In this document: positions 1 through 64,000 of the stretch, piece after piece
Layout: each line of letters begins with the position of its first letter
How positions within the stretch are numbered: position 1 is the first letter of the stretch
Notes under the pieces: generated by a model
Told to the model about the DNA's origin: nothing
Databases searched by the model: none
The model's input: only the letters and a program-made list of their open reading frames with translations
From: Sphingobacterium thalpophilum
GTDB taxonomy: Bacteria; Bacteroidota; Bacteroidia; Sphingobacteriales; Sphingobacteriaceae
DNA: 64,000 nt
Assembly: GCA_945868825.1 (NCBI GenBank)
Contig: CAMBMM010000002.1
Location: 180,252 to 244,251, forward strand
Direction: 5' to 3'
Made by a program: the position numbers and the translations under genes

Positions 1-1
1 A

Positions 2-319
2 CTGCATATAGAATACCAAATAGTGTGCAGAAGAGCCCGTAGTAAACAATTGGGCTATGCTGATGTTACCGCCGATTTACTAAAAGAACACCTGCTCATT
101 ATCAATACCACACCCTTGGGCACGTCCCCAAACATAAACGAATGCCCCGATATTCCGTACGAACACCTTACTGATAAACACCTGGTGTACGATTTAGTAT
201 ACAACCCCGCAGAAACCGAATTTTTAAAAAGAGCCAAACAAAAAGGTGCCGCCATTAAAAACGGCTTAGAAATGCTACATATTCAAGCAGAAAAAGCTTG
301 GCAAATTTGGAACAGCTAA
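2..319 (+). CDS. aroE: Shikimate dehydrogenase, C-terminal part (cut by window start)
   Basis: The reading frame is open from base 2, so only the last ~105 residues are present. AroE reduces 3-dehydroshikimate to shikimate with NADPH in the cytoplasmic aromatic amino-acid pathway. The visible part carries the family's C-terminal signature: INTTPLG, then a YDLVYNP segment, the NGLEMLHIQAEKAW helix and a Trp-rich end. In this family the NTTPLG region lines the cofactor site and the NG-ML-QA helix closes the substrate pocket. gldD follows after only 3 nt, so the two are probably co-transcribed. The ATG at 23 is internal and should not be taken as the start. Confidence 0.93.
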   Translation: MHIEYQIVCRRARSKQLGYADVTADLLKEHLLIINTTPLGTSPNINECPDIPYEHLTDKHLVYDLVYNPAETEFLKRAKQKGAAIKNGLEMLHIQAEKAWQIWNS

Positions 320-322
320 TCC

Positions 323-907
323 ATGAGTTTTCTGAAAGTACTCCTAGCTGTATTGGGTATGGGTTTGATTTTTAGTGCTTGCGGGAGTAATTATACACCT
401 AAGCCACGAGGTTATTTTAGAATAGATTTTCCAGAAAAAAAATACCAAAGCTATCGGACAAATGCTCCTTACGGCTTTGACTATCCGGTATATGCCCAGG
501 TGCAGGCTGATACCCGAGCAGATGCCAAACCCTATTGGATTGATGTCGCATTTCCGCAATTTAACGGTCGACTACACTTGAGTTATTTACCCATAAACTC
601 TCCGAAAATGCTCAACCAACTGAGCGAAGATGCCCGAACTTTCGCCTTTAAACATACCGTAAAAGCCACTGCCATTGATGAGGGTATTATTTATTACCCC
701 GAAAAAAAGGTATACGGCATTTATTATACCATAGCAGGTAATACCGCATCGGCAGTACAGTTTTACCTTACAGATAGCAGTAAAAACTACCTACGAGCTG
801 CCCTGTATTTTAACGAACAACCTCGAATAGATTCTATAAAACCTGTGCTCAACTTTATAAAAAAAGATATTGATGTATTCATCAAAACCTTTAAATGGAA
901 AAATTGA
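323..907 (+). CDS. gldD: Gliding motility lipoprotein GldD
   Basis: A 194-residue lipoprotein with an N-terminal signal ending in the lipobox FSAC (Cys about residue 20). The hallmark PKPRGYFRIDFP motif follows at about residues 27-38. GldD is one of the lipoproteins essential for gliding and linked type IX secretion in Flavobacterium; its exact biochemical role is unknown. Its length is normal for the family. It starts 3 nt after aroE, with the Shine-Dalgarno region inside the aroE tail. gldH, a second gliding lipoprotein gene, lies at 46 kb, so this genome probably encodes a T9SS/gliding apparatus, although the window shows no other components. Confidence 0.9.
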   Translation: MSFLKVLLAVLGMGLIFSACGSNYTPKPRGYFRIDFPEKKYQSYRTNAPYGFDYPVYAQVQADTRADAKPYWIDVAFPQFNGRLHLSYLPINSPKMLNQLSEDARTFAFKHTVKATAIDEGIIYYPEKKVYGIYYTIAGNTASAVQFYLTDSSKNYLRAALYFNEQPRIDSIKPVLNFIKKDIDVFIKTFKWKN

Positions 908-1001
908 GGTGAAAGCTGAGTAATCTGCGACAAACTAAAAAAGTGTTATTTAGCCTGAAGGCATAACTGAATATTCGTTTTAACCTTGTTCCTAAATTTT
1001 A

Positions 1002-1490
1002 TCAACTATTGCTTTTAGGAAGTCTTTTTTTAATGGCTTCAACCAATAACTCGTCGATACAATAAAACAAAAAGGCAACAATAAAAAATTTGCAGAAGCC
1101 TATCCAAAAGAAATCATTCGCAAAGAGTTCTTTTTGACTGGTTTGAATTTGGAAATTTATAAATGTTGGCATCCAAAAAAGGGCGGAGGCATAAAGTCCA
1201 GATTTTAAATAAACTCTCCATGGTTTATCTGTTTCATCACCTACATAATAATTTACCTCATTATTTGAAAGGGGGCTTTTAATAATTAAATCCACTAGAA
1301 AATTTACAAACCGATTAATCGCAGGTATAGTGACTATTAGGGCCATCATATACTTAAGATATGTGCTAAAATCGATTTCAGCATTAAAAAGAGTGTGTAT
1401 AGTTACTGAAGGTACACAAAAGGTTATGGTAAGCCACCAATAAATGATGTACAATACCACGGCTAGTTTTATTTTTAGAGCATTTTTCAT
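1002..1490 (-). CDS. Orphan four-helix integral membrane protein
   Basis: A 162-residue protein I do not recognise. Four hydrophobic stretches are visible, at about residues 7-28, 42-62, 98-113 and 128-148. Between the second and third lies a polar loop with an Asp/Glu-rich patch. The C-terminus is basic (KKRLPKSNS), suggesting a cytoplasmic end by the positive-inside rule. No lipobox or catalytic motif is evident. It sits 10 nt upstream of the S9 peptidase stop side on the same strand but is transcribed after it, so it may be the distal gene of that unit. Its base composition is more AT-rich than its neighbours. Confidence 0.6.
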   Translation of the reverse strand: MKNALKIKLAVVLYIIYWWLTITFCVPSVTIHTLFNAEIDFSTYLKYMMALIVTIPAINRFVNFLVDLIIKSPLSNNEVNYYVGDETDKPWRVYLKSGLYASALFWMPTFINFQIQTSQKELFANDFFWIGFCKFFIVAFLFYCIDELLVEAIKKRLPKSNS

Positions 1491-1500
1491 TTTAAAAAAA

Positions 1501-3870
1501 TTAATTTAATTTAAGTGTGCGTTCAAATAAGTTAAAAATTCGTTTGTACTCATCCGTCCAGCTGGCTGGCTCGGTAAAGCCATGGTCTTCTACCGGATAA
1601 ACGGCCAACTCCCAATTGTTTTTACCCAACTCTATTAAGCGTTGGCTAAAGCGAACAATATCCTGAAACTGTACATTTTCATCAACCATGCCGTGGCACA
1701 TCAATAAATTTCCTTTTAAGCCATCGGCAAAATAAATGGGCGAACTTTGTTTGTAGGCTTTTTCATCTAAAACAGGTTCGTTTAAAATGTTGGATGTGTA
1801 ACCATGGTTGTAATGCGCCCAATCGGTTACCGAGCGCAGGGCTGCTCCCGAGCTAAATACTTCCGGTTCGGTTAGTAAACCCATTAGGGTAATAAAACCA
1901 CCATAAGAACCGCCGTATAAACCTACGTGTTTAGGATTTACACCGTATTTCTCTACCAACAGTTTTACGCCATCCACTTGGTCGCTTAAATCTTTTCCGC
2001 CCATATGGCGGTAAATACCCGTACGGTGATTGCGGCCATAGCCCGAACTAGCCGTATAATCAATATCCAAAACGGTATAACCCGCATCCGTCAATAAATT
2101 ATTAAACATGAATTCTCTAAAATACTGGCTCCACCAATAATGCACATTCTGCAAATAACCGGCACCATGCACAAACACAACAGCTGGTTTATCGGGGTGT
2201 GGTTTAGCAGGCACATACAGCCTAGCATATACATCGGCACCATACCTGTTTTTAAAGCTAATCATGTCCGGCTCTCTCCAGGCATAGCTCTTAAACTCAG
2301 CCGAAGTAGATTGCGTAATTTGTTTGGCTTTGGCGCCTGGCTTGTTTTCTTGGAGATACAATTCCCAAGGTTTATTGCTGTACGAATAGCGAATGGCCAA
2401 CCACTTTTCATCGGGCGAAAGGCTTACTTCGTTACCACCCTTCATGCTGGTGAGTTGGATAATTTCCCCTCCATTCGTCGGTATGCGGTAGAAATGCGTA
2501 ATACCAGGGTGTTGCTTGTTTGCACTAAAGTAAAAGGTTTTTTTGTCGGTAGATAAACGCAGGCTTTGTACCTCCCAAGAACCAGAAGTAAGTTGTTTTT
2601 TAGCCCCACCGCTTATCTTTTGCGTGTAAATGTGCGAATAACCGCTGGCTTCACTTTGATAATAAATAGTTTCGTTGTCAATCCACCCCATGTTGGCACC
2701 GCCAAAGCTGCCGCCAATACCCGGACCACCAATCCAAGCCTCATCACGCTGACGATCCAATAAACTTAACTGCCCAGTGCTGGGATCTAACTTCATCACC
2801 CAGCGGTCTTTATTATCTAATGCATAAACCAGTACCGCGGCTTGTGTAGCGGCATCGTTCCAATACGGACCCACAATACTCACCTTACGGTCTTCATTCT
2901 TTTTAGTGCGTTCTTCTAATTGTTTAGGGTAATCTTTCACATAATCGGGTAAATCTTTAATGCCCGGTATGTCTTTGGTAGATATGGCATAAATAGTATC
3001 GCGGGTGCGATCGTACACATAACTTTGGTACGTAGTCAATTGATTACCCACTTTGGTACGCCCCGGAATATCTTCTACATAGCCGGAGGCGGTAATGTAA
3101 TTGGGCACAATGGTATTCTGATTTCCTTCCGGATTTTTACTGATTTTGAACACCAAATAACGCATATCAGGGCTAGCCTTCATGCTGGTCAAGGAACTCT
3201 TATCGTCTAAACTAAATTCTTTTGGGCGGTTAGGTTCCTTTGCCTTACGCTCGGCCTCTGCGGTTTTCTGCTGCTCGGCTTCTTGGCGCACAAAATCGAA
3301 GGTTTGCAATTGATCGGTTTTTAACCACTGATCTTGTTTGCTTAAACTGGGCTCTCCACGCTTTTTAGCTCTAGATAAATTACTTAGTTGCGTTAAACTT
3401 CCATCTACTAAAGAAATGCTAAATAGGTTTTCTCCTTTTTGGAAAATAACGGTGCGCTCATCCCCCGAGAAAGAAGCATTACTTTCTCTTTCAACAGTAT
3501 TGCTTAGCGCTTTTTCTTTGCCGGTGGCAATAGTTAAAAGAAATAAATCGCCATTGCGCTCAAAAAGAGCTTGGGTGTTTTTCTTGTTGAAAACCACATT
3601 GCGTCTGTTTAAGCTTTGCTCTTCAGCATCGCTAACTACTTGCGGTGTAGTGGCAATTAAACCAATGCTAAATATAGGATCGGTTGTTTTTTTATCCGGA
3701 TTCCAATTAAAATATACTTTGTTACTACTTAAGCCCCAAGCAACATTGCTGGGCGCTACGCCTATCCATTGCGGATTGCGCATAATTTTTTCGACACTTA
3801 AGGGAGCTAAATTTTGTGCAAATAGCTTTACAGAAGCTAAAAACAAAAGGGTTATACCAAGTCTTTTCAT
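1501..3870 (-). CDS. Secreted S9-family prolyl oligopeptidase-like peptidase
   Basis: About 789 residues with a cleavable signal peptide (LASVKLFAQ, residues 1-20). A WD-like beta-propeller (about residues 40-520) follows, containing the usual PD40-type repeats, and then a C-terminal alpha/beta-hydrolase. The catalytic Ser is in GGSYGG at about residue 655. The Asp is in GMVDENVQF at about 729 and the His in EDHGF at about 763, the standard S9 order. These enzymes remove di- or short peptides from the periplasm for nutrition. The ATG at 3870 is preferred; the in-frame TTG one codon earlier adds nothing. gltX is divergent. Confidence 0.88.
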   Translation of the reverse strand: MKRLGITLLFLASVKLFAQNLAPLSVEKIMRNPQWIGVAPSNVAWGLSSNKVYFNWNPDKKTTDPIFSIGLIATTPQVVSDAEEQSLNRRNVVFNKKNTQALFERNGDLFLLTIATGKEKALSNTVERESNASFSGDERTVIFQKGENLFSISLVDGSLTQLSNLSRAKKRGEPSLSKQDQWLKTDQLQTFDFVRQEAEQQKTAEAERKAKEPNRPKEFSLDDKSSLTSMKASPDMRYLVFKISKNPEGNQNTIVPNYITASGYVEDIPGRTKVGNQLTTYQSYVYDRTRDTIYAISTKDIPGIKDLPDYVKDYPKQLEERTKKNEDRKVSIVGPYWNDAATQAAVLVYALDNKDRWVMKLDPSTGQLSLLDRQRDEAWIGGPGIGGSFGGANMGWIDNETIYYQSEASGYSHIYTQKISGGAKKQLTSGSWEVQSLRLSTDKKTFYFSANKQHPGITHFYRIPTNGGEIIQLTSMKGGNEVSLSPDEKWLAIRYSYSNKPWELYLQENKPGAKAKQITQSTSAEFKSYAWREPDMISFKNRYGADVYARLYVPAKPHPDKPAVVFVHGAGYLQNVHYWWSQYFREFMFNNLLTDAGYTVLDIDYTASSGYGRNHRTGIYRHMGGKDLSDQVDGVKLLVEKYGVNPKHVGLYGGSYGGFITLMGLLTEPEVFSSGAALRSVTDWAHYNHGYTSNILNEPVLDEKAYKQSSPIYFADGLKGNLLMCHGMVDENVQFQDIVRFSQRLIELGKNNWELAVYPVEDHGFTEPASWTDEYKRIFNLFERTLKLN

Positions 3871-3967
3871 CAAATTTTAAAATTGAATAAGCAAGATAAT
3901 AAGTAAAAAGCATATTGCCTACACCTATCTTCGGGCCTTAGCTATGAGTACATCACGAGCAAAACCG

Positions 3968-3975
3968 TATCTTTG
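3968..3975 (+). promoter_or_regulatory. -7 element of gltX, predicted leaderless
   Basis: TATCTTTG matches the Bacteroidetes primary-sigma -7 consensus TAnnTTTG exactly and lies 6 nt before the gltX ATG. Transcription normally begins a few bases after the final G, so the mRNA should begin at or next to the start codon. No convincing -33 TTG at the usual spacing is seen. Confidence 0.65.
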
Positions 3976-3981
3976 CTAGCT

Positions 3982-5496
3982 ATGCAGGCTACCAACATAA
4001 GAGTACGATTTGCGCCCAGCCCTACCGGTGGATTGCACCTAGGCGGCGTAAGAACCGTGTTATTTAATTATTTATTTGCAAAAAAACACAAGGGCACCTT
4101 TGTGTTACGCATCGAAGATACCGACCAAACCCGCTTTGTAGAGGGGGCCGAACAATACATTTTAGATTGTTTAAACTGGTGCGGTTTACTGCCCGATGAA
4201 GGTCCGCACGTGGGTGGGCCCTATGCGCCTTATCGCCAAAGCGAACGTAAAGCAAACTACCGCAGCTATGCCGAACAATTGGTAGCCCAAGGGCATGCTT
4301 ATTATGCTTTTGATACCCCCGAAGAATTAGATAAATGGAGAAAAGACGTTCCTAATTTTCAATACGGGCAGGCTTATAGAGCGCAATTACGCAATTCTAC
4401 TAGCCTGGCGGCAGAAGAAGTAGCACAACTTTTAGCCAGCGGCGTACCACATGTCATACGCATTAAAATGCCAACCAACGAAACTGTACATTTTACCGAT
4501 ATGATTCGCGGTGAAGTAAGCTTTGATACCAATTTAGTAGACGATAAAGTATTGCTAAAAGCCGATGGCATGCCCACCTATCATTTAGCCGTGGTAGTAG
4601 ACGATTATTTAATGAAAATTAGCCATGCCTTTAGAGGCGAAGAGTGGTTGCCCTCGGCACCAGTACACTTATTAGTATGGGAGTATTTGGGATGGAAGGC
4701 AGACATGCCACAATGGGCACATTTACCCCTCATATTAAAACCAGATGGCAACGGAAAATTAAGCAAACGAGATGGGGATCGACTCGGATTTCCGGTATTT
4801 GCCATGAATTGGAAAGACCCCAACTCAGAAGAACTAACCCCCGGATTTAGAGAGTTGGGCTTTTTACCCGAAGCATTTTTAAACTTATTGGCACTATTGG
4901 GCTGGAACGACGGTACCGACCAAGAATTGTTTAGCCTAACCGAATTGATTGAAAAATTTGACTTTAGCAGGGTAAGCCATGCAGGCGCTAAATTCGATTT
5001 TGAGAAAGCGAAATGGTACAATGCCGAGTGGGTAAAACGCTTAGACAAAACTCGATTGGCAGAGGAAGTACACCGCTTTTTGGCGAAACCTGAAATTGCC
5101 AACGATGCCTATTTTAAGCGCATACTCGAATTGGTAAAAGAACGCCTTGTACTCTTAAGCGATTTTTGGCCACAAGCCTCCTTCTTTTTTACAGAGCCAA
5201 CAAGCATAGATATAGATTCGGTGAAACCAAAGTGGAGTGCCGAAAAAGGAGCCTTTTTTACTAACTTGATTCATCAATTTAGCCAATCAAACTCTTGGGA
5301 TAGTGTCGCACTAGAAGAGCTGTTTAAAACCCAAGCCGAACAGGCCGGATTAAAAGTAGGTGAACTCATGCTTCCTTTCCGCATTATGTTGGTAGGCGGA
5401 AAATTTGGCCCCGCTGTATTTGATATTGCAGCAACTATTGGTAAGGAAAAAACCTTACAAAGAATACAACACGCTTTACCGCTATTTGCTAACTAA
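3982..5496 (+). CDS. gltX: Glutamyl-tRNA synthetase
   Basis: A class I aminoacyl-tRNA synthetase of 504 residues that charges tRNA-Glu in the cytoplasm. The HIGH box appears as PSPTGGLHLGG at about residues 10-20 and the KMSKS box as KLSKRDGDRLG at about 252-262. The C-terminal anticodon-binding domain is present and the length is normal. The ATG at 3982 is preferred: an in-frame TTG at 3973 falls inside the -7 promoter element and cannot be in the transcript. The amidase gene follows after 5 nt, suggesting a two-gene operon. Confidence 0.96.
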   Translation: MQATNIRVRFAPSPTGGLHLGGVRTVLFNYLFAKKHKGTFVLRIEDTDQTRFVEGAEQYILDCLNWCGLLPDEGPHVGGPYAPYRQSERKANYRSYAEQLVAQGHAYYAFDTPEELDKWRKDVPNFQYGQAYRAQLRNSTSLAAEEVAQLLASGVPHVIRIKMPTNETVHFTDMIRGEVSFDTNLVDDKVLLKADGMPTYHLAVVVDDYLMKISHAFRGEEWLPSAPVHLLVWEYLGWKADMPQWAHLPLILKPDGNGKLSKRDGDRLGFPVFAMNWKDPNSEELTPGFRELGFLPEAFLNLLALLGWNDGTDQELFSLTELIEKFDFSRVSHAGAKFDFEKAKWYNAEWVKRLDKTRLAEEVHRFLAKPEIANDAYFKRILELVKERLVLLSDFWPQASFFFTEPTSIDIDSVKPKWSAEKGAFFTNLIHQFSQSNSWDSVALEELFKTQAEQAGLKVGELMLPFRIMLVGGKFGPAVFDIAATIGKEKTLQRIQHALPLFAN

Positions 5497-5501
5497 CGCC
5501 T

Positions 5502-6317
5502 ATGCGCAAAATTGCAGGAATCGGTTTATTAGTTCTGTTAGCCTCTTGTGCCAGCAACCCCTATAAAGGGAGTGAGAAAATATACAACACGCAAATTCGA
5601 AGCTTTACAAAAGACTTAAAAAAGAAGGAAACAAACGCCTATTTAGATTCTGCAGGAAATGCGCTGGCAAGTCAGTGGGTATCTACCGTAAACTTCAATC
5701 TGCGTAAGCCAAATTATGTAATCATTCACCATACGGCCCAAAAAAGTACAGCAGAAACCCTTAAAACCTTTACGCTAGCCAAACCACAAGTAAGTGCCCA
5801 CTACATTATTGGTACCGATGGCAACGTAACGCAACTACTAAACGATTATTTAAGAGCATGGCATGGCGGTGTGGCCAAATGGGGAAGTATTACGGACATC
5901 AATTCGGTAGCTATTGGTATTGAATTGGATAATGATGGCTTTAGCCCATTTAGTGATGCACAAATCAATGCGCTGATAGCCGTATTGCAAAAACTAAAAA
6001 CAAGCTATACTATTCCACAATCTAATTTTATTGGGCATTCGGATATTGCCCCTAGCCGAAAGGTGGACCCCAGCACCTATTTCCCTTGGGCAAAATTGGC
6101 AGAAAAAGGTTTTGGTTACATGCCAGCACCTCTGCTTACCGAGCCTATTCCAACTACGTTCGACCCATTACTAGCCCTCCGAGTTATTGGATACGATACC
6201 AAAGATGGCGCCGCAGCTATGGCTGCATTCAAACGGCATTTTTTAGGGAAAAACGATGGAAGCGATTTAAATGAGGAAGATTTACGAGCGCTTTACAACG
6301 TATACTGCCAGTATTAA
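5502..6317 (+). CDS. N-acetylmuramoyl-L-alanine amidase, lipoprotein
   Basis: 271 residues with a lipobox (LLASC, Cys about 16) and an Amidase_2/PGRP-like zinc domain at about residues 60-205. VIIHHTAQ contains the first zinc His, and GHSDIAPSRKVDP contains the second His with the conserved downstream Lys/Asp typical of AmpD-like enzymes. It probably cleaves the amide between MurNAc and L-Ala in peptidoglycan fragments or sacculus, anchored to a membrane on the periplasmic side. About 65 C-terminal residues beyond the domain have no recognised match. It is co-directional with gltX at 5 nt. Confidence 0.88.
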   Translation: MRKIAGIGLLVLLASCASNPYKGSEKIYNTQIRSFTKDLKKKETNAYLDSAGNALASQWVSTVNFNLRKPNYVIIHHTAQKSTAETLKTFTLAKPQVSAHYIIGTDGNVTQLLNDYLRAWHGGVAKWGSITDINSVAIGIELDNDGFSPFSDAQINALIAVLQKLKTSYTIPQSNFIGHSDIAPSRKVDPSTYFPWAKLAEKGFGYMPAPLLTEPIPTTFDPLLALRVIGYDTKDGAAAMAAFKRHFLGKNDGSDLNEEDLRALYNVYCQY

Positions 6318-6366
6318 TTCTCAGTTGGAATGAATAAAATAAGCGCTAAAAAGTTCCTATAAGAGG

Positions 6367-8631
6367 CTAGCGTTGTGTAGAAACAGTAGCTCTTAATACC
6401 TCTTTAGAATTGGTACCCACCATAATATCATATTCACCTGGCTCTACCACAAAAGCGCCCTTATCGGTATAAAAGCCCAATTCAGCAGCAGTTAAAGTAA
6501 AAGCTACTTGAATACTTTCGCCTGGTTTTAGGTTAATTTTCTTAAATCCTTTTAGTTCCTGAACGGGGCGCACCAAACTAGCTACTTTATCCCTAATATA
6601 CAGTTGAACAACTTCTTCTCCAGCGTATTTGCCCGAATTGGTCACTTGTACACTTGCTAGGATAGTTCCATCTGCAGCAACGGTAGTTTGCAAATTGCTA
6701 TACGCAAATTGGGTATAGCTTAAGCCATAACCAAAGGGATACAAGGCATCGTTAGATTCATCGGTATAATGCGACCAAAATACTTCTGATTTAGGTCCCG
6801 GGCGGCCCGTAGAAAAGTGATTGTAGTACAAAGGCATTTGGCCTACACTTCTAGGAAAACTCATCGTTAATTTTCCACTCGGATTGTAGTCGCCAAACAA
6901 TACCTGTGTAAGTGCGGTACCAGTGGTGGTACCCAATTGCCAAGCTTCTACAATAGCCGGAATATGGATATTGGCCCAAGTTAACACTAAAGGGCGGCCA
7001 CTCATAACTACCAATACGATGTTTTTATTTACTCGATACACCGCTTCTAAAAGTTGCTGTTGTACCCCGGGTAAATCTAAATTACTGCGGCTACGACCTT
7101 CACCAGATTGCATGCCGTGTTCGCCTAAAACCATAATAACTACTTCGCTTTTTTTTGCCAAGGCCACTGCTTCAGCAAAGCCCGTAGTATCGCTGGTGTT
7201 AATTTGTAATTCTACCGGGAAAGAGGCTTCGTTGGTAATAACATCAGCACCTTTTGCATAACTAAATGCTATTCCAGCTGCGGTTAAGCCTTCGGTTACA
7301 GAGGTAGCCGAGTTATCGTCAGATCCCATACGCCAATTACCCAATGGGCTATTTTTATCGGCTGCCAAGGCACCTATAACCGCAATATTTTTTTGTGACT
7401 TCGCTAAGGGAAGTAGGTTTTGGTTATTTTTTAATAATACGATTGATTTTTTAGCCATGTCTAGCGCTGTGGCTAAATGAGCAGGGCTATACAGTTCTGT
7501 TTTCTCCCGTTTTGCATCGCAATATTTATAGGGATTATCGAATAAACCCAATTCGAATTTAATGCGTAAAATTCTGCTTACGGCATCATCAATTACGTTA
7601 ATGGCTACCCTGCCTTCTTCTACCAATGTTTTAAGGTAGGCAACATAGGCATACGATTCCATATCCATATCGCTGCCGGCATTAGCAGAAAGTTCGGTAA
7701 CTTGTTTTAAATCTTTGGCAAAACCATGGTCTACCATTTCTAAGCCTGAGCCCCAATCGGAAACCACAAAGCCTTTAAACCCCCAGGCATTTTTAAGAAT
7801 ATCTCTTTGTAAAAATTTATTGGCGGTGGATGGAACGCCATTAATAATATTAAACGAATTCATAAACGTGGCTACGCCAGCATCGGAGGCAGCTTTAAAT
7901 GGAGGAAAAATAGTATTGAACAGGGTATAGGTACCTATATCAACGGTATTGTAATCTTTACCCGATTCGGCAAAACCATAGCCTGCAAAATGCTTGGCAC
8001 AGGCCGCAATAGACGTTTTATCTGCCAATGATTTTCCCTGAAAACCTTTTACACGTGCTTGTGCAATGAGCGCCCCCAAATACGGATCTTCTCCGGCACC
8101 TTCCATTACCCTACCCCAACGGGCATCGCGGCTAATATCTACCATGGGCGCAAAAGTCCAATTTACACCAACCGCACTGGCTTCTTCAGCCGCCATACGG
8201 GCCGATTGTTCCATAGCTTGCAAATCCCAACTAGCCGATTCGGCTAAAGGAATAGGAGAAAGCGTTTTATAGCCGTGTACCACATCGGAACCAAAAAGCA
8301 AGGGAATGCCCAAACGAGTTTGCTTTACAGCTATTTCTTGTAGTTTACGCACTTCGGCTACACCACGAACATTGAGCACTGCCCCAACTAAACCACTTTT
8401 TAAATGATCGTATTTTAGTTTGGCACTGCCTTCTTTGGGTGCTGGGCCGGTAGCCTCATAAAACCCATTGTACTGATTCATTTGTCCTATTTTTTCATCT
8501 AAAGTCATTTTGGCTAATAGGGTTTTTACTTTAGTTTCAATGGGATCGGTTGCTTTTTGCTGCTGTGCGAATACGCCTTTGCTAGCAGAAAAAAAGACAA
8601 ACAAGAAGCAAATGAAGAATAGGTTTTTCAT
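6367..8631 (-). CDS. bglX: GH3 beta-glucosidase (BglX type)
   Basis: About 754 residues, periplasmic. A signal peptide (FFSASKGVFAQ) is followed by the GH3 N-terminal barrel. The nucleophile Asp lies in VVSDWGS at about residue 291. A GH3 C-terminal domain follows, and an Fn3-like domain closes the protein from about residue 665. It releases glucose from short beta-glucans. Last gene of the locus, it would finish digestion of oligomers made by the GH16 enzyme. The ATG at 8631 is chosen because it begins a clean signal peptide; an upstream in-frame ATG at 8655 would lie inside a strong hairpin. That hairpin separates it from the rest of the operon. Confidence 0.93.
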   Translation of the reverse strand: MKNLFFICFLFVFFSASKGVFAQQQKATDPIETKVKTLLAKMTLDEKIGQMNQYNGFYEATGPAPKEGSAKLKYDHLKSGLVGAVLNVRGVAEVRKLQEIAVKQTRLGIPLLFGSDVVHGYKTLSPIPLAESASWDLQAMEQSARMAAEEASAVGVNWTFAPMVDISRDARWGRVMEGAGEDPYLGALIAQARVKGFQGKSLADKTSIAACAKHFAGYGFAESGKDYNTVDIGTYTLFNTIFPPFKAASDAGVATFMNSFNIINGVPSTANKFLQRDILKNAWGFKGFVVSDWGSGLEMVDHGFAKDLKQVTELSANAGSDMDMESYAYVAYLKTLVEEGRVAINVIDDAVSRILRIKFELGLFDNPYKYCDAKREKTELYSPAHLATALDMAKKSIVLLKNNQNLLPLAKSQKNIAVIGALAADKNSPLGNWRMGSDDNSATSVTEGLTAAGIAFSYAKGADVITNEASFPVELQINTSDTTGFAEAVALAKKSEVVIMVLGEHGMQSGEGRSRSNLDLPGVQQQLLEAVYRVNKNIVLVVMSGRPLVLTWANIHIPAIVEAWQLGTTTGTALTQVLFGDYNPSGKLTMSFPRSVGQMPLYYNHFSTGRPGPKSEVFWSHYTDESNDALYPFGYGLSYTQFAYSNLQTTVAADGTILASVQVTNSGKYAGEEVVQLYIRDKVASLVRPVQELKGFKKINLKPGESIQVAFTLTAAELGFYTDKGAFVVEPGEYDIMVGTNSKEVLRATVSTQR

Positions 8632-8648
8632 GAATAAGAGTATAAAAA

Positions 8649-8682
8649 CATGCATTTGACCCGTTTACGGGTCAAATGCATG
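8649..8682 (-). terminator. Perfect 15-bp stem hairpin with T tract, between GH16 and GH3 genes
   Basis: Two perfect 15-base arms (CATGCATTTGACCCG and its complement) flank a 4-base loop. On the minus strand the stem is followed by TTTTTATA. It looks like an intrinsic terminator or attenuator, or a 3' stabilising hairpin. It sits 15 bases after the GH16 stop and 17 bases before the GH3 ATG. Confidence 0.75.
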
Positions 8683-8697
8683 CAAAGAAAGCAATTG

Positions 8698-9747
8698 TTA
8701 TTTATAAATGCGGATATAATCTACTTCCATGGTGGAACTTGTAAAGGCCGGATCTACAGAACCACCAAAAGTACCGCCCATAGCCACATTTAAAATCAAG
8801 AAAAATTCTTGATTAAAGGGCAAAGCATTGGAATTGGCAACGGTATGTATCAACTGGTCATCTACATAAATTTTGATGCTGGTAGCAGACCAGTCTACAC
8901 TATATATATGAAATTCGGTTGAAGCATTGTTAATAACCCGTGTAGAACCATCGGGATTGCCACCAAAACGACCTGGGTAATGGAGTGTGCCATGAATCCG
9001 ATTTTGATCGTTTCCTTTATGCTCCATAATATCAATTTCGCCGCAATTTGGCCAACTCACCGCATCAATGTTATTCCCCAACATCCACAATGCAGGCCAG
9101 GTGCCACCACCCGCAGGCAGTTTTGCCCGAATATCTATGCGGCCATATTTTACCGAAAATTTTCCTTTAGATAACAATCGGGTAGAAGTAAAGGCAAATC
9201 CGTTTGAATTTTCTCGTTTAGCAATAATTTTAAGCGTACCGCCACTTACCAGCACGTTGCTGCTATTTTGGGTATAATATTGTAATTCTTGGTTACCCCA
9301 ACCACCTTGGCCATTTCCTAGATCGTAACCCCAAGTAGCTGTATTGGGTGCGCCGTTTACATCAAATTCTTCGGCCCAATATAAGCTTGGTGCGCTTGGA
9401 ACTACCGTAACCGAAACCGAAATGGTTTTAGAAACCGATTGCCCATTGCTTGCTGTTGCGCTTACCACTACACTAAAGGTATTGGTACCAGTAAGGGTAT
9501 ACTTGTGTGTTAGTATGCCAGTTGGTTCGGTTTTAGTTATACCATCGCCAAAAACAAAGCCATAAGAAGCCGCATTGGTGGCTGTGGCGGTAAAGTTCAC
9601 GTTGCCGCTACCATCAAGGCTTACCTGCGTGCTCACTTGCAAATTGGCGGGGGCTGAAGGCTTTACGCTATCGGCCCCTGCTTTTTTGCACCCAATCAAT
9701 AACAGGCATAAGAAGATATATAAACTTAGTTTTTTGGTATAGTACAT
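8698..9747 (-). CDS. GH16 endo-beta-glucanase (laminarinase-like) lipoprotein with PKD domain
   Basis: 349 residues. The signal peptide ends in the lipobox LLIGC (Cys about 20), so the enzyme is membrane-anchored and may be surface-exposed. A PKD-like domain occupies about residues 30-115 and a GH16 catalytic domain about 118-349. The catalytic pair is in GEIDIMEH (two Glu, about 236-241), the form found in beta-1,3-glucanases. HGTLHYPG and the terminal MEVDYIRIYK are typical of laminarinases. It likely cuts beta-1,3- or mixed-linkage glucan at the cell surface. It starts 1 nt after the preceding lipoprotein gene's stop, so the two are translationally close. Confidence 0.92.
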   Translation of the reverse strand: MYYTKKLSLYIFLCLLLIGCKKAGADSVKPSAPANLQVSTQVSLDGSGNVNFTATATNAASYGFVFGDGITKTEPTGILTHKYTLTGTNTFSVVVSATASNGQSVSKTISVSVTVVPSAPSLYWAEEFDVNGAPNTATWGYDLGNGQGGWGNQELQYYTQNSSNVLVSGGTLKIIAKRENSNGFAFTSTRLLSKGKFSVKYGRIDIRAKLPAGGGTWPALWMLGNNIDAVSWPNCGEIDIMEHKGNDQNRIHGTLHYPGRFGGNPDGSTRVINNASTEFHIYSVDWSATSIKIYVDDQLIHTVANSNALPFNQEFFLILNVAMGGTFGGSVDPAFTSSTMEVDYIRIYK

Positions 9748-9748
9748 A

Positions 9749-10639
9749 TTATTTTACTTTAAATTTTTGGTACCAGGCATTGCCATCGGCACCAATGCTA
9801 CGCACAGAAAGTGTGGTTGAAGTAATCTCCAAAATTTCATACGTAGACGTACCCACACCCCAGCTCAATAAACCATGGCCCGGTACTGTAAATTTGATAC
9901 GGGTTGAATTGGCTGTGGTGCTATTAGAAGTGGCATCAGTAAAGGCCAAGGCTTTTGTACCTGTGGTGTTTAGAGTATTTATACCACCAGCTAAACTATA
10001 ATAACCGGCATAATCGGGTATAATAAAAGTATTACCCTTATTATCCAATACCAAAGAAATGGAATTGGGTCCGGTTTTGGTGAAAGTTAATTCATCGTCG
10101 TACTCGGCAGCAGTACGACTATTTGCAGCTGCACCATACCATTCTGGATAAAAAGAAGTTGCGGGACCAACACCAATATGACCCCAAGCACCTTTATCGG
10201 CAATCCAAATTTTGGAAGTACCGCCGGTTAAGCCGGTCATAATGGCTGTTGGAATATTGAATAAACGCAACACGGTTATTTTTTTACTTAATGTTGATAC
10301 CGCTCCACCCGTACCATTGGCCGTTACGGTAATGGTATACTCAAAAGTACCTGGATTGGCGTATTGATGTACCAAGGTTCCCGGAGAAACCAGTTGTGTT
10401 TGGCCATCGCCAAAATCAATTTTAAAATTAATAACGTTGCTGGCCGCCAAGGTGATAGATACATTACCCGAGCCATCGCCAGTAGGTGTGGCAGCAGCAA
10501 CACCTTGCAATGCGGTAGTAAGGGCTAAGCCCGATGGGTTTTTTAATTCCCCAAAACTATATTCTTCTTTTTTACAGGCGCTTAGTAACGTGAAGCATCC
10601 GATTGCAAAAAGACTGAATGATTTTACGATTGTTTTCAT
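9749..10639 (-). CDS. PKD-domain surface lipoprotein of the glucan locus
   Basis: 296 residues. A lipobox (LLSACKKEE) is followed by acidic/basic residues of the kind seen in surface-exported Bacteroidetes lipoproteins. A PKD-like domain (about 45-125) contains FGDG and a HQYANPGTFEYTI stretch. The C-terminal 165 residues are Trp/Tyr- and Gly-rich and probably form a beta-sandwich. There are no catalytic motifs. By position, between susD and GH16, it is the SusE/SusF equivalent and probably binds glucan. Binding is inferred from context. Confidence 0.8.
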   Translation of the reverse strand: MKTIVKSFSLFAIGCFTLLSACKKEEYSFGELKNPSGLALTTALQGVAAATPTGDGSGNVSITLAASNVINFKIDFGDGQTQLVSPGTLVHQYANPGTFEYTITVTANGTGGAVSTLSKKITVLRLFNIPTAIMTGLTGGTSKIWIADKGAWGHIGVGPATSFYPEWYGAAANSRTAAEYDDELTFTKTGPNSISLVLDNKGNTFIIPDYAGYYSLAGGINTLNTTGTKALAFTDATSNSTTANSTRIKFTVPGHGLLSWGVGTSTYEILEITSTTLSVRSIGADGNAWYQKFKVK

Positions 10640-10659
10640 AATCTAATTCGTTTTATGTA

Positions 10660-12222
10660 TTAATTAAGAGTAATGTCGTCGAAATAATAAATACTGCCGG
10701 GAACATGGCCACCGCCACAGTCAAAATCGAAAAACACTACCGCCACTTTAAGTGGGTTGGTTGGTGTTAGACTAGTAAAATCGAAGGTGAGTTCTTCCCA
10801 GCCATTGGCTACGGTTGTTACCGCATCTACATCTATACCACTTCCATCGCCCAAGCCATAATCGAACTTAAATTTCACGGTTTTACCTACAGCAGGAGAC
10901 CATACTTTCATTTTTATCACTTTTTGCGTGAAGTTGAAAATTGGATACTCTAAAGGCAGTGAAGTACCAGACCAGCATTCATTTCCTTTAATGGATTTCC
11001 CAACTTTCGAGCTTGTGTTTATACCACTTACATCTGGGTTGTTTTCAACCGTTGCGCCGGCACCTCCAAAACTATCTAGGAAATAATTAGTCATAGAGGA
11101 TTGGAAATCGATAGGTAAGGTTTGTCCTATTTGGCTTTGCAAACGGATGTCGTCCATATAGAAGGTGAAGTTTGCACTACCATCGCCCATGGTTCCATTA
11201 TCGAAAATAAACACGAGGGTAGTATAATTACCGGCCGGAATATTGCTATAATCGAAAATTAGATCTTCCCATTCGTTGGCTACTGTTGTGGAAACTGTTT
11301 TTTCATAGTTAATTCCGCCAGCGCCTTCAACTTTTAACAATACCGTAGCGCCCACTCGTGGCGACCATACTTTCATGCGGAAAATTTTACCGGCAGAAAA
11401 ATTGATTGGACCAGAAAGTGCCATGGTACTACCACCCCATGGTTGTCCACCATTTTTTACCATTTTAAGTACTTTGGTGGTGGTATTAATGCCAGTAGCC
11501 GCAGGATTATTTGCCACAGTTAAAGCACCCCCATCAAAATTTCCAATAAAGGAAGCATAGTTTAAGGTGGTAGATTGTAAAGTTATAGGTAAGGTTACCG
11601 GATCTTCTACAACTACGCTTTTGGTAACCGTTGTGCTAGCTACACCACCACTTAGGGCAGTTACAGTTACTGTATAAGTACCCGGTGCGGCATAAATGTG
11701 GTTTTTGGTTTCGCCCTCTAAGAACGATACCGGAACCTCATTGGCACCACCATCACCGTATTTCACTTTAAACAAGGTTTCGTATAAAGCCGTTGCCGAT
11801 ACGTTTACTTTGAACTTATTACCAGCATCAATAGTTGCGGTAACTTGTACATTTTCTGGTGCACGAAAGGATACGGTTAATTGTTTAGTGCTTTCAGAAA
11901 TTTTACCACTAATGCTGTAGGCTACTGAACGCACAGAATACACCCCTTCTGGGTACACGTGGGTTACACTTGCACCAGGCAATACACGAACGGCGGTAGC
12001 TGGGCCATGACCATAATAAATGTCGTAGGCGGTAGCACCCTCACCATTTGGCGTGATGGTTACCAAGCCGGTATTGTCTTGGGTGATGTTAAAAAACGGA
12101 TTCAAGTTTGCAGGTGCACTGGCTGTTTCCAGAAAGGATAGGTCGTTAAACGTATCTTTTTCGCAACCTGCAAATACAAGCAGCACTAGGGCTATGCTTA
12201 GTATGTTTTTGATTGATTTCAT
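10660..12222 (-). CDS. Multidomain glucan-binding lipoprotein (two PKD-like, two tandem CBM-like modules)
   Basis: 520 residues, lipobox LLVFAGC (Cys about 20). Two PKD-like domains lie at about 38-120 and 125-207. Two homologous modules of ~150 residues follow, at about 212-362 and 366-520. Both modules repeat the elements NNP-x-x-x-GINT, KVWSP and a WE(D/E)L-FD strand, and both end in a YMDDI or YFDDI strand. This resembles CBM4/CBM-like beta-sandwich folds. No catalytic residues are apparent. It probably captures polysaccharide at the surface for the SusCD complex. It lies 21 nt after the susD stop. Confidence 0.82.
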   Translation of the reverse strand: MKSIKNILSIALVLLVFAGCEKDTFNDLSFLETASAPANLNPFFNITQDNTGLVTITPNGEGATAYDIYYGHGPATAVRVLPGASVTHVYPEGVYSVRSVAYSISGKISESTKQLTVSFRAPENVQVTATIDAGNKFKVNVSATALYETLFKVKYGDGGANEVPVSFLEGETKNHIYAAPGTYTVTVTALSGGVASTTVTKSVVVEDPVTLPITLQSTTLNYASFIGNFDGGALTVANNPAATGINTTTKVLKMVKNGGQPWGGSTMALSGPINFSAGKIFRMKVWSPRVGATVLLKVEGAGGINYEKTVSTTVANEWEDLIFDYSNIPAGNYTTLVFIFDNGTMGDGSANFTFYMDDIRLQSQIGQTLPIDFQSSMTNYFLDSFGGAGATVENNPDVSGINTSSKVGKSIKGNECWSGTSLPLEYPIFNFTQKVIKMKVWSPAVGKTVKFKFDYGLGDGSGIDVDAVTTVANGWEELTFDFTSLTPTNPLKVAVVFFDFDCGGGHVPGSIYYFDDITLN

Positions 12223-12243
12223 CTCTATATATCTATTTAATGA

Positions 12244-13725
12244 TTAATTATAACCAGGGTTTTGTGTTAATCCCGAAATATCTACCTCGGCTTGTGGAAT
12301 AGGAAATACCTCGTTTTTATTGGCTACCCAACCCGTAATTTTACTAGCTGCTTGGCCGGTTCTTACTAAATCGAAGAAACGCTGACCTTCCATACCTAAT
12401 TCTAAACGGCGTTCGTCCCAAATGACCGTTTTTAAGGCGGTGCCCGTTGCGGTACTTCTGTGTAAAATATCACCAAAAGCACGATCACGTATACGGTTTA
12501 AGTATAGCAAGGCTTTAACATCATTTGGTGAGGCCATACGGTTGTTTGCTTCGGCTGCCATTAACAATACATCGGCATAACGAATAGCACGGTAATTGTT
12601 TAAGTAGTTTAATTCTACCTGACCTGAAGTTTGGCCTACTCTTGGTAAATACTTTTGATTGTATAAACCCGTGTTTTTGTATGGAGCCACGGTATAGGTA
12701 ATATTCATACCTGCATTGGCTGTTTTATAGGCTTCAATATCTAATACGGTGACCGCTTTACGGGTATCGCCGGCAGCAAATGCTGCTGCTAAATTAGCCG
12801 TAGGCAAGTTGGTACTCCAGCCCGATGCATACGAGCTAGTGCCGGTTAGGTTACGAATGCCGCAAATTTGTACGGCTAAGTTTCCTTGTCCTCTACCCGG
12901 GTTAGACCAATCGTAAAAAGGACTTCCATTGGAGTACTGCACTTCAAATACCGATTCGGAACCATTTTCGCCGGCTTGCAAGAATATATTGCCGTAATTA
13001 GTTAACAAACTAAATGGTCCTGTTACCACATTTTCTAACATGGCTGCTGCTTCGGTAAATTTATCTTGATATAAATATACTTTACCTAATAAAGCTTGAG
13101 CAGCATACTTGGTTGCTCTACCTTGTTGTGAATTGCTTACAGGCAAAGCAGCAATAGCTGCTGTTAAATCAATCTCAATTTGAGTGTATACCTGCGCTTT
13201 GGTAGCACGTTGGAATTTGTTAGAATCGCCCACCGATAAACGCTTGGTGGTAAATAAAGGCACACCACCGAACATTTTTACCAACTCGAAGTAGTAATAT
13301 GCTCTTAGGAAATAAACCTCTCCGTAAAGTGCAGTTTTACCGGTAAAATCTAATTTAGCTTTGTTTTCTTCTAAATAGTTAGCACGATTAATGCCCTCGT
13401 AACAAGATTTCCAGATTTCAGTTAAGTTGCCATTATTAGCAATTATCTGATAGTCGTCTATTTGTTGTAAGGCCACTTGATCGGTGGCATTTTCGCCGCC
13501 TGTTACCGAGTTATCAGAAGCAATTTCGCCAATTACTGGCACTGCCCATAACCATTGCATGGGTGAATAAACCCCAATGGCCATTTTTTGATAATCTTCG
13601 GCTGTTTTAAAATAATTATCTGCCGTAATTTGATAATCTTCTTGAGGATTGTAGTCGACAAATTTGGTACAACTGCCAAAGGTGCTTACTAAAAATAATC
13701 CGATGATGTATGTATACTTTTTCAT
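12244..13725 (-). CDS. susD: SusD/RagB-family glycan-binding lipoprotein
   Basis: 493 residues with lipobox STFGSC (Cys about 18) and the helical SusD fold. An early ADNYFKTAEDYQKMAIG helix, TPR-like helices with RAYYYFELVKMFGGVPL, and the C-terminal RRLELGMEGQRFFDL signature are all classic SusD. It caps the neighbouring SusC channel and binds oligosaccharides. It lies 17 nt downstream of susC, the usual coupling. The ATG at 13725 gives the better signal peptide; one at 13731 adds Met-His. Confidence 0.95.
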   Translation of the reverse strand: MKKYTYIIGLFLVSTFGSCTKFVDYNPQEDYQITADNYFKTAEDYQKMAIGVYSPMQWLWAVPVIGEIASDNSVTGGENATDQVALQQIDDYQIIANNGNLTEIWKSCYEGINRANYLEENKAKLDFTGKTALYGEVYFLRAYYYFELVKMFGGVPLFTTKRLSVGDSNKFQRATKAQVYTQIEIDLTAAIAALPVSNSQQGRATKYAAQALLGKVYLYQDKFTEAAAMLENVVTGPFSLLTNYGNIFLQAGENGSESVFEVQYSNGSPFYDWSNPGRGQGNLAVQICGIRNLTGTSSYASGWSTNLPTANLAAAFAAGDTRKAVTVLDIEAYKTANAGMNITYTVAPYKNTGLYNQKYLPRVGQTSGQVELNYLNNYRAIRYADVLLMAAEANNRMASPNDVKALLYLNRIRDRAFGDILHRSTATGTALKTVIWDERRLELGMEGQRFFDLVRTGQAASKITGWVANKNEVFPIPQAEVDISGLTQNPGYN

Positions 13726-13742
13726 GTGCATATTTTTAACTG

Positions 13743-16700
13743 TTAAAATTTAACATCAAGTCCGAACGACCAAGTTCTGGCTTGTGGATAGGCTCCACGA
13801 TCAATTCCGGTATCGAAAATACCACCCGAAATTTCTGGATCGTAGCCAGAGTACTTGGTAAATACAAAGGCGTTTTTAACCTGAGCATATAGTCTTACTT
13901 TGCTTACGCCTAAACGCTTAAGCGTAGTGTTAGGTAAGGTATAGCCTAATTGTACGTCTTTAATTTTTAGAAAGCTTCCATCTTCTACATATCTATCAGA
14001 TACACGGGTATTCTGATTGGCATCTGTAAAACTATAGCGTGGATTTCTTGGATCGTTGGTAGAACCTTCACCGGTCCATCTAGCCAATACACCTCTGTAT
14101 TTATTGGTCATGGCTAGGTTACGCTCGTAGGCTCTGTAAATATCATTACCTACAGATGCGTAAATAAAGGTATTAAAATCAAAAGCCTTATAGGTAAGGT
14201 TTAAGCTCCAACCCAAGGTAAAGGTTGGGAACGGATCGCCAATTTTAGTTCTATCTAAATCAGAAATCAATCCATCTCCATTGATATCGGCAAAACGAAT
14301 ATCACCCGGTACCGCATTGGTTTGCGTAGGTGCACCAGCAATTTCGGCGGCATTTTGGAAAATACCCACGGTTTTAAATCCGTAGAAATATCCAGGGGTT
14401 TGTCCTTTTTCAAAACGGGTTACGCTTTGGTACGGAATACCATATCCACCGCCGGTAATTAAACCATTGTTAGTTTCGGTTACTTCGTTTTTAGCAGTAG
14501 TAAAGGTAAGGTTAGAGCTTACTTTCCAGTTTTTACCTACAGCATTGTTATAACCTAGGTTTAAATCGAAACCGCTTGTTTTGGTGCTACCAATATTTGC
14601 AGTTGGCGCAGAAGCTGTACCTAAGTATAGCGATAAGCTTGGGGTAAACAATAAGCCACTAATTTGTTTCTCGAAATAATCTGCTGTTAAGGAGAATTTG
14701 CTATTCGCAAAATTTAAATCGAAACCGGCATTTAATTGCTTTTGTTTTTCCCATCCTAAATCCTCGTTTTTAAACGAAGCAATGGTTGCACCAATAGAGG
14801 TTGGATCGTTGCCAAAGGTATATCCGGCATTTTGGCCCGAACCATATGCATAGGTTAAGGTAGAAATTCGTTGGAATTGTGGGCTTACGTTTTCGTTACC
14901 TGTAATACCAAAACTTCCTCTTAGTTTTAAATAATTGATGAAGTTTACTTTGAAAAAATCTTCGTCTGATACGATCCATCCTAATGATCCTGCAAAGAAA
15001 TTACCAAATTTATTATTGGCACCAAATGCATATGAACCATCTCTACGGGCAGAGAAAGAGGCTAGGTATTTATCTTTGTAATCGTAATCGATACGGGTAA
15101 AGTAAGATAAGTTTCTGCGCTCATATTGGTACGAACCTACATCTAACCCAGAGTTTGGTGCAGTACCTGTTGCTGAAGAAATGTCGGCAAAATCCCAAGA
15201 GTTAAACGGAACATCTTGACGAGAACCGCTCACTGAATTTCCGGTTACTTTAGCCATGGCCATACCAAAAACCGTTTCGAAATGATGATCGGTATTGATA
15301 TTGAAGTCATAGTTGGCAAAGTTTTCTAAATTGTAATTGTAGTACGAGGTTTTTACTTCATACACGTTATTGTGCGAACCAACTTTGGTAGTACCATCGG
15401 CATTTAAAGTAGAGTTAATATGGCCGGTACCATAAAATGATAGCGGTGTAAAGGCCTTGCCTGTTACATCGGTATTGGTATAGCCATAACGTGAGGTTAC
15501 TTTTAAGTTTTTAAGTAACTGGTACTGTAACTCAAATTTACCGTACGTTTTATTGGTATTGTATTGGTTGTGTGTATCGTCTAACTGCGTAAGTGGGTTG
15601 TAAATTTCTGATAAAATAGTGTTACTTACACTATACTTACCATAAGTACTAGCCACATTGTTATAAACGGGTACTGTTGGGTCGAAGTTTAAAGCATTAG
15701 ATATAACACTATTGATAGCGTTTTCTGGAACACCAGCACTACGAATATTTACAAAGCTGGTATTTACAGTAGCTTTTAATCGTTTGCTTACATCAAAATT
15801 TAAGTTTGCTGTAGCGTTGTAGCGATTAAAGTATGACTTATCGGCACCACCTACAATACCGCCCTGACCAGTAAAAGCACCTGATACAAAATAGGACATA
15901 TTATCGCTTCCACCTCTTGCGGTTAAGCTATGAGAGGCAAGCGCAGCATTTTTAAAAATTTGATCTTGCCAATTGGTGCCCACTCCTAAAGTGGATAAGT
16001 TAGGGAATAAAATAGCACCGCCCGATGCTACGCTACCCTCGTTTAACATAGCAGCATATTCAGAAGCATTTAGTACACCAATGGTGTTTAATACTTGTTG
16101 GTTACCAAAGTTGCTACTATAATTTACTTCAGTTTTTTGATTTTTCTTACCAGATTTAGTAGTCACAACAATTACACCATTACCACCTTTTACACCATAA
16201 ATGGCGGTAGTGGCTGCGTCTTTTAATACGTTTATCGACTCTATATCGGCGGCATTAATTGAATTCAAATCGTCGAGGCTTTGAATGGATCCATCAACTA
16301 CCACTACCGGATCGGTACCGGTGTATGAAGGAATACCACGAATAAGCACCGTAGGTTTAGCACCCGGCGAACCGGTTGATACTACAGTTACCCCGGAAGC
16401 TCTACCCTGTAAAGCATCCTCAGCTCTAACTGGTTTTAGTCTTTCAATATCGGCACCTTTAACGGTAGATATTGCACCAGAAATTTTGGTAATTTTTTGT
16501 GTGCCATAACCTACTACTACCACCTCGTTCATTAAGGTGTTTAGGTCTTCTAAACTTACTTGTATAGTTCCCGCTTGGTTAACTACGTACTTGTAAGGTT
16601 TAAAACCAGTGTAGGAAATACTTAAGGTGCTTCCCTTAGTAACGCTAAGGGTGAAATTTCCTTTAGCATCGGTTTGGGTTGCTTGAGCAGTTCCAACCGC

Positions 16701-16841
16701 ACTTACGGTAGCACCAGCTAAAGGCTCGGCTGTTGACTTACTCTTTACTGTACCAGACACCTGAAGTGTTTGTGCAGCAGCTTGCTGAATAAAACAAGCC
16801 ATAAGTAACCCAACACAGAACAATGTGAATCTAAATTTCAT
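13743..16841 (-). CDS. susC: SusC/RagA-family TonB-dependent glycan transporter
   Basis: 1032 residues: signal peptide (1-23), a carboxypeptidase-regulatory-like domain (about 27-103), the SusC signature NEVVVVGYGTQ (about 105-115), a plug domain ending near residue 240 and a 22-strand barrel closing with the terminal Phe (DVKF). It imports oligosaccharides across the outer membrane using TonB energy. It is the first gene of the minus-strand locus that continues with susD, two lipoproteins, GH16 and GH3. This set points to beta-1,3-glucan (laminarin) as substrate, by comparison with characterised laminarin loci of marine Bacteroidetes. Confidence 0.96.
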   Translation of the reverse strand: MKFRFTLFCVGLLMACFIQQAAAQTLQVSGTVKSKSTAEPLAGATVSAVGTAQATQTDAKGNFTLSVTKGSTLSISYTGFKPYKYVVNQAGTIQVSLEDLNTLMNEVVVVGYGTQKITKISGAISTVKGADIERLKPVRAEDALQGRASGVTVVSTGSPGAKPTVLIRGIPSYTGTDPVVVVDGSIQSLDDLNSINAADIESINVLKDAATTAIYGVKGGNGVIVVTTKSGKKNQKTEVNYSSNFGNQQVLNTIGVLNASEYAAMLNEGSVASGGAILFPNLSTLGVGTNWQDQIFKNAALASHSLTARGGSDNMSYFVSGAFTGQGGIVGGADKSYFNRYNATANLNFDVSKRLKATVNTSFVNIRSAGVPENAINSVISNALNFDPTVPVYNNVASTYGKYSVSNTILSEIYNPLTQLDDTHNQYNTNKTYGKFELQYQLLKNLKVTSRYGYTNTDVTGKAFTPLSFYGTGHINSTLNADGTTKVGSHNNVYEVKTSYYNYNLENFANYDFNINTDHHFETVFGMAMAKVTGNSVSGSRQDVPFNSWDFADISSATGTAPNSGLDVGSYQYERRNLSYFTRIDYDYKDKYLASFSARRDGSYAFGANNKFGNFFAGSLGWIVSDEDFFKVNFINYLKLRGSFGITGNENVSPQFQRISTLTYAYGSGQNAGYTFGNDPTSIGATIASFKNEDLGWEKQKQLNAGFDLNFANSKFSLTADYFEKQISGLLFTPSLSLYLGTASAPTANIGSTKTSGFDLNLGYNNAVGKNWKVSSNLTFTTAKNEVTETNNGLITGGGYGIPYQSVTRFEKGQTPGYFYGFKTVGIFQNAAEIAGAPTQTNAVPGDIRFADINGDGLISDLDRTKIGDPFPTFTLGWSLNLTYKAFDFNTFIYASVGNDIYRAYERNLAMTNKYRGVLARWTGEGSTNDPRNPRYSFTDANQNTRVSDRYVEDGSFLKIKDVQLGYTLPNTTLKRLGVSKVRLYAQVKNAFVFTKYSGYDPEISGGIFDTGIDRGAYPQARTWSFGLDVKF

Positions 16842-16895
16842 ATTGAAATTGGTTTAATTAATAAAAATTGGTTAGTAAAAATTACAATTGGTAGG

Positions 16896-16923
16896 ATAAA
16901 TATCAGCGATACGAACACAACAA
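16896..16923 (-). promoter_or_regulatory. Candidate promoter of the glucan susC operon
   Basis: On the minus strand, TTG (16921-16923), an 18-base gap and TATTTAT (16896-16902) give the spacing of Bacteroidetes -33/-7 promoters, with a poor -7. A weak core promoter is what one expects when an activator is required. The 11-bp repeats begin 11 bp upstream of the -33 element. Confidence 0.45.
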
Positions 16924-16934
16924 CCAAAAAAATA

Positions 16935-16956
16935 ACTACATCAATACTACATCAAT
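16935..16956. repeat. Tandem 11-bp repeat, candidate operator for glucan locus
   Basis: ACTACATCAAT occurs twice head-to-tail without spacing (16935-16945, 16946-16956). It sits just upstream of the susC -33 element. One unit equals about one helical turn, so two protomers would bind side by side on one DNA face. It is probably bound by the divergent LuxR-type regulator (inference). Confidence 0.65.
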
Positions 16957-16998
16957 ACCAATAAATAATTCAATTTTAATAGATTTACACCATACAAC

Positions 16999-17009
16999 AC
17001 TACATCAAT
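16999..17009. repeat. Third copy of the 11-bp repeat, next to the regulator's promoter
   Basis: An exact ACTACATCAAT, 53 bp from the second unit (about five turns) and ending 5 bp before the TTG of the regulator's own promoter. Its position suggests autoregulation or looping with the tandem pair. Confidence 0.6.
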
Positions 17010-17014
17010 ACGTT

Positions 17015-17043
17015 TTGAATGCTTGCTCAATGCATTAAATTTG
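17015..17043 (+). promoter_or_regulatory. Promoter of the propeller/LuxR regulator gene
   Basis: TTG at 17015-17017, exactly 18 bases, then TAAATTTG at 17036-17043, a perfect TAnnTTTG element. The ATG is 7 nt further, so the transcript is leaderless or nearly so. Confidence 0.75.
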
Positions 17044-17050
17044 AAAATAT

Positions 17051-19921
17051 ATGAAGAGAATTATCTTATTCATTCTATTGCCTTTTAGTTTAATGGGCCA
17101 AAACACCATTGGCTTGCCAGATATTGTAAATCATACCAAACAAACCTATGGCGCTGGTTTACAAAATTGGGATATTAAACAAGATGAAACTGGCTTAATG
17201 TATATAGCCAATAACGAGGGCTTATTAACTTACGATGGAAGTTATTGGCACGTATACCCCCTACCTAACAAAACCATTGTACGAGCTATAGAAATTAAGG
17301 ATGAGAAGATTTATGTTGGCGGGCAAGACGAGCTTGGCTATTTCAGCCCGACACAAAATGGGACTTTGGCTTATCACAGCTTGGTATCAGCCTTGCCAAG
17401 CAAAGTGCGATCATTTGGAGATGTATGGGATATTGTAAGTATAAATAAACAAGTTTTTTTTAGAACCAGTGGGGCTATTTTTAAGTTGAGTGAAGGACGC
17501 ATGAGTGTGTATGCCCCAAATTCAGAATGGTCGTTTTTAGGCATAAGCGAAGGCAAGATATATGCCCACGATTTTAAAACCGGGCTTAAAACTTTTGAAG
17601 ATAACGCATGGGTACCCCTACCGAATCAAGAAAAATTGCCTCCATCGGTAATTCCTACCGCAATATTGCCCCTAAAAAATGGTACATCTTTATTAAGCAC
17701 ACTTAAACACGGACTGTATACGATTGATAAAGATGGTATAACCAAACTCCAAAAAAACACAAATGCCCTTTTTGAAAATGAACGCCTCTACTCAGCTACT
17801 GCTATTGATGGAAAAAGTATTGCACTAGCCACTACCAATGGCGGTGTATATATCATTAATCTCAATGGAGATATTCTACAAGGATTTTCTAAAAGAGAGG
17901 GATTGCAAACCAACAATATTTTAAGTGTTTTTGCCGATAAAGAAAATAATTTATGGCTGGGCTTAGATAATGGAATTGATTTTGTAGCATACAACAGTCC
18001 CATTAAACAATTGAACCCGTTGTTGCAAAATGCTTCGGGCTATACGGCCATGGTATTTGAAAATAAATTTTGGTTGGGTACGTCTAGTGGTTTATATACT
18101 GTTCCCTTACAAAACACTAGCGACCTTAGTTTTAGCAAGGGAGCATTTAGTTTAGTTGCAAATACCAAAGGGCAAACATGGAACTTATCAAAAATTAATG
18201 ATCAGTTGTTTTTGGGACACCACGAAGGTGCATTTATGATTAAAAACAATGCTGCAGTTCCTTTAGCAAGTGGAAAAGGTTTTTGGAATTTTTTGGCGTT
18301 AAGCGCAACTATGCCTAGTTCAGAAATTATTGCAGGAACGTATACTGGCTTAGTAAGCTTTAAAACACAAGGTAACACTCTTATTAAAAAAGATGACTTA
18401 TTGGGTAATTTCAAAGAATCATCTCGTTTCGTTAGTATAGACGATGGCGGAAATATCTGGGTATCGCATCCGTATCATGGTGTTTTTAAATTGGTTAAAC
18501 AAGCAAATAGGCCCATATCAATATCTAAGTATTCCGAAAAAAAAGGATTAACCTCTAGTATGGATAATCAGGTTTTTAAAATCAATAACCAAATTTTGGT
18601 GGGTACCCAAAAAGGGGTATATCAATACGAGGCAGAAAAAAATCGGTTTAAACCAGCACCATTTTATCAGAAGCTTCTAGGTAAAAAAAGTATTCGTTAC
18701 TTAAAAGAAGATGGAATGGGTAATATTTGGTTTATACACGAAAAAACATTGGGTGTAATAGATGTTAGCGACAAACAAGCAAGGATAATTTATCTCCCAG
18801 AACTTACAGGTAAACTGCTAAGCGGTTTCGAATATATTTACCCCTATAACATGCAAAATATTTTTATTGCAGGCGAAAAGGGTGTATTCAATGTGAATTA
18901 TGAAAAATATAAATCCAACATACCCAACCTACGTGTAAGCATACGTTCGGTTAAAATTAGCGGTCAGAAAGATAGCGTACTTTTTGGTGGATATCGTATT
19001 ACAAAGATCCGAAATGAAAATCCAAAAATTGGACATACCTGGAAAAATATGCGTTTCGAATTCTCTGCTGCAGTATTCGCAAGCTTATCTACATTAGAAT
19101 ACAGCTACCGAGTAAAGGAATTAGATAATACATGGTCTGAATGGAGCCCACGTACCGAAAAGGAATTCACAACACTGCCTGCCGGTAGCTATACCTTTGA
19201 AGTAAAAGTTCGCAATAATTTGGGTAACGAATCGCCTATAGCCAGTTACCAATTTGAAATTGTACCACCTTGGTATCTAACGCTCTGGGCAAAACTAATT
19301 TATGCCGGCTTGGTGTATGTGGGTATTGTATTTTTACATACTTGGTATAAACGTAAATTGCGATTACAACAAGGCAAACATAACGATGAACAACAGAAAC
19401 TTAAATATATACACGAGCTTGAGCTCTCTAAAACAGAGAGTGAGTTGGTTAACCTACGCAACGAAAAGTTAGAAACTGAAATTACGTTGATGAATACAGA
19501 ATTAGCCTCTGCAGCTATGCATTTGCTTAAAAAAGGTGAGGTTTTGGCTAAAAATAAGGAGGAGTTAAGCAAGGTATTAAAAGTGGTTGATCATCCAGAA
19601 GCAATTATTGAGCTAAAGAAAATGATGCGGAACTTAAATGATGATGAAAAAATGGACCAAGAATGGGAAAGTTTTAGTAAACATTTTGATAAAGTACATA
19701 GTGACTTTTTAGCAGGCCTAAAAGAAAAGTACCCGACAATAACCCCAAATGAATTAAAATTATCGGCCTACTTACGTATGAATTTATCTACCAAAGAAAT
19801 AGCTCAATTAACCAATATTTCGGTTAGAGGCGTAGAAATTGGCCGGTATAGACTGCGAAAAAAACTCGAAATTCCAAGTGAACAAAATTTATTTGACTAT
19901 TTAATGGGCTTTAAACACTAA
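17051..19921 (+). CDS. Membrane-spanning glycan sensor-regulator: beta-propeller, Y_Y_Y domain, LuxR-type HTH
   Basis: 956 residues with a signal peptide (ending LMGQ). A periplasmic two-component-regulator-type propeller (about 25-640) holds repeats such as NNILSVFADKENNLWLGLDNG. A Y_Y_Y domain (about 660-735), one membrane helix (about 745-766), a cytoplasmic coiled coil (about 775-830) and a C-terminal LuxR/GerE helix-turn-helix (about 896-942, LSTKEIAQLTNISVRGVE) follow. There is no histidine kinase or receiver, so sensing and DNA binding are in one chain. It is divergent from the glucan locus and most likely activates it when oligosaccharide binds. The stop overlaps the stop of the opposite gene. 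Confidence 0.9.
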   Translation: MKRIILFILLPFSLMGQNTIGLPDIVNHTKQTYGAGLQNWDIKQDETGLMYIANNEGLLTYDGSYWHVYPLPNKTIVRAIEIKDEKIYVGGQDELGYFSPTQNGTLAYHSLVSALPSKVRSFGDVWDIVSINKQVFFRTSGAIFKLSEGRMSVYAPNSEWSFLGISEGKIYAHDFKTGLKTFEDNAWVPLPNQEKLPPSVIPTAILPLKNGTSLLSTLKHGLYTIDKDGITKLQKNTNALFENERLYSATAIDGKSIALATTNGGVYIINLNGDILQGFSKREGLQTNNILSVFADKENNLWLGLDNGIDFVAYNSPIKQLNPLLQNASGYTAMVFENKFWLGTSSGLYTVPLQNTSDLSFSKGAFSLVANTKGQTWNLSKINDQLFLGHHEGAFMIKNNAAVPLASGKGFWNFLALSATMPSSEIIAGTYTGLVSFKTQGNTLIKKDDLLGNFKESSRFVSIDDGGNIWVSHPYHGVFKLVKQANRPISISKYSEKKGLTSSMDNQVFKINNQILVGTQKGVYQYEAEKNRFKPAPFYQKLLGKKSIRYLKEDGMGNIWFIHEKTLGVIDVSDKQARIIYLPELTGKLLSGFEYIYPYNMQNIFIAGEKGVFNVNYEKYKSNIPNLRVSIRSVKISGQKDSVLFGGYRITKIRNENPKIGHTWKNMRFEFSAAVFASLSTLEYSYRVKELDNTWSEWSPRTEKEFTTLPAGSYTFEVKVRNNLGNESPIASYQFEIVPPWYLTLWAKLIYAGLVYVGIVFLHTWYKRKLRLQQGKHNDEQQKLKYIHELELSKTESELVNLRNEKLETEITLMNTELASAAMHLLKKGEVLAKNKEELSKVLKVVDHPEAIIELKKMMRNLNDDEKMDQEWESFSKHFDKVHSDFLAGLKEKYPTITPNELKLSAYLRMNLSTKEIAQLTNISVRGVEIGRYRLRKKLEIPSEQNLFDYLMGFKH

Positions 19922-20772
19922 TACGTAGTGGTCATATCTTCGGCTACACAAATGATGTAATCGGCCTTGTTTTTGTTTTCTGAAAGCAATTTGCCCAACT
20001 CTTTTTGGCTCACCGTAGTTACTGTGGCCACCTTAAGCGTGGCTTGTGCTTGTTTCAAATACCATCCAATGCCTTCGTAATTTTCGGAATGGTAGCTGCC
20101 GTTGTAGTGAATAAATAAATGGTCTGGTTTACGTGTTTTTAAGATGAAATGAGCCATGGTAGCGTCTTTACTAGCTTGAGCTTTTACCATATTAATGGTT
20201 CCGTGCCCAGCCATCATAGTTAATATATTTTTATAACCAGGCAAATCGGCATTAAAGCTAATGGGCAAAGGGGCAAGTTGCAATTTTTGTAAAGTACTTA
20301 AGGTATCTAAAGCCTCAAATCCGCCTTTAGAAACCAGAGAAGCATACTTTCTGGGAATATTGGTGGCGGTAAACGTTAGTTTATTTACTTTCGCAAAATC
20401 TACCAATGGTGCATAATCTGTGGTATAGTTTTTCCATAAACGAGCGGCAGAATCTAGCCCTTTTGCAGAGAGTTTACCTGCCAAATAAGCATCTAAAGCT
20501 GCCTGATTATCTTGTTCAAACATCTCAGCGCCCAAATTCAACTTTCGGGTTTTGGCGCAATCTGAAGTAATGCCCAATTCCATCCAATGACTTATAGGAT
20601 TGTTATGAAACTCTCCAATAAGTACCACATCTTGCTTGCACAGTTGTGTAATCATCTTTGTATAAGAAACCTTTTTACCTTGGGCATTATACAATACATA
20701 AGCCGGTTTTTGTTGGGCGCTACAAAGTACTACACCAAAGCATGCAGCCATTAAGAAGAGTGCGTTTTTCAT
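19918..20772 (-). CDS. ChaN-family (haem-binding/Tiki superfamily) secreted protein
   Basis: About 284 residues after choosing the ATG at 20772, which begins a signal peptide (FGVVLCSAQQ). The ChaN domain shows VVLIGEFHNNPISHW near residue 45, GAEMFEQDNQ near 75, and AGHGTINMVKA near 195, keeping the Glu/His positions of the family. Campylobacter ChaN binds haem and takes part in iron acquisition; whether this copy does so is unknown. The Cys before SAQQ could be a lipobox, but the context is imperfect. It lies beyond a hairpin terminator after the M1 peptidase gene. Confidence 0.8.
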   Translation of the reverse strand: MKNALFLMAACFGVVLCSAQQKPAYVLYNAQGKKVSYTKMITQLCKQDVVLIGEFHNNPISHWMELGITSDCAKTRKLNLGAEMFEQDNQAALDAYLAGKLSAKGLDSAARLWKNYTTDYAPLVDFAKVNKLTFTATNIPRKYASLVSKGGFEALDTLSTLQKLQLAPLPISFNADLPGYKNILTMMAGHGTINMVKAQASKDATMAHFILKTRKPDHLFIHYNGSYHSENYEGIGWYLKQAQATLKVATVTTVSQKELGKLLSENKNKADYIICVAEDMTTTY

Positions 20773-20789
20773 AGGGGATATGATTAACA

Positions 20790-20818
20790 ACAAAAGCGCC
20801 CTTGGGGGGCGCTTTTGT
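20790..20818 (-). terminator. Intrinsic terminator after the M1 peptidase gene
   Basis: Arms ACAAAAGCGCC and GGCGCTTTTGT enclose a short CCTTGGGG-type loop, in the 56-bp gap between the M1 gene stop and the ChaN start. The A/T flanks make it usable in either direction. Confidence 0.7.
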
Positions 20819-20828
20819 AAACGGTTTA

Positions 20829-23162
20829 TTATTTTTTCTGAGCTTCTTGCATCGGGTTAGTACCAGATGAGGCTCCACGAATACTTTGTTGTTGTCTGTA
20901 TAAATCGAAACGTGATGGCGCAAACCTACGGGGCCAAGAATTATTCACTTCATCAATATCGGCCGTTTCACGGTTAGGATCTAAACGAATAGACGCCACC
21001 TCTTTATCTTTTGCGAAAACTTTGGTTACTTTTTGTTCGTCTTTGCGCCAAATATAGGCCGGTATTTTATCAACTTCTTTGGTGCCATCAGTAAACGTCC
21101 ACTCCACAATAAGCGGCATTACCAAGCCACCTTTATTTTCGAAATCAATTTCATAAAAATTACGTTTCTTGTCATAAACTGCTTTATCGGCCGTACTTAA
21201 GTTGTTGTAAAATTTATCGTAAGCGATTTTTGATGATGGGGTAATGGCATAGCGATCCCATTTATTATAAAAGTCTAATAATGTAGTGTCTGCTTCAACA
21301 GCAAAAGTAAGCCCAGCATCTTTGTTGCGTTTACGACTAATTACATACCCTTCATGGTCTGCCTTTTGCTTATCATAAGCAAGCTCCACTTCCGGATTTT
21401 TGGTATTCATGCGGAAATAACGCACATCGTTAATGGCAATATCAACCGGGGTAGTTTCATAAAACCAGCCTCTCCAAAACCAATCTAAATCAACTGCCGA
21501 TGCATCTTCCATGGTACGGAAAAAATCGGCTGGCGTAGGGTGACGGAAAGCCCAGCGTTGGGCATATTCTTTAAATGCATAATCGAATAATTCACGGCCC
21601 ATTACCGTTTCACGCAAAATGTTTAGTGCTGTGGCTGGTTTAGCATAGGCATTGGGGCCAAAGCGGATGATGTTTTCAGAATTGGTCATAATTGGCTCTA
21701 ACTCGTTTTTAGGGAGCTTCATATAATCAACAATTTTATGTGCCGGCCCACGACTAGATGGGTAATTGTTATCAAATTCTTGTTCGGTTAAATACTGAAC
21801 AAAGGTGTTTAATCCCTCATCCATCCAGGTCCACTGGCGCTCATCCGAATTCACAATCATTGGAAAGAAATTGTGCCCCACCTCGTGTATAATTACCCCA
21901 ATCATTCCATATTTAATAGATTCTGAATAGGTGCCATCTTTTTCAGCACGACCATAGTTGAAACAAATCATGGGATATTCCATGCCACTAGCTGCTTCTA
22001 CCGAAATGGCCACCGGATAAGTATAGGGAATGGTGTATTTTGAATAGGTTTTAATGGTATGCGCTACCACCTTGGTAGAGTATTTGCTATATAAAGGGTA
22101 AGCCTCCGGACCATAGTACGACATGGCCATTACTTTTCTACCCCCTTCTACTTGAGCAGGCATAGCATCCCACACCAATCTACGAGACGATACAAAAGCG
22201 AAATCACGCACATTCTCGGCTACATACGTCCAGGTTTTTTTGGCTTTAGCTTTGCCTTTCATGGCTTGTTTAGCTTCATCAAGTGTAATTACTTCTAGGG
22301 GTGCGTTCGCATTTTGCGCTTGTTGCCATCTGCGGTATTGTGTTGCTGTAAGCACTTGGCTATAGTTTTGGCATTCGCCAGTAGCGCCTACAACATGATC
22401 GGCCGGAACGGTAATATTTACCTTATAGTCGCCAAACGTTAAAGCAAACTCTCCCGAACCCACAAATTGCTTGTTTTGCCATCCCTGAAAATCAGAATAA
22501 ACTGCCATACGTGGATACCATTGTGCATTGGTATACAAGTAATTTCCATCTTCAGCAAAATATTCATAGCCTCCACGGCCTCCACGTACCATGCGATCGG
22601 TAATGTTATACGACCACTCTACTTTATAGCGAAAACGTTCGCCAGGTTGTAAGGTTTTAGGCAATTCTATACGCATCATGGTTTGGTTAATGGTATAGCG
22701 TAATGGAATCCCATTTTCGGTAGTAATTTTTGCAATTTTCACCCCAGCATCTTCGGTAAAACCAGCAATGGCTTGCAATTCGCTTGCGCTCATTTGCTCA
22801 CGCATTTTACTACCATTAAATAGTTGATTATCGCTTTTAGCTTGATGTTCGTTTTCATCTAACTGCATCCACAAATAGCTAAGTGGATCTGGCGATTGGT
22901 TGAAATAGGTAATAGTTTCGGCACCAACGATGCGTTGTTTTACATCATCAATTTCTACGTTAATGTCGTAATCGGCTTTTTGCTGCCAATATTTAGGGCC
23001 CGGTGCGCCCGAAGCCGAACGGTACATATTGGGCGTTTGAAGCATGGTTCCTAATTGTTCAAACTTATTCCCGTGGTTAGAGCCAGGGTTGTTTAAATTT
23101 TGCGCCAGTGCTATGCTTGCAGTAAGCATAAAAAGGCAAAACAGGTTCAGCGATTTTTTCAT
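20829..23162 (-). CDS. Secreted M1-family zinc metallopeptidase
   Basis: About 777 residues with a signal peptide (TASIALAQ). The M1 catalytic domain contains the exopeptidase-type ASGMEYP motif near residue 395 and the zinc site HEVGHNFFPMIVNSDE near 425. The third ligand Glu and the MDEGLNTF segment follow. The C-terminus is unusually long and ends in a basic, Gln-rich tail. It is thought to trim peptides in the periplasm or outside. The ATG at 23162 is chosen for the signal peptide; upstream in-frame codons run into hupE. It starts 2 nt after the hupE stop, so it is co-transcribed with it. Confidence 0.92.
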   Translation of the reverse strand: MKKSLNLFCLFMLTASIALAQNLNNPGSNHGNKFEQLGTMLQTPNMYRSASGAPGPKYWQQKADYDINVEIDDVKQRIVGAETITYFNQSPDPLSYLWMQLDENEHQAKSDNQLFNGSKMREQMSASELQAIAGFTEDAGVKIAKITTENGIPLRYTINQTMMRIELPKTLQPGERFRYKVEWSYNITDRMVRGGRGGYEYFAEDGNYLYTNAQWYPRMAVYSDFQGWQNKQFVGSGEFALTFGDYKVNITVPADHVVGATGECQNYSQVLTATQYRRWQQAQNANAPLEVITLDEAKQAMKGKAKAKKTWTYVAENVRDFAFVSSRRLVWDAMPAQVEGGRKVMAMSYYGPEAYPLYSKYSTKVVAHTIKTYSKYTIPYTYPVAISVEAASGMEYPMICFNYGRAEKDGTYSESIKYGMIGVIIHEVGHNFFPMIVNSDERQWTWMDEGLNTFVQYLTEQEFDNNYPSSRGPAHKIVDYMKLPKNELEPIMTNSENIIRFGPNAYAKPATALNILRETVMGRELFDYAFKEYAQRWAFRHPTPADFFRTMEDASAVDLDWFWRGWFYETTPVDIAINDVRYFRMNTKNPEVELAYDKQKADHEGYVISRKRNKDAGLTFAVEADTTLLDFYNKWDRYAITPSSKIAYDKFYNNLSTADKAVYDKKRNFYEIDFENKGGLVMPLIVEWTFTDGTKEVDKIPAYIWRKDEQKVTKVFAKDKEVASIRLDPNRETADIDEVNNSWPRRFAPSRFDLYRQQQSIRGASSGTNPMQEAQKK

Positions 23163-23164
23163 GT

Positions 23165-23746
23165 TTATGATAGGAGTGTGGGTAATCGTTCTAAAGTTAA
23201 TAGTAGTGCTATACCAAATATAGCAGAAGATAAGAATAGTACCCAATTTTTACGTGAAATATGTAGCGATTTGAGTGCCACTTGGCTTAGCAGTAAGAAT
23301 ATGCTTACCACAATAAGTTGTCCGGCCTCTAAACCTATATTAAAAGCGAAGAGTTGACTAATAATTGAATCTTGTGTGCCTAATAGGCTTTTTAAATAGG
23401 CAGAAAAGCCCAGGCCGTGTATCAATCCGAAAATAAGCGTAATAAAATACGTGCCTCCTTGAGTTTGGGTATAGGGTTTATATAAATTTACAGCGCAAGT
23501 AGCCAAAATGGTTATGGGGATTAAAAATTCAATCCAGTTGGGAGAAATAAATACCAAGTTAAACACACTTAAGGCCAAGGTAATACTATGCCCAATGGTA
23601 AAGGCGGTAACCATACCCAATATCTTGCGCCAATCTGCCAGCACGTAGGTAGCACACATGGCGGCCACGAACAATATGTGATCGTAACCACGCCAATCTA
23701 AAATATGTTGCCAACCCAGTTCGAAGTATAAAGCAAAATCTTGCAT
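23165..23746 (-). CDS. HupE/UreJ-family membrane protein
   Basis: 193 residues with about six hydrophobic helices. Conserved polar residues typical of the HupE/UreJ family are present: H-x8-DH in HILDWRGYDHILF, GHS in FTIGHSITLAL, and HGLGFS. Relatives act as nickel or cobalt permeases, but in Bacteroidetes this subgroup has no proven substrate. It is followed 2 nt later by the M1 peptidase. Its first eight codons belong to an ~80-bp sequence repeated ~480 bp upstream, beside the DUF6702 gene. Confidence 0.85.
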   Translation of the reverse strand: MQDFALYFELGWQHILDWRGYDHILFVAAMCATYVLADWRKILGMVTAFTIGHSITLALSVFNLVFISPNWIEFLIPITILATCAVNLYKPYTQTQGGTYFITLIFGLIHGLGFSAYLKSLLGTQDSIISQLFAFNIGLEAGQLIVVSIFLLLSQVALKSLHISRKNWVLFLSSAIFGIALLLTLERLPTLLS

Positions 23747-23803
23747 TAAATTCTTTTTTTTGATTTGGCCTTTAAAGTAGGGTTTTTGTTGTTTTATACC
23801 AAA
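23723..23803. repeat. Direct repeat copy A (hupE start region), ~80 bp
   Basis: 81 bp covering the first eight hupE codons and upstream DNA, ending in TTTTATACCAAA. It matches 24200-24280 over its whole length with roughly 80-85 % identity by eye. Shared blocks include GCAAAATCTTGCATTAAATT and GTAGGGTTTT. Confidence 0.8.
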
Positions 23804-23812
23804 TGGGGGGTT

Positions 23813-23875
23813 GGGCTTTTTGCTTTAATTACCCACGTGTTTTAGGAGAGGGTGCCCGAAGGGCGGGGTGGTAAA
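23813..23875. repeat. Dispersed GGGCGGGGTGGT repeat, copy 1
   Basis: A block beginning GGGCTTTTT, with TTTAATT, a C/G-rich inverted core and CCGAAGGGCGGGGTGGTAAA at the end. It recurs in the same orientation at 24000-24059. Its 3' end can pair (GGGTGG with CCACCC, 23866-23883). Similar blocks are common between genes in Sphingobacteriaceae (recollection, not searched). Confidence 0.75.
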
Positions 23876-23905
23876 AGCCACCCAACTAGCAGTTTTTTAT
23901 TTTAC

Positions 23906-23993
23906 CTTTTTGCTTGATCAAAAAGCTAAGAAAAAATCAAGACCAAACGATGCTTCTGCGCACAGGGCTTTTACGCTGGCCCGCCGTTTGGTC
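23906..23993. repeat. Structured extragenic element with two inverted repeats
   Basis: CTTTTTG-CTTGAT-CAAAAAG (23906-23925) forms one hairpin. GACCAAACG (23941-23949) pairs with CGTTTGGTC (23985-23993), with an inner GGGC/GCCC pair. No reading frame of note. It resembles a repetitive extragenic palindrome or small structured RNA; which one cannot be told from one copy. Confidence 0.55.
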
Positions 23994-23999
23994 GGGCTG

Positions 24000-24059
24000 G
24001 GGCTTTTTCTTTAATTCCCCTCCTATTTAGGAGGGGTGACCGAAGGGCGGGGTGGTAAA
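24000..24059. repeat. Dispersed GGGCGGGGTGGT repeat, copy 2
   Basis: Second copy of the block at 23813-23875. Its inverted core CCCCTCCTATTTAGGAGGGG is more perfect here, giving a clear hairpin. The two copies bracket the structured element in direct orientation. Confidence 0.75.
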
Positions 24060-24074
24060 TTCATCCGCCTTTAA

Positions 24075-24174
24075 CAAGTTTCATTGGCAAAGTAACCATT
24101 TGCACCGCCACAGTAAAGAGTTTTATCAGCGCAGTAGCCATTTGCACTGCCACAGTAAGGAGTTTCATTGGTGC
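24075..24174. repeat. 42-bp tandem repeat, two units plus a partial
   Basis: Units at 24091-24132 and 24133-24174 differ at a few bases (shared core CATTTGCAC-GCCACAGTAA), preceded by a partial unit from about 24075. The length is a multiple of three, so one frame reads a 14-residue HLHCHSKEF-type repeat. No start or ribosome site supports translation. Confidence 0.75.
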
Positions 24175-24199
24175 AGGAAGATTTCACAGCGCCGCAGTA

Positions 24200-24280
24200 G
24201 AAGATATACAGCAAAATCTTGCATTAAATTCTTTTTAGTAATTTGGCTATTAATGTAGGGTTTTGCCCTTTTATACCAAA
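24200..24280. repeat. Direct repeat copy B, upstream of the DUF6702 gene
   Basis: 81 bp that still contains the reverse complement of the hupE start codon region (CAAAATCTTGCAT) although no hupE follows. It ends in TTTTATACCAAA, 9 nt before the DUF6702 ATG. It is the partner of 23723-23803. Confidence 0.8.
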
Positions 24281-24289
24281 CTCGTACCC

Positions 24290-24766
24290 ATGATGTTACA
24301 TATTTTCAGCCTGCTAATGGCACTACTACACCCTTATTATGTGAGTGTAACCGAAATTAAACACAATGCCAAGGCACAAAGCATAGAAGTAAGCTGCCGC
24401 ATGTTTAGCGATGATGTGGAGACTGCGTTAAAAAAGATAAGTGCTGACCGGGTGGATATTTTGAATCCTAAAAGTAAGGCGCAAATAGATCTATTGGTTA
24501 GTAAGTATGTTCCACAACATGTAAAAATAGTGGTGAATGGTAAACCCATTGAGTTACAGTATATAGGTTACGAATTCGAAAGTGAGGCTATTTGGTGTTA
24601 TTTTGAAGCTAAAAATGTGCGCTCTGTAAAACGCATTTCGGTAACCAATAATTTGCTGTACGCCGAGCATGCCGAACAAATTAACATGATGCACGTAACC
24701 GTAAACGGCGAACGTAAAAGTACGAAGCTAGATAATCCGCAAAGTTCGGCTGCGTTTAGTTTCTGA
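24290..24766 (+). CDS. DUF6702-family secreted protein
   Basis: 158 residues. A short signal segment (MMLHIFSLLMALL) leads directly into HPYYVSVTEIKHN, the family's diagnostic N-terminus. A beta-rich body of ~120 residues follows, with no recognisable catalytic motif. The family is of unknown function and is often found near M1 peptidases and HupE-like proteins in Bacteroidetes (recollection). The ATG at 24290 (or 24293) is preferred; the TTG-started frame from 24263 reads through repeat copy B. Confidence 0.78.
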   Translation: MMLHIFSLLMALLHPYYVSVTEIKHNAKAQSIEVSCRMFSDDVETALKKISADRVDILNPKSKAQIDLLVSKYVPQHVKIVVNGKPIELQYIGYEFESEAIWCYFEAKNVRSVKRISVTNNLLYAEHAEQINMMHVTVNGERKSTKLDNPQSSAAFSF

Positions 24767-24768
24767 AA

Positions 24769-26211
24769 CTAGGCAGCAAAAAACCAGCTTGCAACAAACA
24801 CGGCTGTAAATACGCAAATCAGATCTACCAATAACATAGCCCCTAAGGTATAGCGGGTATTTTTCACATTTATAGAACCGAAATAAACTGCCACTACATA
24901 AAAGGTGGTTTCGGCACTACACTGAAAAATACATGAAAGACGCCCGGTAAAAGAATCGGGTCCGTAGGTATTCATAGAATCGAGTAAAAAGCCTCTCGAG
25001 CCACCCGAGCTAAACGGTCGTAAAAGTGCTACAGGTAATGAGTTGGTAATATCTTGGCTCACCCCTACTTTAGAAAAAAGGCTACTGATACCCGAACTTA
25101 TTAATTCGAACAAGCCACTATTTCTAAATAATGAAATGGCTACCAACATACCCAATACGTAAGGAAAGATTCTAACTCCAGTATTTAGGCCCTCTTTAGC
25201 TCCTGTTACAAAAGAATCGAAAATGGTGGTGCTACTTTGGGTAAATTTTTTCTCGTTAAGTACCGAGTACACCATAATAAACAAAATAATACCAAATAAA
25301 ATAATGCTCGAAAGGTTGGTGGTAAACAGGGTTTTGCTAATAAAATCGAGCTGATTGATATAAAAAAGTAAGCCCACTATAGCAGAAACAGCCACCATAA
25401 TAGTCAGTATAAGCACTTTACTAAAAAAATTAATACGTTGTTTAAATCCCACAAGCAGCAAGGCGGCTAAAGTGCCTACAAAAGAGGTGATAATACAAGG
25501 TATCATTACGTCGGCTGGATTCTCTGCATTTGCAGCAGCTCTATACCCAATAATTGAGGTAGGTAATAGCGTTAAGCCTGCCGCATGCAAACACATAAAC
25601 ATAATTTGCGCATCGCTGGCTTTATCTTTATCGGAATTTATTTTTTGCAAACTTTCCATGGCCTTTAAACCAAAGGGTGTGGCGGCCGAGTCTAGTCCCA
25701 AAAAATTAGCTGCAAAATTTAAGGTCATGTACGAAATAGACTCGTGATTTTTGGGTACGCTTGGGAAAATTTTTACAAAAAATGGGCTCGAGAATTGGGC
25801 CAATTTTTCGGCGGCGCTGCTATCAATAAGCAATTGCATGAGCCCACAGAAAAAGGCTAGGTAAGCTATCAATGGAATAATAATATCGGTAAGGCTATTT
25901 TTGCAGGTAGCAAGCAGGCCATCTGTTTTTAGGGTACCGGTATATATTTTAACCACATTATTTTTTAGTTCGTAGGTTTTTTCTTCGCCGCTGGAGCTTA
26001 CTTGGGTAAGTTTGTTTTCGGGGGCTTTTAATAGTGTGTCCTTTAAATTGCTTGGCAATTGGTTAAGGTATACTTGCGATACCAGAATGGGATCGTCTTT
26101 TTTCCCGTTTAAAAAATCATCTAATGCATACTTTTTGTTAGATAAAAAACTAAAAAAGATGAAGAGTATAGACGACAAAAATAGGACGAGCCAAAATCTA
26201 CTTAATACCAC
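24769..26211 (-). CDS. Nucleoside-recognition (SpmA-SpmB fusion) membrane protein
   Basis: 480 residues with about nine membrane helices. The N-terminal half has the SpmA signature (NFAANFLGLDSAATPFGLKAM near residue 165, two parts). The C-terminal half has the SpmB signature (LRPFSSGGSRGFLLD near 395, then FQCSAETTFYVVAVYFGS). Fusion of both is usual in Bacteroidetes. The fold is related to the gate domains of nucleoside transporters; the substrate is unknown. There is no ATG near the start, so a GTG at 26211 is used. A charged periplasmic loop occupies about residues 28-85. It converges on the DUF6702 gene with 2 nt between stops. Confidence 0.87.
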   Translation of the reverse strand: MVLSRFWLVLFLSSILFIFFSFLSNKKYALDDFLNGKKDDPILVSQVYLNQLPSNLKDTLLKAPENKLTQVSSSGEEKTYELKNNVVKIYTGTLKTDGLLATCKNSLTDIIIPLIAYLAFFCGLMQLLIDSSAAEKLAQFSSPFFVKIFPSVPKNHESISYMTLNFAANFLGLDSAATPFGLKAMESLQKINSDKDKASDAQIMFMCLHAAGLTLLPTSIIGYRAAANAENPADVMIPCIITSFVGTLAALLLVGFKQRINFFSKVLILTIMVAVSAIVGLLFYINQLDFISKTLFTTNLSSIILFGIILFIMVYSVLNEKKFTQSSTTIFDSFVTGAKEGLNTGVRIFPYVLGMLVAISLFRNSGLFELISSGISSLFSKVGVSQDITNSLPVALLRPFSSGGSRGFLLDSMNTYGPDSFTGRLSCIFQCSAETTFYVVAVYFGSINVKNTRYTLGAMLLVDLICVFTAVFVASWFFAA

Positions 26212-26347
26212 AGGGCCTGTATTTAGGGTGAATGTTTTTTTAAAAATTACGGAAAGTTATAAAAAAGTAGGGGCTGTGCGAATTAAAATGAAAATTGCTG
26301 GGATAGTAGTATGCTAACTGGTAGACTTCATTTTGAAATAAACTAAA

Positions 26348-27049
26348 CTACCAAAATGTCTTAAAATCTTCTGGCAATTTCTTTTTCACAATAGCTAAAG
26401 TCTTTTTGTATTGATCTAATTTATAGACATTTTCGTTTGTAGGTTTTTGCACCGTATGTAGGTCGACTGAATACCAGTCGATAATATGAGATGTAAAATG
26501 ATTTAAGTTATCATCAATTGATTTGTTTTTATCATAAAAATCATACTCTTTCATATAAGATAGTATGGTATTCTCCAAAAGAGTTAACTGATTCTGCTTT
26601 ATAAGATCTACCACTAAAACAGACCAGGTATAAAGACAATACACCACTATCAAAACTAACGTAAGTAGGGTTATTGCAGGTTCTCCATATTTTTGATTTA
26701 TTGAATTAGAAACTTGGGGTATGTAGAGGATTAAAAGGGTAAAATAGAAGACAATGGATTCGGGGCGTAATAATGGGAGTTTTTTAGGGCCATAAGTAGT
26801 TCTTAAAAAACTAGAATCACTGAATTCTAACCCATAAAAGTTAAAACATAATTCTCTGTAATAAAATTTAGGGTTAAATGGGGAAACAAAGGTGCCATCT
26901 ACAAAAAAAAGAACCACCACTGTTACAAAACCCGCAAGCAAATTAACGTATTGAAAAATAATCAACGGCACAATTCCACCAGCCATAAAGGTTAGTATTG
27001 TTGAAAGTGCAATCGATAGTAAGATTAAAAAGCTTAAAAAGCGGCCCAT
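26348..27049 (-). CDS. Orphan membrane protein with soluble C-terminal tail
   Basis: 233 residues, not recognised. Four or five hydrophobic stretches lie in the first ~150 residues (about 3-30, 32-50, 95-112, 122-148). The last ~80 residues are polar and aromatic, with a lysine-rich end (KTLAIVKKKLPEDFK). There is no signal peptidase site or lipobox. The gene is AT-rich compared with its neighbours and stands alone between the tRNA and the SpmAB gene, so it may be a lineage-specific acquisition. Confidence 0.55.
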   Translation of the reverse strand: MGRFLSFLILLSIALSTILTFMAGGIVPLIIFQYVNLLAGFVTVVVLFFVDGTFVSPFNPKFYYRELCFNFYGLEFSDSSFLRTTYGPKKLPLLRPESIVFYFTLLILYIPQVSNSINQKYGEPAITLLTLVLIVVYCLYTWSVLVVDLIKQNQLTLLENTILSYMKEYDFYDKNKSIDDNLNHFTSHIIDWYSVDLHTVQKPTNENVYKLDQYKKTLAIVKKKLPEDFKTFW

Positions 27050-27118
27050 AAATTGGTGTATTGATTTATAAAGTTATTAGAAAATATGAAAAAGCGAAAC
27101 TTTAAATGAAAAGTCGAT

Positions 27119-27193
27119 TGGTAGCCCCGAGCAGAATCGAACTGCTATCTAAAGTTTAGGAAACTTCTATTCTATCCGTTGAACTACGGGGCC
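27119..27193 (-). tRNA. tRNA-Arg, anticodon CCU
   Basis: A full cloverleaf folds on the minus strand: acceptor GGCCCCG with CGGGGCU (G1-U72 wobble), D stem GUUC/GAAU, anticodon stem GAAGU/ACUUU with loop UUCCUAA, and T stem AGCAG/CUGCU with loop UUCGAUU. The CCU anticodon (27158-27160) reads AGG. The discriminator is A73 and CCA is encoded (27119-27121). The gene begins just after the ompA-type terminator. Confidence 0.95.
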
Positions 27194-27194
27194 A

Positions 27195-27230
27195 TAAAAA
27201 AGCAGGATACTCAACCTGAATATCCTGCTT
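27195..27230 (-). terminator. Intrinsic terminator of the OmpA-like gene, abutting the tRNA
   Basis: Arms AAGCAGGATA and TATCCTGCTT with an 11-base loop, then TTTTTTA on the minus strand. The tract ends 2 nt before the first base of tRNA-Arg. Confidence 0.8.
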
Positions 27231-27250
27231 AATTGCTTTTTATATTCGGC

Positions 27251-27841
27251 TTACTGCTTCTTAATCTCTACCCTTCGGTTTAGCATCCTTTCATCCTCAC
27301 TTGTATTGGCGTTTAAAGGTTGATTGGCGCCAAAGCCTTGTGTGGCTAAATTAGCAGCATTTACACCAGAATTAACCAAATAAGCTTTAACCGCATTGGC
27401 TCTATCTACAGAGAGCGTCATATTACGGGCCTCGGTTCCTTCCGAAGAAGCATGGCCGTTTATTTGGAACATTTTATCTGGATATTGTCTCATTAAGGCT
27501 GACATTTCATCTAACAAAGCGTAAGATGAGGTTTTGATAACCGATGAGTTGAACTCAAATAAGGTGTTTTCAAAATTAAAACTTGGTTCTGGTTTAGGCG
27601 GACAACCATTATTAGAGGCCAAACCAGCTACTGTAGGACATTGATCTACCGAATCTGGCACACTGTCCATATCCGTATCAACTGGTGCAGGTGGTGGCGG
27701 AGGTGGTGTTACTGGGGCAACAACCTCAACAGGTGGCGGAGGTGGCGGTGCTACTTTTTTAGCTTTACACGATGTAAATAATACACCGGCCAATAAGATA
27801 GCCAACAAACTCAATGGCACAAATTTGGATACTTTTTTCAT
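27251..27841 (-). CDS. OmpA-family peptidoglycan-binding lipoprotein
   Basis: 196 residues from the ATG at 27841. Lipobox LFTSC (Cys about 24), then a proline-rich linker with two runs of six prolines (about 30-58). A single thrombospondin-type-3 Ca-binding repeat (DTDMDSVPDSVDQCP) and an OmpA C-terminal domain (about 85-196) with NGHASSEGTEARNMTLSVDRA follow. The OmpA domain binds diaminopimelate peptidoglycan and tethers the outer membrane. The poly-Pro runs would need EF-P for smooth translation. An upstream start at 27889 would spoil the signal peptide. Confidence 0.9.
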   Translation of the reverse strand: MKKVSKFVPLSLLAILLAGVLFTSCKAKKVAPPPPPPVEVVAPVTPPPPPPAPVDTDMDSVPDSVDQCPTVAGLASNNGCPPKPEPSFNFENTLFEFNSSVIKTSSYALLDEMSALMRQYPDKMFQINGHASSEGTEARNMTLSVDRANAVKAYLVNSGVNAANLATQGFGANQPLNANTSEDERMLNRRVEIKKQ

Positions 27842-27864
27842 AATTTTATTTTTAGTGGAATACA

Positions 27865-27894
27865 TAAATTTACTATAAAAACGCAGCAAAACAA
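27865..27894 (-). promoter_or_regulatory. Candidate promoter of the OmpA-like lipoprotein gene
   Basis: On the minus strand: TTG (27892-27894), 19 bases, TAAATTTA (27865-27872), which differs from TAnnTTTG at the last base only. Leader of about 20 nt. Confidence 0.5.
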
Positions 27895-27908
27895 ATACTA
27901 TTGTACAA

Positions 27909-29963
27909 CTATCTTATGGTACTTCCAGTAGGCATAGCGGTGCTAGGTGTTACAAAACATAAAGTACCTTCCGCATTTTCGGCCATTAAAATCATTCCTT
28001 CCGATACTATGCCCTTTAATTCTCTTGGCGCTAAATTTACCAAAATACTTACCTGTTGGCCAATAATGGCTTCGGGTGCATAATGTTCGGCTATGCCCGA
28101 AACCACCGTACGGGTATCAATACCCGTATCAATGGTTAATTTAAGTAGCTTTTGGGTTTTCTCTACTTTTTCGGCGGCCACAATGGTGCCTACTCTAATA
28201 TCCATTTCCGAAAACTGATCGTAACTAACAACAGCTTTAGCCGGGGCTACTGCGGCTGATTGCTTGGGTGTTTCCATACTGGTTTTTTTAGCGTTTAATT
28301 TTTCTATCTGACGTTCAATGACCTCGTCTTCTACTTTTTGGAAAAGTAATTCAGGTTGATTAAGCTGATGTCCGGCTTCAAATGCAATAGCTTCATTAAA
28401 CTGATAGCTTTCTTTTAATTGAAGCATGCGGAACAATTTCTGAGCAGTTTCGGGCAGAAAAGGTTGCAGCAGTGTGGCCAAATGCCCAATCAAAATCACG
28501 CATTCATGCAGGGCCTCTCGGGCGGCTTCGGGTTGCTCCGCAAACGTTTTCCAAGGCTCTTTGTCTGTTAAATATTTATTACCCAAACGAGCCACATCTA
28601 GTACTAGCTGTTGCGCTTGGCGGAATTTATAGGCTTCAAACGAAGCCCCAATTTCATCGTATAAAATACCCAATTGAGTATTTAGGTGCTTATCTGTTAA
28701 GGTAGTTAGTGGTGTATTCATTTTACCATCAAAATACTTGTGCATCAACACAAATACCCGGTTTACAAAATTGCCTAAAATGGCTACCAACTCGTTGTTA
28801 ATACGAGCCTGGTAATCTTTCCAAGTAAATTCACTATCGGCAGTTTCGGGCGCAATGGCAGTAAGGTAATAACGCAACTCATCTACCCGAGTAGGAAAAT
28901 CGTGCAAATATTCGTGCATTTCAATGCTCCAACCTCTCGAAGTGCTCATTTTATCACCCTCTAAATTCATAAACTCGTTGGCGGGTACGCTCTCAGGTAA
29001 AATAAATTCGCCATGCGCATGCAACATAATCGGGAAAATGATGCAGTGAAATACAATATTGTCTTTACCTATAAAGTGGACCAATTTGGTGTCTTGCGCT
29101 TTCCAATAGGGCTCCCAATCTTTTCCATGATCTATGGCCCATTGTTTAGTGGCCGATATATAGCCAATGGGCGCATCAAACCACACGTATAATTTTTTGC
29201 CTTCTGCATCTGCCGCAGGCACATCAATTCCCCAATCTAAATCGCGGGTAATGGCCCGGGCGGTTAGGCCGCCATCAATCCAACTTTTGCATTGACCGTA
29301 CACACTGGCACGCCAATCGTGCTTGTGGCCTTTTAAAATCCATTCCTTTAGCCAATTTTCATACCTATCCATAGGCAAATACCAATGCTTGGTTGATTTA
29401 AGAACCGGCTTATTTCCTGTTAAGGTTGATGTTGGATGAATTAGTTCTTCGGGACTTAGTGCAGAACCACATTTTTCGCACTGATCGCCATAAGCACTAT
29501 CAAAGGCGCATTTTGGGCAAGTACCTATTATGTATCTATCGGCTAAAAAGGTTTGTGCTTTATCGTCAAAATATTGCTCAGAGGTTTCTATTGTAAACAC
29601 CTCTTTTTTATCCAATACTCTAAAAAAATCTTGAGCTGTTTCGTGGTGTATGGGGGCGCTGGTGCGGTGATAAATATCAAAAGAGATGCCTAATTTCTCA
29701 AAGCTCTCTTTATTTAAAACATGGTATTTATCAATAATAACTTGCGGTGTGCTGCCCTCTTTAATGGCTTGGTTGGGAATGGCCGTACCGTGTTCATCGG
29801 ATCCGCACACAAATACCACATCTTTACCCGAAAGGCGTAAATAACGGGCGTACAAATCGGCAGGGATATAGGCGCCTGCCAAATGTCCAATATGTTTTGG
29901 ACCATTTGCATAAGGCAAGGCGGCTGTTACCGTATACCGTTTAAATTTATCTGCGTTCGACAC
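27909..29963 (-). CDS. metG: Methionyl-tRNA synthetase
   Basis: 684 residues, cytoplasmic. Class I catalytic domain with the HIGH box in YANGPKHIGHLAG (about 18-30). The zinc knuckle CPKC...CEKCG lies near residue 150, and the KMSKS loop appears as DKMSTSRG near 345. An anticodon-binding helical domain follows. After a linker rich in Lys/Ala comes a C-terminal EMAP/Arc1-like tRNA-binding domain (about 575-684, FSEMDIRVGTIVAAEKV), as in dimeric bacterial enzymes. Divergent from the LD-carboxypeptidase gene. Confidence 0.96.
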   Translation of the reverse strand: MSNADKFKRYTVTAALPYANGPKHIGHLAGAYIPADLYARYLRLSGKDVVFVCGSDEHGTAIPNQAIKEGSTPQVIIDKYHVLNKESFEKLGISFDIYHRTSAPIHHETAQDFFRVLDKKEVFTIETSEQYFDDKAQTFLADRYIIGTCPKCAFDSAYGDQCEKCGSALSPEELIHPTSTLTGNKPVLKSTKHWYLPMDRYENWLKEWILKGHKHDWRASVYGQCKSWIDGGLTARAITRDLDWGIDVPAADAEGKKLYVWFDAPIGYISATKQWAIDHGKDWEPYWKAQDTKLVHFIGKDNIVFHCIIFPIMLHAHGEFILPESVPANEFMNLEGDKMSTSRGWSIEMHEYLHDFPTRVDELRYYLTAIAPETADSEFTWKDYQARINNELVAILGNFVNRVFVLMHKYFDGKMNTPLTTLTDKHLNTQLGILYDEIGASFEAYKFRQAQQLVLDVARLGNKYLTDKEPWKTFAEQPEAAREALHECVILIGHLATLLQPFLPETAQKLFRMLQLKESYQFNEAIAFEAGHQLNQPELLFQKVEDEVIERQIEKLNAKKTSMETPKQSAAVAPAKAVVSYDQFSEMDIRVGTIVAAEKVEKTQKLLKLTIDTGIDTRTVVSGIAEHYAPEAIIGQQVSILVNLAPRELKGIVSEGMILMAENAEGTLCFVTPSTAMPTGSTIR

Positions 29964-29992
29964 TGTTTATTTGTGCTATTTTGTAATTTGCA

Positions 29993-30000
29993 CAAAGATA
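29993..30000 (-). promoter_or_regulatory. -7 element of metG
   Basis: TATCTTTG on the minus strand, a perfect TAnnTTTG match 29 nt before the metG ATG, giving a leader of about 25 nt. Confidence 0.6.
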
Positions 30001-30010
30001 ATTTAAAAAA

Positions 30011-30904
30011 ATGAAGCTTCCCCCATATCTAAAAAAAGGCGATAAGGTAGCCATTACCTGTCCGGCTAAAAAATTAAGCGAATTACCAATAGATGCCATT
30101 AATTTATTGGAATCGTGGGGATTGGAGGTAGTTTTAGGCAAAACCGTACACGGTGCGCATCACCAATTTTCGGGTACAGATGCAGAGCGTGCAGCCGATT
30201 TACAGCAGTTTTTAGATGATAAAAGCATTAAAGCCATTTTTGCCGCCCGTGGTGGCTATGGCACCATCCGCATTATAGATGAACTAGATTTTAGCAGTTT
30301 AGCTAAACAACCCAAATGGATTGTAGGCTTTAGCGATATTACCGTGCTACACGCACACTTGCAAGCACAACTAAACCTGTGTTCGATGCATGCGCAAATG
30401 CCACTCACCATTCCCGATGGTTCTAGCGAATCCTTACAATCTTTACACGCTGCTTTGTTTGGAGAAACACTCTCCTACAGTTATGAAAGCCAAACACAAG
30501 GAAGAAATGGCGTAGGCATTGGCGAATTAATTGGCGGGAATCTAGCCATTATGCGGGCTTTATCGGGCTCGGTATCTGAACCAAATTACCGGGGTAAAAT
30601 TTTATTTTTAGAAGATGTGGGTGAATACTATTATGCGGTTGATCGTTTACTGTGGGCGTTAAAACGTTCGGGCAAATTAGCAGAGATAGCTGGCTTAATC
30701 ATTGGCGGATTTACCGGATTGGAAGATAATGAACCTCCTTTTGGAGAAAGTGTAGCCGATATGGTATTGGCACTAACCGCTGAATATAGCTACCCCATAG
30801 CCTTCGATTTCCCGGCTGGGCATTTGGCAGATAATCGAGCGCTAATATTAGGAAAACACGTAACTTTAGAAGTAACAAACACGCACACACATTTACAATT
30901 TTAA
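30011..30904 (+). CDS. LD-carboxypeptidase (MEROPS S66)
   Basis: 297 residues without a signal peptide, so probably cytoplasmic. It removes the terminal D-Ala from tetrapeptides during murein recycling. The nucleophile Ser is in VGFSDITVLHA near residue 113. The catalytic Glu lies in LFLEDVGEYYYAVDRLL near 205, and the His in FPAGHLADN near 275, the S66 Ser-Glu-His order. DoxX follows after 1 nt, suggesting one transcript. Confidence 0.92.
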   Translation: MKLPPYLKKGDKVAITCPAKKLSELPIDAINLLESWGLEVVLGKTVHGAHHQFSGTDAERAADLQQFLDDKSIKAIFAARGGYGTIRIIDELDFSSLAKQPKWIVGFSDITVLHAHLQAQLNLCSMHAQMPLTIPDGSSESLQSLHAALFGETLSYSYESQTQGRNGVGIGELIGGNLAIMRALSGSVSEPNYRGKILFLEDVGEYYYAVDRLLWALKRSGKLAEIAGLIIGGFTGLEDNEPPFGESVADMVLALTAEYSYPIAFDFPAGHLADNRALILGKHVTLEVTNTHTHLQF

Positions 30905-30905
30905 T

Positions 30906-31313
30906 ATGGCTATTTTCTCAAACCTTGGTAAATACAAAGACAGCGGCTTACTTTTTTTAAGAATAGGTATAGGTACCCTCTTTATGTTTTATGGCTACCC
31001 TAAATTACTAGGTGGCCCAACAATGTGGGCAGGCATTGGTGGCTCCATGAAACACTTGGGTATTACTTTTTTACCCGAAATGTGGGGCTTATTGGCGGCA
31101 CTCACCGAAACCTTTGGTGGTTTTTTATTGGTATTGGGCTTAGCCTTTAGGCCGGTAAGTTTCTTATTGGCCTTTACTATGGCTATTGCCGCTCTACACC
31201 ACTACAAAGCCGGCGATGGCTTGCAAGGCTATGGCCATGCATTGGAAGCGGGCATTGTATTTTTAGCCTTGGTGCTTATTGGACCGGGGAAATATAGTGT
31301 GGATGGAAAATAA
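30906..31313 (+). CDS. DoxX-family membrane protein
   Basis: 135 residues with four membrane helices. The DoxX/DoxD-like signature is visible: LLFLRIGIGTLFMFYGYPKL near the start, a LTETFGGFLLVLGL helix in the middle, and HHYKAGDG before the last helix. The family is loosely linked to quinone-related redox functions, but members have no proven role in Bacteroidetes. It starts 1 nt after the LD-carboxypeptidase stop, and its own stop is followed at once by a hairpin. Confidence 0.85.
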   Translation: MAIFSNLGKYKDSGLLFLRIGIGTLFMFYGYPKLLGGPTMWAGIGGSMKHLGITFLPEMWGLLAALTETFGGFLLVLGLAFRPVSFLLAFTMAIAALHHYKAGDGLQGYGHALEAGIVFLALVLIGPGKYSVDGK

Positions 31314-31348
31314 AAAAGCCTCCGCTACATTGCTGTAGAAGAGGCTTT
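31312..31348 (-). terminator. Hairpin terminator after the lipoprotein relic
   Basis: Outer arms AAAGCCTC/GAGGCTTT and inner arms CTACA/TGTAG. On the minus strand a TTTTTTA tract follows, so it terminates leftward transcription. It can also stop rightward doxX transcripts, less efficiently. Confidence 0.75.
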
Positions 31349-31371
31349 GCACCAAACCTATTAACCCTATT

Positions 31372-31578
31372 TTATTCTCGATCTTTTTTGAATTTCCACA
31401 CTTCGTCCCAAGTAGTACGAATAGACGGGGGTGCCGGTATTACACTAGGTTGGCACATGTTATATTTAATAGTAATTGTTTTACTTACGAGATCATAGGT
31501 ATTAACACCAGAAGCAAGCACAAAATTAAACTGTAGCGTAGTACTTTTTTCATAAATCCGTGTATTTAGTTGATTAAT
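31372..31578 (-). pseudogene. Relic of a DUF1735/DUF4361-type SusD-associated lipoprotein (C-terminus only)
   Basis: A 68-codon frame with no start codon, closed by an upstream in-frame TAG. Its end reads TITIKYNMCQPSV, then a Pro-rich stretch and TTWDEVWKFKKDRE. This lines up with the C-terminus of the intact gene at 31763-32764 (TIRIKYFMVQPSV ... FIDETWKYIG). It is therefore the tail of a duplicated or deleted paralogue, still followed by its terminator. The rest of the gene is missing rather than frameshifted nearby. Confidence 0.75.
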
Positions 31579-31713
31579 CTAACGTAAAGTTAAAGTTAAA
31601 TTGTATTCACTTGCAAATAAATCGGATAAATAAATTTACTATCGTTTGGTGTAAGTTTTGTGTTTTACGCGATAATAAAGGGTTAAACTTTGTTTTCGCA
31701 AAATTTTGGGCAT

Positions 31714-31748
31714 AAAAAAACCCCCACCAAATTGGTGGGGGTTTTTTA
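31714..31748 (-). terminator. Bidirectional terminator after the second SusCD unit
   Basis: A nearly perfect palindrome: AAAAAAA, CCCCCACCAA, ATTGGTGGGGG, TTTTTT. It lies 15 bp after the DUF1735 gene stop. Confidence 0.9.
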
Positions 31749-31762
31749 CTTATCGGCTTAGA

Positions 31763-32764
31763 CTATTGTCTTGGACCAATATATTTCCAAGTTTCATCAA
31801 TAAACGTACGAGGACCTACAGCTACAACACTTGGCTGTACCATAAAGTACTTGATACGAATAGTTTTAGTTGATGGATTGTAATCGTTAAAACCAGTTGG
31901 ATCTAATTCTGCAGTACGACCATTACTTGATACATACAATGGTGCAGTACCGTAACGGTTGTATACACTTGTGATGGTATTAGTTGCACCATCAAGGGTT
32001 AATACCGGAGAGAATGATCCGTAACCGCTAAAACCTGTACCAGTATAAAATGGTACATAGAAACCACCGTAAACACTTGCATCAAAAACCTCACACTGCG
32101 TAGCAGAAATGGTACGCAATTCATAGGTTTGAGTTTCACCATAGGCAGCTAAGCCCACATTTACATGCGACCAAGCACCACCAGATGTAGACACATCGAG
32201 AAATGTACCGGTTGCTTCATAAACACCATCCCAAGCATTTTTAATGCTCATGGTAACTGTCATAGTAGCTTGGCCTGCGGCAACTTGTTTAGATCCGGCA
32301 TCAAACACCTTGTAGTATTTGCCATATTTGGTACTTAAGTTAGTCCATGCGGAACCGTTTAGGTTTATTTTCAAGTCTTTTGAAAATTCGCCTGCGGCAA
32401 AACGCAAGGTTACTTTACCAGCGGCTACGGTAATACTCGGATCGGCTACTAAAGTGTACAGAGCAGCTGGTAAATCTGTATAACCTGCCGGAATTAAAGT
32501 AGCATCTTCTGCCAAGGTAATTTCTACCGGTTTTTGTAAATCGGCAGCAGAGTTTGCATCTCTACGAAAGGTAAATAGTGTTACTACTTTAACGTTCGTA
32601 AATGGGCTGTAAAATATGGCCTTTGTAGGGCCGTCGTTAAATTTGATAATGGTGTTTCCACTTGAACCCAATTCAGGCGAACTGTCTTTTATACAAGAGC
32701 TGATGCCTAAAGTAAGTAGGAAACCCACTAGCAAGATTGTTATTTTCTGTTTCATATTGTTCAT
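31763..32764 (-). CDS. DUF1735/DUF4361-type surface lipoprotein
   Basis: 333 residues (330 if the ATG at 32755 is used, which gives a tidier signal). Lipobox ISSC (Cys about 25). The N-terminal ~130 residues resemble DUF1735/BT_3987-type domains (VEITLAEDATLIPAGYTDLP). The C-terminal half is a beta-rich DUF4361-like domain ending in the DETWKYIGPRQ motif shared by PUL accessory lipoproteins. It probably helps the neighbouring SusCD pair bind its ligand. Third gene of the unit, 25 nt after the SusD-like gene. Confidence 0.8.
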   Translation of the reverse strand: MNNMKQKITILLVGFLLTLGISSCIKDSSPELGSSGNTIIKFNDGPTKAIFYSPFTNVKVVTLFTFRRDANSAADLQKPVEITLAEDATLIPAGYTDLPAALYTLVADPSITVAAGKVTLRFAAGEFSKDLKINLNGSAWTNLSTKYGKYYKVFDAGSKQVAAGQATMTVTMSIKNAWDGVYEATGTFLDVSTSGGAWSHVNVGLAAYGETQTYELRTISATQCEVFDASVYGGFYVPFYTGTGFSGYGSFSPVLTLDGATNTITSVYNRYGTAPLYVSSNGRTAELDPTGFNDYNPSTKTIRIKYFMVQPSVVAVGPRTFIDETWKYIGPRQ

Positions 32765-32789
32765 TTTTTAAAGTGAATATTATAGCAGC

Positions 32790-34229
32790 TTATTGATCCC
32801 ACCAAATTCTGGCATCTTGACTATCTGCGGCACCTGGTAGCAAAGCTACAGCAGCAGTTACACTAACCAAGTTAGAGGTATACTCTCCACTAGAATAGGT
32901 ATATCTGCGTGGAATAAGACCGCTAGTGTTGGTAGCTGCAGGAGCTGCAGTTAAAGCAGGGAAACCAGATTTACGCCAAATGTTCCAGCCTTGTAATCCA
33001 TTTGGATACGAAGCAATGTAACGCTGGGTAGAAATTTTCTGAATATTTCCGGCAGTACCTACGGCACCTACGGCATTGGCAGCTAAATAACCAGCTGGTA
33101 CAGCAATACCCCACTGTCCGTACGATAAGGTAATACCTGCATCGTACAGCGTGCTTAAGCTTTCGGCAGTCCAACCACGTTCTGCAGCTTCGGCACGAGC
33201 CAAAGCAACTTGAGCGGCACTAATTACAACGATATCGCTGCTTTCAGTACGGAAATCGCCACGTAAAATACGTGCCCAACCGGTATTGGCTGCAGTAAAG
33301 GCCTCGGCAGTTGGACGAGTCACACCATACGGAACGCCTATATTAGACGTAACACTTGCATTTGCAGAAGTTTGATCTTGCGTTAGACCACCAAAAGCCA
33401 ATTGACGATCATCTGATAAAGACGACATTAAAGTGGTCATGGTTGCACTTTCGGCATAATCTTTACGACCATTGTAGAGGTTCCACCAATTAGATTTGAA
33501 GTTACCACCTGGATAATCTACTATCATGTTTTGGGCATTGGTGCTAATGTAACCACCACCATCGCTTAAAGCTTCGCCAAATGCAGTTGCGGCATAGGCA
33601 CCTGCAGAAGGATACTTTTTAGACAATTGAATGGCCATTAACATGCGCATAGAGTTGGCAGCACGTTTCCATGCAGCTACGTTACCGTTAAAAATAACAT
33701 CGCCTTTCACCAATGATGTACCATCAAAAGCAGCTACAGAGGCTTTTAAGCTAGCAATCATTCCTTTATAGATATTTTCTTGTGTATCGTATTTAGGATT
33801 GGTTTTGCTGGCACCTTGTAAGGCTTCAGAATAAGGCACATCGCCCCAACGATCCGTAATGGTCCAAAATACATACTGTTGTAAGATATTGGCCACTTGG
33901 GTCATGTTGTTGCTCGAATTTACATTTTTAATAATTTGTAAATCGGTTAAAACACCAGAATACTCTCCGGTAAAGGCTAATTGTGGGGTACTATACACAG
34001 AAACATCGGTATACTGTGTTTCAGAAAAGTATTGTGCGTATAAACCACCACGGGTTTGTGCAGCATATCCGCCAATGCTAGCTTGTGCATTGGTTAACAA
34101 AGCCTGAGGTACAGGCTGTGTAGTTGCTGCCGGATCGAGGTTGGTATTCCCAAAGTCTTCCAACTTTTCACATCCGCTAGTTCCTAATAGGAGTAACGAA
34201 AGGGATACATAAATTAAATTCTTTTTCAT
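32790..34229 (-). CDS. SusD-like lipoprotein (SusD_2 type)
   Basis: 479 residues with lipobox LGTSGC. It matches the SusD/RagB-like_2 subgroup: an early QALLTNAQASIGGYAAQ helix, LYAQYFSETQYTD, the TDRWGDVPYSEALQG stretch near residue 130, and an RAEAAERGW helix late. This subgroup commonly pairs with SusC proteins for non-starch ligands, including peptides and glycans. No hydrolase is nearby, so the ligand cannot be named. It lies 32 nt after the susC stop. Confidence 0.9.
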   Translation of the reverse strand: MKKNLIYVSLSLLLLGTSGCEKLEDFGNTNLDPAATTQPVPQALLTNAQASIGGYAAQTRGGLYAQYFSETQYTDVSVYSTPQLAFTGEYSGVLTDLQIIKNVNSSNNMTQVANILQQYVFWTITDRWGDVPYSEALQGASKTNPKYDTQENIYKGMIASLKASVAAFDGTSLVKGDVIFNGNVAAWKRAANSMRMLMAIQLSKKYPSAGAYAATAFGEALSDGGGYISTNAQNMIVDYPGGNFKSNWWNLYNGRKDYAESATMTTLMSSLSDDRQLAFGGLTQDQTSANASVTSNIGVPYGVTRPTAEAFTAANTGWARILRGDFRTESSDIVVISAAQVALARAEAAERGWTAESLSTLYDAGITLSYGQWGIAVPAGYLAANAVGAVGTAGNIQKISTQRYIASYPNGLQGWNIWRKSGFPALTAAPAATNTSGLIPRRYTYSSGEYTSNLVSVTAAVALLPGAADSQDARIWWDQ

Positions 34230-34261
34230 ATCTGTTTTATCTTTTTATCGAAATCAATCAA

Positions 34262-37200
34262 TTAAAATCCTACTCTTAAGTTAAAACCAAAACCACGGGT
34301 ACCTGGGTATTGTGCGGTTTCACCAACGGTAGCAGAAATTTCAGATGGATCGAAATCTTTGCTGGTTGCATAAATTAATAATGGATTTCTAGCTACAATA
34401 GCAAGGTTGGCATTTTGGATGTATTTACCCAAGCCTAACTTTTTAACCGGGATATTGTATCCTAAGGCTACTTCTCTCATTTTTACGAAAGTTAAATCGT
34501 AAATATATGGATCGAATGTTTTATTGTAGTATAAGTTATGGTAGTAGGTTTGTGCATCTACATAAACATTGGTTGGAGTACCATTTGCAAGCACACCAAA
34601 TACGTGTACACCACCACCATCGGCAACGGCATTACGTACTGGGTTACCTTTATCGTTGTAGGTTGCAGTTACAGCGGTTAGACCACTAAATGAACCCCAC
34701 TGGTTTGATAAAGAAACGAACTTACCACCAGACTGGAAATCGATATTCACGTTTAAGTTGAAATTTTTAAGGAAGGTAAAGCTGTTTTGTACACCACCGG
34801 TGTAATCTGGCAATACCGAACCGAAATATTTAGCCGGATCGTTTACATAGGCACCAGCTGCAGTAATGGTAGGTTGACCGTTGGTCATTTTAATACCATT
34901 ACCAAAAATTTGTCCCCAACGCATCCCTTCTTTATGTACCAAGTATGGCATGGTTGAACCCCATACGCCTTGTATACCAGCAGTTTGGGTAATACCATAC
35001 TGTGGACTTAAGCTTACGATATCATTGGTTATTAATTTAGACCAAGTCGCATTAATTTTCCAGCTAAAGTTTGCAGAAACAATAGGCTTGGCATTAAATT
35101 GAATATCAATACCTGATTTGCTAATTTCACCAATGTTGGTTAATAAGGAAGTATAACCCGAAGCACCATTCACAGAAAGTGCATACGGGAAATCTTTCTC
35201 AGAACCTTTCCAGTACGTAGCAGAGAAACCTAAACGGTCGTTCAAGAATCCTAAATCGATACCGTACTCACCTTGAGTTACTACCGAACCTCTAATGTTT
35301 GGATCAACCAATGCATCAGCTGCACCCATTAAGAAGTTAGAACCCCATTTAAAGCTACCTACACCATAAGCAGAACCTGGATAACGATAGGCACCAAAGC
35401 TTTCGTTTGAACTACCCAAAGCTTTAGGAATTTCACCCCATGATGCTCTTAATTTACCAAAGCTCACAAAAGGTAATGTTTTAGCAATCATATCGCCGAA
35501 TATAAACGATCCACCGAATGATTTAGAAACCACGGCATTTTTACCAGCAGGTAAGGTAGAGAACCAGTCATTACGTACCGTAATATCGGCAAATAAGATG
35601 TTCTTGTAACCGAAAGTTCCTTTGGCTAATACCGCACGGTATTTTTCTTCAACTCTACCGTTACCTACACTTGGTTGATCAACCGAGTTGGCAATGGTAA
35701 ATAAATCGGCCACACTTAAACCGTTATTGGTATTAGCAGAATTGCTTTTGCTCACCCAACGGAAGAAATCGGCACCTACGTTAGCCTCAATGCTAAAATC
35801 TTTGATTTTTTTGGTATAAGTAGCCAAAAATTCAATGTTTCTACGGTTTGAGAAGGACGTTGAAGTAGCGTAAGATCCCAATTGGCCAGTTTGCAAAGCA
35901 CTAGTGCCTAACTGTGAGCTGTATTTGCTCTCACCAAATGTGGTGTTTTGTTGCTTACGATAGGTAGCGGTAATTTTAAAGTCTTTGTTTAATTTGTAGG
36001 TAAAAGCAAGATTACCGTATAAACGGTCACGCTGACTTTGTACATCTACTAAGTTAAAATAGGTATAAAAATTATACCAATAGTTACCCGCATAAAAACT
36101 TCTTGGATCAGCAGCATCGTAAGAATCAGGGTTTGCGTGGTTCCAAGAAGCGTAAACGCCATCTGAAGTACGTAATCCTTGTAATTCTTTAATAATGCCC
36201 ATATCCAAATCGCGGTGGAACCACTGACCGAATGAACCAGTTGATTGGTTAGAGTAAGCATCATCTATTTCACCTTTTTGAGTTTGGTTGATGTAGTTGA
36301 TATCTGCACTAATTTCAAATTTATCGTTCAATTTATACGATGAGATTAAGTTAATGGTATTCTTTTTTAATTCTGAATTGTAAACTAAACCAGAAACATC
36401 TTGGTTACCGTAGGTAAACTTAAATTTAAGTTTATCGGTAGCAGTACTTAAGGATACCGAGTTGTTACGCGTAATACCAGTACTAAAGAAATCTCTAGCG
36501 TTGTTTGGTTGCGGGTTTAAGGCAGTAGTTTTGTACGAACGATCATGACCACCATACCAAGCATACCAAGGAATGTGTTCTTGACCCACCATACGAGGAC
36601 CCCAAGAAGCATCATCGTTATAATCGTGGTAATATTTACCACTCAAGGCTTGCCACTCCACCGGATCGCCGGCTTTATAGGTGTATTGCATTAAATCGCC
36701 AACACCACCACCAGCATATGAATTTTGGTAGTTCGGCATAATATAGGCATCCTCAAATTGAATACCGGTATTAACCGTTACACCTAAATTACCATTTGCA
36801 TTGCTTTTACCTTCTTTTAAGGTAATAATGATGGCACCGTTTGCACCTTGAGAACCGAACTGTGCAGCAGCAGCAGCACCTTGTAATACCGATACGTTTT
36901 CGATGTCATCTAAGTTGATGTCATCCGCATTTGGTAAAACAGTTCCGTTTACAATGTACAATGCACTTGTACCTGTACCAAAACCAGAAACACCACGCAA
37001 ACGAACCTCGGTATTTCTACCTAGAGCCGCTGCAGACTGGCTACGTACCTGAATACCAGATACCTTACCCGCCAAGGCGTTGTTTAAGTTGGTTTGACGA
37101 ATCGTGTTTAACTGCTTTTCGTCAATAACTTGTGCGTTATTGGTTGTTGATCTGGCTGTACGTTTTGTACCCAAAGCTCCTACAACAGTTACTTCTTCAA

Positions 37201-37504
37201 GTAAACGGCTATCAGATGCCAAAGATACATTCAGTTTGTTAGAAGCCGGAACGGCTGCTTCAACAGCTTTGAAACCAATAAATGAGAATTGTAACACAGG
37301 CGAAGCTGCGGTTACCTTAATGCTAAATTTACCGTCAGCGCCGGTTTGAGTACCCGTTGTAGTTCCTTTGACTTTTACGGAAACTCCAGGTAATGGTAAA
37401 CCATCTTCTTTAGCGATTACCGTACCCGTTACAGTTCGATCTTGTGCCAAGGCAGCCGAAGCTACGAGCATCAAAATGAACAAACTTTGTAAGAGTTTTT
37501 TCAT
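34262..37504 (-). CDS. SusC/RagA-family TonB-dependent transporter (second unit)
   Basis: About 1080 residues from the ATG at 37504; the upstream frame to 37606 is 5' leader. Signal peptide MKKLLQSLFILMLVASAALA, a carboxypeptidase-regulatory-like domain (22-100), an EEVTVVGALG box near 105, plug and barrel with terminal RVGF. The TVVGALG variant and the SusD_2 partner mark a different transporter subgroup from the other two SusC proteins here. Its first ~60 residues and the DNA upstream are nearly the same as those of the susC at 39236-42265. Confidence 0.95.
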   Translation of the reverse strand: MKKLLQSLFILMLVASAALAQDRTVTGTVIAKEDGLPLPGVSVKVKGTTTGTQTGADGKFSIKVTAASPVLQFSFIGFKAVEAAVPASNKLNVSLASDSRLLEEVTVVGALGTKRTARSTTNNAQVIDEKQLNTIRQTNLNNALAGKVSGIQVRSQSAAALGRNTEVRLRGVSGFGTGTSALYIVNGTVLPNADDINLDDIENVSVLQGAAAAAQFGSQGANGAIIITLKEGKSNANGNLGVTVNTGIQFEDAYIMPNYQNSYAGGGVGDLMQYTYKAGDPVEWQALSGKYYHDYNDDASWGPRMVGQEHIPWYAWYGGHDRSYKTTALNPQPNNARDFFSTGITRNNSVSLSTATDKLKFKFTYGNQDVSGLVYNSELKKNTINLISSYKLNDKFEISADINYINQTQKGEIDDAYSNQSTGSFGQWFHRDLDMGIIKELQGLRTSDGVYASWNHANPDSYDAADPRSFYAGNYWYNFYTYFNLVDVQSQRDRLYGNLAFTYKLNKDFKITATYRKQQNTTFGESKYSSQLGTSALQTGQLGSYATSTSFSNRRNIEFLATYTKKIKDFSIEANVGADFFRWVSKSNSANTNNGLSVADLFTIANSVDQPSVGNGRVEEKYRAVLAKGTFGYKNILFADITVRNDWFSTLPAGKNAVVSKSFGGSFIFGDMIAKTLPFVSFGKLRASWGEIPKALGSSNESFGAYRYPGSAYGVGSFKWGSNFLMGAADALVDPNIRGSVVTQGEYGIDLGFLNDRLGFSATYWKGSEKDFPYALSVNGASGYTSLLTNIGEISKSGIDIQFNAKPIVSANFSWKINATWSKLITNDIVSLSPQYGITQTAGIQGVWGSTMPYLVHKEGMRWGQIFGNGIKMTNGQPTITAAGAYVNDPAKYFGSVLPDYTGGVQNSFTFLKNFNLNVNIDFQSGGKFVSLSNQWGSFSGLTAVTATYNDKGNPVRNAVADGGGVHVFGVLANGTPTNVYVDAQTYYHNLYYNKTFDPYIYDLTFVKMREVALGYNIPVKKLGLGKYIQNANLAIVARNPLLIYATSKDFDPSEISATVGETAQYPGTRGFGFNLRVGF

Positions 37505-37578
37505 ACAATTTTTAATTAGGTTGATTGTTAAGTATATATTATTTCTAAAATTAAATATCCTGATTATATATGTTACAA

Positions 37579-37606
37579 CAAAATAATTCTTAACATATTT
37601 TAACAA
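37579..37606 (-). promoter_or_regulatory. Promoter of the second SusC unit
   Basis: TTG (37604-37606), 18 bases, TATTTTG (37579-37585) on the minus strand. The same arrangement occurs at 42339-42366, at the same distance from the ATG within one base. Leader of about 70 nt. Confidence 0.65.
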
Positions 37607-37756
37607 ATATGGTGTAATTACTTGTATATCAGTTATTTATTGTTTTTGTGTTATCCACATTCTTTTCATTGTTTTGAATAAAATGGGCTAAAAATGAACA
37701 ACAAACGGACGCAATTTAGGCGTAAAATTGACTTAAAATGTATGATTTATAAGCAT

Positions 37757-37790
37757 AAAAAAAGCCACCCAAATGGGTGGCTTTTTTTAT
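37757..37790 (-). terminator. Terminator after the third SusCD unit
   Basis: AAAAAAAGCCACCC, short loop, GGGTGGCTTTTTTT, 16 bp after the SusD stop. Symmetric, so usable in both directions. The remaining 37607-37756 and 37505-37578 hold no gene that I can see. Confidence 0.9.
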
Positions 37791-37805
37791 AAAATTATAG
37801 GCTAA

Positions 37806-39224
37806 TTAGTAGCCTGTGTTTTGGGCAATAATACCACCTGAGGTTAATACCTCACGTTGTGGAATTGGCCATAAGGCTCTAAACGTATTGTCAAATACAC
37901 CCGAGATACCAAACAAAGATGCACCCAAGGTACTAGATAACGTATTTGTACGCTTTAAGTCGAAGAAACGATGTCCTTCGTGTGCAAATTCAACACGACG
38001 CTCTTTTAAGATAGCGGTCATTAGATCGGCAGTGGTTGCCGCAGCAGATACCGCTAAACCGGCACGAGCTCTTACCACGTTTAAATCGGATAAAGCACCT
38101 ACTAAATCGGTACCAATTTGTGCTCTAGCTTCGGCACGAATTAAATACAATTCAGATAAACGGAACATCACCACGTTATCATCACCAGTGGCTACACGGG
38201 TAAATTTAAGTGTTTTTAAGTTTGTTGCTGCGCCTCCTGTTGTACTTGCATTTACCAACTGGCGTAAATCGCCGGCTTCATGCGCCGTATTTAAACCACT
38301 AGCAGTAGCAATTTCGTTACGACCACCAGTAGCTGTAGTATAATAGAAAAAGGCAATACTGTTCGAGTTGGTTGGCTCGTATTGAATTTCCCATAAAGAC
38401 TCACTGGTGTTTTTAAGCGCCCAAATGTTTTTATAGTCAGCGCCTGCGGTTAAGGCATAACGGGTTGAAGTAATTAATTCAGTAGCATAGGTTTGAGCCG
38501 TAGCGTAATCACCCATGTATAAAGCTACACGAGCCCGCAAGGCTTTGGCATAATCTTTACCCACACGACCGGTCACGTTTTTGTTTGCAAATGTAGAAAT
38601 ACCAATGGCAAAATCTAGGTCGGTAATAACTTGACCCAATACCGTAGCTTCCGTAGCACGAACTCTTGGAGCTGCATCTGCCTCAACCAAGGTTGGGGTT
38701 AATACCAATGGAACACCTACACCGCCGGCTTGGTTAAAACCGGTTTTAGAGCCGCCCCAATAGCGAATTAAGTCAAAGTATACATTGGCACGTAAAATAC
38801 GAGTCTCTGCAAGTACATTGTCTTTAACCACCGATTGATCAGCAATGCTTGGTATCGCTGCAATAACCGTATTGGCACGGTTAATGGTTGAGTACATAGA
38901 ATTCCACATGCTACCCACCTCAGTATTGTCGGGCAATATTTGCTTGTTAGCAATGGTAGCAAAACTTGGGAAAGTACCCGTGTGGCTCATATTATCTGCA
39001 TATAAATCTGCAAAGGCAAAATAACGCAGGCCATGATAGCTTCCACTTTGAAAACCACTGTAAATACCCAATGTAGCCGCAGTTAAGCTGGCCGCATCTT
39101 TAATAGCCGTAGTGGCATCTAGCGAAGCTTGTGGCTTTTGATCTAGGGTTTCTTTTTGACAAGAAGTACCTAGAACTGCACTTAAGCTTACTAGAGTTAA
39201 TACTAATTTATAATTTAATTTCAT
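37806..39224 (-). CDS. SusD/RagB-family lipoprotein (third unit)
   Basis: 472 residues with lipobox VLGTSC (Cys about 22). SusD fold features: a LTAATLGIYSGFQSG helix near residue 50, ETRILRANVYFDLIRYWGG near 145, and the C-terminal KERRVEFAHEGHRFFDLKR signature near 415. It binds the ligand imported by the SusC 12 nt upstream. No accompanying enzymes are encoded, so this two-gene unit may rely on hydrolases elsewhere or import a small ready-made ligand. Confidence 0.94.
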   Translation of the reverse strand: MKLNYKLVLTLVSLSAVLGTSCQKETLDQKPQASLDATTAIKDAASLTAATLGIYSGFQSGSYHGLRYFAFADLYADNMSHTGTFPSFATIANKQILPDNTEVGSMWNSMYSTINRANTVIAAIPSIADQSVVKDNVLAETRILRANVYFDLIRYWGGSKTGFNQAGGVGVPLVLTPTLVEADAAPRVRATEATVLGQVITDLDFAIGISTFANKNVTGRVGKDYAKALRARVALYMGDYATAQTYATELITSTRYALTAGADYKNIWALKNTSESLWEIQYEPTNSNSIAFFYYTTATGGRNEIATASGLNTAHEAGDLRQLVNASTTGGAATNLKTLKFTRVATGDDNVVMFRLSELYLIRAEARAQIGTDLVGALSDLNVVRARAGLAVSAAATTADLMTAILKERRVEFAHEGHRFFDLKRTNTLSSTLGASLFGISGVFDNTFRALWPIPQREVLTSGGIIAQNTGY

Positions 39225-39235
39225 GTTCTTAAGAT

Positions 39236-42200
39236 TTAAAATCCAACATTAATACCGAACGTATAGGTTCTGGCTTGTGGGAAGGTTAAGAAATCGGTTC
39301 CTGGTGCAGTGTTGGTATCAGAGAAGGTAGAAACCTCTGGATCTAAACCTTGGTATTTGGTTTTGGTCCATAAATTCTGACCGGCTACATACATTCTCAA
39401 TGAATTCAATTTCAAGCGTTTTGCTAATGCTGGGCTAAAGGTATAGCCAATGTTCGCATTTTTTAAACGGATGAAATCGCCATCTTCTAACCAACGGGTA
39501 GAGGTTCTTCTATTGTTAGGCGTATCTCCATAAATAGCTCTAGGTACCGTGGTATTGGTATTGGTTGGTGTCCAACGGTTTAATACCGCATCTGTTTGAC
39601 CAAATAAACTATTCATACCTTCTGAAAATGCACGAGTGTTGTTGTAAATTTGGTTACCACCAGAGAATTGGAAGAAGATTGATACATCGAAGTTTTTGTA
39701 TTTGATGTTATTAGTTAAACCACCAAAGAACGTTGGTAAGCCTTGACCCATAATTTGCTGATCTGCAGAGGTAATCTGATTATCGCCGTTCAAATCTTTA
39801 AACTTGATATCACCAGCTTTGGTTGAACTAGACTGAAGTGGAGAGGCCGATACATCGGCAGCAGATTGGAATAAACGATCAACAATGTATCCTCTAAATG
39901 CACCTAAGGGTTGGCCTTGTTCTACCCAAGAAGCAAAACCAGCACCAAAAGGAATACCACCATATAAGGTAGAAACCTCGTTCTTGTTCTTGGTGTAGTT
40001 AAAGTTAGCATCCCATTTAAAGTTTTTGCTATTTACGATAACAGCATTTAACCCCAATTCAAGACCTTCGTTTTTCACGGCACCAATATTTTTTTGAATA
40101 CTGGTAAATCCTGAAGCACCTACTAAAGGTTGCGCTAACAATAATTCTACGGTATTTCTACGGTAACCATCAACGGTGAAACTTAAGCGGTTATCAAAGA
40201 AACCTAAATCGAAACCAAAGTTATAGGATTTAGCAGTTTCCCAAGTTAAATCGGGGTTACCCAATTGTGTTGGAACCAATGATCCACTTTGGATATAGGC
40301 GCCTACTCCAAATAGAGGTAGTGATGAAAAGTTACCGATCTCTTGGTTACCGGTTAAACCATAACTGGCTCTAAATTTTAAATCGCTAATGAGTTTAGAG
40401 TTATTTAAGAAGTTTTCTTCCGATGCTATCCAAGCTATTGAAGCAGCTGGGAAGGTAGCGTAACGGTTGTTCGCACCAAAACGTGATGAACCGTCTACAC
40501 GAACCGAACCTTGAACAATATACTTATTGGCAAAGGTATAGTTTGCACGAGCTAGGTAAGAAACCAAGCCATAAGAAGTACCTCCAGAAGAAGCGTCGGT
40601 TTTAACCGCACCAGCAGAAATTCTGCGAATACTATTTCCTGGGAAAACGGTGGCTGCCGCATAAATACTTTCATATTTAGAGGTTTGGTAAGTTACCCCG
40701 GCAACTGCGTTTAAGGCATGCTTACCACCGAAAGTTTTGTTGAACGATAAAATGTTTTCATTCACTATGTTCATCTCTTGGTTATACCCCTCAGCACCCG
40801 ATCCTTTTGATCCTCTACCTGCATTTACGGTAGTTGGATAGAAACGACGGTCTTTACTTTGTACATAATCTACACCAAATGAAGATTTAAACTTCAAATT
40901 GTCGGTAATTTTATACTCACCAAATGCATTGGCAAATAAACGGTTGTTTACAGCCGTAAAGGTAGTTTCATAAGCAGAAGCCACTGGGTTATCTACAGAT
41001 GAAAGTGGGTCGCCTCCCCAGGTTCCGTCAGGATTTTTAACGGGTACATGTGGACCCAATAAAACAGAACCAGAAACTACACCATAAATATTATTATCGT
41101 TATTAACACGATTGCTGGTAGCATTACTAAAGCTTGAGCTGATACCAACACTAAATTTATCAGAAATTTTATTATCGATGTTTACTCGACCAGAATAGCG
41201 TTTGTAACCCGTATTAATCACAATACCATCTTGATCGAAGTAAGAACCCGATACCGAGAATTTAGTTTTATCGGTTCCACCACGAATAGATAAATCGTAG
41301 TTTTTAACTACGGCCGTTTGAAAAATCTGATCTTGCCAATTGGTTGAAGGATAATCTGCTGGGTTTTGACTTAAGCCCGTTAAAGCTGTATAACCAAGAC
41401 CAGCACCGTAACGATTTGCAACAGCTTCGTTTAATAAGGTGATGTACTCTTGTCCAGTAATTACCGGTAATTGTTTTTGTGCTTCTTGTACACCATAATA
41501 ACTGTTAAAAGTTAAACGAGTAGGTTGGTTGGCACCACGCTTGGTGGTAATTAATACCACACCACCAGAGGCTCTAGAACCGTAAATAGCGGTTGCAGCA
41601 GCATCTTTTAATACTTCTAAAGATTCAATATCGCTTGGGTTAATATCGCCCAACGAGTTGGTTAACTGACCACCAGCGGCTAATTGCGTGTATGAACCAG
41701 TATTGATAGGCACACCATCTACAATATATAAAGGCTGGTTGCTGGCACCAATAGACGATGGACCACGCACACGAACCGAAATACCACCACCCGGCGTACC
41801 AGATGATTGCGTTACTTGCACACCCGGAGCTCTACCTTGTAAGGCTTGCTCTGGCGACTGAATTGGCGCATTGGCAATATCGGAAGCTTTTACGGTTGAT
41901 TGAGAACCTGTAATTTCTCTTTTGCTTTGCGTACCGTAGCCCACAACAACCACCTCAGATAATACTTTAGAGTCAGAATCTAAGCTTACGTTGATGTTTG
42001 AGCCATTACCAAGGGTAACAGTTTTTGGAACAAAGCCAATAAAAGAAAAAGTTAAGGCGCTCTGTCCTTGTGCTACTTTAATGCTGAATTTACCATCAGC
42101 ACCGGTTTGCGTACCAACTTTGGTACCTTTTACCTGGATACTTACTCCTGGAAGGGCTGAGCCATCTTCCTTAGCAGTAACTGTACCTGTAATAGTTCGA

Positions 42201-42265
42201 TCTTGAGCAAAGGCTGCAGAAGCTACCAGCATCAATACGAACAAACTTTGTAAGAGTTTTTTCAT
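39236..42265 (-). CDS. SusC/RagA-family TonB-dependent transporter (third unit)
   Basis: 1009 residues: signal peptide (1-20), a carboxypeptidase-regulatory-like domain (about 23-96), SEVVVVGYGTQ (103-113), a plug with SSGTPGGGISVRVRGPSSI, and a barrel ending in NVGF. It transports an unidentified ligand with the adjacent SusD. The first codons, ribosome region and upstream promoter are nearly identical to those of the susC at 34262-37504. The barrels are much less alike, which points to ancient paralogues with a conserved or converted 5' end. Confidence 0.95.
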   Translation of the reverse strand: MKKLLQSLFVLMLVASAAFAQDRTITGTVTAKEDGSALPGVSIQVKGTKVGTQTGADGKFSIKVAQGQSALTFSFIGFVPKTVTLGNGSNINVSLDSDSKVLSEVVVVGYGTQSKREITGSQSTVKASDIANAPIQSPEQALQGRAPGVQVTQSSGTPGGGISVRVRGPSSIGASNQPLYIVDGVPINTGSYTQLAAGGQLTNSLGDINPSDIESLEVLKDAAATAIYGSRASGGVVLITTKRGANQPTRLTFNSYYGVQEAQKQLPVITGQEYITLLNEAVANRYGAGLGYTALTGLSQNPADYPSTNWQDQIFQTAVVKNYDLSIRGGTDKTKFSVSGSYFDQDGIVINTGYKRYSGRVNIDNKISDKFSVGISSSFSNATSNRVNNDNNIYGVVSGSVLLGPHVPVKNPDGTWGGDPLSSVDNPVASAYETTFTAVNNRLFANAFGEYKITDNLKFKSSFGVDYVQSKDRRFYPTTVNAGRGSKGSGAEGYNQEMNIVNENILSFNKTFGGKHALNAVAGVTYQTSKYESIYAAATVFPGNSIRRISAGAVKTDASSGGTSYGLVSYLARANYTFANKYIVQGSVRVDGSSRFGANNRYATFPAASIAWIASEENFLNNSKLISDLKFRASYGLTGNQEIGNFSSLPLFGVGAYIQSGSLVPTQLGNPDLTWETAKSYNFGFDLGFFDNRLSFTVDGYRRNTVELLLAQPLVGASGFTSIQKNIGAVKNEGLELGLNAVIVNSKNFKWDANFNYTKNKNEVSTLYGGIPFGAGFASWVEQGQPLGAFRGYIVDRLFQSAADVSASPLQSSSTKAGDIKFKDLNGDNQITSADQQIMGQGLPTFFGGLTNNIKYKNFDVSIFFQFSGGNQIYNNTRAFSEGMNSLFGQTDAVLNRWTPTNTNTTVPRAIYGDTPNNRRTSTRWLEDGDFIRLKNANIGYTFSPALAKRLKLNSLRMYVAGQNLWTKTKYQGLDPEVSTFSDTNTAPGTDFLTFPQARTYTFGINVGF

Positions 42266-42338
42266 ACAATTTTTAATTAAGAATCTAGTTAATTATTAGT
42301 TATTTATAGGTTAAATATCAGCAGCAAAAGTGTTATAA

Positions 42339-42366
42339 CAAAATAAATTCAAACGTATTTTAACAA
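42339..42366 (-). promoter_or_regulatory. Promoter of the third SusC unit
   Basis: TTG (42364-42366), 18 bases, TATTTTG (42339-42345) on the minus strand, within the block TTTGTTAAAATA...TTATTTTGTT. This block is shared with the promoter at 37579-37606. Confidence 0.65.
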
Positions 42367-42565
42367 ATAAATAATAATATATTGATTATCAGGTAATTAA
42401 TGTTTGTTTGATAGACAAATAAGTAGGGCCATGAACCGCAATTTTTTCGAGAGATAGGGCAATAAAAAGGTGGTTTTGCTGTATGATTTAAATAATCATG
42501 AATTATCTAATTGTAGCAGCTAAAAAAACATTTTTAAAAAAAGTTGAATTATTTACTACTATGTA
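42367..42565. other. AT-rich intergenic DNA between susC and padR promoters
   Basis: I see no reading frame, repeat or hairpin of note here beyond a short TTTGT/ACAAA dyad near 42402-42419. It may carry binding sites for the susC unit. Confidence 0.4.
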
Positions 42566-42597
42566 TTGCATATTACCAAGTAATACCTATATCTTTG
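42566..42597 (+). promoter_or_regulatory. padR promoter with internal dyad operator
   Basis: TTG (42566-42568) and TATCTTTG (42590-42597, perfect TAnnTTTG) are 21 bases apart. Between them lies the perfect inverted repeat TATTAC-CAA-GTAATA (42571-42585), a likely autorepressor site. The ATG is 4 nt after the -7 element, so a leaderless mRNA is predicted. Confidence 0.7.
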
Positions 42598-42601
42598 TAT
42601 C

Positions 42602-42940
42602 ATGATACTAGCAAATACGCAAACCCAAATGAGGAAAGGAATTTTGGAATATTGCATTCTATCCATTATTTCCCGAGGGGAAATATATGCCTCAGATATC
42701 ATCAATGAGCTTAAAGAAGCTAAGCTTTTGGTGGTAGAGGGTACACTGTACCCCCTTTTAACCCGTTTAAAAAACAACGGTTTACTCAGCTACAACTGGG
42801 TAGAATCAACTTCTGGGCCCCCGCGAAAATATTACCAATTAACAGCGGAAGGCACAAAAACCTTGGAACAACTAAACAACACCTGGAAAGAACTGGCCTT
42901 TGCCGTTGAAACAGCCAGGATTAAAAAAACGAAAAAATAA
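42602..42940 (+). CDS. PadR-family transcriptional regulator
   Basis: 112 residues, a single winged-helix domain: KGILEYCILSIISRGEIYASDI, then VVEGTLYPLLTRLKNNGLL (recognition helix and wing) and GPPRKYYQLTAEG, the PadR hallmarks. A C-terminal helix probably mediates dimerisation. It lies 5 nt before the PspC-domain gene, a pairing common in Bacteroidetes; it likely represses this operon in response to envelope stress or a ligand. The dyad in its promoter supports autoregulation. Confidence 0.93.
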   Translation: MILANTQTQMRKGILEYCILSIISRGEIYASDIINELKEAKLLVVEGTLYPLLTRLKNNGLLSYNWVESTSGPPRKYYQLTAEGTKTLEQLNNTWKELAFAVETARIKKTKK

Positions 42941-42945
42941 CGGTC

Positions 42946-44541
42946 ATGAATAAAACGATTATTATAAACATAAACGGCATAGTTTTTCATATAGAAGAAG
43001 ATGCCTATGAGGTATTAATTACCTACATGAACCAAGTGAAAAAACATTTTGGTTACAGCGCAGATAGCTACGAAATAGTGGGCGACATTGAAAACCGCTT
43101 GGCAGAAATGTTTAACGAACTACTCACAAAAGACAGCAAACAGGTAATTGTATTGGCTGATGTAACTACGGTAACCCAACAAATGGGTAGTCCAAGCGAT
43201 TTTGAACTTCCGGATGAGGAAAGTGACGAAAACGCAGTTCGGGTGGACAAAAGATTGTTCAGGGATACAGAAGATCGGATTTTTGGCGGTGTTTGTGCGG
43301 GTATTGGTCATTATTTCGACCTAGAAGCTCGGTGGATTAGGCTTATCTTTCTCCTGAGTTTCTTTTTCTTTGGAACGGGTTTCTTCCTATACCTTATTTT
43401 ATGGATAGTACTGCCAAAGGCAATTAGCCGAGCAGATAAATTAGCCATGAAAGGAGAAGCCGCCACCTTACAAAACTTTAAAAAGAATTTTGATGAGGAA
43501 GTTGCCGCTGTGAAGGAACACCTACATACTGCTCAAAAGGAAGTGCAGCCATTTTTTCAAAGACTAGGCCGCTTTATTGAGCAACTCTTTTCGCACTTCG
43601 GCAAGTTTTTAGGAAAAACCGGTTTGGTGATTATTAAAATTATTGGCGGCTTTAGCATTGCCATTGGGGTATTGATTTTATTCTCCCTTTTTGTAGCATT
43701 ATTAGCCGTTCTGGGAGTTTGGAATAGTTCGGAATTACCCATCTTTCCATTTAGTATTGTAAACCCCGAATTCCAAGCGGCAATTTACATTTCGGCTTTC
43801 TTGGTTGTAATCATCCCCTTGGTATCGCTCATTTTATTTGCCGTGCGGGTATTGTTTAATAAAAGCACTATTGGTAAAAATGGCTCCTTTGCCCTGCTGA
43901 TTGTGTGGCTAGTAGCCCTATCTATTGGTTTATACTACGGTTTTAAAACCGCCGGAGAGTTTAAACAAGAGGCTCGTTTTTCACAAACTCAAAATTTAAA
44001 AACCTATCCTACCTTTTATCTTCAACTAAATAAAGATAAATTTTTAACCAAAGAAGACAGCTTAAGCTACCACGTAGATGGGCACTATACCAAAGGCAAA
44101 ATAGTTATCAATCAGAATGACCACAATTCTCCGGATAATATGCGATTGAATATTGAACCCAGTGATGACCAAAGCGCTTCCATAGTGGTACAATATATTT
44201 CGAATGGTAAAAACTTCGAGACTGCACTGGCGGCGGTTAAACGCATACAATACCGGGTACTTCAACAAGATTCAGTATTGCTTTTCGATGAGGCAATACA
44301 CTTAATACCGTCCGAATTGTGGCGCAACCAACGTGTAAAGGTGACGCTTAAGGTTCCGCAAAATTCTCGGTTGGTTATACAGGCCGATTTAAATGAATAC
44401 CTGGAGCATTACAATTTATACGATTGTATCCCAACCAATGCACAAAATTACCAAGCCGATGGTAGCGGAGCGCCAAGCACCTGGATGATGGGAAAAGATG
44501 GGCTTACCTGCACCACCGACTCCACCTTATTAAAAAAATAA
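42946..44541 (+). CDS. PspC-domain envelope stress membrane protein
   Basis: 531 residues. The N-terminal ~95 residues form a cytoplasmic domain (IININGIVFHIEEDAYE). The PspC domain lies at about 100-160 (RIFGGVCAGIGHYFDLEARW followed by a membrane helix and ILWIVLPKA). Three further helices sit near 225-260, 275-300 and 310-330, and a ~200-residue extracytoplasmic beta-rich C-terminus follows. In proteobacteria PspC senses membrane damage; the role here is inferred. It is transcribed with padR and closed by a strong terminator. Confidence 0.9.
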   Translation: MNKTIIININGIVFHIEEDAYEVLITYMNQVKKHFGYSADSYEIVGDIENRLAEMFNELLTKDSKQVIVLADVTTVTQQMGSPSDFELPDEESDENAVRVDKRLFRDTEDRIFGGVCAGIGHYFDLEARWIRLIFLLSFFFFGTGFFLYLILWIVLPKAISRADKLAMKGEAATLQNFKKNFDEEVAAVKEHLHTAQKEVQPFFQRLGRFIEQLFSHFGKFLGKTGLVIIKIIGGFSIAIGVLILFSLFVALLAVLGVWNSSELPIFPFSIVNPEFQAAIYISAFLVVIIPLVSLILFAVRVLFNKSTIGKNGSFALLIVWLVALSIGLYYGFKTAGEFKQEARFSQTQNLKTYPTFYLQLNKDKFLTKEDSLSYHVDGHYTKGKIVINQNDHNSPDNMRLNIEPSDDQSASIVVQYISNGKNFETALAAVKRIQYRVLQQDSVLLFDEAIHLIPSELWRNQRVKVTLKVPQNSRLVIQADLNEYLEHYNLYDCIPTNAQNYQADGSGAPSTWMMGKDGLTCTTDSTLLKK

Positions 44542-44547
44542 ACCCCT

Positions 44548-44578
44548 AAGCCACGCTTTTTAGCGTGGCTTTTTTTTG
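44548..44578 (+). terminator. Terminator of padR-pspC operon
   Basis: AAGCCACGC, 6-base loop, GCGTGGCTTTTTTTT, 6 nt after the stop codon. Textbook intrinsic terminator. Confidence 0.95.
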
Positions 44579-44620
44579 CTTTCTTGGGTAGCTTAGCTTC
44601 AATTTGTATATTGGTACCCA

Positions 44621-45934
44621 ATGATGCCGATTGAAGAACTTTACGAGATTTATTTAAAACACCCCGTTATTTGTACCGATACCCGAAAAATAACGCCGGG
44701 CTGTTTATTTTTTGCACTAAAAGGGGAACATTTCGATGGAAACACCTTTGCCGAAAAAGCAGTAGAATTGGGCGCTGCTTACGCCATTGTAGATACTAAA
44801 ACCAACGAAAATGAGCGTTTAATTTTAGTAGGCGACGTTTTAATAACTCTACAAGAACTGGCTACCCACCACCGCAAACACATACACATTCCGGTAATTG
44901 GTATTACCGGTAGCAATGGTAAAACCACCACCAAAGAGTTGTTTTATGCCGTGTTGAGTCAACATTATTGCACTTTTGCCACCCATGGTAATTTAAACAA
45001 CCACATTGGTGTTCCGCTAAGTATTTTGTCCATCGGACCAGAGGTAAAAATTGCCATCATAGAAATGGGTGCCAACCATCAACAAGAAATTAGCCAGCTT
45101 TGCCGCATTGCGCAGCCCACCCACGGCCTAATTACCAATATTGGCAAAGCCCACCTAGAGGGTTTTGGTGGTTTAGAGGGCGTACGGAAAGGAAAAGGCG
45201 AACTTTATGCCTATTTAGCCGAAACAGATGGGATAGTATTTGTAAGTCATACTAATTTCGAGTTAAACGCACTTTGCAGAAAGTATCCGCTTACTAAATT
45301 GGTTTTTTACGGTGCCGGTATGGATAATTTTATTTCGGGAAACAGCACCACTGAAGTTCCTTTTTTAAGTGTGGCTTGGAAACGTGAACGGGTGGAGTTT
45401 GACGATTTAAAACACGAAGTAAACACCCACTTAACAGGTGGGTACAATGTAGAAAATGTATTGGCAGCCATTTGTGTGGGCGCATTTTTTGACTTACGCA
45501 CCGAGGAAATAAATGCTGGCATTAGCGGATATATTCCAACAAACAACCGCTCTCAACTGACTAAAACAGAGAAAAACACGCTTATTTGCGATTACTACAA
45601 TGCCAACCCCAGTAGCATGCTAGGGGCTTTAGAAAATTTAGAAAAACTACCGGGAGCAAATAAGGCGCTTATTTTAGGCGATATGTTTGAATTGGGTACC
45701 GAATCTCCAGCAGAGCACACCGCTATTATTGAAAAAGCCTTAGCCATTCGGGCTACCAGATACATCTTTATAGGTGTTGATTTCTTCGATCAACAAAAAA
45801 CAGGTAAGGCCGAGTTTTACAAAACAGTGGCAGAAGCCGAAGAAGCTTTACGCAAACTGCCCATTGAAAACACCACCGTATTAATAAAAGGTTCTAGGGG
45901 AATGGAATTAGAGAAACTAGTGGGTTTATTGTAA
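44621..45934 (+). CDS. murF: UDP-MurNAc-tripeptide--D-Ala-D-Ala ligase
   Basis: 437 residues, cytoplasmic, last Mur ligase in peptidoglycan precursor synthesis. The N-terminal domain holds CTDTRKITPGCLFFALKG. The ATP loop is GITGSNGKTTTKEL near residue 95, and NLNNHIGVPLS follows, a MurF-specific motif. The C-terminal ligase domain begins around 310 with DYYNANPSSM. Possible promoter: TCAATTTG at 44599-44606, one mismatch to TAnnTTTG, with a 14-nt leader. It converges on gldH with only 2 bases between stops. Confidence 0.95.
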   Translation: MMPIEELYEIYLKHPVICTDTRKITPGCLFFALKGEHFDGNTFAEKAVELGAAYAIVDTKTNENERLILVGDVLITLQELATHHRKHIHIPVIGITGSNGKTTTKELFYAVLSQHYCTFATHGNLNNHIGVPLSILSIGPEVKIAIIEMGANHQQEISQLCRIAQPTHGLITNIGKAHLEGFGGLEGVRKGKGELYAYLAETDGIVFVSHTNFELNALCRKYPLTKLVFYGAGMDNFISGNSTTEVPFLSVAWKRERVEFDDLKHEVNTHLTGGYNVENVLAAICVGAFFDLRTEEINAGISGYIPTNNRSQLTKTEKNTLICDYYNANPSSMLGALENLEKLPGANKALILGDMFELGTESPAEHTAIIEKALAIRATRYIFIGVDFFDQQKTGKAEFYKTVAEAEEALRKLPIENTTVLIKGSRGMELEKLVGLL

Positions 45935-45936
45935 CC

Positions 45937-46410
45937 TTAAGGCCGTTTTTCTACCCGTAATCCAATATCGCTAACCTCTTTTAAAGGATTATCTCTCATA
46001 TTTTGTTCTAGCTCAAACACATAGGTACCCACCTGCGAAAAATGATGGTTTTTGAACAAAACCAATTGGTGGCTTCGTAAATTTCCGGAGCCGGTACCAA
46101 GCCACTCTCCCTCTAGGTTGGACAAGGTGTATTCTTTTCTCCAAACTGTTTGGGTTTTATTGGGATTGCGTTGCTTAATACGGATAAAAATATTGGAATA
46201 GGCATACGCTTCGGTATGGCGTAAATTTATGAAAAGAGTATAAGCTGCGGCCGTATCTACAATGGGTACCTTTATTTTAATGGGATTGACATAGGACCAC
46301 CTAGCTTGGTTGATAGCTTGATTTTCATCTACCACTACCTGCTGGTTTTGACACGCAAAACCCAATAAAAGCATCCCCCCCAAGCAAAAAATAAAAAAAA
46401 TACGTTTCAT
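45937..46410 (-). CDS. gldH: Gliding motility lipoprotein GldH
   Basis: 157 residues, lipobox LLGFAC (Cys about 20). The body matches the GldH family: a beta-rich domain with YTLFINLRHTEAYAYSNIF near residue 60 and a final FELEQNMRDNPLKEVSDIG. GldH is required for gliding and chitin use in Flavobacterium johnsoniae. It is 3 nt downstream of ricT on the same strand, in a ricT-gldH arrangement seen widely in Bacteroidetes (recollection). Distant gldD suggests scattered gliding genes. Confidence 0.9.
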   Translation of the reverse strand: MKRIFFIFCLGGMLLLGFACQNQQVVVDENQAINQARWSYVNPIKIKVPIVDTAAAYTLFINLRHTEAYAYSNIFIRIKQRNPNKTQTVWRKEYTLSNLEGEWLGTGSGNLRSHQLVLFKNHHFSQVGTYVFELEQNMRDNPLKEVSDIGLRVEKRP

Positions 46411-46413
46411 TAC

Positions 46414-47685
46414 CTACTCTGGTTTTGGGGTATTGGTATTGGGCCTACGTGGTGGACGCCTGCGGTTGTTATTGATTCGCGGAGCAGCATCTGAAGTGGA
46501 CGTGTTAAACGAAGCACCTTCTTGAGGGACATTGCTATTCGGATTTTTTGGACGGTTATTGCGTCGGTTTTTATTGTTACGGCCTTTATTGCGATTGTCT
46601 AAACGGGTTAAACTATCCTGCCCAACCACATTCTCGTAGTCAAAGGTTTTTACCGGTGTTTTCTCCGCCAACTCTACCGCACTATCATTTAAATCGTCGG
46701 GCTTTTCGCCGTTTTTATTCAATTCTTTTATTTCTCTTACTCTAGCTGCGTGTAACGGAATCCAATCTTCGTTATCGGGGTAGCTATACCACATCAATTT
46801 TTTAAAAATATCTGTTTTCTGAAGTCGGGCTAAACCCTTTCCGGTTTCTAGTTTATCTACATTGTTTGGAATGTCTTTTAAGGCATCCATATAGGTATCT
46901 AACTCGTAATTGAGGCAACATTTCAGTTTGCCACATTGTCCGGCTAACTTTAAGGTGTTTAGCGAAAGGTTTTGATACCGGGCTGCTGCAGTAGAAACTG
47001 TTTTAAAATCGGTAAGCCAAGTAGAACAACATAACTCCCGTCCGCAAGAACCAATACCACCTAGGCGGCTAGCTTCTTGACGCATACCTATTTGGCGCAT
47101 TTCAATACGCACGCGGAATTTCTCGGCCATACGTTTAATCAACTCTCTAAAGTCAACACGACCTTCGGCCGTATAATAAAACGTGGCTTTGGTTTTATCG
47201 CCTTGATAATCTACATCGCTCAACTTCATGGCCAAGCCTAATTCTTTAGCCAATACACGAGCTTTGTGCATGGTTTCAAACTCGGCCTCTTTGGCCAGTT
47301 TCCACTTTTCTACATCGGCTTCGGTAGCCTTGCGGATAATTTTTTTGATTACCTCGTCGGTTTTTACATTGCGTTTTTTCAATTGCATGCGCACCAATTC
47401 GCCGGTAAGCGATACGTGACCTACATCAAAACCACTCGATCCGGTTTCAACCGTTACCAATTCACCAGGCTCTAGGTAGAGGTTACCGGTATTTATAAAA
47501 AAATCTTTACGTGAACCCTTAAACTTGATTTCGAGAATATCAAAGGGTTTATAATTGCTAGGCATGTCCATGTGGGCAAGCCAATCATATACATCTAATT
47601 TGCTGCAACCATTGGTAAGACAAGCACCATTACTTTTACAGCCGGCTGGGGCACAGCCTCCAGAAGAACAACTTCCACATCCCAT
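46414..47685 (-). CDS. ricT: RicT/YaaT (PSP1-domain) Fe-S regulatory protein
   Basis: 423 residues. The N-terminus is unusually cysteine-rich (MGCGSCSSGGCAPAGC, eight Cys in the first 30 residues). The PSP1 C-terminal domain (about 130-260) holds the Fe-S cysteines CGRELCCSTW and CGKLKCC. The last ~90 residues are Asn/Arg/Pro-rich and disordered, possibly RNA-binding. In Bacillus RicT works with RicA and RicF to direct mRNA maturation by RNase Y; the role in Bacteroidetes is not established. It sits between gldH and holB in a three-gene minus-strand unit, with gaps of 3 nt. Confidence 0.9.
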   Translation of the reverse strand: MGCGSCSSGGCAPAGCKSNGACLTNGCSKLDVYDWLAHMDMPSNYKPFDILEIKFKGSRKDFFINTGNLYLEPGELVTVETGSSGFDVGHVSLTGELVRMQLKKRNVKTDEVIKKIIRKATEADVEKWKLAKEAEFETMHKARVLAKELGLAMKLSDVDYQGDKTKATFYYTAEGRVDFRELIKRMAEKFRVRIEMRQIGMRQEASRLGGIGSCGRELCCSTWLTDFKTVSTAAARYQNLSLNTLKLAGQCGKLKCCLNYELDTYMDALKDIPNNVDKLETGKGLARLQKTDIFKKLMWYSYPDNEDWIPLHAARVREIKELNKNGEKPDDLNDSAVELAEKTPVKTFDYENVVGQDSLTRLDNRNKGRNNKNRRNNRPKNPNSNVPQEGASFNTSTSDAAPRINNNRRRPPRRPNTNTPKPE

Positions 47686-47688
47686 AAT

Positions 47689-48834
47689 TTAAATCCCTAT
47701 ATATTGAATCCCCTCAGGGAGTGTATTAAACCTTAATATCTTAACGAATTGTAAAGATACATCTAAAAATAAAATTTTTGGGTTTGCATTCCGCGAAAGA
47801 TGGTAATGTGCTTTTTCTAATTCAGCAATAATAGCCTCTGCTTTAGCTAAACTTAGTACTTTTTCGGAGAAATTAACCGCTACAAAATATTCGTTTTCGG
47901 GCAAACGGATGAGTTCTTTGGCGCCAGAAAGGTAGACCATACATTCTCGTAAAAAATGAATACCGTAGCGCAAAAATGCTTTCTGGTTCTCCCTCCCCGA
48001 TTTGGAAATTTGTTCTACAAAATCTAATATGATTGGACCTTTATCGCCAAAAGTCATGCGTAACCAGTCGGTAAAAAGTGCGAAATTGTCACTCTCTACC
48101 TCATTTACCAAATTTAGAGCTACCTGTACATTCCCTTCACTTAAGAAAGCCAATTGTTTGGCCCGTTCGGGCGACACAGAAAGACTCAATAAATGGCGCT
48201 CCACCTCGGTATCGCTAAGGGCGGGCACTTTAACCAATTGCGTTCGCGATAAAATGGTGGTTAATATGTATTCCTGCTGCTCGGCCACCAAAATAAATAG
48301 GGTTTTCTGTGGGGGTTCCTCCATAAGTTTTAAGAGGGTATTTCCCGCTTTATCTAAATACTCGGGCAACCACATAATTAAAACTTTATACTCGGCCTCA
48401 AAAGGTTTTAAACTGAGTTTTTGAATAATTTGGTGGCACTCTGCAATATTAATATTAGCCTGCTTATTTTCAGCATCTAAGCTGTTTCGCCAAGCATCTA
48501 AACCTAAATAGGGGTTGCCCAGAAAAGCCTCACGCCACTCCGAAATAAAGAGTTGTGCGGTATCTTCTTTGTGCTTGGCAAAAAACGGATACGAAAAATG
48601 TAGATCAGGATGAATGAGTTTTTCGTACTTACGGCAAGAGCCGCATTCGCCACAACTATCGTGGCTGCTTCTGTTTTCGCAAGAAATATATTGTGCATAG
48701 GCAACCGCCAAGGCTAAACTTCCCGAACCTTCGGGCCCCAAGAATAATTGCGCATGGCTCACCCTGCCCAATTGAACGCTTTCTAGGAGGTGTTTTTTAA
48801 GTTCTTCTTGACCGATAATGGCACGAAACTGCAT
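47689..48834 (-). CDS. holB: DNA polymerase III subunit delta'
   Basis: About 381 residues from the ATG at 48834. AAA+ clamp-loader fold. The P-loop region reads FLGPEGSGSLALA, which lacks the usual Lys, as expected since delta' does not hydrolyse ATP. The zinc module CGECGSCRKYEKLIHPDLHF follows near residue 55, then TLLKLMEEPPQKTLFIL (SRC-like region) near 165. It loads the sliding clamp in the replisome. Divergent from ruvX; the upstream TTG-type extension to 48894 would run through the ruvX promoter. TATTTTG lies 4 nt before the ATG, a possible leaderless promoter. Confidence 0.92.
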   Translation of the reverse strand: MQFRAIIGQEELKKHLLESVQLGRVSHAQLFLGPEGSGSLALAVAYAQYISCENRSSHDSCGECGSCRKYEKLIHPDLHFSYPFFAKHKEDTAQLFISEWREAFLGNPYLGLDAWRNSLDAENKQANINIAECHQIIQKLSLKPFEAEYKVLIMWLPEYLDKAGNTLLKLMEEPPQKTLFILVAEQQEYILTTILSRTQLVKVPALSDTEVERHLLSLSVSPERAKQLAFLSEGNVQVALNLVNEVESDNFALFTDWLRMTFGDKGPIILDFVEQISKSGRENQKAFLRYGIHFLRECMVYLSGAKELIRLPENEYFVAVNFSEKVLSLAKAEAIIAELEKAHYHLSRNANPKILFLDVSLQFVKILRFNTLPEGIQYIGI

Positions 48835-48876
48835 GGTGCAAAATACCAAAAATTTCGGCTTCTCATACATAATCGT

Positions 48877-48884
48877 AACCTTTG
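48877..48884 (+). promoter_or_regulatory. -7 element of ruvX
   Basis: AACCTTTG, one mismatch to TAnnTTTG, 3 nt before the chosen ruvX ATG. Confidence 0.45.
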
Positions 48885-48887
48885 TGC

Positions 48888-49310
48888 ATGTCACGCATTA
48901 TGGCTTTTGATTATGGTACCAAGCGAATTGGTATAGCGGTTACCGATCCCTTGCAATTAATTGCTACCGGATTAGATACCGTGCACCCGCAAGATATTCT
49001 GGCTTATTTAAGCAAGTACCTGCAAACCGAAGCTGTTGAATGCTTTGTGGTAGGTGAGCCAAAGCGTATGGATGGCTCGGCCTCTCAGGTAGAGCCGCAC
49101 ATCAAGGGCTTTATCGGTTTACTCAAGAAAAACTTTCCCAGCATTCCAGCCGAACGTATGGACGAACGCTTTACCTCTAAAATGGCAAGCGCCTCCATTG
49201 CCCAAAGTGGCTTGAACAAAATGGATAGGCAAAACAAAGAGCGGATAGATATTGTTTCGGCCACCATTATTTTACAATCTTACTTAGAGAAAAAAGCCCA
49301 AGGCTTTTAA
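48888..49310 (+). CDS. ruvX: RuvX/YqgF-family putative Holliday junction resolvase
   Basis: 140 residues with an RNase H-like fold. FDYGTKRIGIAVTD provides the first catalytic Asp, FVVGEPKRMDGS follows, DERFTSKMAS provides the second acidic site, and a late D-x-VSATIILQSYLE the third. YqgF proteins are tied to 16S rRNA 5' end maturation in Escherichia coli as well as junction resolution. The ATG at 48888 gives MSRIMAFDYG; the ATG at 48900 is an alternative. The final codons include a short AAAAGCC/GGCTTTT hairpin. Confidence 0.92.
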   Translation: MSRIMAFDYGTKRIGIAVTDPLQLIATGLDTVHPQDILAYLSKYLQTEAVECFVVGEPKRMDGSASQVEPHIKGFIGLLKKNFPSIPAERMDERFTSKMASASIAQSGLNKMDRQNKERIDIVSATIILQSYLEKKAQGF

Positions 49311-49333
49311 AAAAGCGCTTTTTTCAAAATCCG

Positions 49334-49341
49334 TACCTTTG
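49334..49341 (+). promoter_or_regulatory. -7 element of the O-methyltransferase gene, predicted leaderless
   Basis: TACCTTTG, a perfect TAnnTTTG, 4 nt before the ATG. Confidence 0.65.
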
Positions 49342-49345
49342 TAGC

Positions 49346-49984
49346 ATGGATATTATTTCTGCAACCCTTCAATCTTATTTAGAGAAGTTGAGCACTCCCG
49401 AAAGTGCACTGCTTCAAAAGATTAATAGAGAAACCCATCTGCAGGTATTAATGCCCCGTATGTTATCTGGCCACTACCAAGGCATGGCGTTGAGCCTGTT
49501 AAGCAAACTGCTAAAACCACAATGCATACTAGAAATTGGCACCTTTACGGGTTATGCCACCCTTTGCTTGGCAGAAGGCTTAACTGCCGATGGTGAATTA
49601 CATACCGTAGATTGCAACCTAGAATTAGAAGATCGGGTACGTGGATACTTTAACGAATCGGATTGGGCAAAGCAGATTTTTTATCACCTAGCCAAAGCCG
49701 ATGAATTTTTATCTGGCTGGACCAAACCGATTGACTTGGTTTTTATTGATGCGGATAAAAAAAATAATGCACTGTACTACGACTTAATATTTGACTTTGT
49801 AAAACCCGGCGGTATTATTTTAATTGATAATGTGCTGTGGAGTGGTAAGGTGTTAAACCAAGATAAATTAGATAAAGATACCAGCGGTATTGTAGCACTC
49901 AACGAAAAAATTGCTGCTGATAATCGGGTAGAACCCCTCTTGTTGCCCATTAGAGATGGCCTTTGGGTAATCAGAAAAAAATAA
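49346..49984 (+). CDS. SAM-dependent O-methyltransferase (family 3)
   Basis: 212 residues. The SAM-binding motif I is LEIGTFTGYATLCLAEGL near residue 63. Motif II and the metal-binding Asp are in LVFIDADKKNNALYYDLI near 135, and PGGIILIDNVLWSGKV lies near 155. This matches the caffeoyl-CoA/catechol O-methyltransferase family (PF01596), which is Mg-dependent. The bacterial substrate is unknown. The glucosaminidase gene starts 5 nt after its stop. Confidence 0.92.
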   Translation: MDIISATLQSYLEKLSTPESALLQKINRETHLQVLMPRMLSGHYQGMALSLLSKLLKPQCILEIGTFTGYATLCLAEGLTADGELHTVDCNLELEDRVRGYFNESDWAKQIFYHLAKADEFLSGWTKPIDLVFIDADKKNNALYYDLIFDFVKPGGIILIDNVLWSGKVLNQDKLDKDTSGIVALNEKIAADNRVEPLLLPIRDGLWVIRKK

Positions 49985-49989
49985 GCACC

Positions 49990-50673
49990 ATGAAAAAAAT
50001 AGTGTTTTTGCTCGTACTTATTTTAGTCCAAATCCGCGGATTTGGCCAAACAGCGGCTAACTTGTATATAAACCGCTATAAAAGTGTGGCTATCGAAAAA
50101 ATGAACCAAACAGGTGTGCCAGCCAGTGTTATTTTAGGTATTGCCATGCACGAGTCGGGTAGCGGAACGAGTAAAATTGCCCGTCACCTCAATAATCACT
50201 TTGGCATTAAGGGTAAAAATCGGGTAAAAAGCATTAAATCTGCTTATAAAAGCTACGATTCGGCAGAAGATTCGTATGCCGATTTTATTGCTACGCTAAA
50301 AAAACATCCTTCATTTGCCAAATTATTCAAACAATATAGGTCTGATGATTACAAGAATTGGGTACGAGGCATTCAACGGGGAGGCTATGCCCATAGCAAA
50401 ACCTGGGGCACCCAAGTACTGGGTTTTATCAAACAATATAAATTAGACCAGTTTGATAGCCGCCCACCGCAGTTCATTCCCGAAATGCTTGTAGATACCG
50501 TGGCAAAACCTATACCTGTGGTGGCTAAACCTATTCCGCATCATTATATCGTTAAAAAAGGTGATACCCTTTCGGGCATTGCCAAGCGCTTAGGTACAAG
50601 CGTTTCGGCCATTATGAGAAAAAATAAATTGAAAACCTCCCGCTTGCATCCGGGACAAAAATTGACATACTAG
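49990..50673 (+). CDS. Secreted glucosaminidase (GH73) with LysM domain
   Basis: About 227 residues. A signal peptide (LVQIRGFGQ) precedes a GH73-type domain (about 25-150) with IAMHESGSGTSKIARHLNNH, whose Glu is the likely acid catalyst. A LysM domain closes the protein at 183-226 (YIVKKGDTLSGIAKRLGTS). It would hydrolyse peptidoglycan glycan strands during growth. The ATG at 49990 is chosen; the one at 49963 overlaps the methyltransferase. It is the first of two tandem paralogues, and the next gene begins 1 nt after its stop. Confidence 0.9.
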   Translation: MKKIVFLLVLILVQIRGFGQTAANLYINRYKSVAIEKMNQTGVPASVILGIAMHESGSGTSKIARHLNNHFGIKGKNRVKSIKSAYKSYDSAEDSYADFIATLKKHPSFAKLFKQYRSDDYKNWVRGIQRGGYAHSKTWGTQVLGFIKQYKLDQFDSRPPQFIPEMLVDTVAKPIPVVAKPIPHHYIVKKGDTLSGIAKRLGTSVSAIMRKNKLKTSRLHPGQKLTY

Positions 50674-50674
50674 T

Positions 50675-51484
50675 ATGAAGAACGTTGGGATATTTTGCCT
50701 AGTATTTTCGCTCTTTGGAACCTCTTGTGGCATACGTACTTTCTTTAAACCCGATGCCCCAGCTACAAAAACCATAGTTAATAAACCAGGAACGGGCAAT
50801 AGCACCGCCGAGTCCTATATTGAGCAGTATAAAAATATCGCCATTCAAGAAATGAATGCGAACGGCATTCCGGCAAGCATTACGTTGGCACAAGGCTTAC
50901 TAGAAAGTGGGAATGGAAAGAGCGACTTAGCCCTACAAGCCAATAACCATTTTGGCATTAAATGTGCCGGAGATTGGACCGGGAAAACCATCTTAAAAAA
51001 CGACGATACCGAAAACGAGTGTTTCCGAGTATATAAAACCCCCGAAGATTCGTATAAAGATCATTCCGAATTTTTGAAACGGAAGCGTTATGCCACACTT
51101 TTTCAATTGGATAAAAACGATTATCAATCGTGGGCTAAGGGACTAAAAGAGGCCGGCTACGCCACCAACCCAAAATACCCCGATTTACTTATTGGCTTAA
51201 TTGAACGCTATCAATTAAACCGATTTGATGTAGGCGAAAAGGCTGGAGAAAAAATTGCCAGAGAAACCAAGGTGGAGGCAGAAATTAAAAACAACAACAC
51301 AGTAGCACCCAATACCGAAGACATAAAAGCACCTATAAAAATGGTAATTTATGAAGTAAAGGCCAACGATTCACTTGCGGGCATTGCTCAGCGTTTCAAG
51401 GTATCGGTAGAAAGGCTTAAACAAGCAAATGGCCTATCTGGCGAAATCATTAACCTGGGACAATTATTGATAATTACCAATTAA
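50675..51484 (+). CDS. Glucosaminidase (GH73) lipoprotein with LysM domain
   Basis: 269 residues. Lipobox FGTSC (Cys about 17) makes this paralogue membrane-anchored, unlike its neighbour. The GH73 domain (about 45-185) contains LAQGLLESGNGKSDLALQAN (Glu near 75) and NNHFGIKC. A C-terminal LysM-like domain spans 220-268, YEVKANDSLAGIAQRFKVS. The pair has the same domain order but differs in linker, and both keep the catalytic Glu, so division of labour between soluble and anchored forms is plausible. Confidence 0.9.
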   Translation: MKNVGIFCLVFSLFGTSCGIRTFFKPDAPATKTIVNKPGTGNSTAESYIEQYKNIAIQEMNANGIPASITLAQGLLESGNGKSDLALQANNHFGIKCAGDWTGKTILKNDDTENECFRVYKTPEDSYKDHSEFLKRKRYATLFQLDKNDYQSWAKGLKEAGYATNPKYPDLLIGLIERYQLNRFDVGEKAGEKIARETKVEAEIKNNNTVAPNTEDIKAPIKMVIYEVKANDSLAGIAQRFKVSVERLKQANGLSGEIINLGQLLIITN

Positions 51485-51545
51485 TGACTGTTAAGGTGTG
51501 TTAAAATAACATACCTCCTCTAAAATTTAGTGTAGTTTTAACCCT

Positions 51546-52289
51546 GTGAAAAAAACCATATTCATTTTTCTACTTTGCCTAAGCAGCTACAGCTTTGCCC
51601 AAGAGCGTATGGTGCAGGGTGTGGTTTTTGACAAGGATAGCAAGATTCGCCTTGCTCGGGTATTTATACTAAACACGGAAACACAAAGTGGGGTATACAA
51701 TAACTCTAAAGGAGAGTTTAAACTTACAGCAAAAACAGGCGATGAATTGGTGGCCCAATTAGAAGGGTTTCGCTCCGACACGATTAAGGTATCGGGTGCC
51801 GGAGATTTAGTATTTTATTTACGCCGAAACAGTATTCGGCTACAAGAGGTGGTGATTAGAGATTCGCTAAAAACCCCGTCTAAGCGTTTACAACAAATTC
51901 AGGAAGAGTATAAGGATATTTACCGCATTGGGAACAGTTCCGATCTGCTACAAACCGGTGGTGGCAGTGGCTTGGGCGGTGTAGGCTTAAGCATTGATGC
52001 CTTGTATAGTTTATTTAGTCGGCAGGGTAAAAATGCCCGAAACCTCCAAAAAACCATCGATCGCGATTTTAAAGATTTGGTGATAGACTATAGATACACC
52101 CCGGCTCTAATACAACAGGTTATCGGTTTAACTGGAACTAAAGCCAAAGATTTTATGCAACAATATCGTCCGGCTTATTCCTTTGTGCTAGAGGCCAACG
52201 ATTACGATATGATACGCTTTATTCAAGAAGCCTACCGCCGGTACCGACAAAACCCTGCAGCTTATCGCCTGCCCCCACTCAAAAACTAG
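51546..52289 (+). CDS. Secreted protein with carboxypeptidase-regulatory-like domain
   Basis: 247 residues from a GTG start; no nearby ATG. Signal peptide (SSYSFAQ), then a CarboxypepD_reg-like beta-sandwich (about 22-95, VQGVVFDKDSKIRLARVFIL). A helical, charged C-terminal part (100-247) I do not recognise contains a Gly-rich stretch near 140. A similar layout is seen in the gene at 60345-60986. TAGTTTTA lies 5 nt before the GTG, a near-match to the -7 element. Its stop overlaps the stop of the facing DUF5916 gene within CTAG. Confidence 0.75.
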   Translation: MKKTIFIFLLCLSSYSFAQERMVQGVVFDKDSKIRLARVFILNTETQSGVYNNSKGEFKLTAKTGDELVAQLEGFRSDTIKVSGAGDLVFYLRRNSIRLQEVVIRDSLKTPSKRLQQIQEEYKDIYRIGNSSDLLQTGGGSGLGGVGLSIDALYSLFSRQGKNARNLQKTIDRDFKDLVIDYRYTPALIQQVIGLTGTKAKDFMQQYRPAYSFVLEANDYDMIRFIQEAYRRYRQNPAAYRLPPLKN

Positions 52290-54724
52290 CTACTTCGTTT
52301 TCTCAGATTTAAATAATCAATATAATACAACAACTTTAACGAAACGGTGTTATTTTGTGGCGATTTGAGTGTATTATTAAAATTCATTCCATAACCTGGT
52401 TTGGCTGTATTGTCAAACGTTTGTGCTGCGTTTTTCCACGTTACACTAAACTCACTGCCCAATGAAAACTGCCACGTATACACCATATCGATGTTAAACG
52501 TATTGTAATTCACATCAGCAGTTGGGCTTAATACGTAGGAGTTGGGAGCTTGTAATCCTCCTTCATTGGTAAGTGCATAGGCCTGCTTGTTGCGTCTGTC
52601 CGACCAATAATGACGGGCCCTAAATTGAATACCCATTTTATTACTAAATGAATATTTGCCATCAATAGAGCTTTCAACTGTTCGGCGATCGTACCGAGAA
52701 AAAATAATTTCATCGCTTGCCGAAACATAATCTAAGTAGTTGGTATAATTAAATTGGGGGTTCACACTTAAGTCGGCTCCAAAAGCCAATTTATCATTTA
52801 CCCGAAAGTTCTGATAGCAACCATAGGCATAGCCTCTACCATTAAATTGTTCTTGAAAGCGCATGGATACAAAAGCTCCGGCACTAAAGCGTTTTGAACG
52901 GTTAGAATTGAAACGCACATTAAACCCCTTATTACCAAGCGTTTTATAAACCTTGCCCACTTGTCGGGGTTCAAAAAAATCGTTTCCGGCAAATTCCCAA
53001 TTAAAATTATAATTAAAGGAATTAAAACTTTTAAGTTGTACCCACGAACCAAAATTAAAGCCCGATGATTGGTAATTATTCGGTTTGTAGCGCAGGCTGT
53101 AATACGCCTCAAACCAATTGTTCATTCGGTTATACCATTTACCTGGCTTAAATAAATTGTATTGCAAATTTACCCAGTTATCAACACTATTGTTGGTAAA
53201 CAAAATACCCATATCATTGGGGTCAAATTTATCGTCGGTAATGCCATGCATCACATTCCAATTGAAATTACCACTCTGTTTACCAGCGTTTAGTTGGTAG
53301 CTTGTTCCGGCGCTAGCAGTGTTATATAAGCCCCGAGATAGTTTACTTAACTTAGCAGAGCCTTTGGCGAAATAGGTGTTTTTTTTGTCGTTGATATTGA
53401 ACAAAAAAGCGCTCACATTGGCATCATAAGCACTTCCTTCTCGAGTTACATTGGTATTTATAAAACTAACCGATGAGTTGTTTTTTAAGGTTTGGTCGAA
53501 CACTAAAATATTGTAATTACTTAAGGGTTGCGTTTCAATAAAACGACGTTCGCCTAGGTTATTTTCTACCACCGCTTCCATTTTATTGGTAAGGGCATTA
53601 AAAAATCCAATACCTAAGCCCTGGGCCGTTCTGCCGGAAATTTTGGTGGCGTTCAGCAAACGGCTCTCCGATGGATTTTCTACAATATATTCGTTTGCTT
53701 GTAGCTGATTTTGCACTTCGTAAAAGTTAATGGGCCGAGCACCCACTCGTCGCGAATAAAACAAATCGCCCTTATTAAAAAGCTCGGTGCCCTCGGTAAA
53801 AAACGAACGATTTTCATCAAACTTAACCTCAAAAGGGCTCAAGTTTAACACTTGGTTGTCTGAACGCACTTGTCCAAAATCGGGTACCAGCGTCATATCG
53901 AGTGTAAAACTTTGGTTAATGCCATATTTTACATCCATACCCCCATTAAACGAACTTGTTGTGCTCGGAATACCCAGACCTTGCGATGGATAGTGGTTTA
54001 CATAAGAGGAGATATAAGGCGAAAAAGAGAGGCGCAGCGGTGCTTTAATGTTTTGCAAATTTTCCAATTCACCCTCTTGGTTAATAAACCCATTTACTGC
54101 TGGGTTTAGTGGGTTCCAAAACAATTGCTGATTGGCTTTTTGGCGTTGACGGGAGAAATTAATACCCCAATTTTGTACTGTATTACTTGAAAATCGCAAC
54201 GCCGAATAAGGTATTTTAAACTCCGCAGACCAGCCTTGAGCGTCGGCGCTTACCGCACTTTCCCAAACAGCATTCCAGTTTTCATCTTCATTATCGGTAG
54301 AGTATTTAGCATCAAACTGCGAACCTGCTGCAGTTACATAAAAACCATTGGCATTAATTTTATCAAAATAAGTATCAAAAACCACCCCAATATAATCGGC
54401 ATTTCCCACTTGGTCGCGGGCTGCAAACTCATGCGCAATGCTATCAACATTACTTTCAAACATTCTGGCGGCAATGTAAATGGCCACATCATCATACAGT
54501 ATACGTATTTCTGTACGCTGATTTTCTGCTTCTTTACGTCCAGGATTGGGTTTCAACTCTACAAAATCGGAAAAAATGGGAGCGTTTTTCCAAACCACAT
54601 CGTTAAGTTGCCCATCTATTTTAGGGGCTCTGTCTATTCGAGTAACCGTCATTTTTTTGGGCACTTGACCGAGAAGGGCTGTACAACAACAAATAAATAG
54701 TAGTGTATAAAAGCCTTTTTTCAT
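52286..54724 (-). CDS. DUF5916 outer-membrane protein with CBM9-like domain
   Basis: 812 residues. Signal peptide (CTALLGQ), then an N-terminal carbohydrate-binding family 9-like domain (about 25-215, IDGQLNDVVWKNAPIFSDF). A long beta-rich C-terminal region ends at residue 812 and probably forms an outer-membrane barrel (many alternating aromatic strands such as NYNFNWEFAGNDFF). The family is widespread in Bacteroidetes, and its function is unknown, possibly ligand uptake. Its stop shares the palindrome CTAG with the opposing gene. Confidence 0.85.
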   Translation of the reverse strand: MKKGFYTLLFICCCTALLGQVPKKMTVTRIDRAPKIDGQLNDVVWKNAPIFSDFVELKPNPGRKEAENQRTEIRILYDDVAIYIAARMFESNVDSIAHEFAARDQVGNADYIGVVFDTYFDKINANGFYVTAAGSQFDAKYSTDNEDENWNAVWESAVSADAQGWSAEFKIPYSALRFSSNTVQNWGINFSRQRQKANQQLFWNPLNPAVNGFINQEGELENLQNIKAPLRLSFSPYISSYVNHYPSQGLGIPSTTSSFNGGMDVKYGINQSFTLDMTLVPDFGQVRSDNQVLNLSPFEVKFDENRSFFTEGTELFNKGDLFYSRRVGARPINFYEVQNQLQANEYIVENPSESRLLNATKISGRTAQGLGIGFFNALTNKMEAVVENNLGERRFIETQPLSNYNILVFDQTLKNNSSVSFINTNVTREGSAYDANVSAFLFNINDKKNTYFAKGSAKLSKLSRGLYNTASAGTSYQLNAGKQSGNFNWNVMHGITDDKFDPNDMGILFTNNSVDNWVNLQYNLFKPGKWYNRMNNWFEAYYSLRYKPNNYQSSGFNFGSWVQLKSFNSFNYNFNWEFAGNDFFEPRQVGKVYKTLGNKGFNVRFNSNRSKRFSAGAFVSMRFQEQFNGRGYAYGCYQNFRVNDKLAFGADLSVNPQFNYTNYLDYVSASDEIIFSRYDRRTVESSIDGKYSFSNKMGIQFRARHYWSDRRNKQAYALTNEGGLQAPNSYVLSPTADVNYNTFNIDMVYTWQFSLGSEFSVTWKNAAQTFDNTAKPGYGMNFNNTLKSPQNNTVSLKLLYYIDYLNLRKRSS

Positions 54725-54846
54725 AAAATAGAATTAGATGTTAGCATTAGTATGACTCAACAAGCAGCGAAAAGTTGCAGCAGATTGAAACATTATTTTT
54801 GATAGCAACGGAAATCAGCACCGAATTGGTTTAATACCTTTAAATT

Positions 54847-54867
54847 GTATCAAAATTGATACCTTTG
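54847..54867 (+). promoter_or_regulatory. ffh promoter overlapped by a perfect dyad
   Basis: TACCTTTG (54860-54867) is a perfect -7 element. The inverted repeat GTATCAA-AA-TTGATAC (54847-54862) overlaps its first three bases. The leader to the ATG at 54904 is about 30 nt. Confidence 0.55.
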
Positions 54868-54903
54868 TATGTATGTTAACTGCAATTAAACGTTCGTAAA
54901 ACC

Positions 54904-56247
54904 ATGTTTCAGAACCTACAAGATAAATTAGATAGAGCCTTTAAAGTACTTAAAGGGCAAGGTACCATTACCGAAATAAACGTGGCCGAAACCATGAAAG
55001 AGATTCGGAAAGCCTTGTTAGATGCCGACGTAAATTATAAAACCGCCAAAACCTTTACCGATGAGGTAAAAGAAAAAGCATTGGGACAGCAGGTGCTAAC
55101 CGCCGTATCGCCGGGGCAATTGCTTACCAAAATTATGAACGACGAGCTTACCCAGCTCATGGGTGGTGAAGCTACCGAACTAAACCTAAGTGCCAACCCG
55201 AGTATTATTTTAATTGCTGGATTAAACGGTGCGGGTAAAACTACCTTCTCGGCTAAATTGGCCAATTTCTTAAAAAGTCAAAAAGGTAAAAAGCCCTTAT
55301 TAATAGCCGCCGACGTGTACCGCCCAGCCGCTATCGATCAATTGGAAGTATTGGCCGAACAAACCGGAGTAGCGGTGTATACCGACAAAGAATCTAAAGA
55401 CCCCATTGCTATTGCCATTGCCGGAATTGCCGAAGCAAAAAAGAATGGCAATAACGTAGTCATTGTAGATACCGCCGGCCGATTAGCTATTGACGAAGAA
55501 ATGATGAATGAGATTGCAGCCGTAAAAGCAGCTACGCAACCTCACGAAATTTTATTTGTGGTGGATGCCATGACCGGGCAAGATGCCGTAAATACCGCCA
55601 AAGCCTTTAACGATCGCCTCGATTTTACCGGCGTGGTATTAACCAAATTAGATGGCGATACCCGTGGTGGTGCCGCACTATCGGTTAAATCGGTAGTAAA
55701 CAAACCGATAAAATTTATTGGTACCGGCGAAAAAATGGAAGCACTCGATGTATTCCACCCCGATCGAATGGCTTCCCGAATTTTGGGCATGGGCGATGTG
55801 ATCTCTTTGGTAGAACGTGCGCAAATGTCTTTCGATGAAAAAGAACAAGCCGAACTACAAAAGAAAATTCGCAAAAACACCTTCGATTTTAATGATTTCT
55901 TGAACCAAATTCAGCAAATCAAAAAAATGGGCAATATGAAAGATGTGATGGGCATGATACCTGGTGTGGGCAAAGCCATAAAAGATGTAGATATTGACGA
56001 CGATGCCTTTACACCGGTAGAAGCCATTATCCGATCCATGACCCCTTACGAGCGTGAAAACCCCGATAGCATTGTGACTAGCCGACGCAACCGCATTGCC
56101 AAAGGCTCGGGAACCAATATTACCGAAGTAAACAAACTCATTAAACAGTTTGAAGATATGCGCAAGATGATGAAACAATTTTCTAACCCTGCAGCAGCAG
56201 CCAAAATGATGCGAAACATGCCACAAATGCCCGGTATGAAACGCTAA
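54904..56247 (+). CDS. ffh: Signal recognition particle protein Ffh (SRP54)
   Basis: 447 residues. N domain (1-90), then the GTPase G domain with P-loop [14 protein letters not shown] near 107, [11 protein letters not shown] near 190 and [14 protein letters not shown] near 248. The Met-rich M domain (about 300-447) has [16 protein letters not shown]-like runs and ends MPQMPGMKR. It binds 4.5S RNA and signal peptides, delivering ribosomes to FtsY and SecYEG. Length is normal. The SRP RNA is not seen in the window. Confidence 0.96.
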
Positions 56248-56306
56248 ATATTTCGTTTCCAACAATAAATAAAAGCCATTTCTGTTTATACTTAAATGGT
56301 TTTTTT

Positions 56307-57845
56307 ATGCTCGTAAAAACCTTCGGAAGTGCGGTCTTTGGTATCGAAGCCTTGGCCATTACCATAGAAGTAAACATCAGTGCCGGCACGCAATATTATA
56401 TGGTGGGCCTGCCCGATAATGCCGTAAAAGAAAGTCTGCACCGGGTAGAAAGCGCCATTCACAGTGCGGGCTTTCGCATGCCACGGCAAAAAATTGTAGT
56501 CAATTTGGCGCCTGCCGATTTACGCAAAGAGGGTTCTGCTTACGATTTAGCCATTGCCATAGGCATCTTAGCGGCATCGGGGCAAATTCAATCGGAACAG
56601 CTTTCAAATTACCTGTTAATGGGCGAACTATCTTTAGATGGAACTGTGCAGGCGATAAAAGGAGCCTTGCCCATTGCTATACAGGCCAAAAAAGATGGAT
56701 TTATGGGTTTGTTTTTACCCAAGGCTCAAGCCCGTGAGGCCGCCATTGTTGCCGGTTTAGCGGTATACGGCCTAGAAAACCTAAAAGAACTGGCCGATTT
56801 TTTCAACGGCACGTTTCAACCGGAACAAACCACCGTAAACACCCGAGAAGAGTTTTTAAGAAACATAAATAGTTACGAAAGCGATTTCTCGGATGTAAAG
56901 GGACAAGAAAACATCAAACGGGCGCTAGAAATTGCTGCAGCGGGTGGGCACAATGTCATTCTTATTGGTCCGCCAGGGGCGGGGAAAACCATGTTGGCGA
57001 AGCGCTTACCTACCATTTTACCACCACTCAATTTACAAGAGGCTTTAGAAACCACCAAAATTCACTCGGTGGCGGGCAAACTTTCTGCTAGCGATGCACT
57101 TATGACTGTTCGCCCCTTTCGTTCACCCCACCACACCGTGAGCGACGTGGCTTTGGTGGGTGGTGGCATGCATCCACAACCCGGCGAAATATCTTTGGCC
57201 CACAATGGCGTGTTATTTTTAGACGAATTACCCGAATTTAAACGCACCGTTTTAGAGGTGATGCGCCAACCGCTCGAAGAGCGAAAAGTAAATATTTCTA
57301 GAGCCCGATTTTCAGTAGACTACCCGGCAAGTTTTATGTTGGTAGCCTCTATGAATCCTTGCCCTTGTGGGTTTTATAACCACCCCGACAAGGAATGCAT
57401 TTGCGGACCCGGCTTGGTACAAAAATACCTCAGCCGAATCTCAGGACCACTTTTAGACCGTATTGATTTGCATGTAGAAGTGACGCCTGTCAATTTTTCG
57501 GAACTATCCTCGGAGCGTAGCAGCGAAAAAAGTGAAGAAATTAGAGAGCGGGTCATACAGGCACGGGCACTCCAACACGAGCGCTTTAAGAATAAAAAAG
57601 AGGTGTATTGCAATGCCCAAATGAGTCCGCAAACCGTACGAAACTTGTGTAAAATTGATGCCGCCGGACAAACCCTTCTAAAACAAGCCATGGAAAAACT
57701 CGGCCTCTCGGCACGGGCCTACGACCGCATTTTAAAAGTAGCCCGCACCATTGCCGATTTAGCGCATAGCGAAGAAATTGCTCTCGAACATTTGGCCGAA
57801 GCCATCCATTACCGCAGTTTAGATAGAGAAGGTTGGGCGGGGTAA
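56307..57845 (+). CDS. YifB/ComM-family Mg-chelatase-like AAA ATPase
   Basis: 512 residues. N-terminal Lon-protease-like ChlI domain (about 20-140), then the AAA+ domain with Walker [17 protein letters not shown] near 220 and Walker [12 protein letters not shown] near 305. [18 protein letters not shown] follows near 350, and a C-terminal Mg-chelatase domain ends the protein. ComM drives branch migration during natural transformation in Vibrio and Haemophilus, so this copy may mark competence. The 60-bp gap to ffh holds a weak CCATTT/AAATGG hairpin. Confidence 0.93.
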
Positions 57846-57862
57846 AAGCTAGATTTATTGTC

Positions 57863-57870
57863 TAAATTTG
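57863..57870 (+). promoter_or_regulatory. -7 element of msrA, predicted leaderless
   Basis: TAAATTTG, a perfect TAnnTTTG, 3 nt before the ATG at 57874. The alternative TTG start lies inside it. Confidence 0.6.
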
Positions 57871-57873
57871 AGC

Positions 57874-58518
57874 ATGATTAAAAAGCTATTCATCATCCTA
57901 TTCATGGGCTTGTCTTTCAGTTCTTGCCAAGCCCAAAGCAAAAAAAATCAAACCAATCGGGCAGTTTCTTTGGTGGCCCCCAAGGGCAAAGCCGTGGCTG
58001 CTTTTGCCGAAGGTTGTTTTTGGTGTTCAGAACATATTTACGAATCGATAGCAGGTATAGATTCTGCCATTGCCGGATATTCTGGTGGAAACACCGTTAA
58101 CCCAACATACGAAGAGGTATGCTCCGAAACTACCGGCCATGCCGAATCGGTATTGATTTATTACAACCCAAAAATCATCAGTTATAAAGAGTTGATTAAA
58201 GTATTTTTCACCTCACACGATCCTACCACACTCAACCGCCAAGGTCCAGATGAAGGAAGTTCGTATCGCAGTGTGATATTTTATCAGAACGAAACAGAAA
58301 AAATGTTGGCTAAACAGGCGCTAAGCGATTTAACCCTACGTGGCGCATTTAAGCGCCCCATTGTAACCGAGCTACTCCCGCTAAAAACATTTTGGCGTGC
58401 CGAAGAATACCATCAAGATTTTATTAAAAAAAATCCGAATCAACCTTATGTAAAAGGGGTATCTATGCCTAGGTTTGAGCAGTTTAAAAAAAGCTATAAA
58501 CCCAGCAAGAGCAAGTAA
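57874..58518 (+). CDS. msrA: Peptide methionine sulfoxide reductase A, exported
   Basis: 214 residues. Signal peptide with a candidate lipobox (SFSSC), so probably a periplasmic lipoprotein rather than the cytoplasmic form. The active site GCFWCSEHIYESI (catalytic Cys near 48) and the SGGNTVNPTYEEVCS segment are typical. It reduces Met-S-sulfoxide in envelope proteins. The TTG at 57868 lies inside the promoter, so the ATG at 57874 is used. The M16 gene follows after 4 nt. Confidence 0.93.
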   Translation: MIKKLFIILFMGLSFSSCQAQSKKNQTNRAVSLVAPKGKAVAAFAEGCFWCSEHIYESIAGIDSAIAGYSGGNTVNPTYEEVCSETTGHAESVLIYYNPKIISYKELIKVFFTSHDPTTLNRQGPDEGSSYRSVIFYQNETEKMLAKQALSDLTLRGAFKRPIVTELLPLKTFWRAEEYHQDFIKKNPNQPYVKGVSMPRFEQFKKSYKPSKSK

Positions 58519-58522
58519 AAGC

Positions 58523-59755
58523 ATGGACCATCACGTATTTAGCCTAGCCAACGGCATTCGGGTTGTGGTAAAACAAGGAAACACCGAAGTGGCGCATGCC
58601 TGCTTGTTGGTGCACAGCGGTAGCCGCGATGAAGATGATGGAAAAGATGGCCTTGCTCATCTTATTGAACATTTATTATTTAAGCGCACCGAGCGCCGAA
58701 GTACCAACCAAATACTTAACCGATTGGAAGTAGTGGGTGGCGATTTAAATGCCTATACCACCAAAGAGTATACCTGCATTCATGCTTCTTTTTTACGTCC
58801 ACATTTAGAGCGTGCCTTAGATTTGTTTGAAGATGTGATTTTTCATTCCACCTTTCCGGAAGAAGAATTGGTAAAAGAAAAGAGTGTTATTTTAGACGAA
58901 ATTGCCTCCTATTTAGACCAACCCGAAGAAGCCATTCAAGATGATTTTGAAGAACTCGTTTTTGCCAACCATCCGCTAGGCAGAAATATTTTAGGCACTC
59001 CCGATACGGTAAGCGCCCTGCAACAAAAAGATATTAGAGAATACTTGGCCAAAAACTACCGCACCAACGAAATGGCCATTGGCATTATTGGTAATTTCGA
59101 CCTAAAAAAAGTAGAAGCGGTGGTAAACAAAATTTTTGGCACTATTCCGGCAAATAATTCGGCTAGCAAGCGTACTAAACCCCTGGTAAACCCGGCAACA
59201 AACAAACGCTTGGCCAAACCCATTAACCAAAGTCACGTACTTTTGGGCAGCCAGGCCTATTCGGCACACAGCCCGAAACGTGAAGGTTTACTTTTACTAA
59301 ACAATTTATTGGGTGGTATGGGTATGAGTTCCCGCTTAAATCTAGAAATTCGCGAAAAATACGGCATTGCCTACACCATAGAATCGAGTTACATTCCTTT
59401 AAGCGATACCGGTTTATTCACTATTTATTTAGGTACCGACCCTGAAAAAGTAGGCAAAGCGCTAAAATTAGTTAGTAAGGAGCTGAAAAAACTTCGTGAT
59501 ACTACCATAGGCATTTTGGCATTGCACCAAGCGAAGCAGAAATTTATGGGACAAATTGCCTTAGCCGAAGAGGGGCGATTGAACTTGCTTATTTCGCTTT
59601 GTAAAAGTGTATTGGATTACGGCATGGCCGACTCCTTAGAGCAGGTTTTTGCCAAAATAGAACGTATTGAAGCTGCTCAACTCTTAGAAATTGCCAACGA
59701 AATCTTTGAGCCTGCCAACTTAAGCAGCCTTATTTTTGAACCACAAGAGTTCTAA
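58523..59755 (+). CDS. M16-family zinc peptidase (processing-peptidase-like)
   Basis: 410 residues without a signal peptide. The inverted zinc motif HLIEHLLFK (HxxEH) lies near residue 50, and the third ligand Glu is in KEKSVILDEIASY near 130. The C-terminal domain holds GMGMSSRLNLEIREKYGIAYTIESSY near 270 (in two parts), the R/Y pair of active M16 proteins. Relatives degrade small peptides or process precursors; the substrate here is unknown. The start at 58523 follows msrA by 4 nt, so the two form an operon. Confidence 0.92.
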   Translation: MDHHVFSLANGIRVVVKQGNTEVAHACLLVHSGSRDEDDGKDGLAHLIEHLLFKRTERRSTNQILNRLEVVGGDLNAYTTKEYTCIHASFLRPHLERALDLFEDVIFHSTFPEEELVKEKSVILDEIASYLDQPEEAIQDDFEELVFANHPLGRNILGTPDTVSALQQKDIREYLAKNYRTNEMAIGIIGNFDLKKVEAVVNKIFGTIPANNSASKRTKPLVNPATNKRLAKPINQSHVLLGSQAYSAHSPKREGLLLLNNLLGGMGMSSRLNLEIREKYGIAYTIESSYIPLSDTGLFTIYLGTDPEKVGKALKLVSKELKKLRDTTIGILALHQAKQKFMGQIALAEEGRLNLLISLCKSVLDYGMADSLEQVFAKIERIEAAQLLEIANEIFEPANLSSLIFEPQEF

Positions 59756-59766
59756 ACCCAAATTTG

Positions 59767-59774
59767 TACCTTTG
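59767..59774 (+). promoter_or_regulatory. -7 element of def, predicted leaderless
   Basis: TACCTTTG, a perfect TAnnTTTG, 4 nt before the def ATG and 12 nt after the M16 stop. Confidence 0.65.
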
Positions 59775-59778
59775 TGTA

Positions 59779-60348
59779 ATGAAATTGCCCATTGTAGCCT
59801 ACGGAGATCCGATATTGAAAAAAGTAGCCGGTGAGATTGGTCCAGATTATCCAAACATCGATACCCTTATTGCCGATATGTTTGAAACCATGTACCACGC
59901 ACAGGGTGTGGGATTGGCCGCTCCACAAGTGGGCTTATCTATCCGTTTATTCGTGATTGATGCTTCGCCTTTTGAAGAAGATGATGCCCAACTAAAAGGC
60001 TTTAAAAAAGTGTTTTTAAATGCGCAAATTACCGAAGAAAGTGGCGATAAATGGGCTTTCAACGAGGGTTGTTTAAGTATTCCAGATATTCGGGAAGATG
60101 TAAGCCGCCACCAGCACCTGCACATTCGCTACCAAGACGAAAACTGGCAATGGCATGAAGAACGTTATCATGGATTAGCCGCCCGGGTAATTCAGCATGA
60201 ATACGACCACATTGATGGGAAATTACTTACCGATAGACTAAGCCCTTTACGCAAAGCGATGTTAAAAAATCGCCTAGAAGCCATTAGTAAAGGAATGGTG
60301 AAGGTAGACTACAAAATGAAATTTCCGAATCTGAAAAAGGGGCGCTAG
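59779..60348 (+). CDS. def: Peptide deformylase
   Basis: 189 residues from the ATG at 59779. All three deformylase motifs are intact: GVGLAAPQVG near residue 45, EGCLSIP near 105 (metal Cys) and QHEYDHIDG near 148 (HExxH, metal). It removes the formyl group from nascent proteins in the cytoplasm. The upstream TTG at 59764 precedes the -7 element and cannot be in the mRNA. Its stop overlaps the stop of the opposite gene in the palindrome CTAG. Confidence 0.96.
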   Translation: MKLPIVAYGDPILKKVAGEIGPDYPNIDTLIADMFETMYHAQGVGLAAPQVGLSIRLFVIDASPFEEDDAQLKGFKKVFLNAQITEESGDKWAFNEGCLSIPDIREDVSRHQHLHIRYQDENWQWHEERYHGLAARVIQHEYDHIDGKLLTDRLSPLRKAMLKNRLEAISKGMVKVDYKMKFPNLKKGR

Positions 60349-60986
60349 TTCTTATCCCGCTCTTTATCGCCCTTAAATATTTGTTGCATAAATTGCGCCC
60401 AAGCAAAAGGGTTCAACAAGGGGTTATTGTAGCGCTGATTGATGTTTTTATTCATCATGGAGCGGTGCATATTTTGGTAATTCATCGATTGAATTTCTTG
60501 CCCATCTCTAGCAAGACTGCCTGCTAAAGCCATAATACTGGTTCTAGACACATTCTTTTTTGCAATTTCTAAGTCATCATCTGCATACTTCATGGTCAAA
60601 AACTCTTTTTTGAATTCATCTTCGCTGGCCCAAGGATATACCCGAACCATGGGCAAACTGATAATTTCTTGTTTCATCTTTACCAAAACAGTGTATTTAT
60701 CATCGGGCAAACTCGTGGGAATAATCACTTGCTGTTTACCAAAGCCTACGGCACTAAATTGTAGGGTATCGCCCTCGTGCACCACAAAAGAAAAATAGCC
60801 TTTATAATTGGCTATGTAACTTAGTTTATCGTTTAAGGTTTTATTAGAAATAGATACGTAGGGAACAGCCGTATTGCTATCTCGGTTTAGGGTTACTCCA
60901 GAAAACTGCACTAGCTTTTGAGCAGATTTTTGTGCAAAAACCGCTGTGCTAAATAACAAAAGACCGATGAGTAAGCGAAACTTCAT
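60345..60986 (-). CDS. Secreted protein with carboxypeptidase-regulatory-like domain
   Basis: 213 residues. Signal peptide (LLFSTAVFAQ), then a CarboxypepD_reg-like domain (about 27-105; SGVTLNRDSNTAVPYVSI and FSFVVHEGDTLQFSAVGF). A polar, Asn/Met-rich tail (110-213) ends in GDKERDKN. No catalytic motif. Same layout as the gene at 51546-52289, though the tails differ. CGAAGGTA at 60991-60998 reads TACCTTCG on this strand, 4 nt from the ATG. Confidence 0.75.
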   Translation of the reverse strand: MKFRLLIGLLLFSTAVFAQKSAQKLVQFSGVTLNRDSNTAVPYVSISNKTLNDKLSYIANYKGYFSFVVHEGDTLQFSAVGFGKQQVIIPTSLPDDKYTVLVKMKQEIISLPMVRVYPWASEDEFKKEFLTMKYADDDLEIAKKNVSRTSIMALAGSLARDGQEIQSMNYQNMHRSMMNKNINQRYNNPLLNPFAWAQFMQQIFKGDKERDKN

Positions 60987-60990
60987 AATA

Positions 60991-60998
60991 CGAAGGTA
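60991..60998 (-). promoter_or_regulatory. Near-consensus -7 element, regulatory-domain protein gene
   Basis: TACCTTCG, one mismatch to TAnnTTTG, 4 nt before the ATG at 60986. Confidence 0.4.
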
Positions 60999-61031
60999 AT
61001 TATTAATTGCCTAGGCGCCTGTTAAATTATG

Positions 61032-61310
61032 TTAATTGGCCGGAGTGGGCAGTACCGCATTGGGGTCATTTATATCCGTAAGGTTTACTGCCTCTACCCG
61101 TATAATTTCGGGTACCGATTTTTTAATGGCCTCTTCAATTCCCGCCTTTAAGGTCATAATGCTCATGGGGCAAGAGCCGCATGCACCTAGTAAGCGCAAT
61201 CTCACCACCTTATCGGTAGTAATTTCTTCCACAGATACGTTTCCGCCATCTGCTTCCAAATAAGGGCGAATACTGTCTAGGGCTAATTCTACTCGTTGCA
61301 ACAATTCCAT
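61032..61310 (-). CDS. NifU-like/Nfu Fe-S scaffold domain protein
   Basis: 92 residues, a stand-alone Nfu domain: LDSIRPYLEADGGNVSVEE near the start, and the cluster-binding CGSCPMS (Cys-x2-Cys) near residue 42. It receives or carries [4Fe-4S] clusters for delivery to apoproteins. It lies 18 nt downstream of the Mrp/ApbC gene and on the same strand. Together with RicT this suggests active Fe-S trafficking, but no sulfurase is in the window. Confidence 0.92.
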   Translation of the reverse strand: MELLQRVELALDSIRPYLEADGGNVSVEEITTDKVVRLRLLGACGSCPMSIMTLKAGIEEAIKKSVPEIIRVEAVNLTDINDPNAVLPTPAN

Positions 61311-61313
61311 AGT

Positions 61314-61321
61314 TAAAGATA
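61314..61321 (-). promoter_or_regulatory. Near-consensus -7 element before nfu
   Basis: TATCTTTA on the minus strand, one mismatch to TAnnTTTG, 3 nt before the nfu ATG and inside the 18-bp gap after apbC. It may give an extra leaderless transcript. Confidence 0.35.
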
Positions 61322-61328
61322 CGTTTTT

Positions 61329-62396
61329 TTAAACGCCTACCGAAGCGTTTTGAATGGCCACTTGCTGGGCTACCCGGGTTGCCAAAGTAGAAAAAGCTGC
61401 TGCCATGGGGTTTTCCGCCTCTAAAATGATCGGCTTGCCAGAATCGCCGGCATCGCTAATGCTTTTTACCAAAGGGATTTCTCCCAAAAATGGAAGATTA
61501 AACTCCGTGGCCAATGCTTGGCCACCGCCTGTTCCAAAAATATAGTATTTATTGTCCGGTAATTCAGCTGGGGTAAAATACGACATGTTTTCTACCACGC
61601 CCAAAACCGGAACGTTAATGCTATTCATCATAAACATACCAATACCTCTACGAGCATCGGATAAAGCAACCTGTTGTGGCGTGGTTACGATAAGGGCCCC
61701 GGCAATCGGAAATTTTTGGGTAAGTGTAATGTGAATATCGCCCGTTCCGGGAGGTAAATCGATTACTAAATAATCCAATTCGCCCCAATCGGCATCGTTT
61801 AACAATTGGGTTACCGCGGTAGAAGCCATGGGCCCACGCCACGGCACCGGCTGATTGGGATCGGTAAAGAAACCAATAGATAAGAGCTGAATACCATATT
61901 TAGTAATGGGCTGAATGCGTGTTTTACCATCTGCGGTTTGACTGGTTTGTGGTTTTGCACCTTCTAAACCAAACATCATGGGAATAGAAGGACCATAAAT
62001 ATCGGCATCTATTAAACCAACCTTGGCTCCGCTTTGTGCTAAACCAAGAGCCAAATTAGCCGCTACCGTAGATTTACCCACACCACCTTTGCCACTGGCT
62101 ACGGCAATAATATTTTTAACTCCCGGAACGCTCGGGTTGGCCTGAGTACTCACATTGGCGGTCATAGTTATGTGAAGGTCTATATTTTTATCGATGAAAT
62201 GGAAAATGGCATTTCTACAGGCATTTTCTAACATATCTTTCATAGGACAAGCCGGAGTGGTTAATACCACAGTAAAGTGCAAGGTATTTCCTTCAATTTG
62301 TATGTCTTGAATCATACCCAAGGTCACCAAATCTTTTTTTAAGTCTGGATCTTCTACATGACTGAGGGCCTGCAATACCTGTTCTTTGCTAATCAT
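61329..62396 (-). CDS. apbC: Mrp/NBP35-family Fe-S carrier ATPase (ApbC)
   Basis: About 355 residues from the ATG at 62396. A DUF59/MIP18-like N-terminal domain (1-90) is followed by the P-loop ATPase domain with VASGKGGVGKSTVAANLALG near 105, DADIYGPSIP near 130 and DLPPGTGDIH near 215. It binds and transfers Fe-S clusters. The Cys-x-x-Cys pair often found after ENMS is absent: the segment reads VVENMSYFTPAELPDNK. Cluster binding may differ. The frame extends upstream to 62606, but this extension would overlap the divergent gene. Confidence 0.93.
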   Translation of the reverse strand: MISKEQVLQALSHVEDPDLKKDLVTLGMIQDIQIEGNTLHFTVVLTTPACPMKDMLENACRNAIFHFIDKNIDLHITMTANVSTQANPSVPGVKNIIAVASGKGGVGKSTVAANLALGLAQSGAKVGLIDADIYGPSIPMMFGLEGAKPQTSQTADGKTRIQPITKYGIQLLSIGFFTDPNQPVPWRGPMASTAVTQLLNDADWGELDYLVIDLPPGTGDIHITLTQKFPIAGALIVTTPQQVALSDARRGIGMFMMNSINVPVLGVVENMSYFTPAELPDNKYYIFGTGGGQALATEFNLPFLGEIPLVKSISDAGDSGKPIILEAENPMAAAFSTLATRVAQQVAIQNASVGV

Positions 62397-62420
62397 ACGT
62401 GTGTGAGCTGCTAATTTTAC

Positions 62421-62428
62421 CAAAAATA
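62421..62428 (-). promoter_or_regulatory. -7 element of apbC
   Basis: TATTTTTG on the minus strand, a perfect TAnnTTTG, about 25 nt before the ATG. GATATTTG (62472-62479, plus strand) is a likely -7 for the divergent transglycosylase gene. Confidence 0.6.
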
Positions 62429-62496
62429 CCAATCTATTAGCAGATGTGGTTTTTTTATACGCCTTTTTACAGATATTTGACCTCGAATTAAACACG

Positions 62497-64000
62497 ATGC
62501 TTAAAAGACTAAAAATAGTTTTACAAAAACAGTCGGTGCGCAAACTAGTGCGTATAAGTACGTGGATAATTGGCGGACTTTTCGCGGTGCTACTGGTGCT
62601 GGGCATAATAGCTTTTGCTTATCGCGATTCCATTTTAAGAATGGGGGTAAAAAAAGCAATTACAAAGGCTAAAGAAAGCTATCAAATCGATCTTCAAATT
62701 AAAAATGCACATTTCTCGGGCCTTAAAACAGTAGCTTTCGACGAAATTACAGCCGTTCCCGAGCAACGCGATAGCCTGGTAGCGTTGCATCACTTGCAGC
62801 TTAGTGTTCAACTTTTTCCGCTCTTATTTGGGACTATAAAACTGGATGAATTAAGCCTAGATCGAGGATTTGTACACTTGGTTAAACGAGATAGTTTACG
62901 CAATTACGATTTTTTGTTTAAAAAGAAAAAAAATGCTAAGGCCAGCCAAGGACTTCAATTGGGTAGTTTGGCCAATCGCTTGCTCAATAGTGTGTTTTAT
63001 AAGATACCTGAAGATTTAGCGGTAAATAAACTAGAATTGGCCTGGATAGAAGATAGCTCAAAGGTGGTATTTGACGTTAAAAACACTCAAATTATTTCTG
63101 GAAAAGTAAATGCCACCATCGATGTGAATCAAAAAGAATCTATTTGGCACATTAAAGGATCGGTTGATCCGGGCGATAGGCAATTGGATTTAACCCTATT
63201 TGCCGATGGTAAAAAATTGGCCCTGCCTTATTTAGAAAAACGATTTGGACTGAAATTAGATGTAGATACGTTACACACCCAAATGGAGGATGTAAGTTAT
63301 TTTGGAGGCAAACTCAGCATCTCGGGCAGTTGGGGAGTAAAAAATCTACGGGTAAATCACCCTAAAATTGCCGCCAACGACGTGGTGGTAGCCGATGGGG
63401 AATTATTGGCCGAAATGGTTATTGGAGCCAATTATGTAGAATTGGCCGAATCATCGGTGATAAAATTGGGCAAAATTCAGCTAAACCCCCACCTACGATT
63501 TACGCTTAAGCCCAACAAAATTTATGAACTAGACCTGCATACCGAAGAGTTGAATGCGCAAGATGTATTTAATTCTTTCCCAAAAGGCTTGTTCGAATCT
63601 TTAGAGGGAATTCGGGTACAGGGTAATTTGCAATACGATTTGCATTTTTTACTCGATGAAAGTAAACCCGATGCTGTAGAGTTTCATTCGCAACTCAACA
63701 AAAGCAATTTCAAAATTTTGGGATACGGAAAAACTAATTTGTCTAAAATTAACAACGATTTTATCTACACCCCGTATGAGTATGGCAAGCCCATGCGAAA
63801 TATTTTAGTGGGTGTGTCGAATCCGTATTTTACACCTTTAGATCAGATCTCTCCTTATTTAAAAAATGCGATGCTTACAGCCGAAGATCCTTCTTTTTTT
63901 GGACATGGTGGCTTTGTGGAAGAGGCTATTCGGAAATCTATTGCAATCAATTTTAAACAAAAAGCCTTTAAACGTGGTGCCAGTACCATTTCTATGCAAT
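62497..64000 (+). CDS. Peptidoglycan glycosyltransferase (GT51) with AsmA-like spacer, cut by window end
   Basis: 501 codons are present, the 3' end is missing. One membrane helix (about 23-43) precedes a ~390-residue periplasmic region with repeated beta-strand motifs. Its start (LQIKNAHFSGLKTVAFDEI, then LFPLLFGTIKLDELSLDRG) looks like AsmA/YhdP-type modules. The GT51 domain begins near 440 and shows AEDPSFFGHGGF with the catalytic Glu near 461, and RGASTISMQ. This long insert between membrane anchor and GT51 is unlike classical MtgA or PBP1. No transpeptidase domain can be judged. It is divergent from apbC. Confidence 0.87.
   Translation, partial: MLKRLKIVLQKQSVRKLVRISTWIIGGLFAVLLVLGIIAFAYRDSILRMGVKKAITKAKESYQIDLQIKNAHFSGLKTVAFDEITAVPEQRDSLVALHHLQLSVQLFPLLFGTIKLDELSLDRGFVHLVKRDSLRNYDFLFKKKKNAKASQGLQLGSLANRLLNSVFYKIPEDLAVNKLELAWIEDSSKVVFDVKNTQIISGKVNATIDVNQKESIWHIKGSVDPGDRQLDLTLFADGKKLALPYLEKRFGLKLDVDTLHTQMEDVSYFGGKLSISGSWGVKNLRVNHPKIAANDVVVADGELLAEMVIGANYVELAESSVIKLGKIQLNPHLRFTLKPNKIYELDLHTEELNAQDVFNSFPKGLFESLEGIRVQGNLQYDLHFLLDESKPDAVEFHSQLNKSNFKILGYGKTNLSKINNDFIYTPYEYGKPMRNILVGVSNPYFTPLDQISPYLKNAMLTAEDPSFFGHGGFVEEAIRKSIAINFKQKAFKRGASTISMQ

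Follow-up and report, generated by a model that had tools for sequence, protein, structure and literature searches.

A putative composite operator of paired 11-bp repeats between a beta-glucan operon and a propeller/LuxR-type regulator gene in Sphingobacterium thalpophilum

In the SusR-like regulators of Bacteroides, direct-repeat motifs with boxes 67 or 77 bp apart have been predicted (Ravcheev et al., 2013; PMC3878776). These long repeats were explained by a large membrane protein binding to one face of the DNA, through a DNA-binding domain without similarity to known ones (PMC3878776). Direct-repeat motifs are also reported for the hybrid two-component systems (HTCS) of Bacteroides (PMC3878776). 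Among the transmembrane transcription regulators (TTRs), Y_Y_Y is listed as one of the common domains, and no sites for Y_Y_Y regulators were found in that survey (PMC10269533). In marine Flavobacteria, laminarin clusters begin with regulators annotated as LuxR (PMC13188888), and other regulators are treated in two further papers (PMC12125979; PMC5698469). Membrane-anchored propeller/LuxR regulators adjoin many polysaccharide utilization loci, and the class is common and little studied. No defined DNA site for the Reg_prop/Y_Y_Y/LuxR class was found in the literature searched, which most subscription journals lie outside, and a search of this literature for the letters of the boxes described here returned unrelated matches only.

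The window analysed here is a 64-kb stretch of DNA from Sphingobacterium thalpophilum. On its reverse strand lies a gene for a susC-like TonB-dependent receptor (13743-16841; Pfam Plug, TonB_dep_Rec_b-barrel and CarbopepD_reg_2), which would open the proposed target operon, together with genes encoding a susD-like lipoprotein (12244-13731; SusD_RagB and SusD-like_3), two PKD-domain proteins (10660-12222 and 9749-10639; PKD_4), a GH16 glycosidase (8698-9747; Glyco_hydro_16) and a GH3 glycosidase (6367-8655; Glyco_hydro_3). The PKD protein at 10660-12222 is conserved beside susD in orthologous loci. As judged from its Pfam domains, GH16 and GH3 in particular, the series susC-susD-PKD-PKD-GH16-GH3 is a beta-glucan utilization operon.

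The divergent gene (17051-19921, forward strand) encodes a regulator of 956 amino acids with Pfam Reg_prop and Y_Y_Y domains. A periplasmic propeller/Y_Y_Y sensor is followed by a transmembrane helix at about residues 743-762, a coiled coil and a C-terminal LuxR/NarL-type helix-turn-helix (HTH) at about residues 895-955; the strongest hydrophobic peak of the protein falls at the predicted transmembrane helix, between sensor and HTH. Sequence matches of the sensor in the PDB were 3v9f, 3ott and 4a2l, which are propeller sensors of HTCS. No histidine kinase, receiver or AraC-type domain was detected by Pfam, and the protein is therefore taken to be a one-component membrane regulator, having, like other one-component transmembrane regulators, a predicted transmembrane helix and an HTH in one chain with no kinase. 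Pfam also detected no acyl-homoserine-lactone (autoinducer) domain, and the regulator shows propeller and Y_Y_Y domains only.

The assignment of the C-terminus to the LuxR/NarL type draws on several comparisons. The AlphaFold2 model (mean pLDDT 86.6, pTM 0.48) contains a long helix and then the C-terminal HTH. GerE (PF00196) was matched in 55/55 family members at E values up to 1, the best being 5.4e-8, and the regulator of the window scored 21.9 bits, just below the cut-off of 23.5. Foldseek aligned the HTH with the DNA-binding domains of VraR, DosR, ComA and LiaR at an rmsd of 2.1-2.4 A over about 57 residues, with target TM scores of up to 0.83 and no match at E <0.001. DUF6377 was weakly matched in the C-terminal regions of 24 of the 55 family members.

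Between susC and the regulator gene lies an intergenic region of 209 bp (16842-17050), which holds three exact copies of ACTACATCAAT on the forward strand (16935-16945, 16946-16956 and 16999-17009); the exact string occurs nowhere else in the window. A sequence-only reading of this DNA had pointed out the three boxes and their spacings of 11, 53 and 64 bp, and it was right in both respects. It had overlooked the conserved core, the 9-bp ACTACATCA, and the pairing of this core at an 11-bp period. Pattern searches of the source genome (1.66 Mb in four contigs) gave six exact copies of ACTACATCAAT with both strands counted, and the three outside the intergenic region are solitary and lie within long open frames. 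Since no second pair of ACTACATCA was found in this genome by a pattern search allowing up to three mismatches, the operator looks like a dedicated single-target switch.

All boxes are direct repeats, and no reverse-strand box of at least 7/9 was present in the upstream 330 bp of the window. A lux-box (inverted-repeat) reading was rejected, as the intergenic region of the window holds no inverted copies. The core ACTACATCA, as found in the window between 16935 and 17009, is also a mirror string with identical letters when read backwards, which is probably a coincidence. Reversed-pattern controls are for this reason uninformative, and shuffles and coding controls were used instead.

When 84,980 species genomes were scanned, relatives of the regulator were found encoded at 49 loci in Sphingobacteriaceae, Chitinophagaceae and Saprospiraceae, with the same box in the upstream regions. 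Most of these regulators are 47-63% identical to that of the window, two are 89-92% identical and two 34%. Of 44 non-redundant orthologous intergenic regions, 39 had a tandem arrangement ACTACATCA-N2-ACTACATCA scoring at least 15/18; this score was reached by 0/43 coding stretches taken from these genes and by 1/880 dinucleotide shuffles. The sequence-only reading had proposed to look for the boxes at related loci, and dozens of such loci, orthologous or homologous, have kept them, so that they are neither absent from relatives nor equally common in shuffled sequence. One such Bacteroidota regulator with its boxes (L067) is on a contig labelled as a Streptomyces griseus MAG, a bin label that is evidently wrong.

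Slippage can create any single 11-mer repeat in AT-rich DNA, and two copies of some 11-mer did arise in 339/5000 dinucleotide shuffles of the intergenic region. Three copies of any 11-mer arose in 3/5000. A chance or slippage origin of the boxes was nevertheless rejected on their conservation and is of negligible probability, given that sequence, period and spacing are all maintained between regulators merely 50-60% identical, and beyond.

Autocorrelation of the upstream regions, which makes no use of the motif, peaked at a lag of 11 in 35/50 (3.8 in shuffled sequences) and at a lag of 54 in 31/50 (shuffled 2.6). The usual layout is two tandem pairs about 54 bp, or five helical turns, apart, the complete architecture being pair, 43 bp, pair when counted from box to box. 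From pair to pair the distance is 52-56 bp, mostly 54, in relatives and 53 bp in the window. All four boxes are present in the cultured relatives Lacibacter cauensis and L. luteus (L039/L078). The susC-proximal pair of the window (op1; 16935-16954, forward strand) has the form ACTACATCA-AT-ACTACATCA, a direct repeat of period 11. The third box (op2; ACTACATCA, 16999-17007, forward strand) corresponds to the second half of a pair in relatives, and its partner position (16988-16996, forward strand) is occupied by CACCATACA, a decayed first half-site with 2/9 matches. Because a pair stands at the matching position in relatives, the apparently single third box is best read as the surviving half of op2, that is, as the remnant of a second pair reduced to one half-site in this window.

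A weak additional box may be present on the susC side, where AACACAACA (6/9; 16914-16922, forward strand) lies two turns from op1 and overlaps the putative -33 TTG of susC; this candidate is tentative. In some relatives a clearer box is found 21-22 bp past the pair, and it is exact in L034. A subgroup with a divergent GH16 gene (L035, L037, L038, L062, L073 and L074) has its two regulator-nearest boxes 22 rather than 11 bp (two turns) apart, and most of these loci also have a weaker box at a further distance of about 54 bp.

The predicted susC promoter lies on the reverse strand at 16897-16923, with a putative -33 TTG (CAA at 16921-16923 on the forward strand) and a weak -7, GATATTTA, at 16904-16897. 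The putative regulator promoter (17014-17043, forward strand) has a -33 TTTG at 17014-17017, an 18-nt spacer and a -7, TAAATTTG, at 17036-17043, and it fits the Bacteroidetes promoter consensus TTG/TAnnTTTG. Both TTG triplets noticed earlier are thus present. The susC -7 of the window matches weakly; when 34 relatives are aligned without gaps, a TAnTTTT block is conserved as the -7, at a fixed 30 bp from op1. Relative to the predicted susC start, op1 of the window occupies about -43 to -62 and is upstream of the -33 element, which is a class I-type activator position.

This placement bears on the sign of control, which is itself deduced from position. The boxes could instead be a regulator-bound repressor site that is relieved by glucan, as op2 overlaps the expected -33 of the regulator gene in relatives. 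We regard repression as unlikely, as a susC-proximal pair upstream of the -33 at a fixed distance is in a typical activator position, and SusR, a comparable regulator, is an activator of its operons (PMC3878776). Activation of susC by the regulator is the likely outcome of such an arrangement.

The sequence-only reading had assigned the tandem pair to susC and the single box to the regulator, which amounts to two separate operators, op1 activating susC and op2 autoregulating the regulator gene. The geometry of divergent loci lends this some appeal. In relatives the distance from op2 to the -7 of the regulator gene, which follows it, is nearly constant, the second box of op2 overlapping the expected -33, and in the window the third box directly precedes the regulator's -33. 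The polarity of the boxes relative to the regulator gene is, however, the reverse of that seen at other targets, and two further comparisons speak against independent operators.

The first of these is a natural swap in gene order, observed among more distant family homologues (30-46% identity) in which susC is either divergent from the regulator gene or downstream of it. Where susC is divergent and the recognition helix canonical (orthologues included), boxes are upstream of the regulator in 35/35. Where susC is downstream and the helix canonical, 16/17 loci have them 3' of the regulator's stop codon and just 1/17 has them upstream of the regulator. This swap argues that the conserved role of the boxes is played at susC rather than at the promoter of the regulator gene itself. 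A different composite layout was seen in loci L201-L217, also more distant homologues, which carry ACTACATCATTACCTCTCA directly after the regulator stop codon and TGATGTAGTAATGTTGAGGT nearer to susC, the two being mutually inverted and about 150 bp apart.

The second comparison comes from sites remote from the regulator, to which a pair search in 45 genomes led. Remote boxes were located upstream of relocated susC orthologues in five genomes (G004, G006, G009, G015 and G040), and also upstream of a large secreted GH16 protein and of secreted Big_2/Por-tail proteins. In the resulting 21 unlinked promoters, several of which come from genomes related to each other, 51 of the 52 boxes of at least 8/9 are on the strand opposite to the target gene, and a box-to-box lag of 53-55 bp is present in 12/21, with a shuffled expectation of 0.03 per set. 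The pair served as the search pattern and in part dictates the 11-bp period found there; the long lag and the polarity are independent of it. Since the spacing of about 54 bp is kept at unlinked promoters with no divergent regulator gene nearby, one composite operator reads better than two separate ones, with the boxes divided between the two genes. Two separate operators are thus a possible but rather doubtful arrangement, and autoregulation through independent operators, as a conserved function, is weakened by both the swap and the unlinked composites. In divergent loci, with op2 overlapping the -33 expected for the regulator gene in relatives, the regulator may also act on its own gene, but self-regulation is not what has been conserved.

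In several Chitinophagaceae (L121:3550-13406, L114:6420-8243, L113:1728-5048, L231 and L126), boxes stand before large secreted Big_2, Por-tail or GH16 proteins, which apparently belong to the same beta-glucan regulon. Three or more boxes in 11-bp register were also noted at L112:7299-7340 and L113:1536-1566, before a gene of TonB-receptor size and a secreted Big_2 protein.

The protein that reads the boxes was approached through co-occurrence. In 151 genomes of the family, a regulator homologue stands within 131 bp of each of the 10 pair matches that have no more than one mismatch, and within 300 bp of 7 of the 15 matches that have two. In 295 genomes from across the class, a strong pair match was found in four, and the regulator is encoded in 4/4 of these versus 37/295 overall. 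In two genomes of the same genus (88 and 93% complete) that gave no regulator match, no strong susC match and no pair with two or fewer mismatches was found. In other families the boxes persist upstream of many regulators merely 31-38% identical that have the recognition helix RGVEI. With the helix (R/K)AVEV the boxes are usually replaced, often by CTACAAY-type repeats. Some regulators with a canonical helix have no recognizable pair (e.g. L236, L249, L263 and L269). A shifted specificity is likely at several loci with the helix T(I/V)KAVEV (L185-L193, L196 and L199), where the tandem repeats keep the 11-bp period but are of the CTACAATACC type.

The association between helix and motif, which is mostly that of one clade, is strong in a raw Fisher test, but the G/A change is a single event on the tree. 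A wider set contained eight helix changes, and of seven independent pairs 4.2 were concordant and 0 discordant (median p 0.125, not significant). Covariation of the recognition helix was for these reasons dropped as independent proof and is kept merely as supporting. Some other transcription factor might bind the boxes, if regulator presence and sites each simply follow the locus. We consider this quite improbable, as all ten strong family matches adjoin a regulator homologue, strong matches across the class are confined to regulator-bearing genomes, and the sites persist across gene arrangements and weaken with a changed recognition helix. The neighbouring membrane-anchored sensor protein is very probably what binds the boxes.

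Taken together, conservation, architecture, polarity, the tracking of susC, co-occurrence with the regulator and the type of its HTH give us good confidence that the boxes form a composite operator serving the beta-glucan operon and that the neighbouring one-component propeller/Y_Y_Y/LuxR-type-HTH regulator binds to it and would activate susC. Direct binding, dimer stoichiometry, activation and the ligand are all parts of this reading that we infer. In full, the layout consists of two ACTACATCA-N2-ACTACATCA units of one polarity, on the strand opposite to the target and five turns (about 54 bp) apart. Glucan fragments would be sensed by the periplasmic propeller of the divergently encoded membrane regulator, whose cytoplasmic LuxR-type HTH dimers, once it is activated, would occupy each 11-bp pair head to tail. 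The two units, on one DNA face, would be bound together, and the occupied operator would switch on susC transcription. The sequence-only reading had likewise suggested a LuxR-type activator that switches on susC and tunes itself. The idea of an activator is supported, and a regulatory site tied to the regulator and to susC agrees with the conservation, the adjacency and co-occurrence counts and the LuxR/NarL-type C-terminus; self-tuning as a general feature is not borne out by the loci with a downstream susC.

A wider proposal, to which we give even chances, is a family-wide operator code of the Bacteroidota one-component propeller/LuxR-HTH regulators. In such a code, two 11-bp tandem units five turns apart would be read away from the target and bridged by membrane-tethered HTH dimers, with the letters (TACATCA versus CTACAAY) set by the helix (RGVEI versus (R/K)AVEV). 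If true, the regulons of the propeller/LuxR-HTH class would become predictable from sequence. A defined site, polarity and spacing may make regulons predictable in uncultured Bacteroidota, and with them it could be tested directly in what way an activator tethered to the membrane gets to the DNA.

Among regulators with a related fold, LuxR/NarL-type domains (FixJ, VraR, DosR, RcsB, ComA) usually bind twofold inverted half-sites; the HTH fold is shared here, whereas the sites are head-to-tail direct repeats. The HTCS share the propeller/Y_Y_Y periplasmic sensor and the control of polysaccharide utilization loci, but combine a histidine kinase, a receiver and an AraC HTH in one chain, where the present regulator has a LuxR-type HTH reached via a coiled coil. 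With the TTRs it has in common that it is a one-component, membrane-anchored DNA-binding regulator, and here a site and a regulon are proposed for it. The nearest known kind are the SusR-like regulators, which share a membrane regulator with a periplasmic sensor and a cytoplasmic C-terminal DNA-binding domain, targets in susC operons and a long-spaced direct-repeat layout. The likeness is drawn from layout and not from motif letters, and it has its differences, as SusR has two boxes at 67 or 77 bp and the present units are 11-bp tandem pairs at 52-56 bp read by a LuxR-type HTH. A layout that recalls SusR in this way hints at a common geometry for membrane-bound regulators of glycan uptake.
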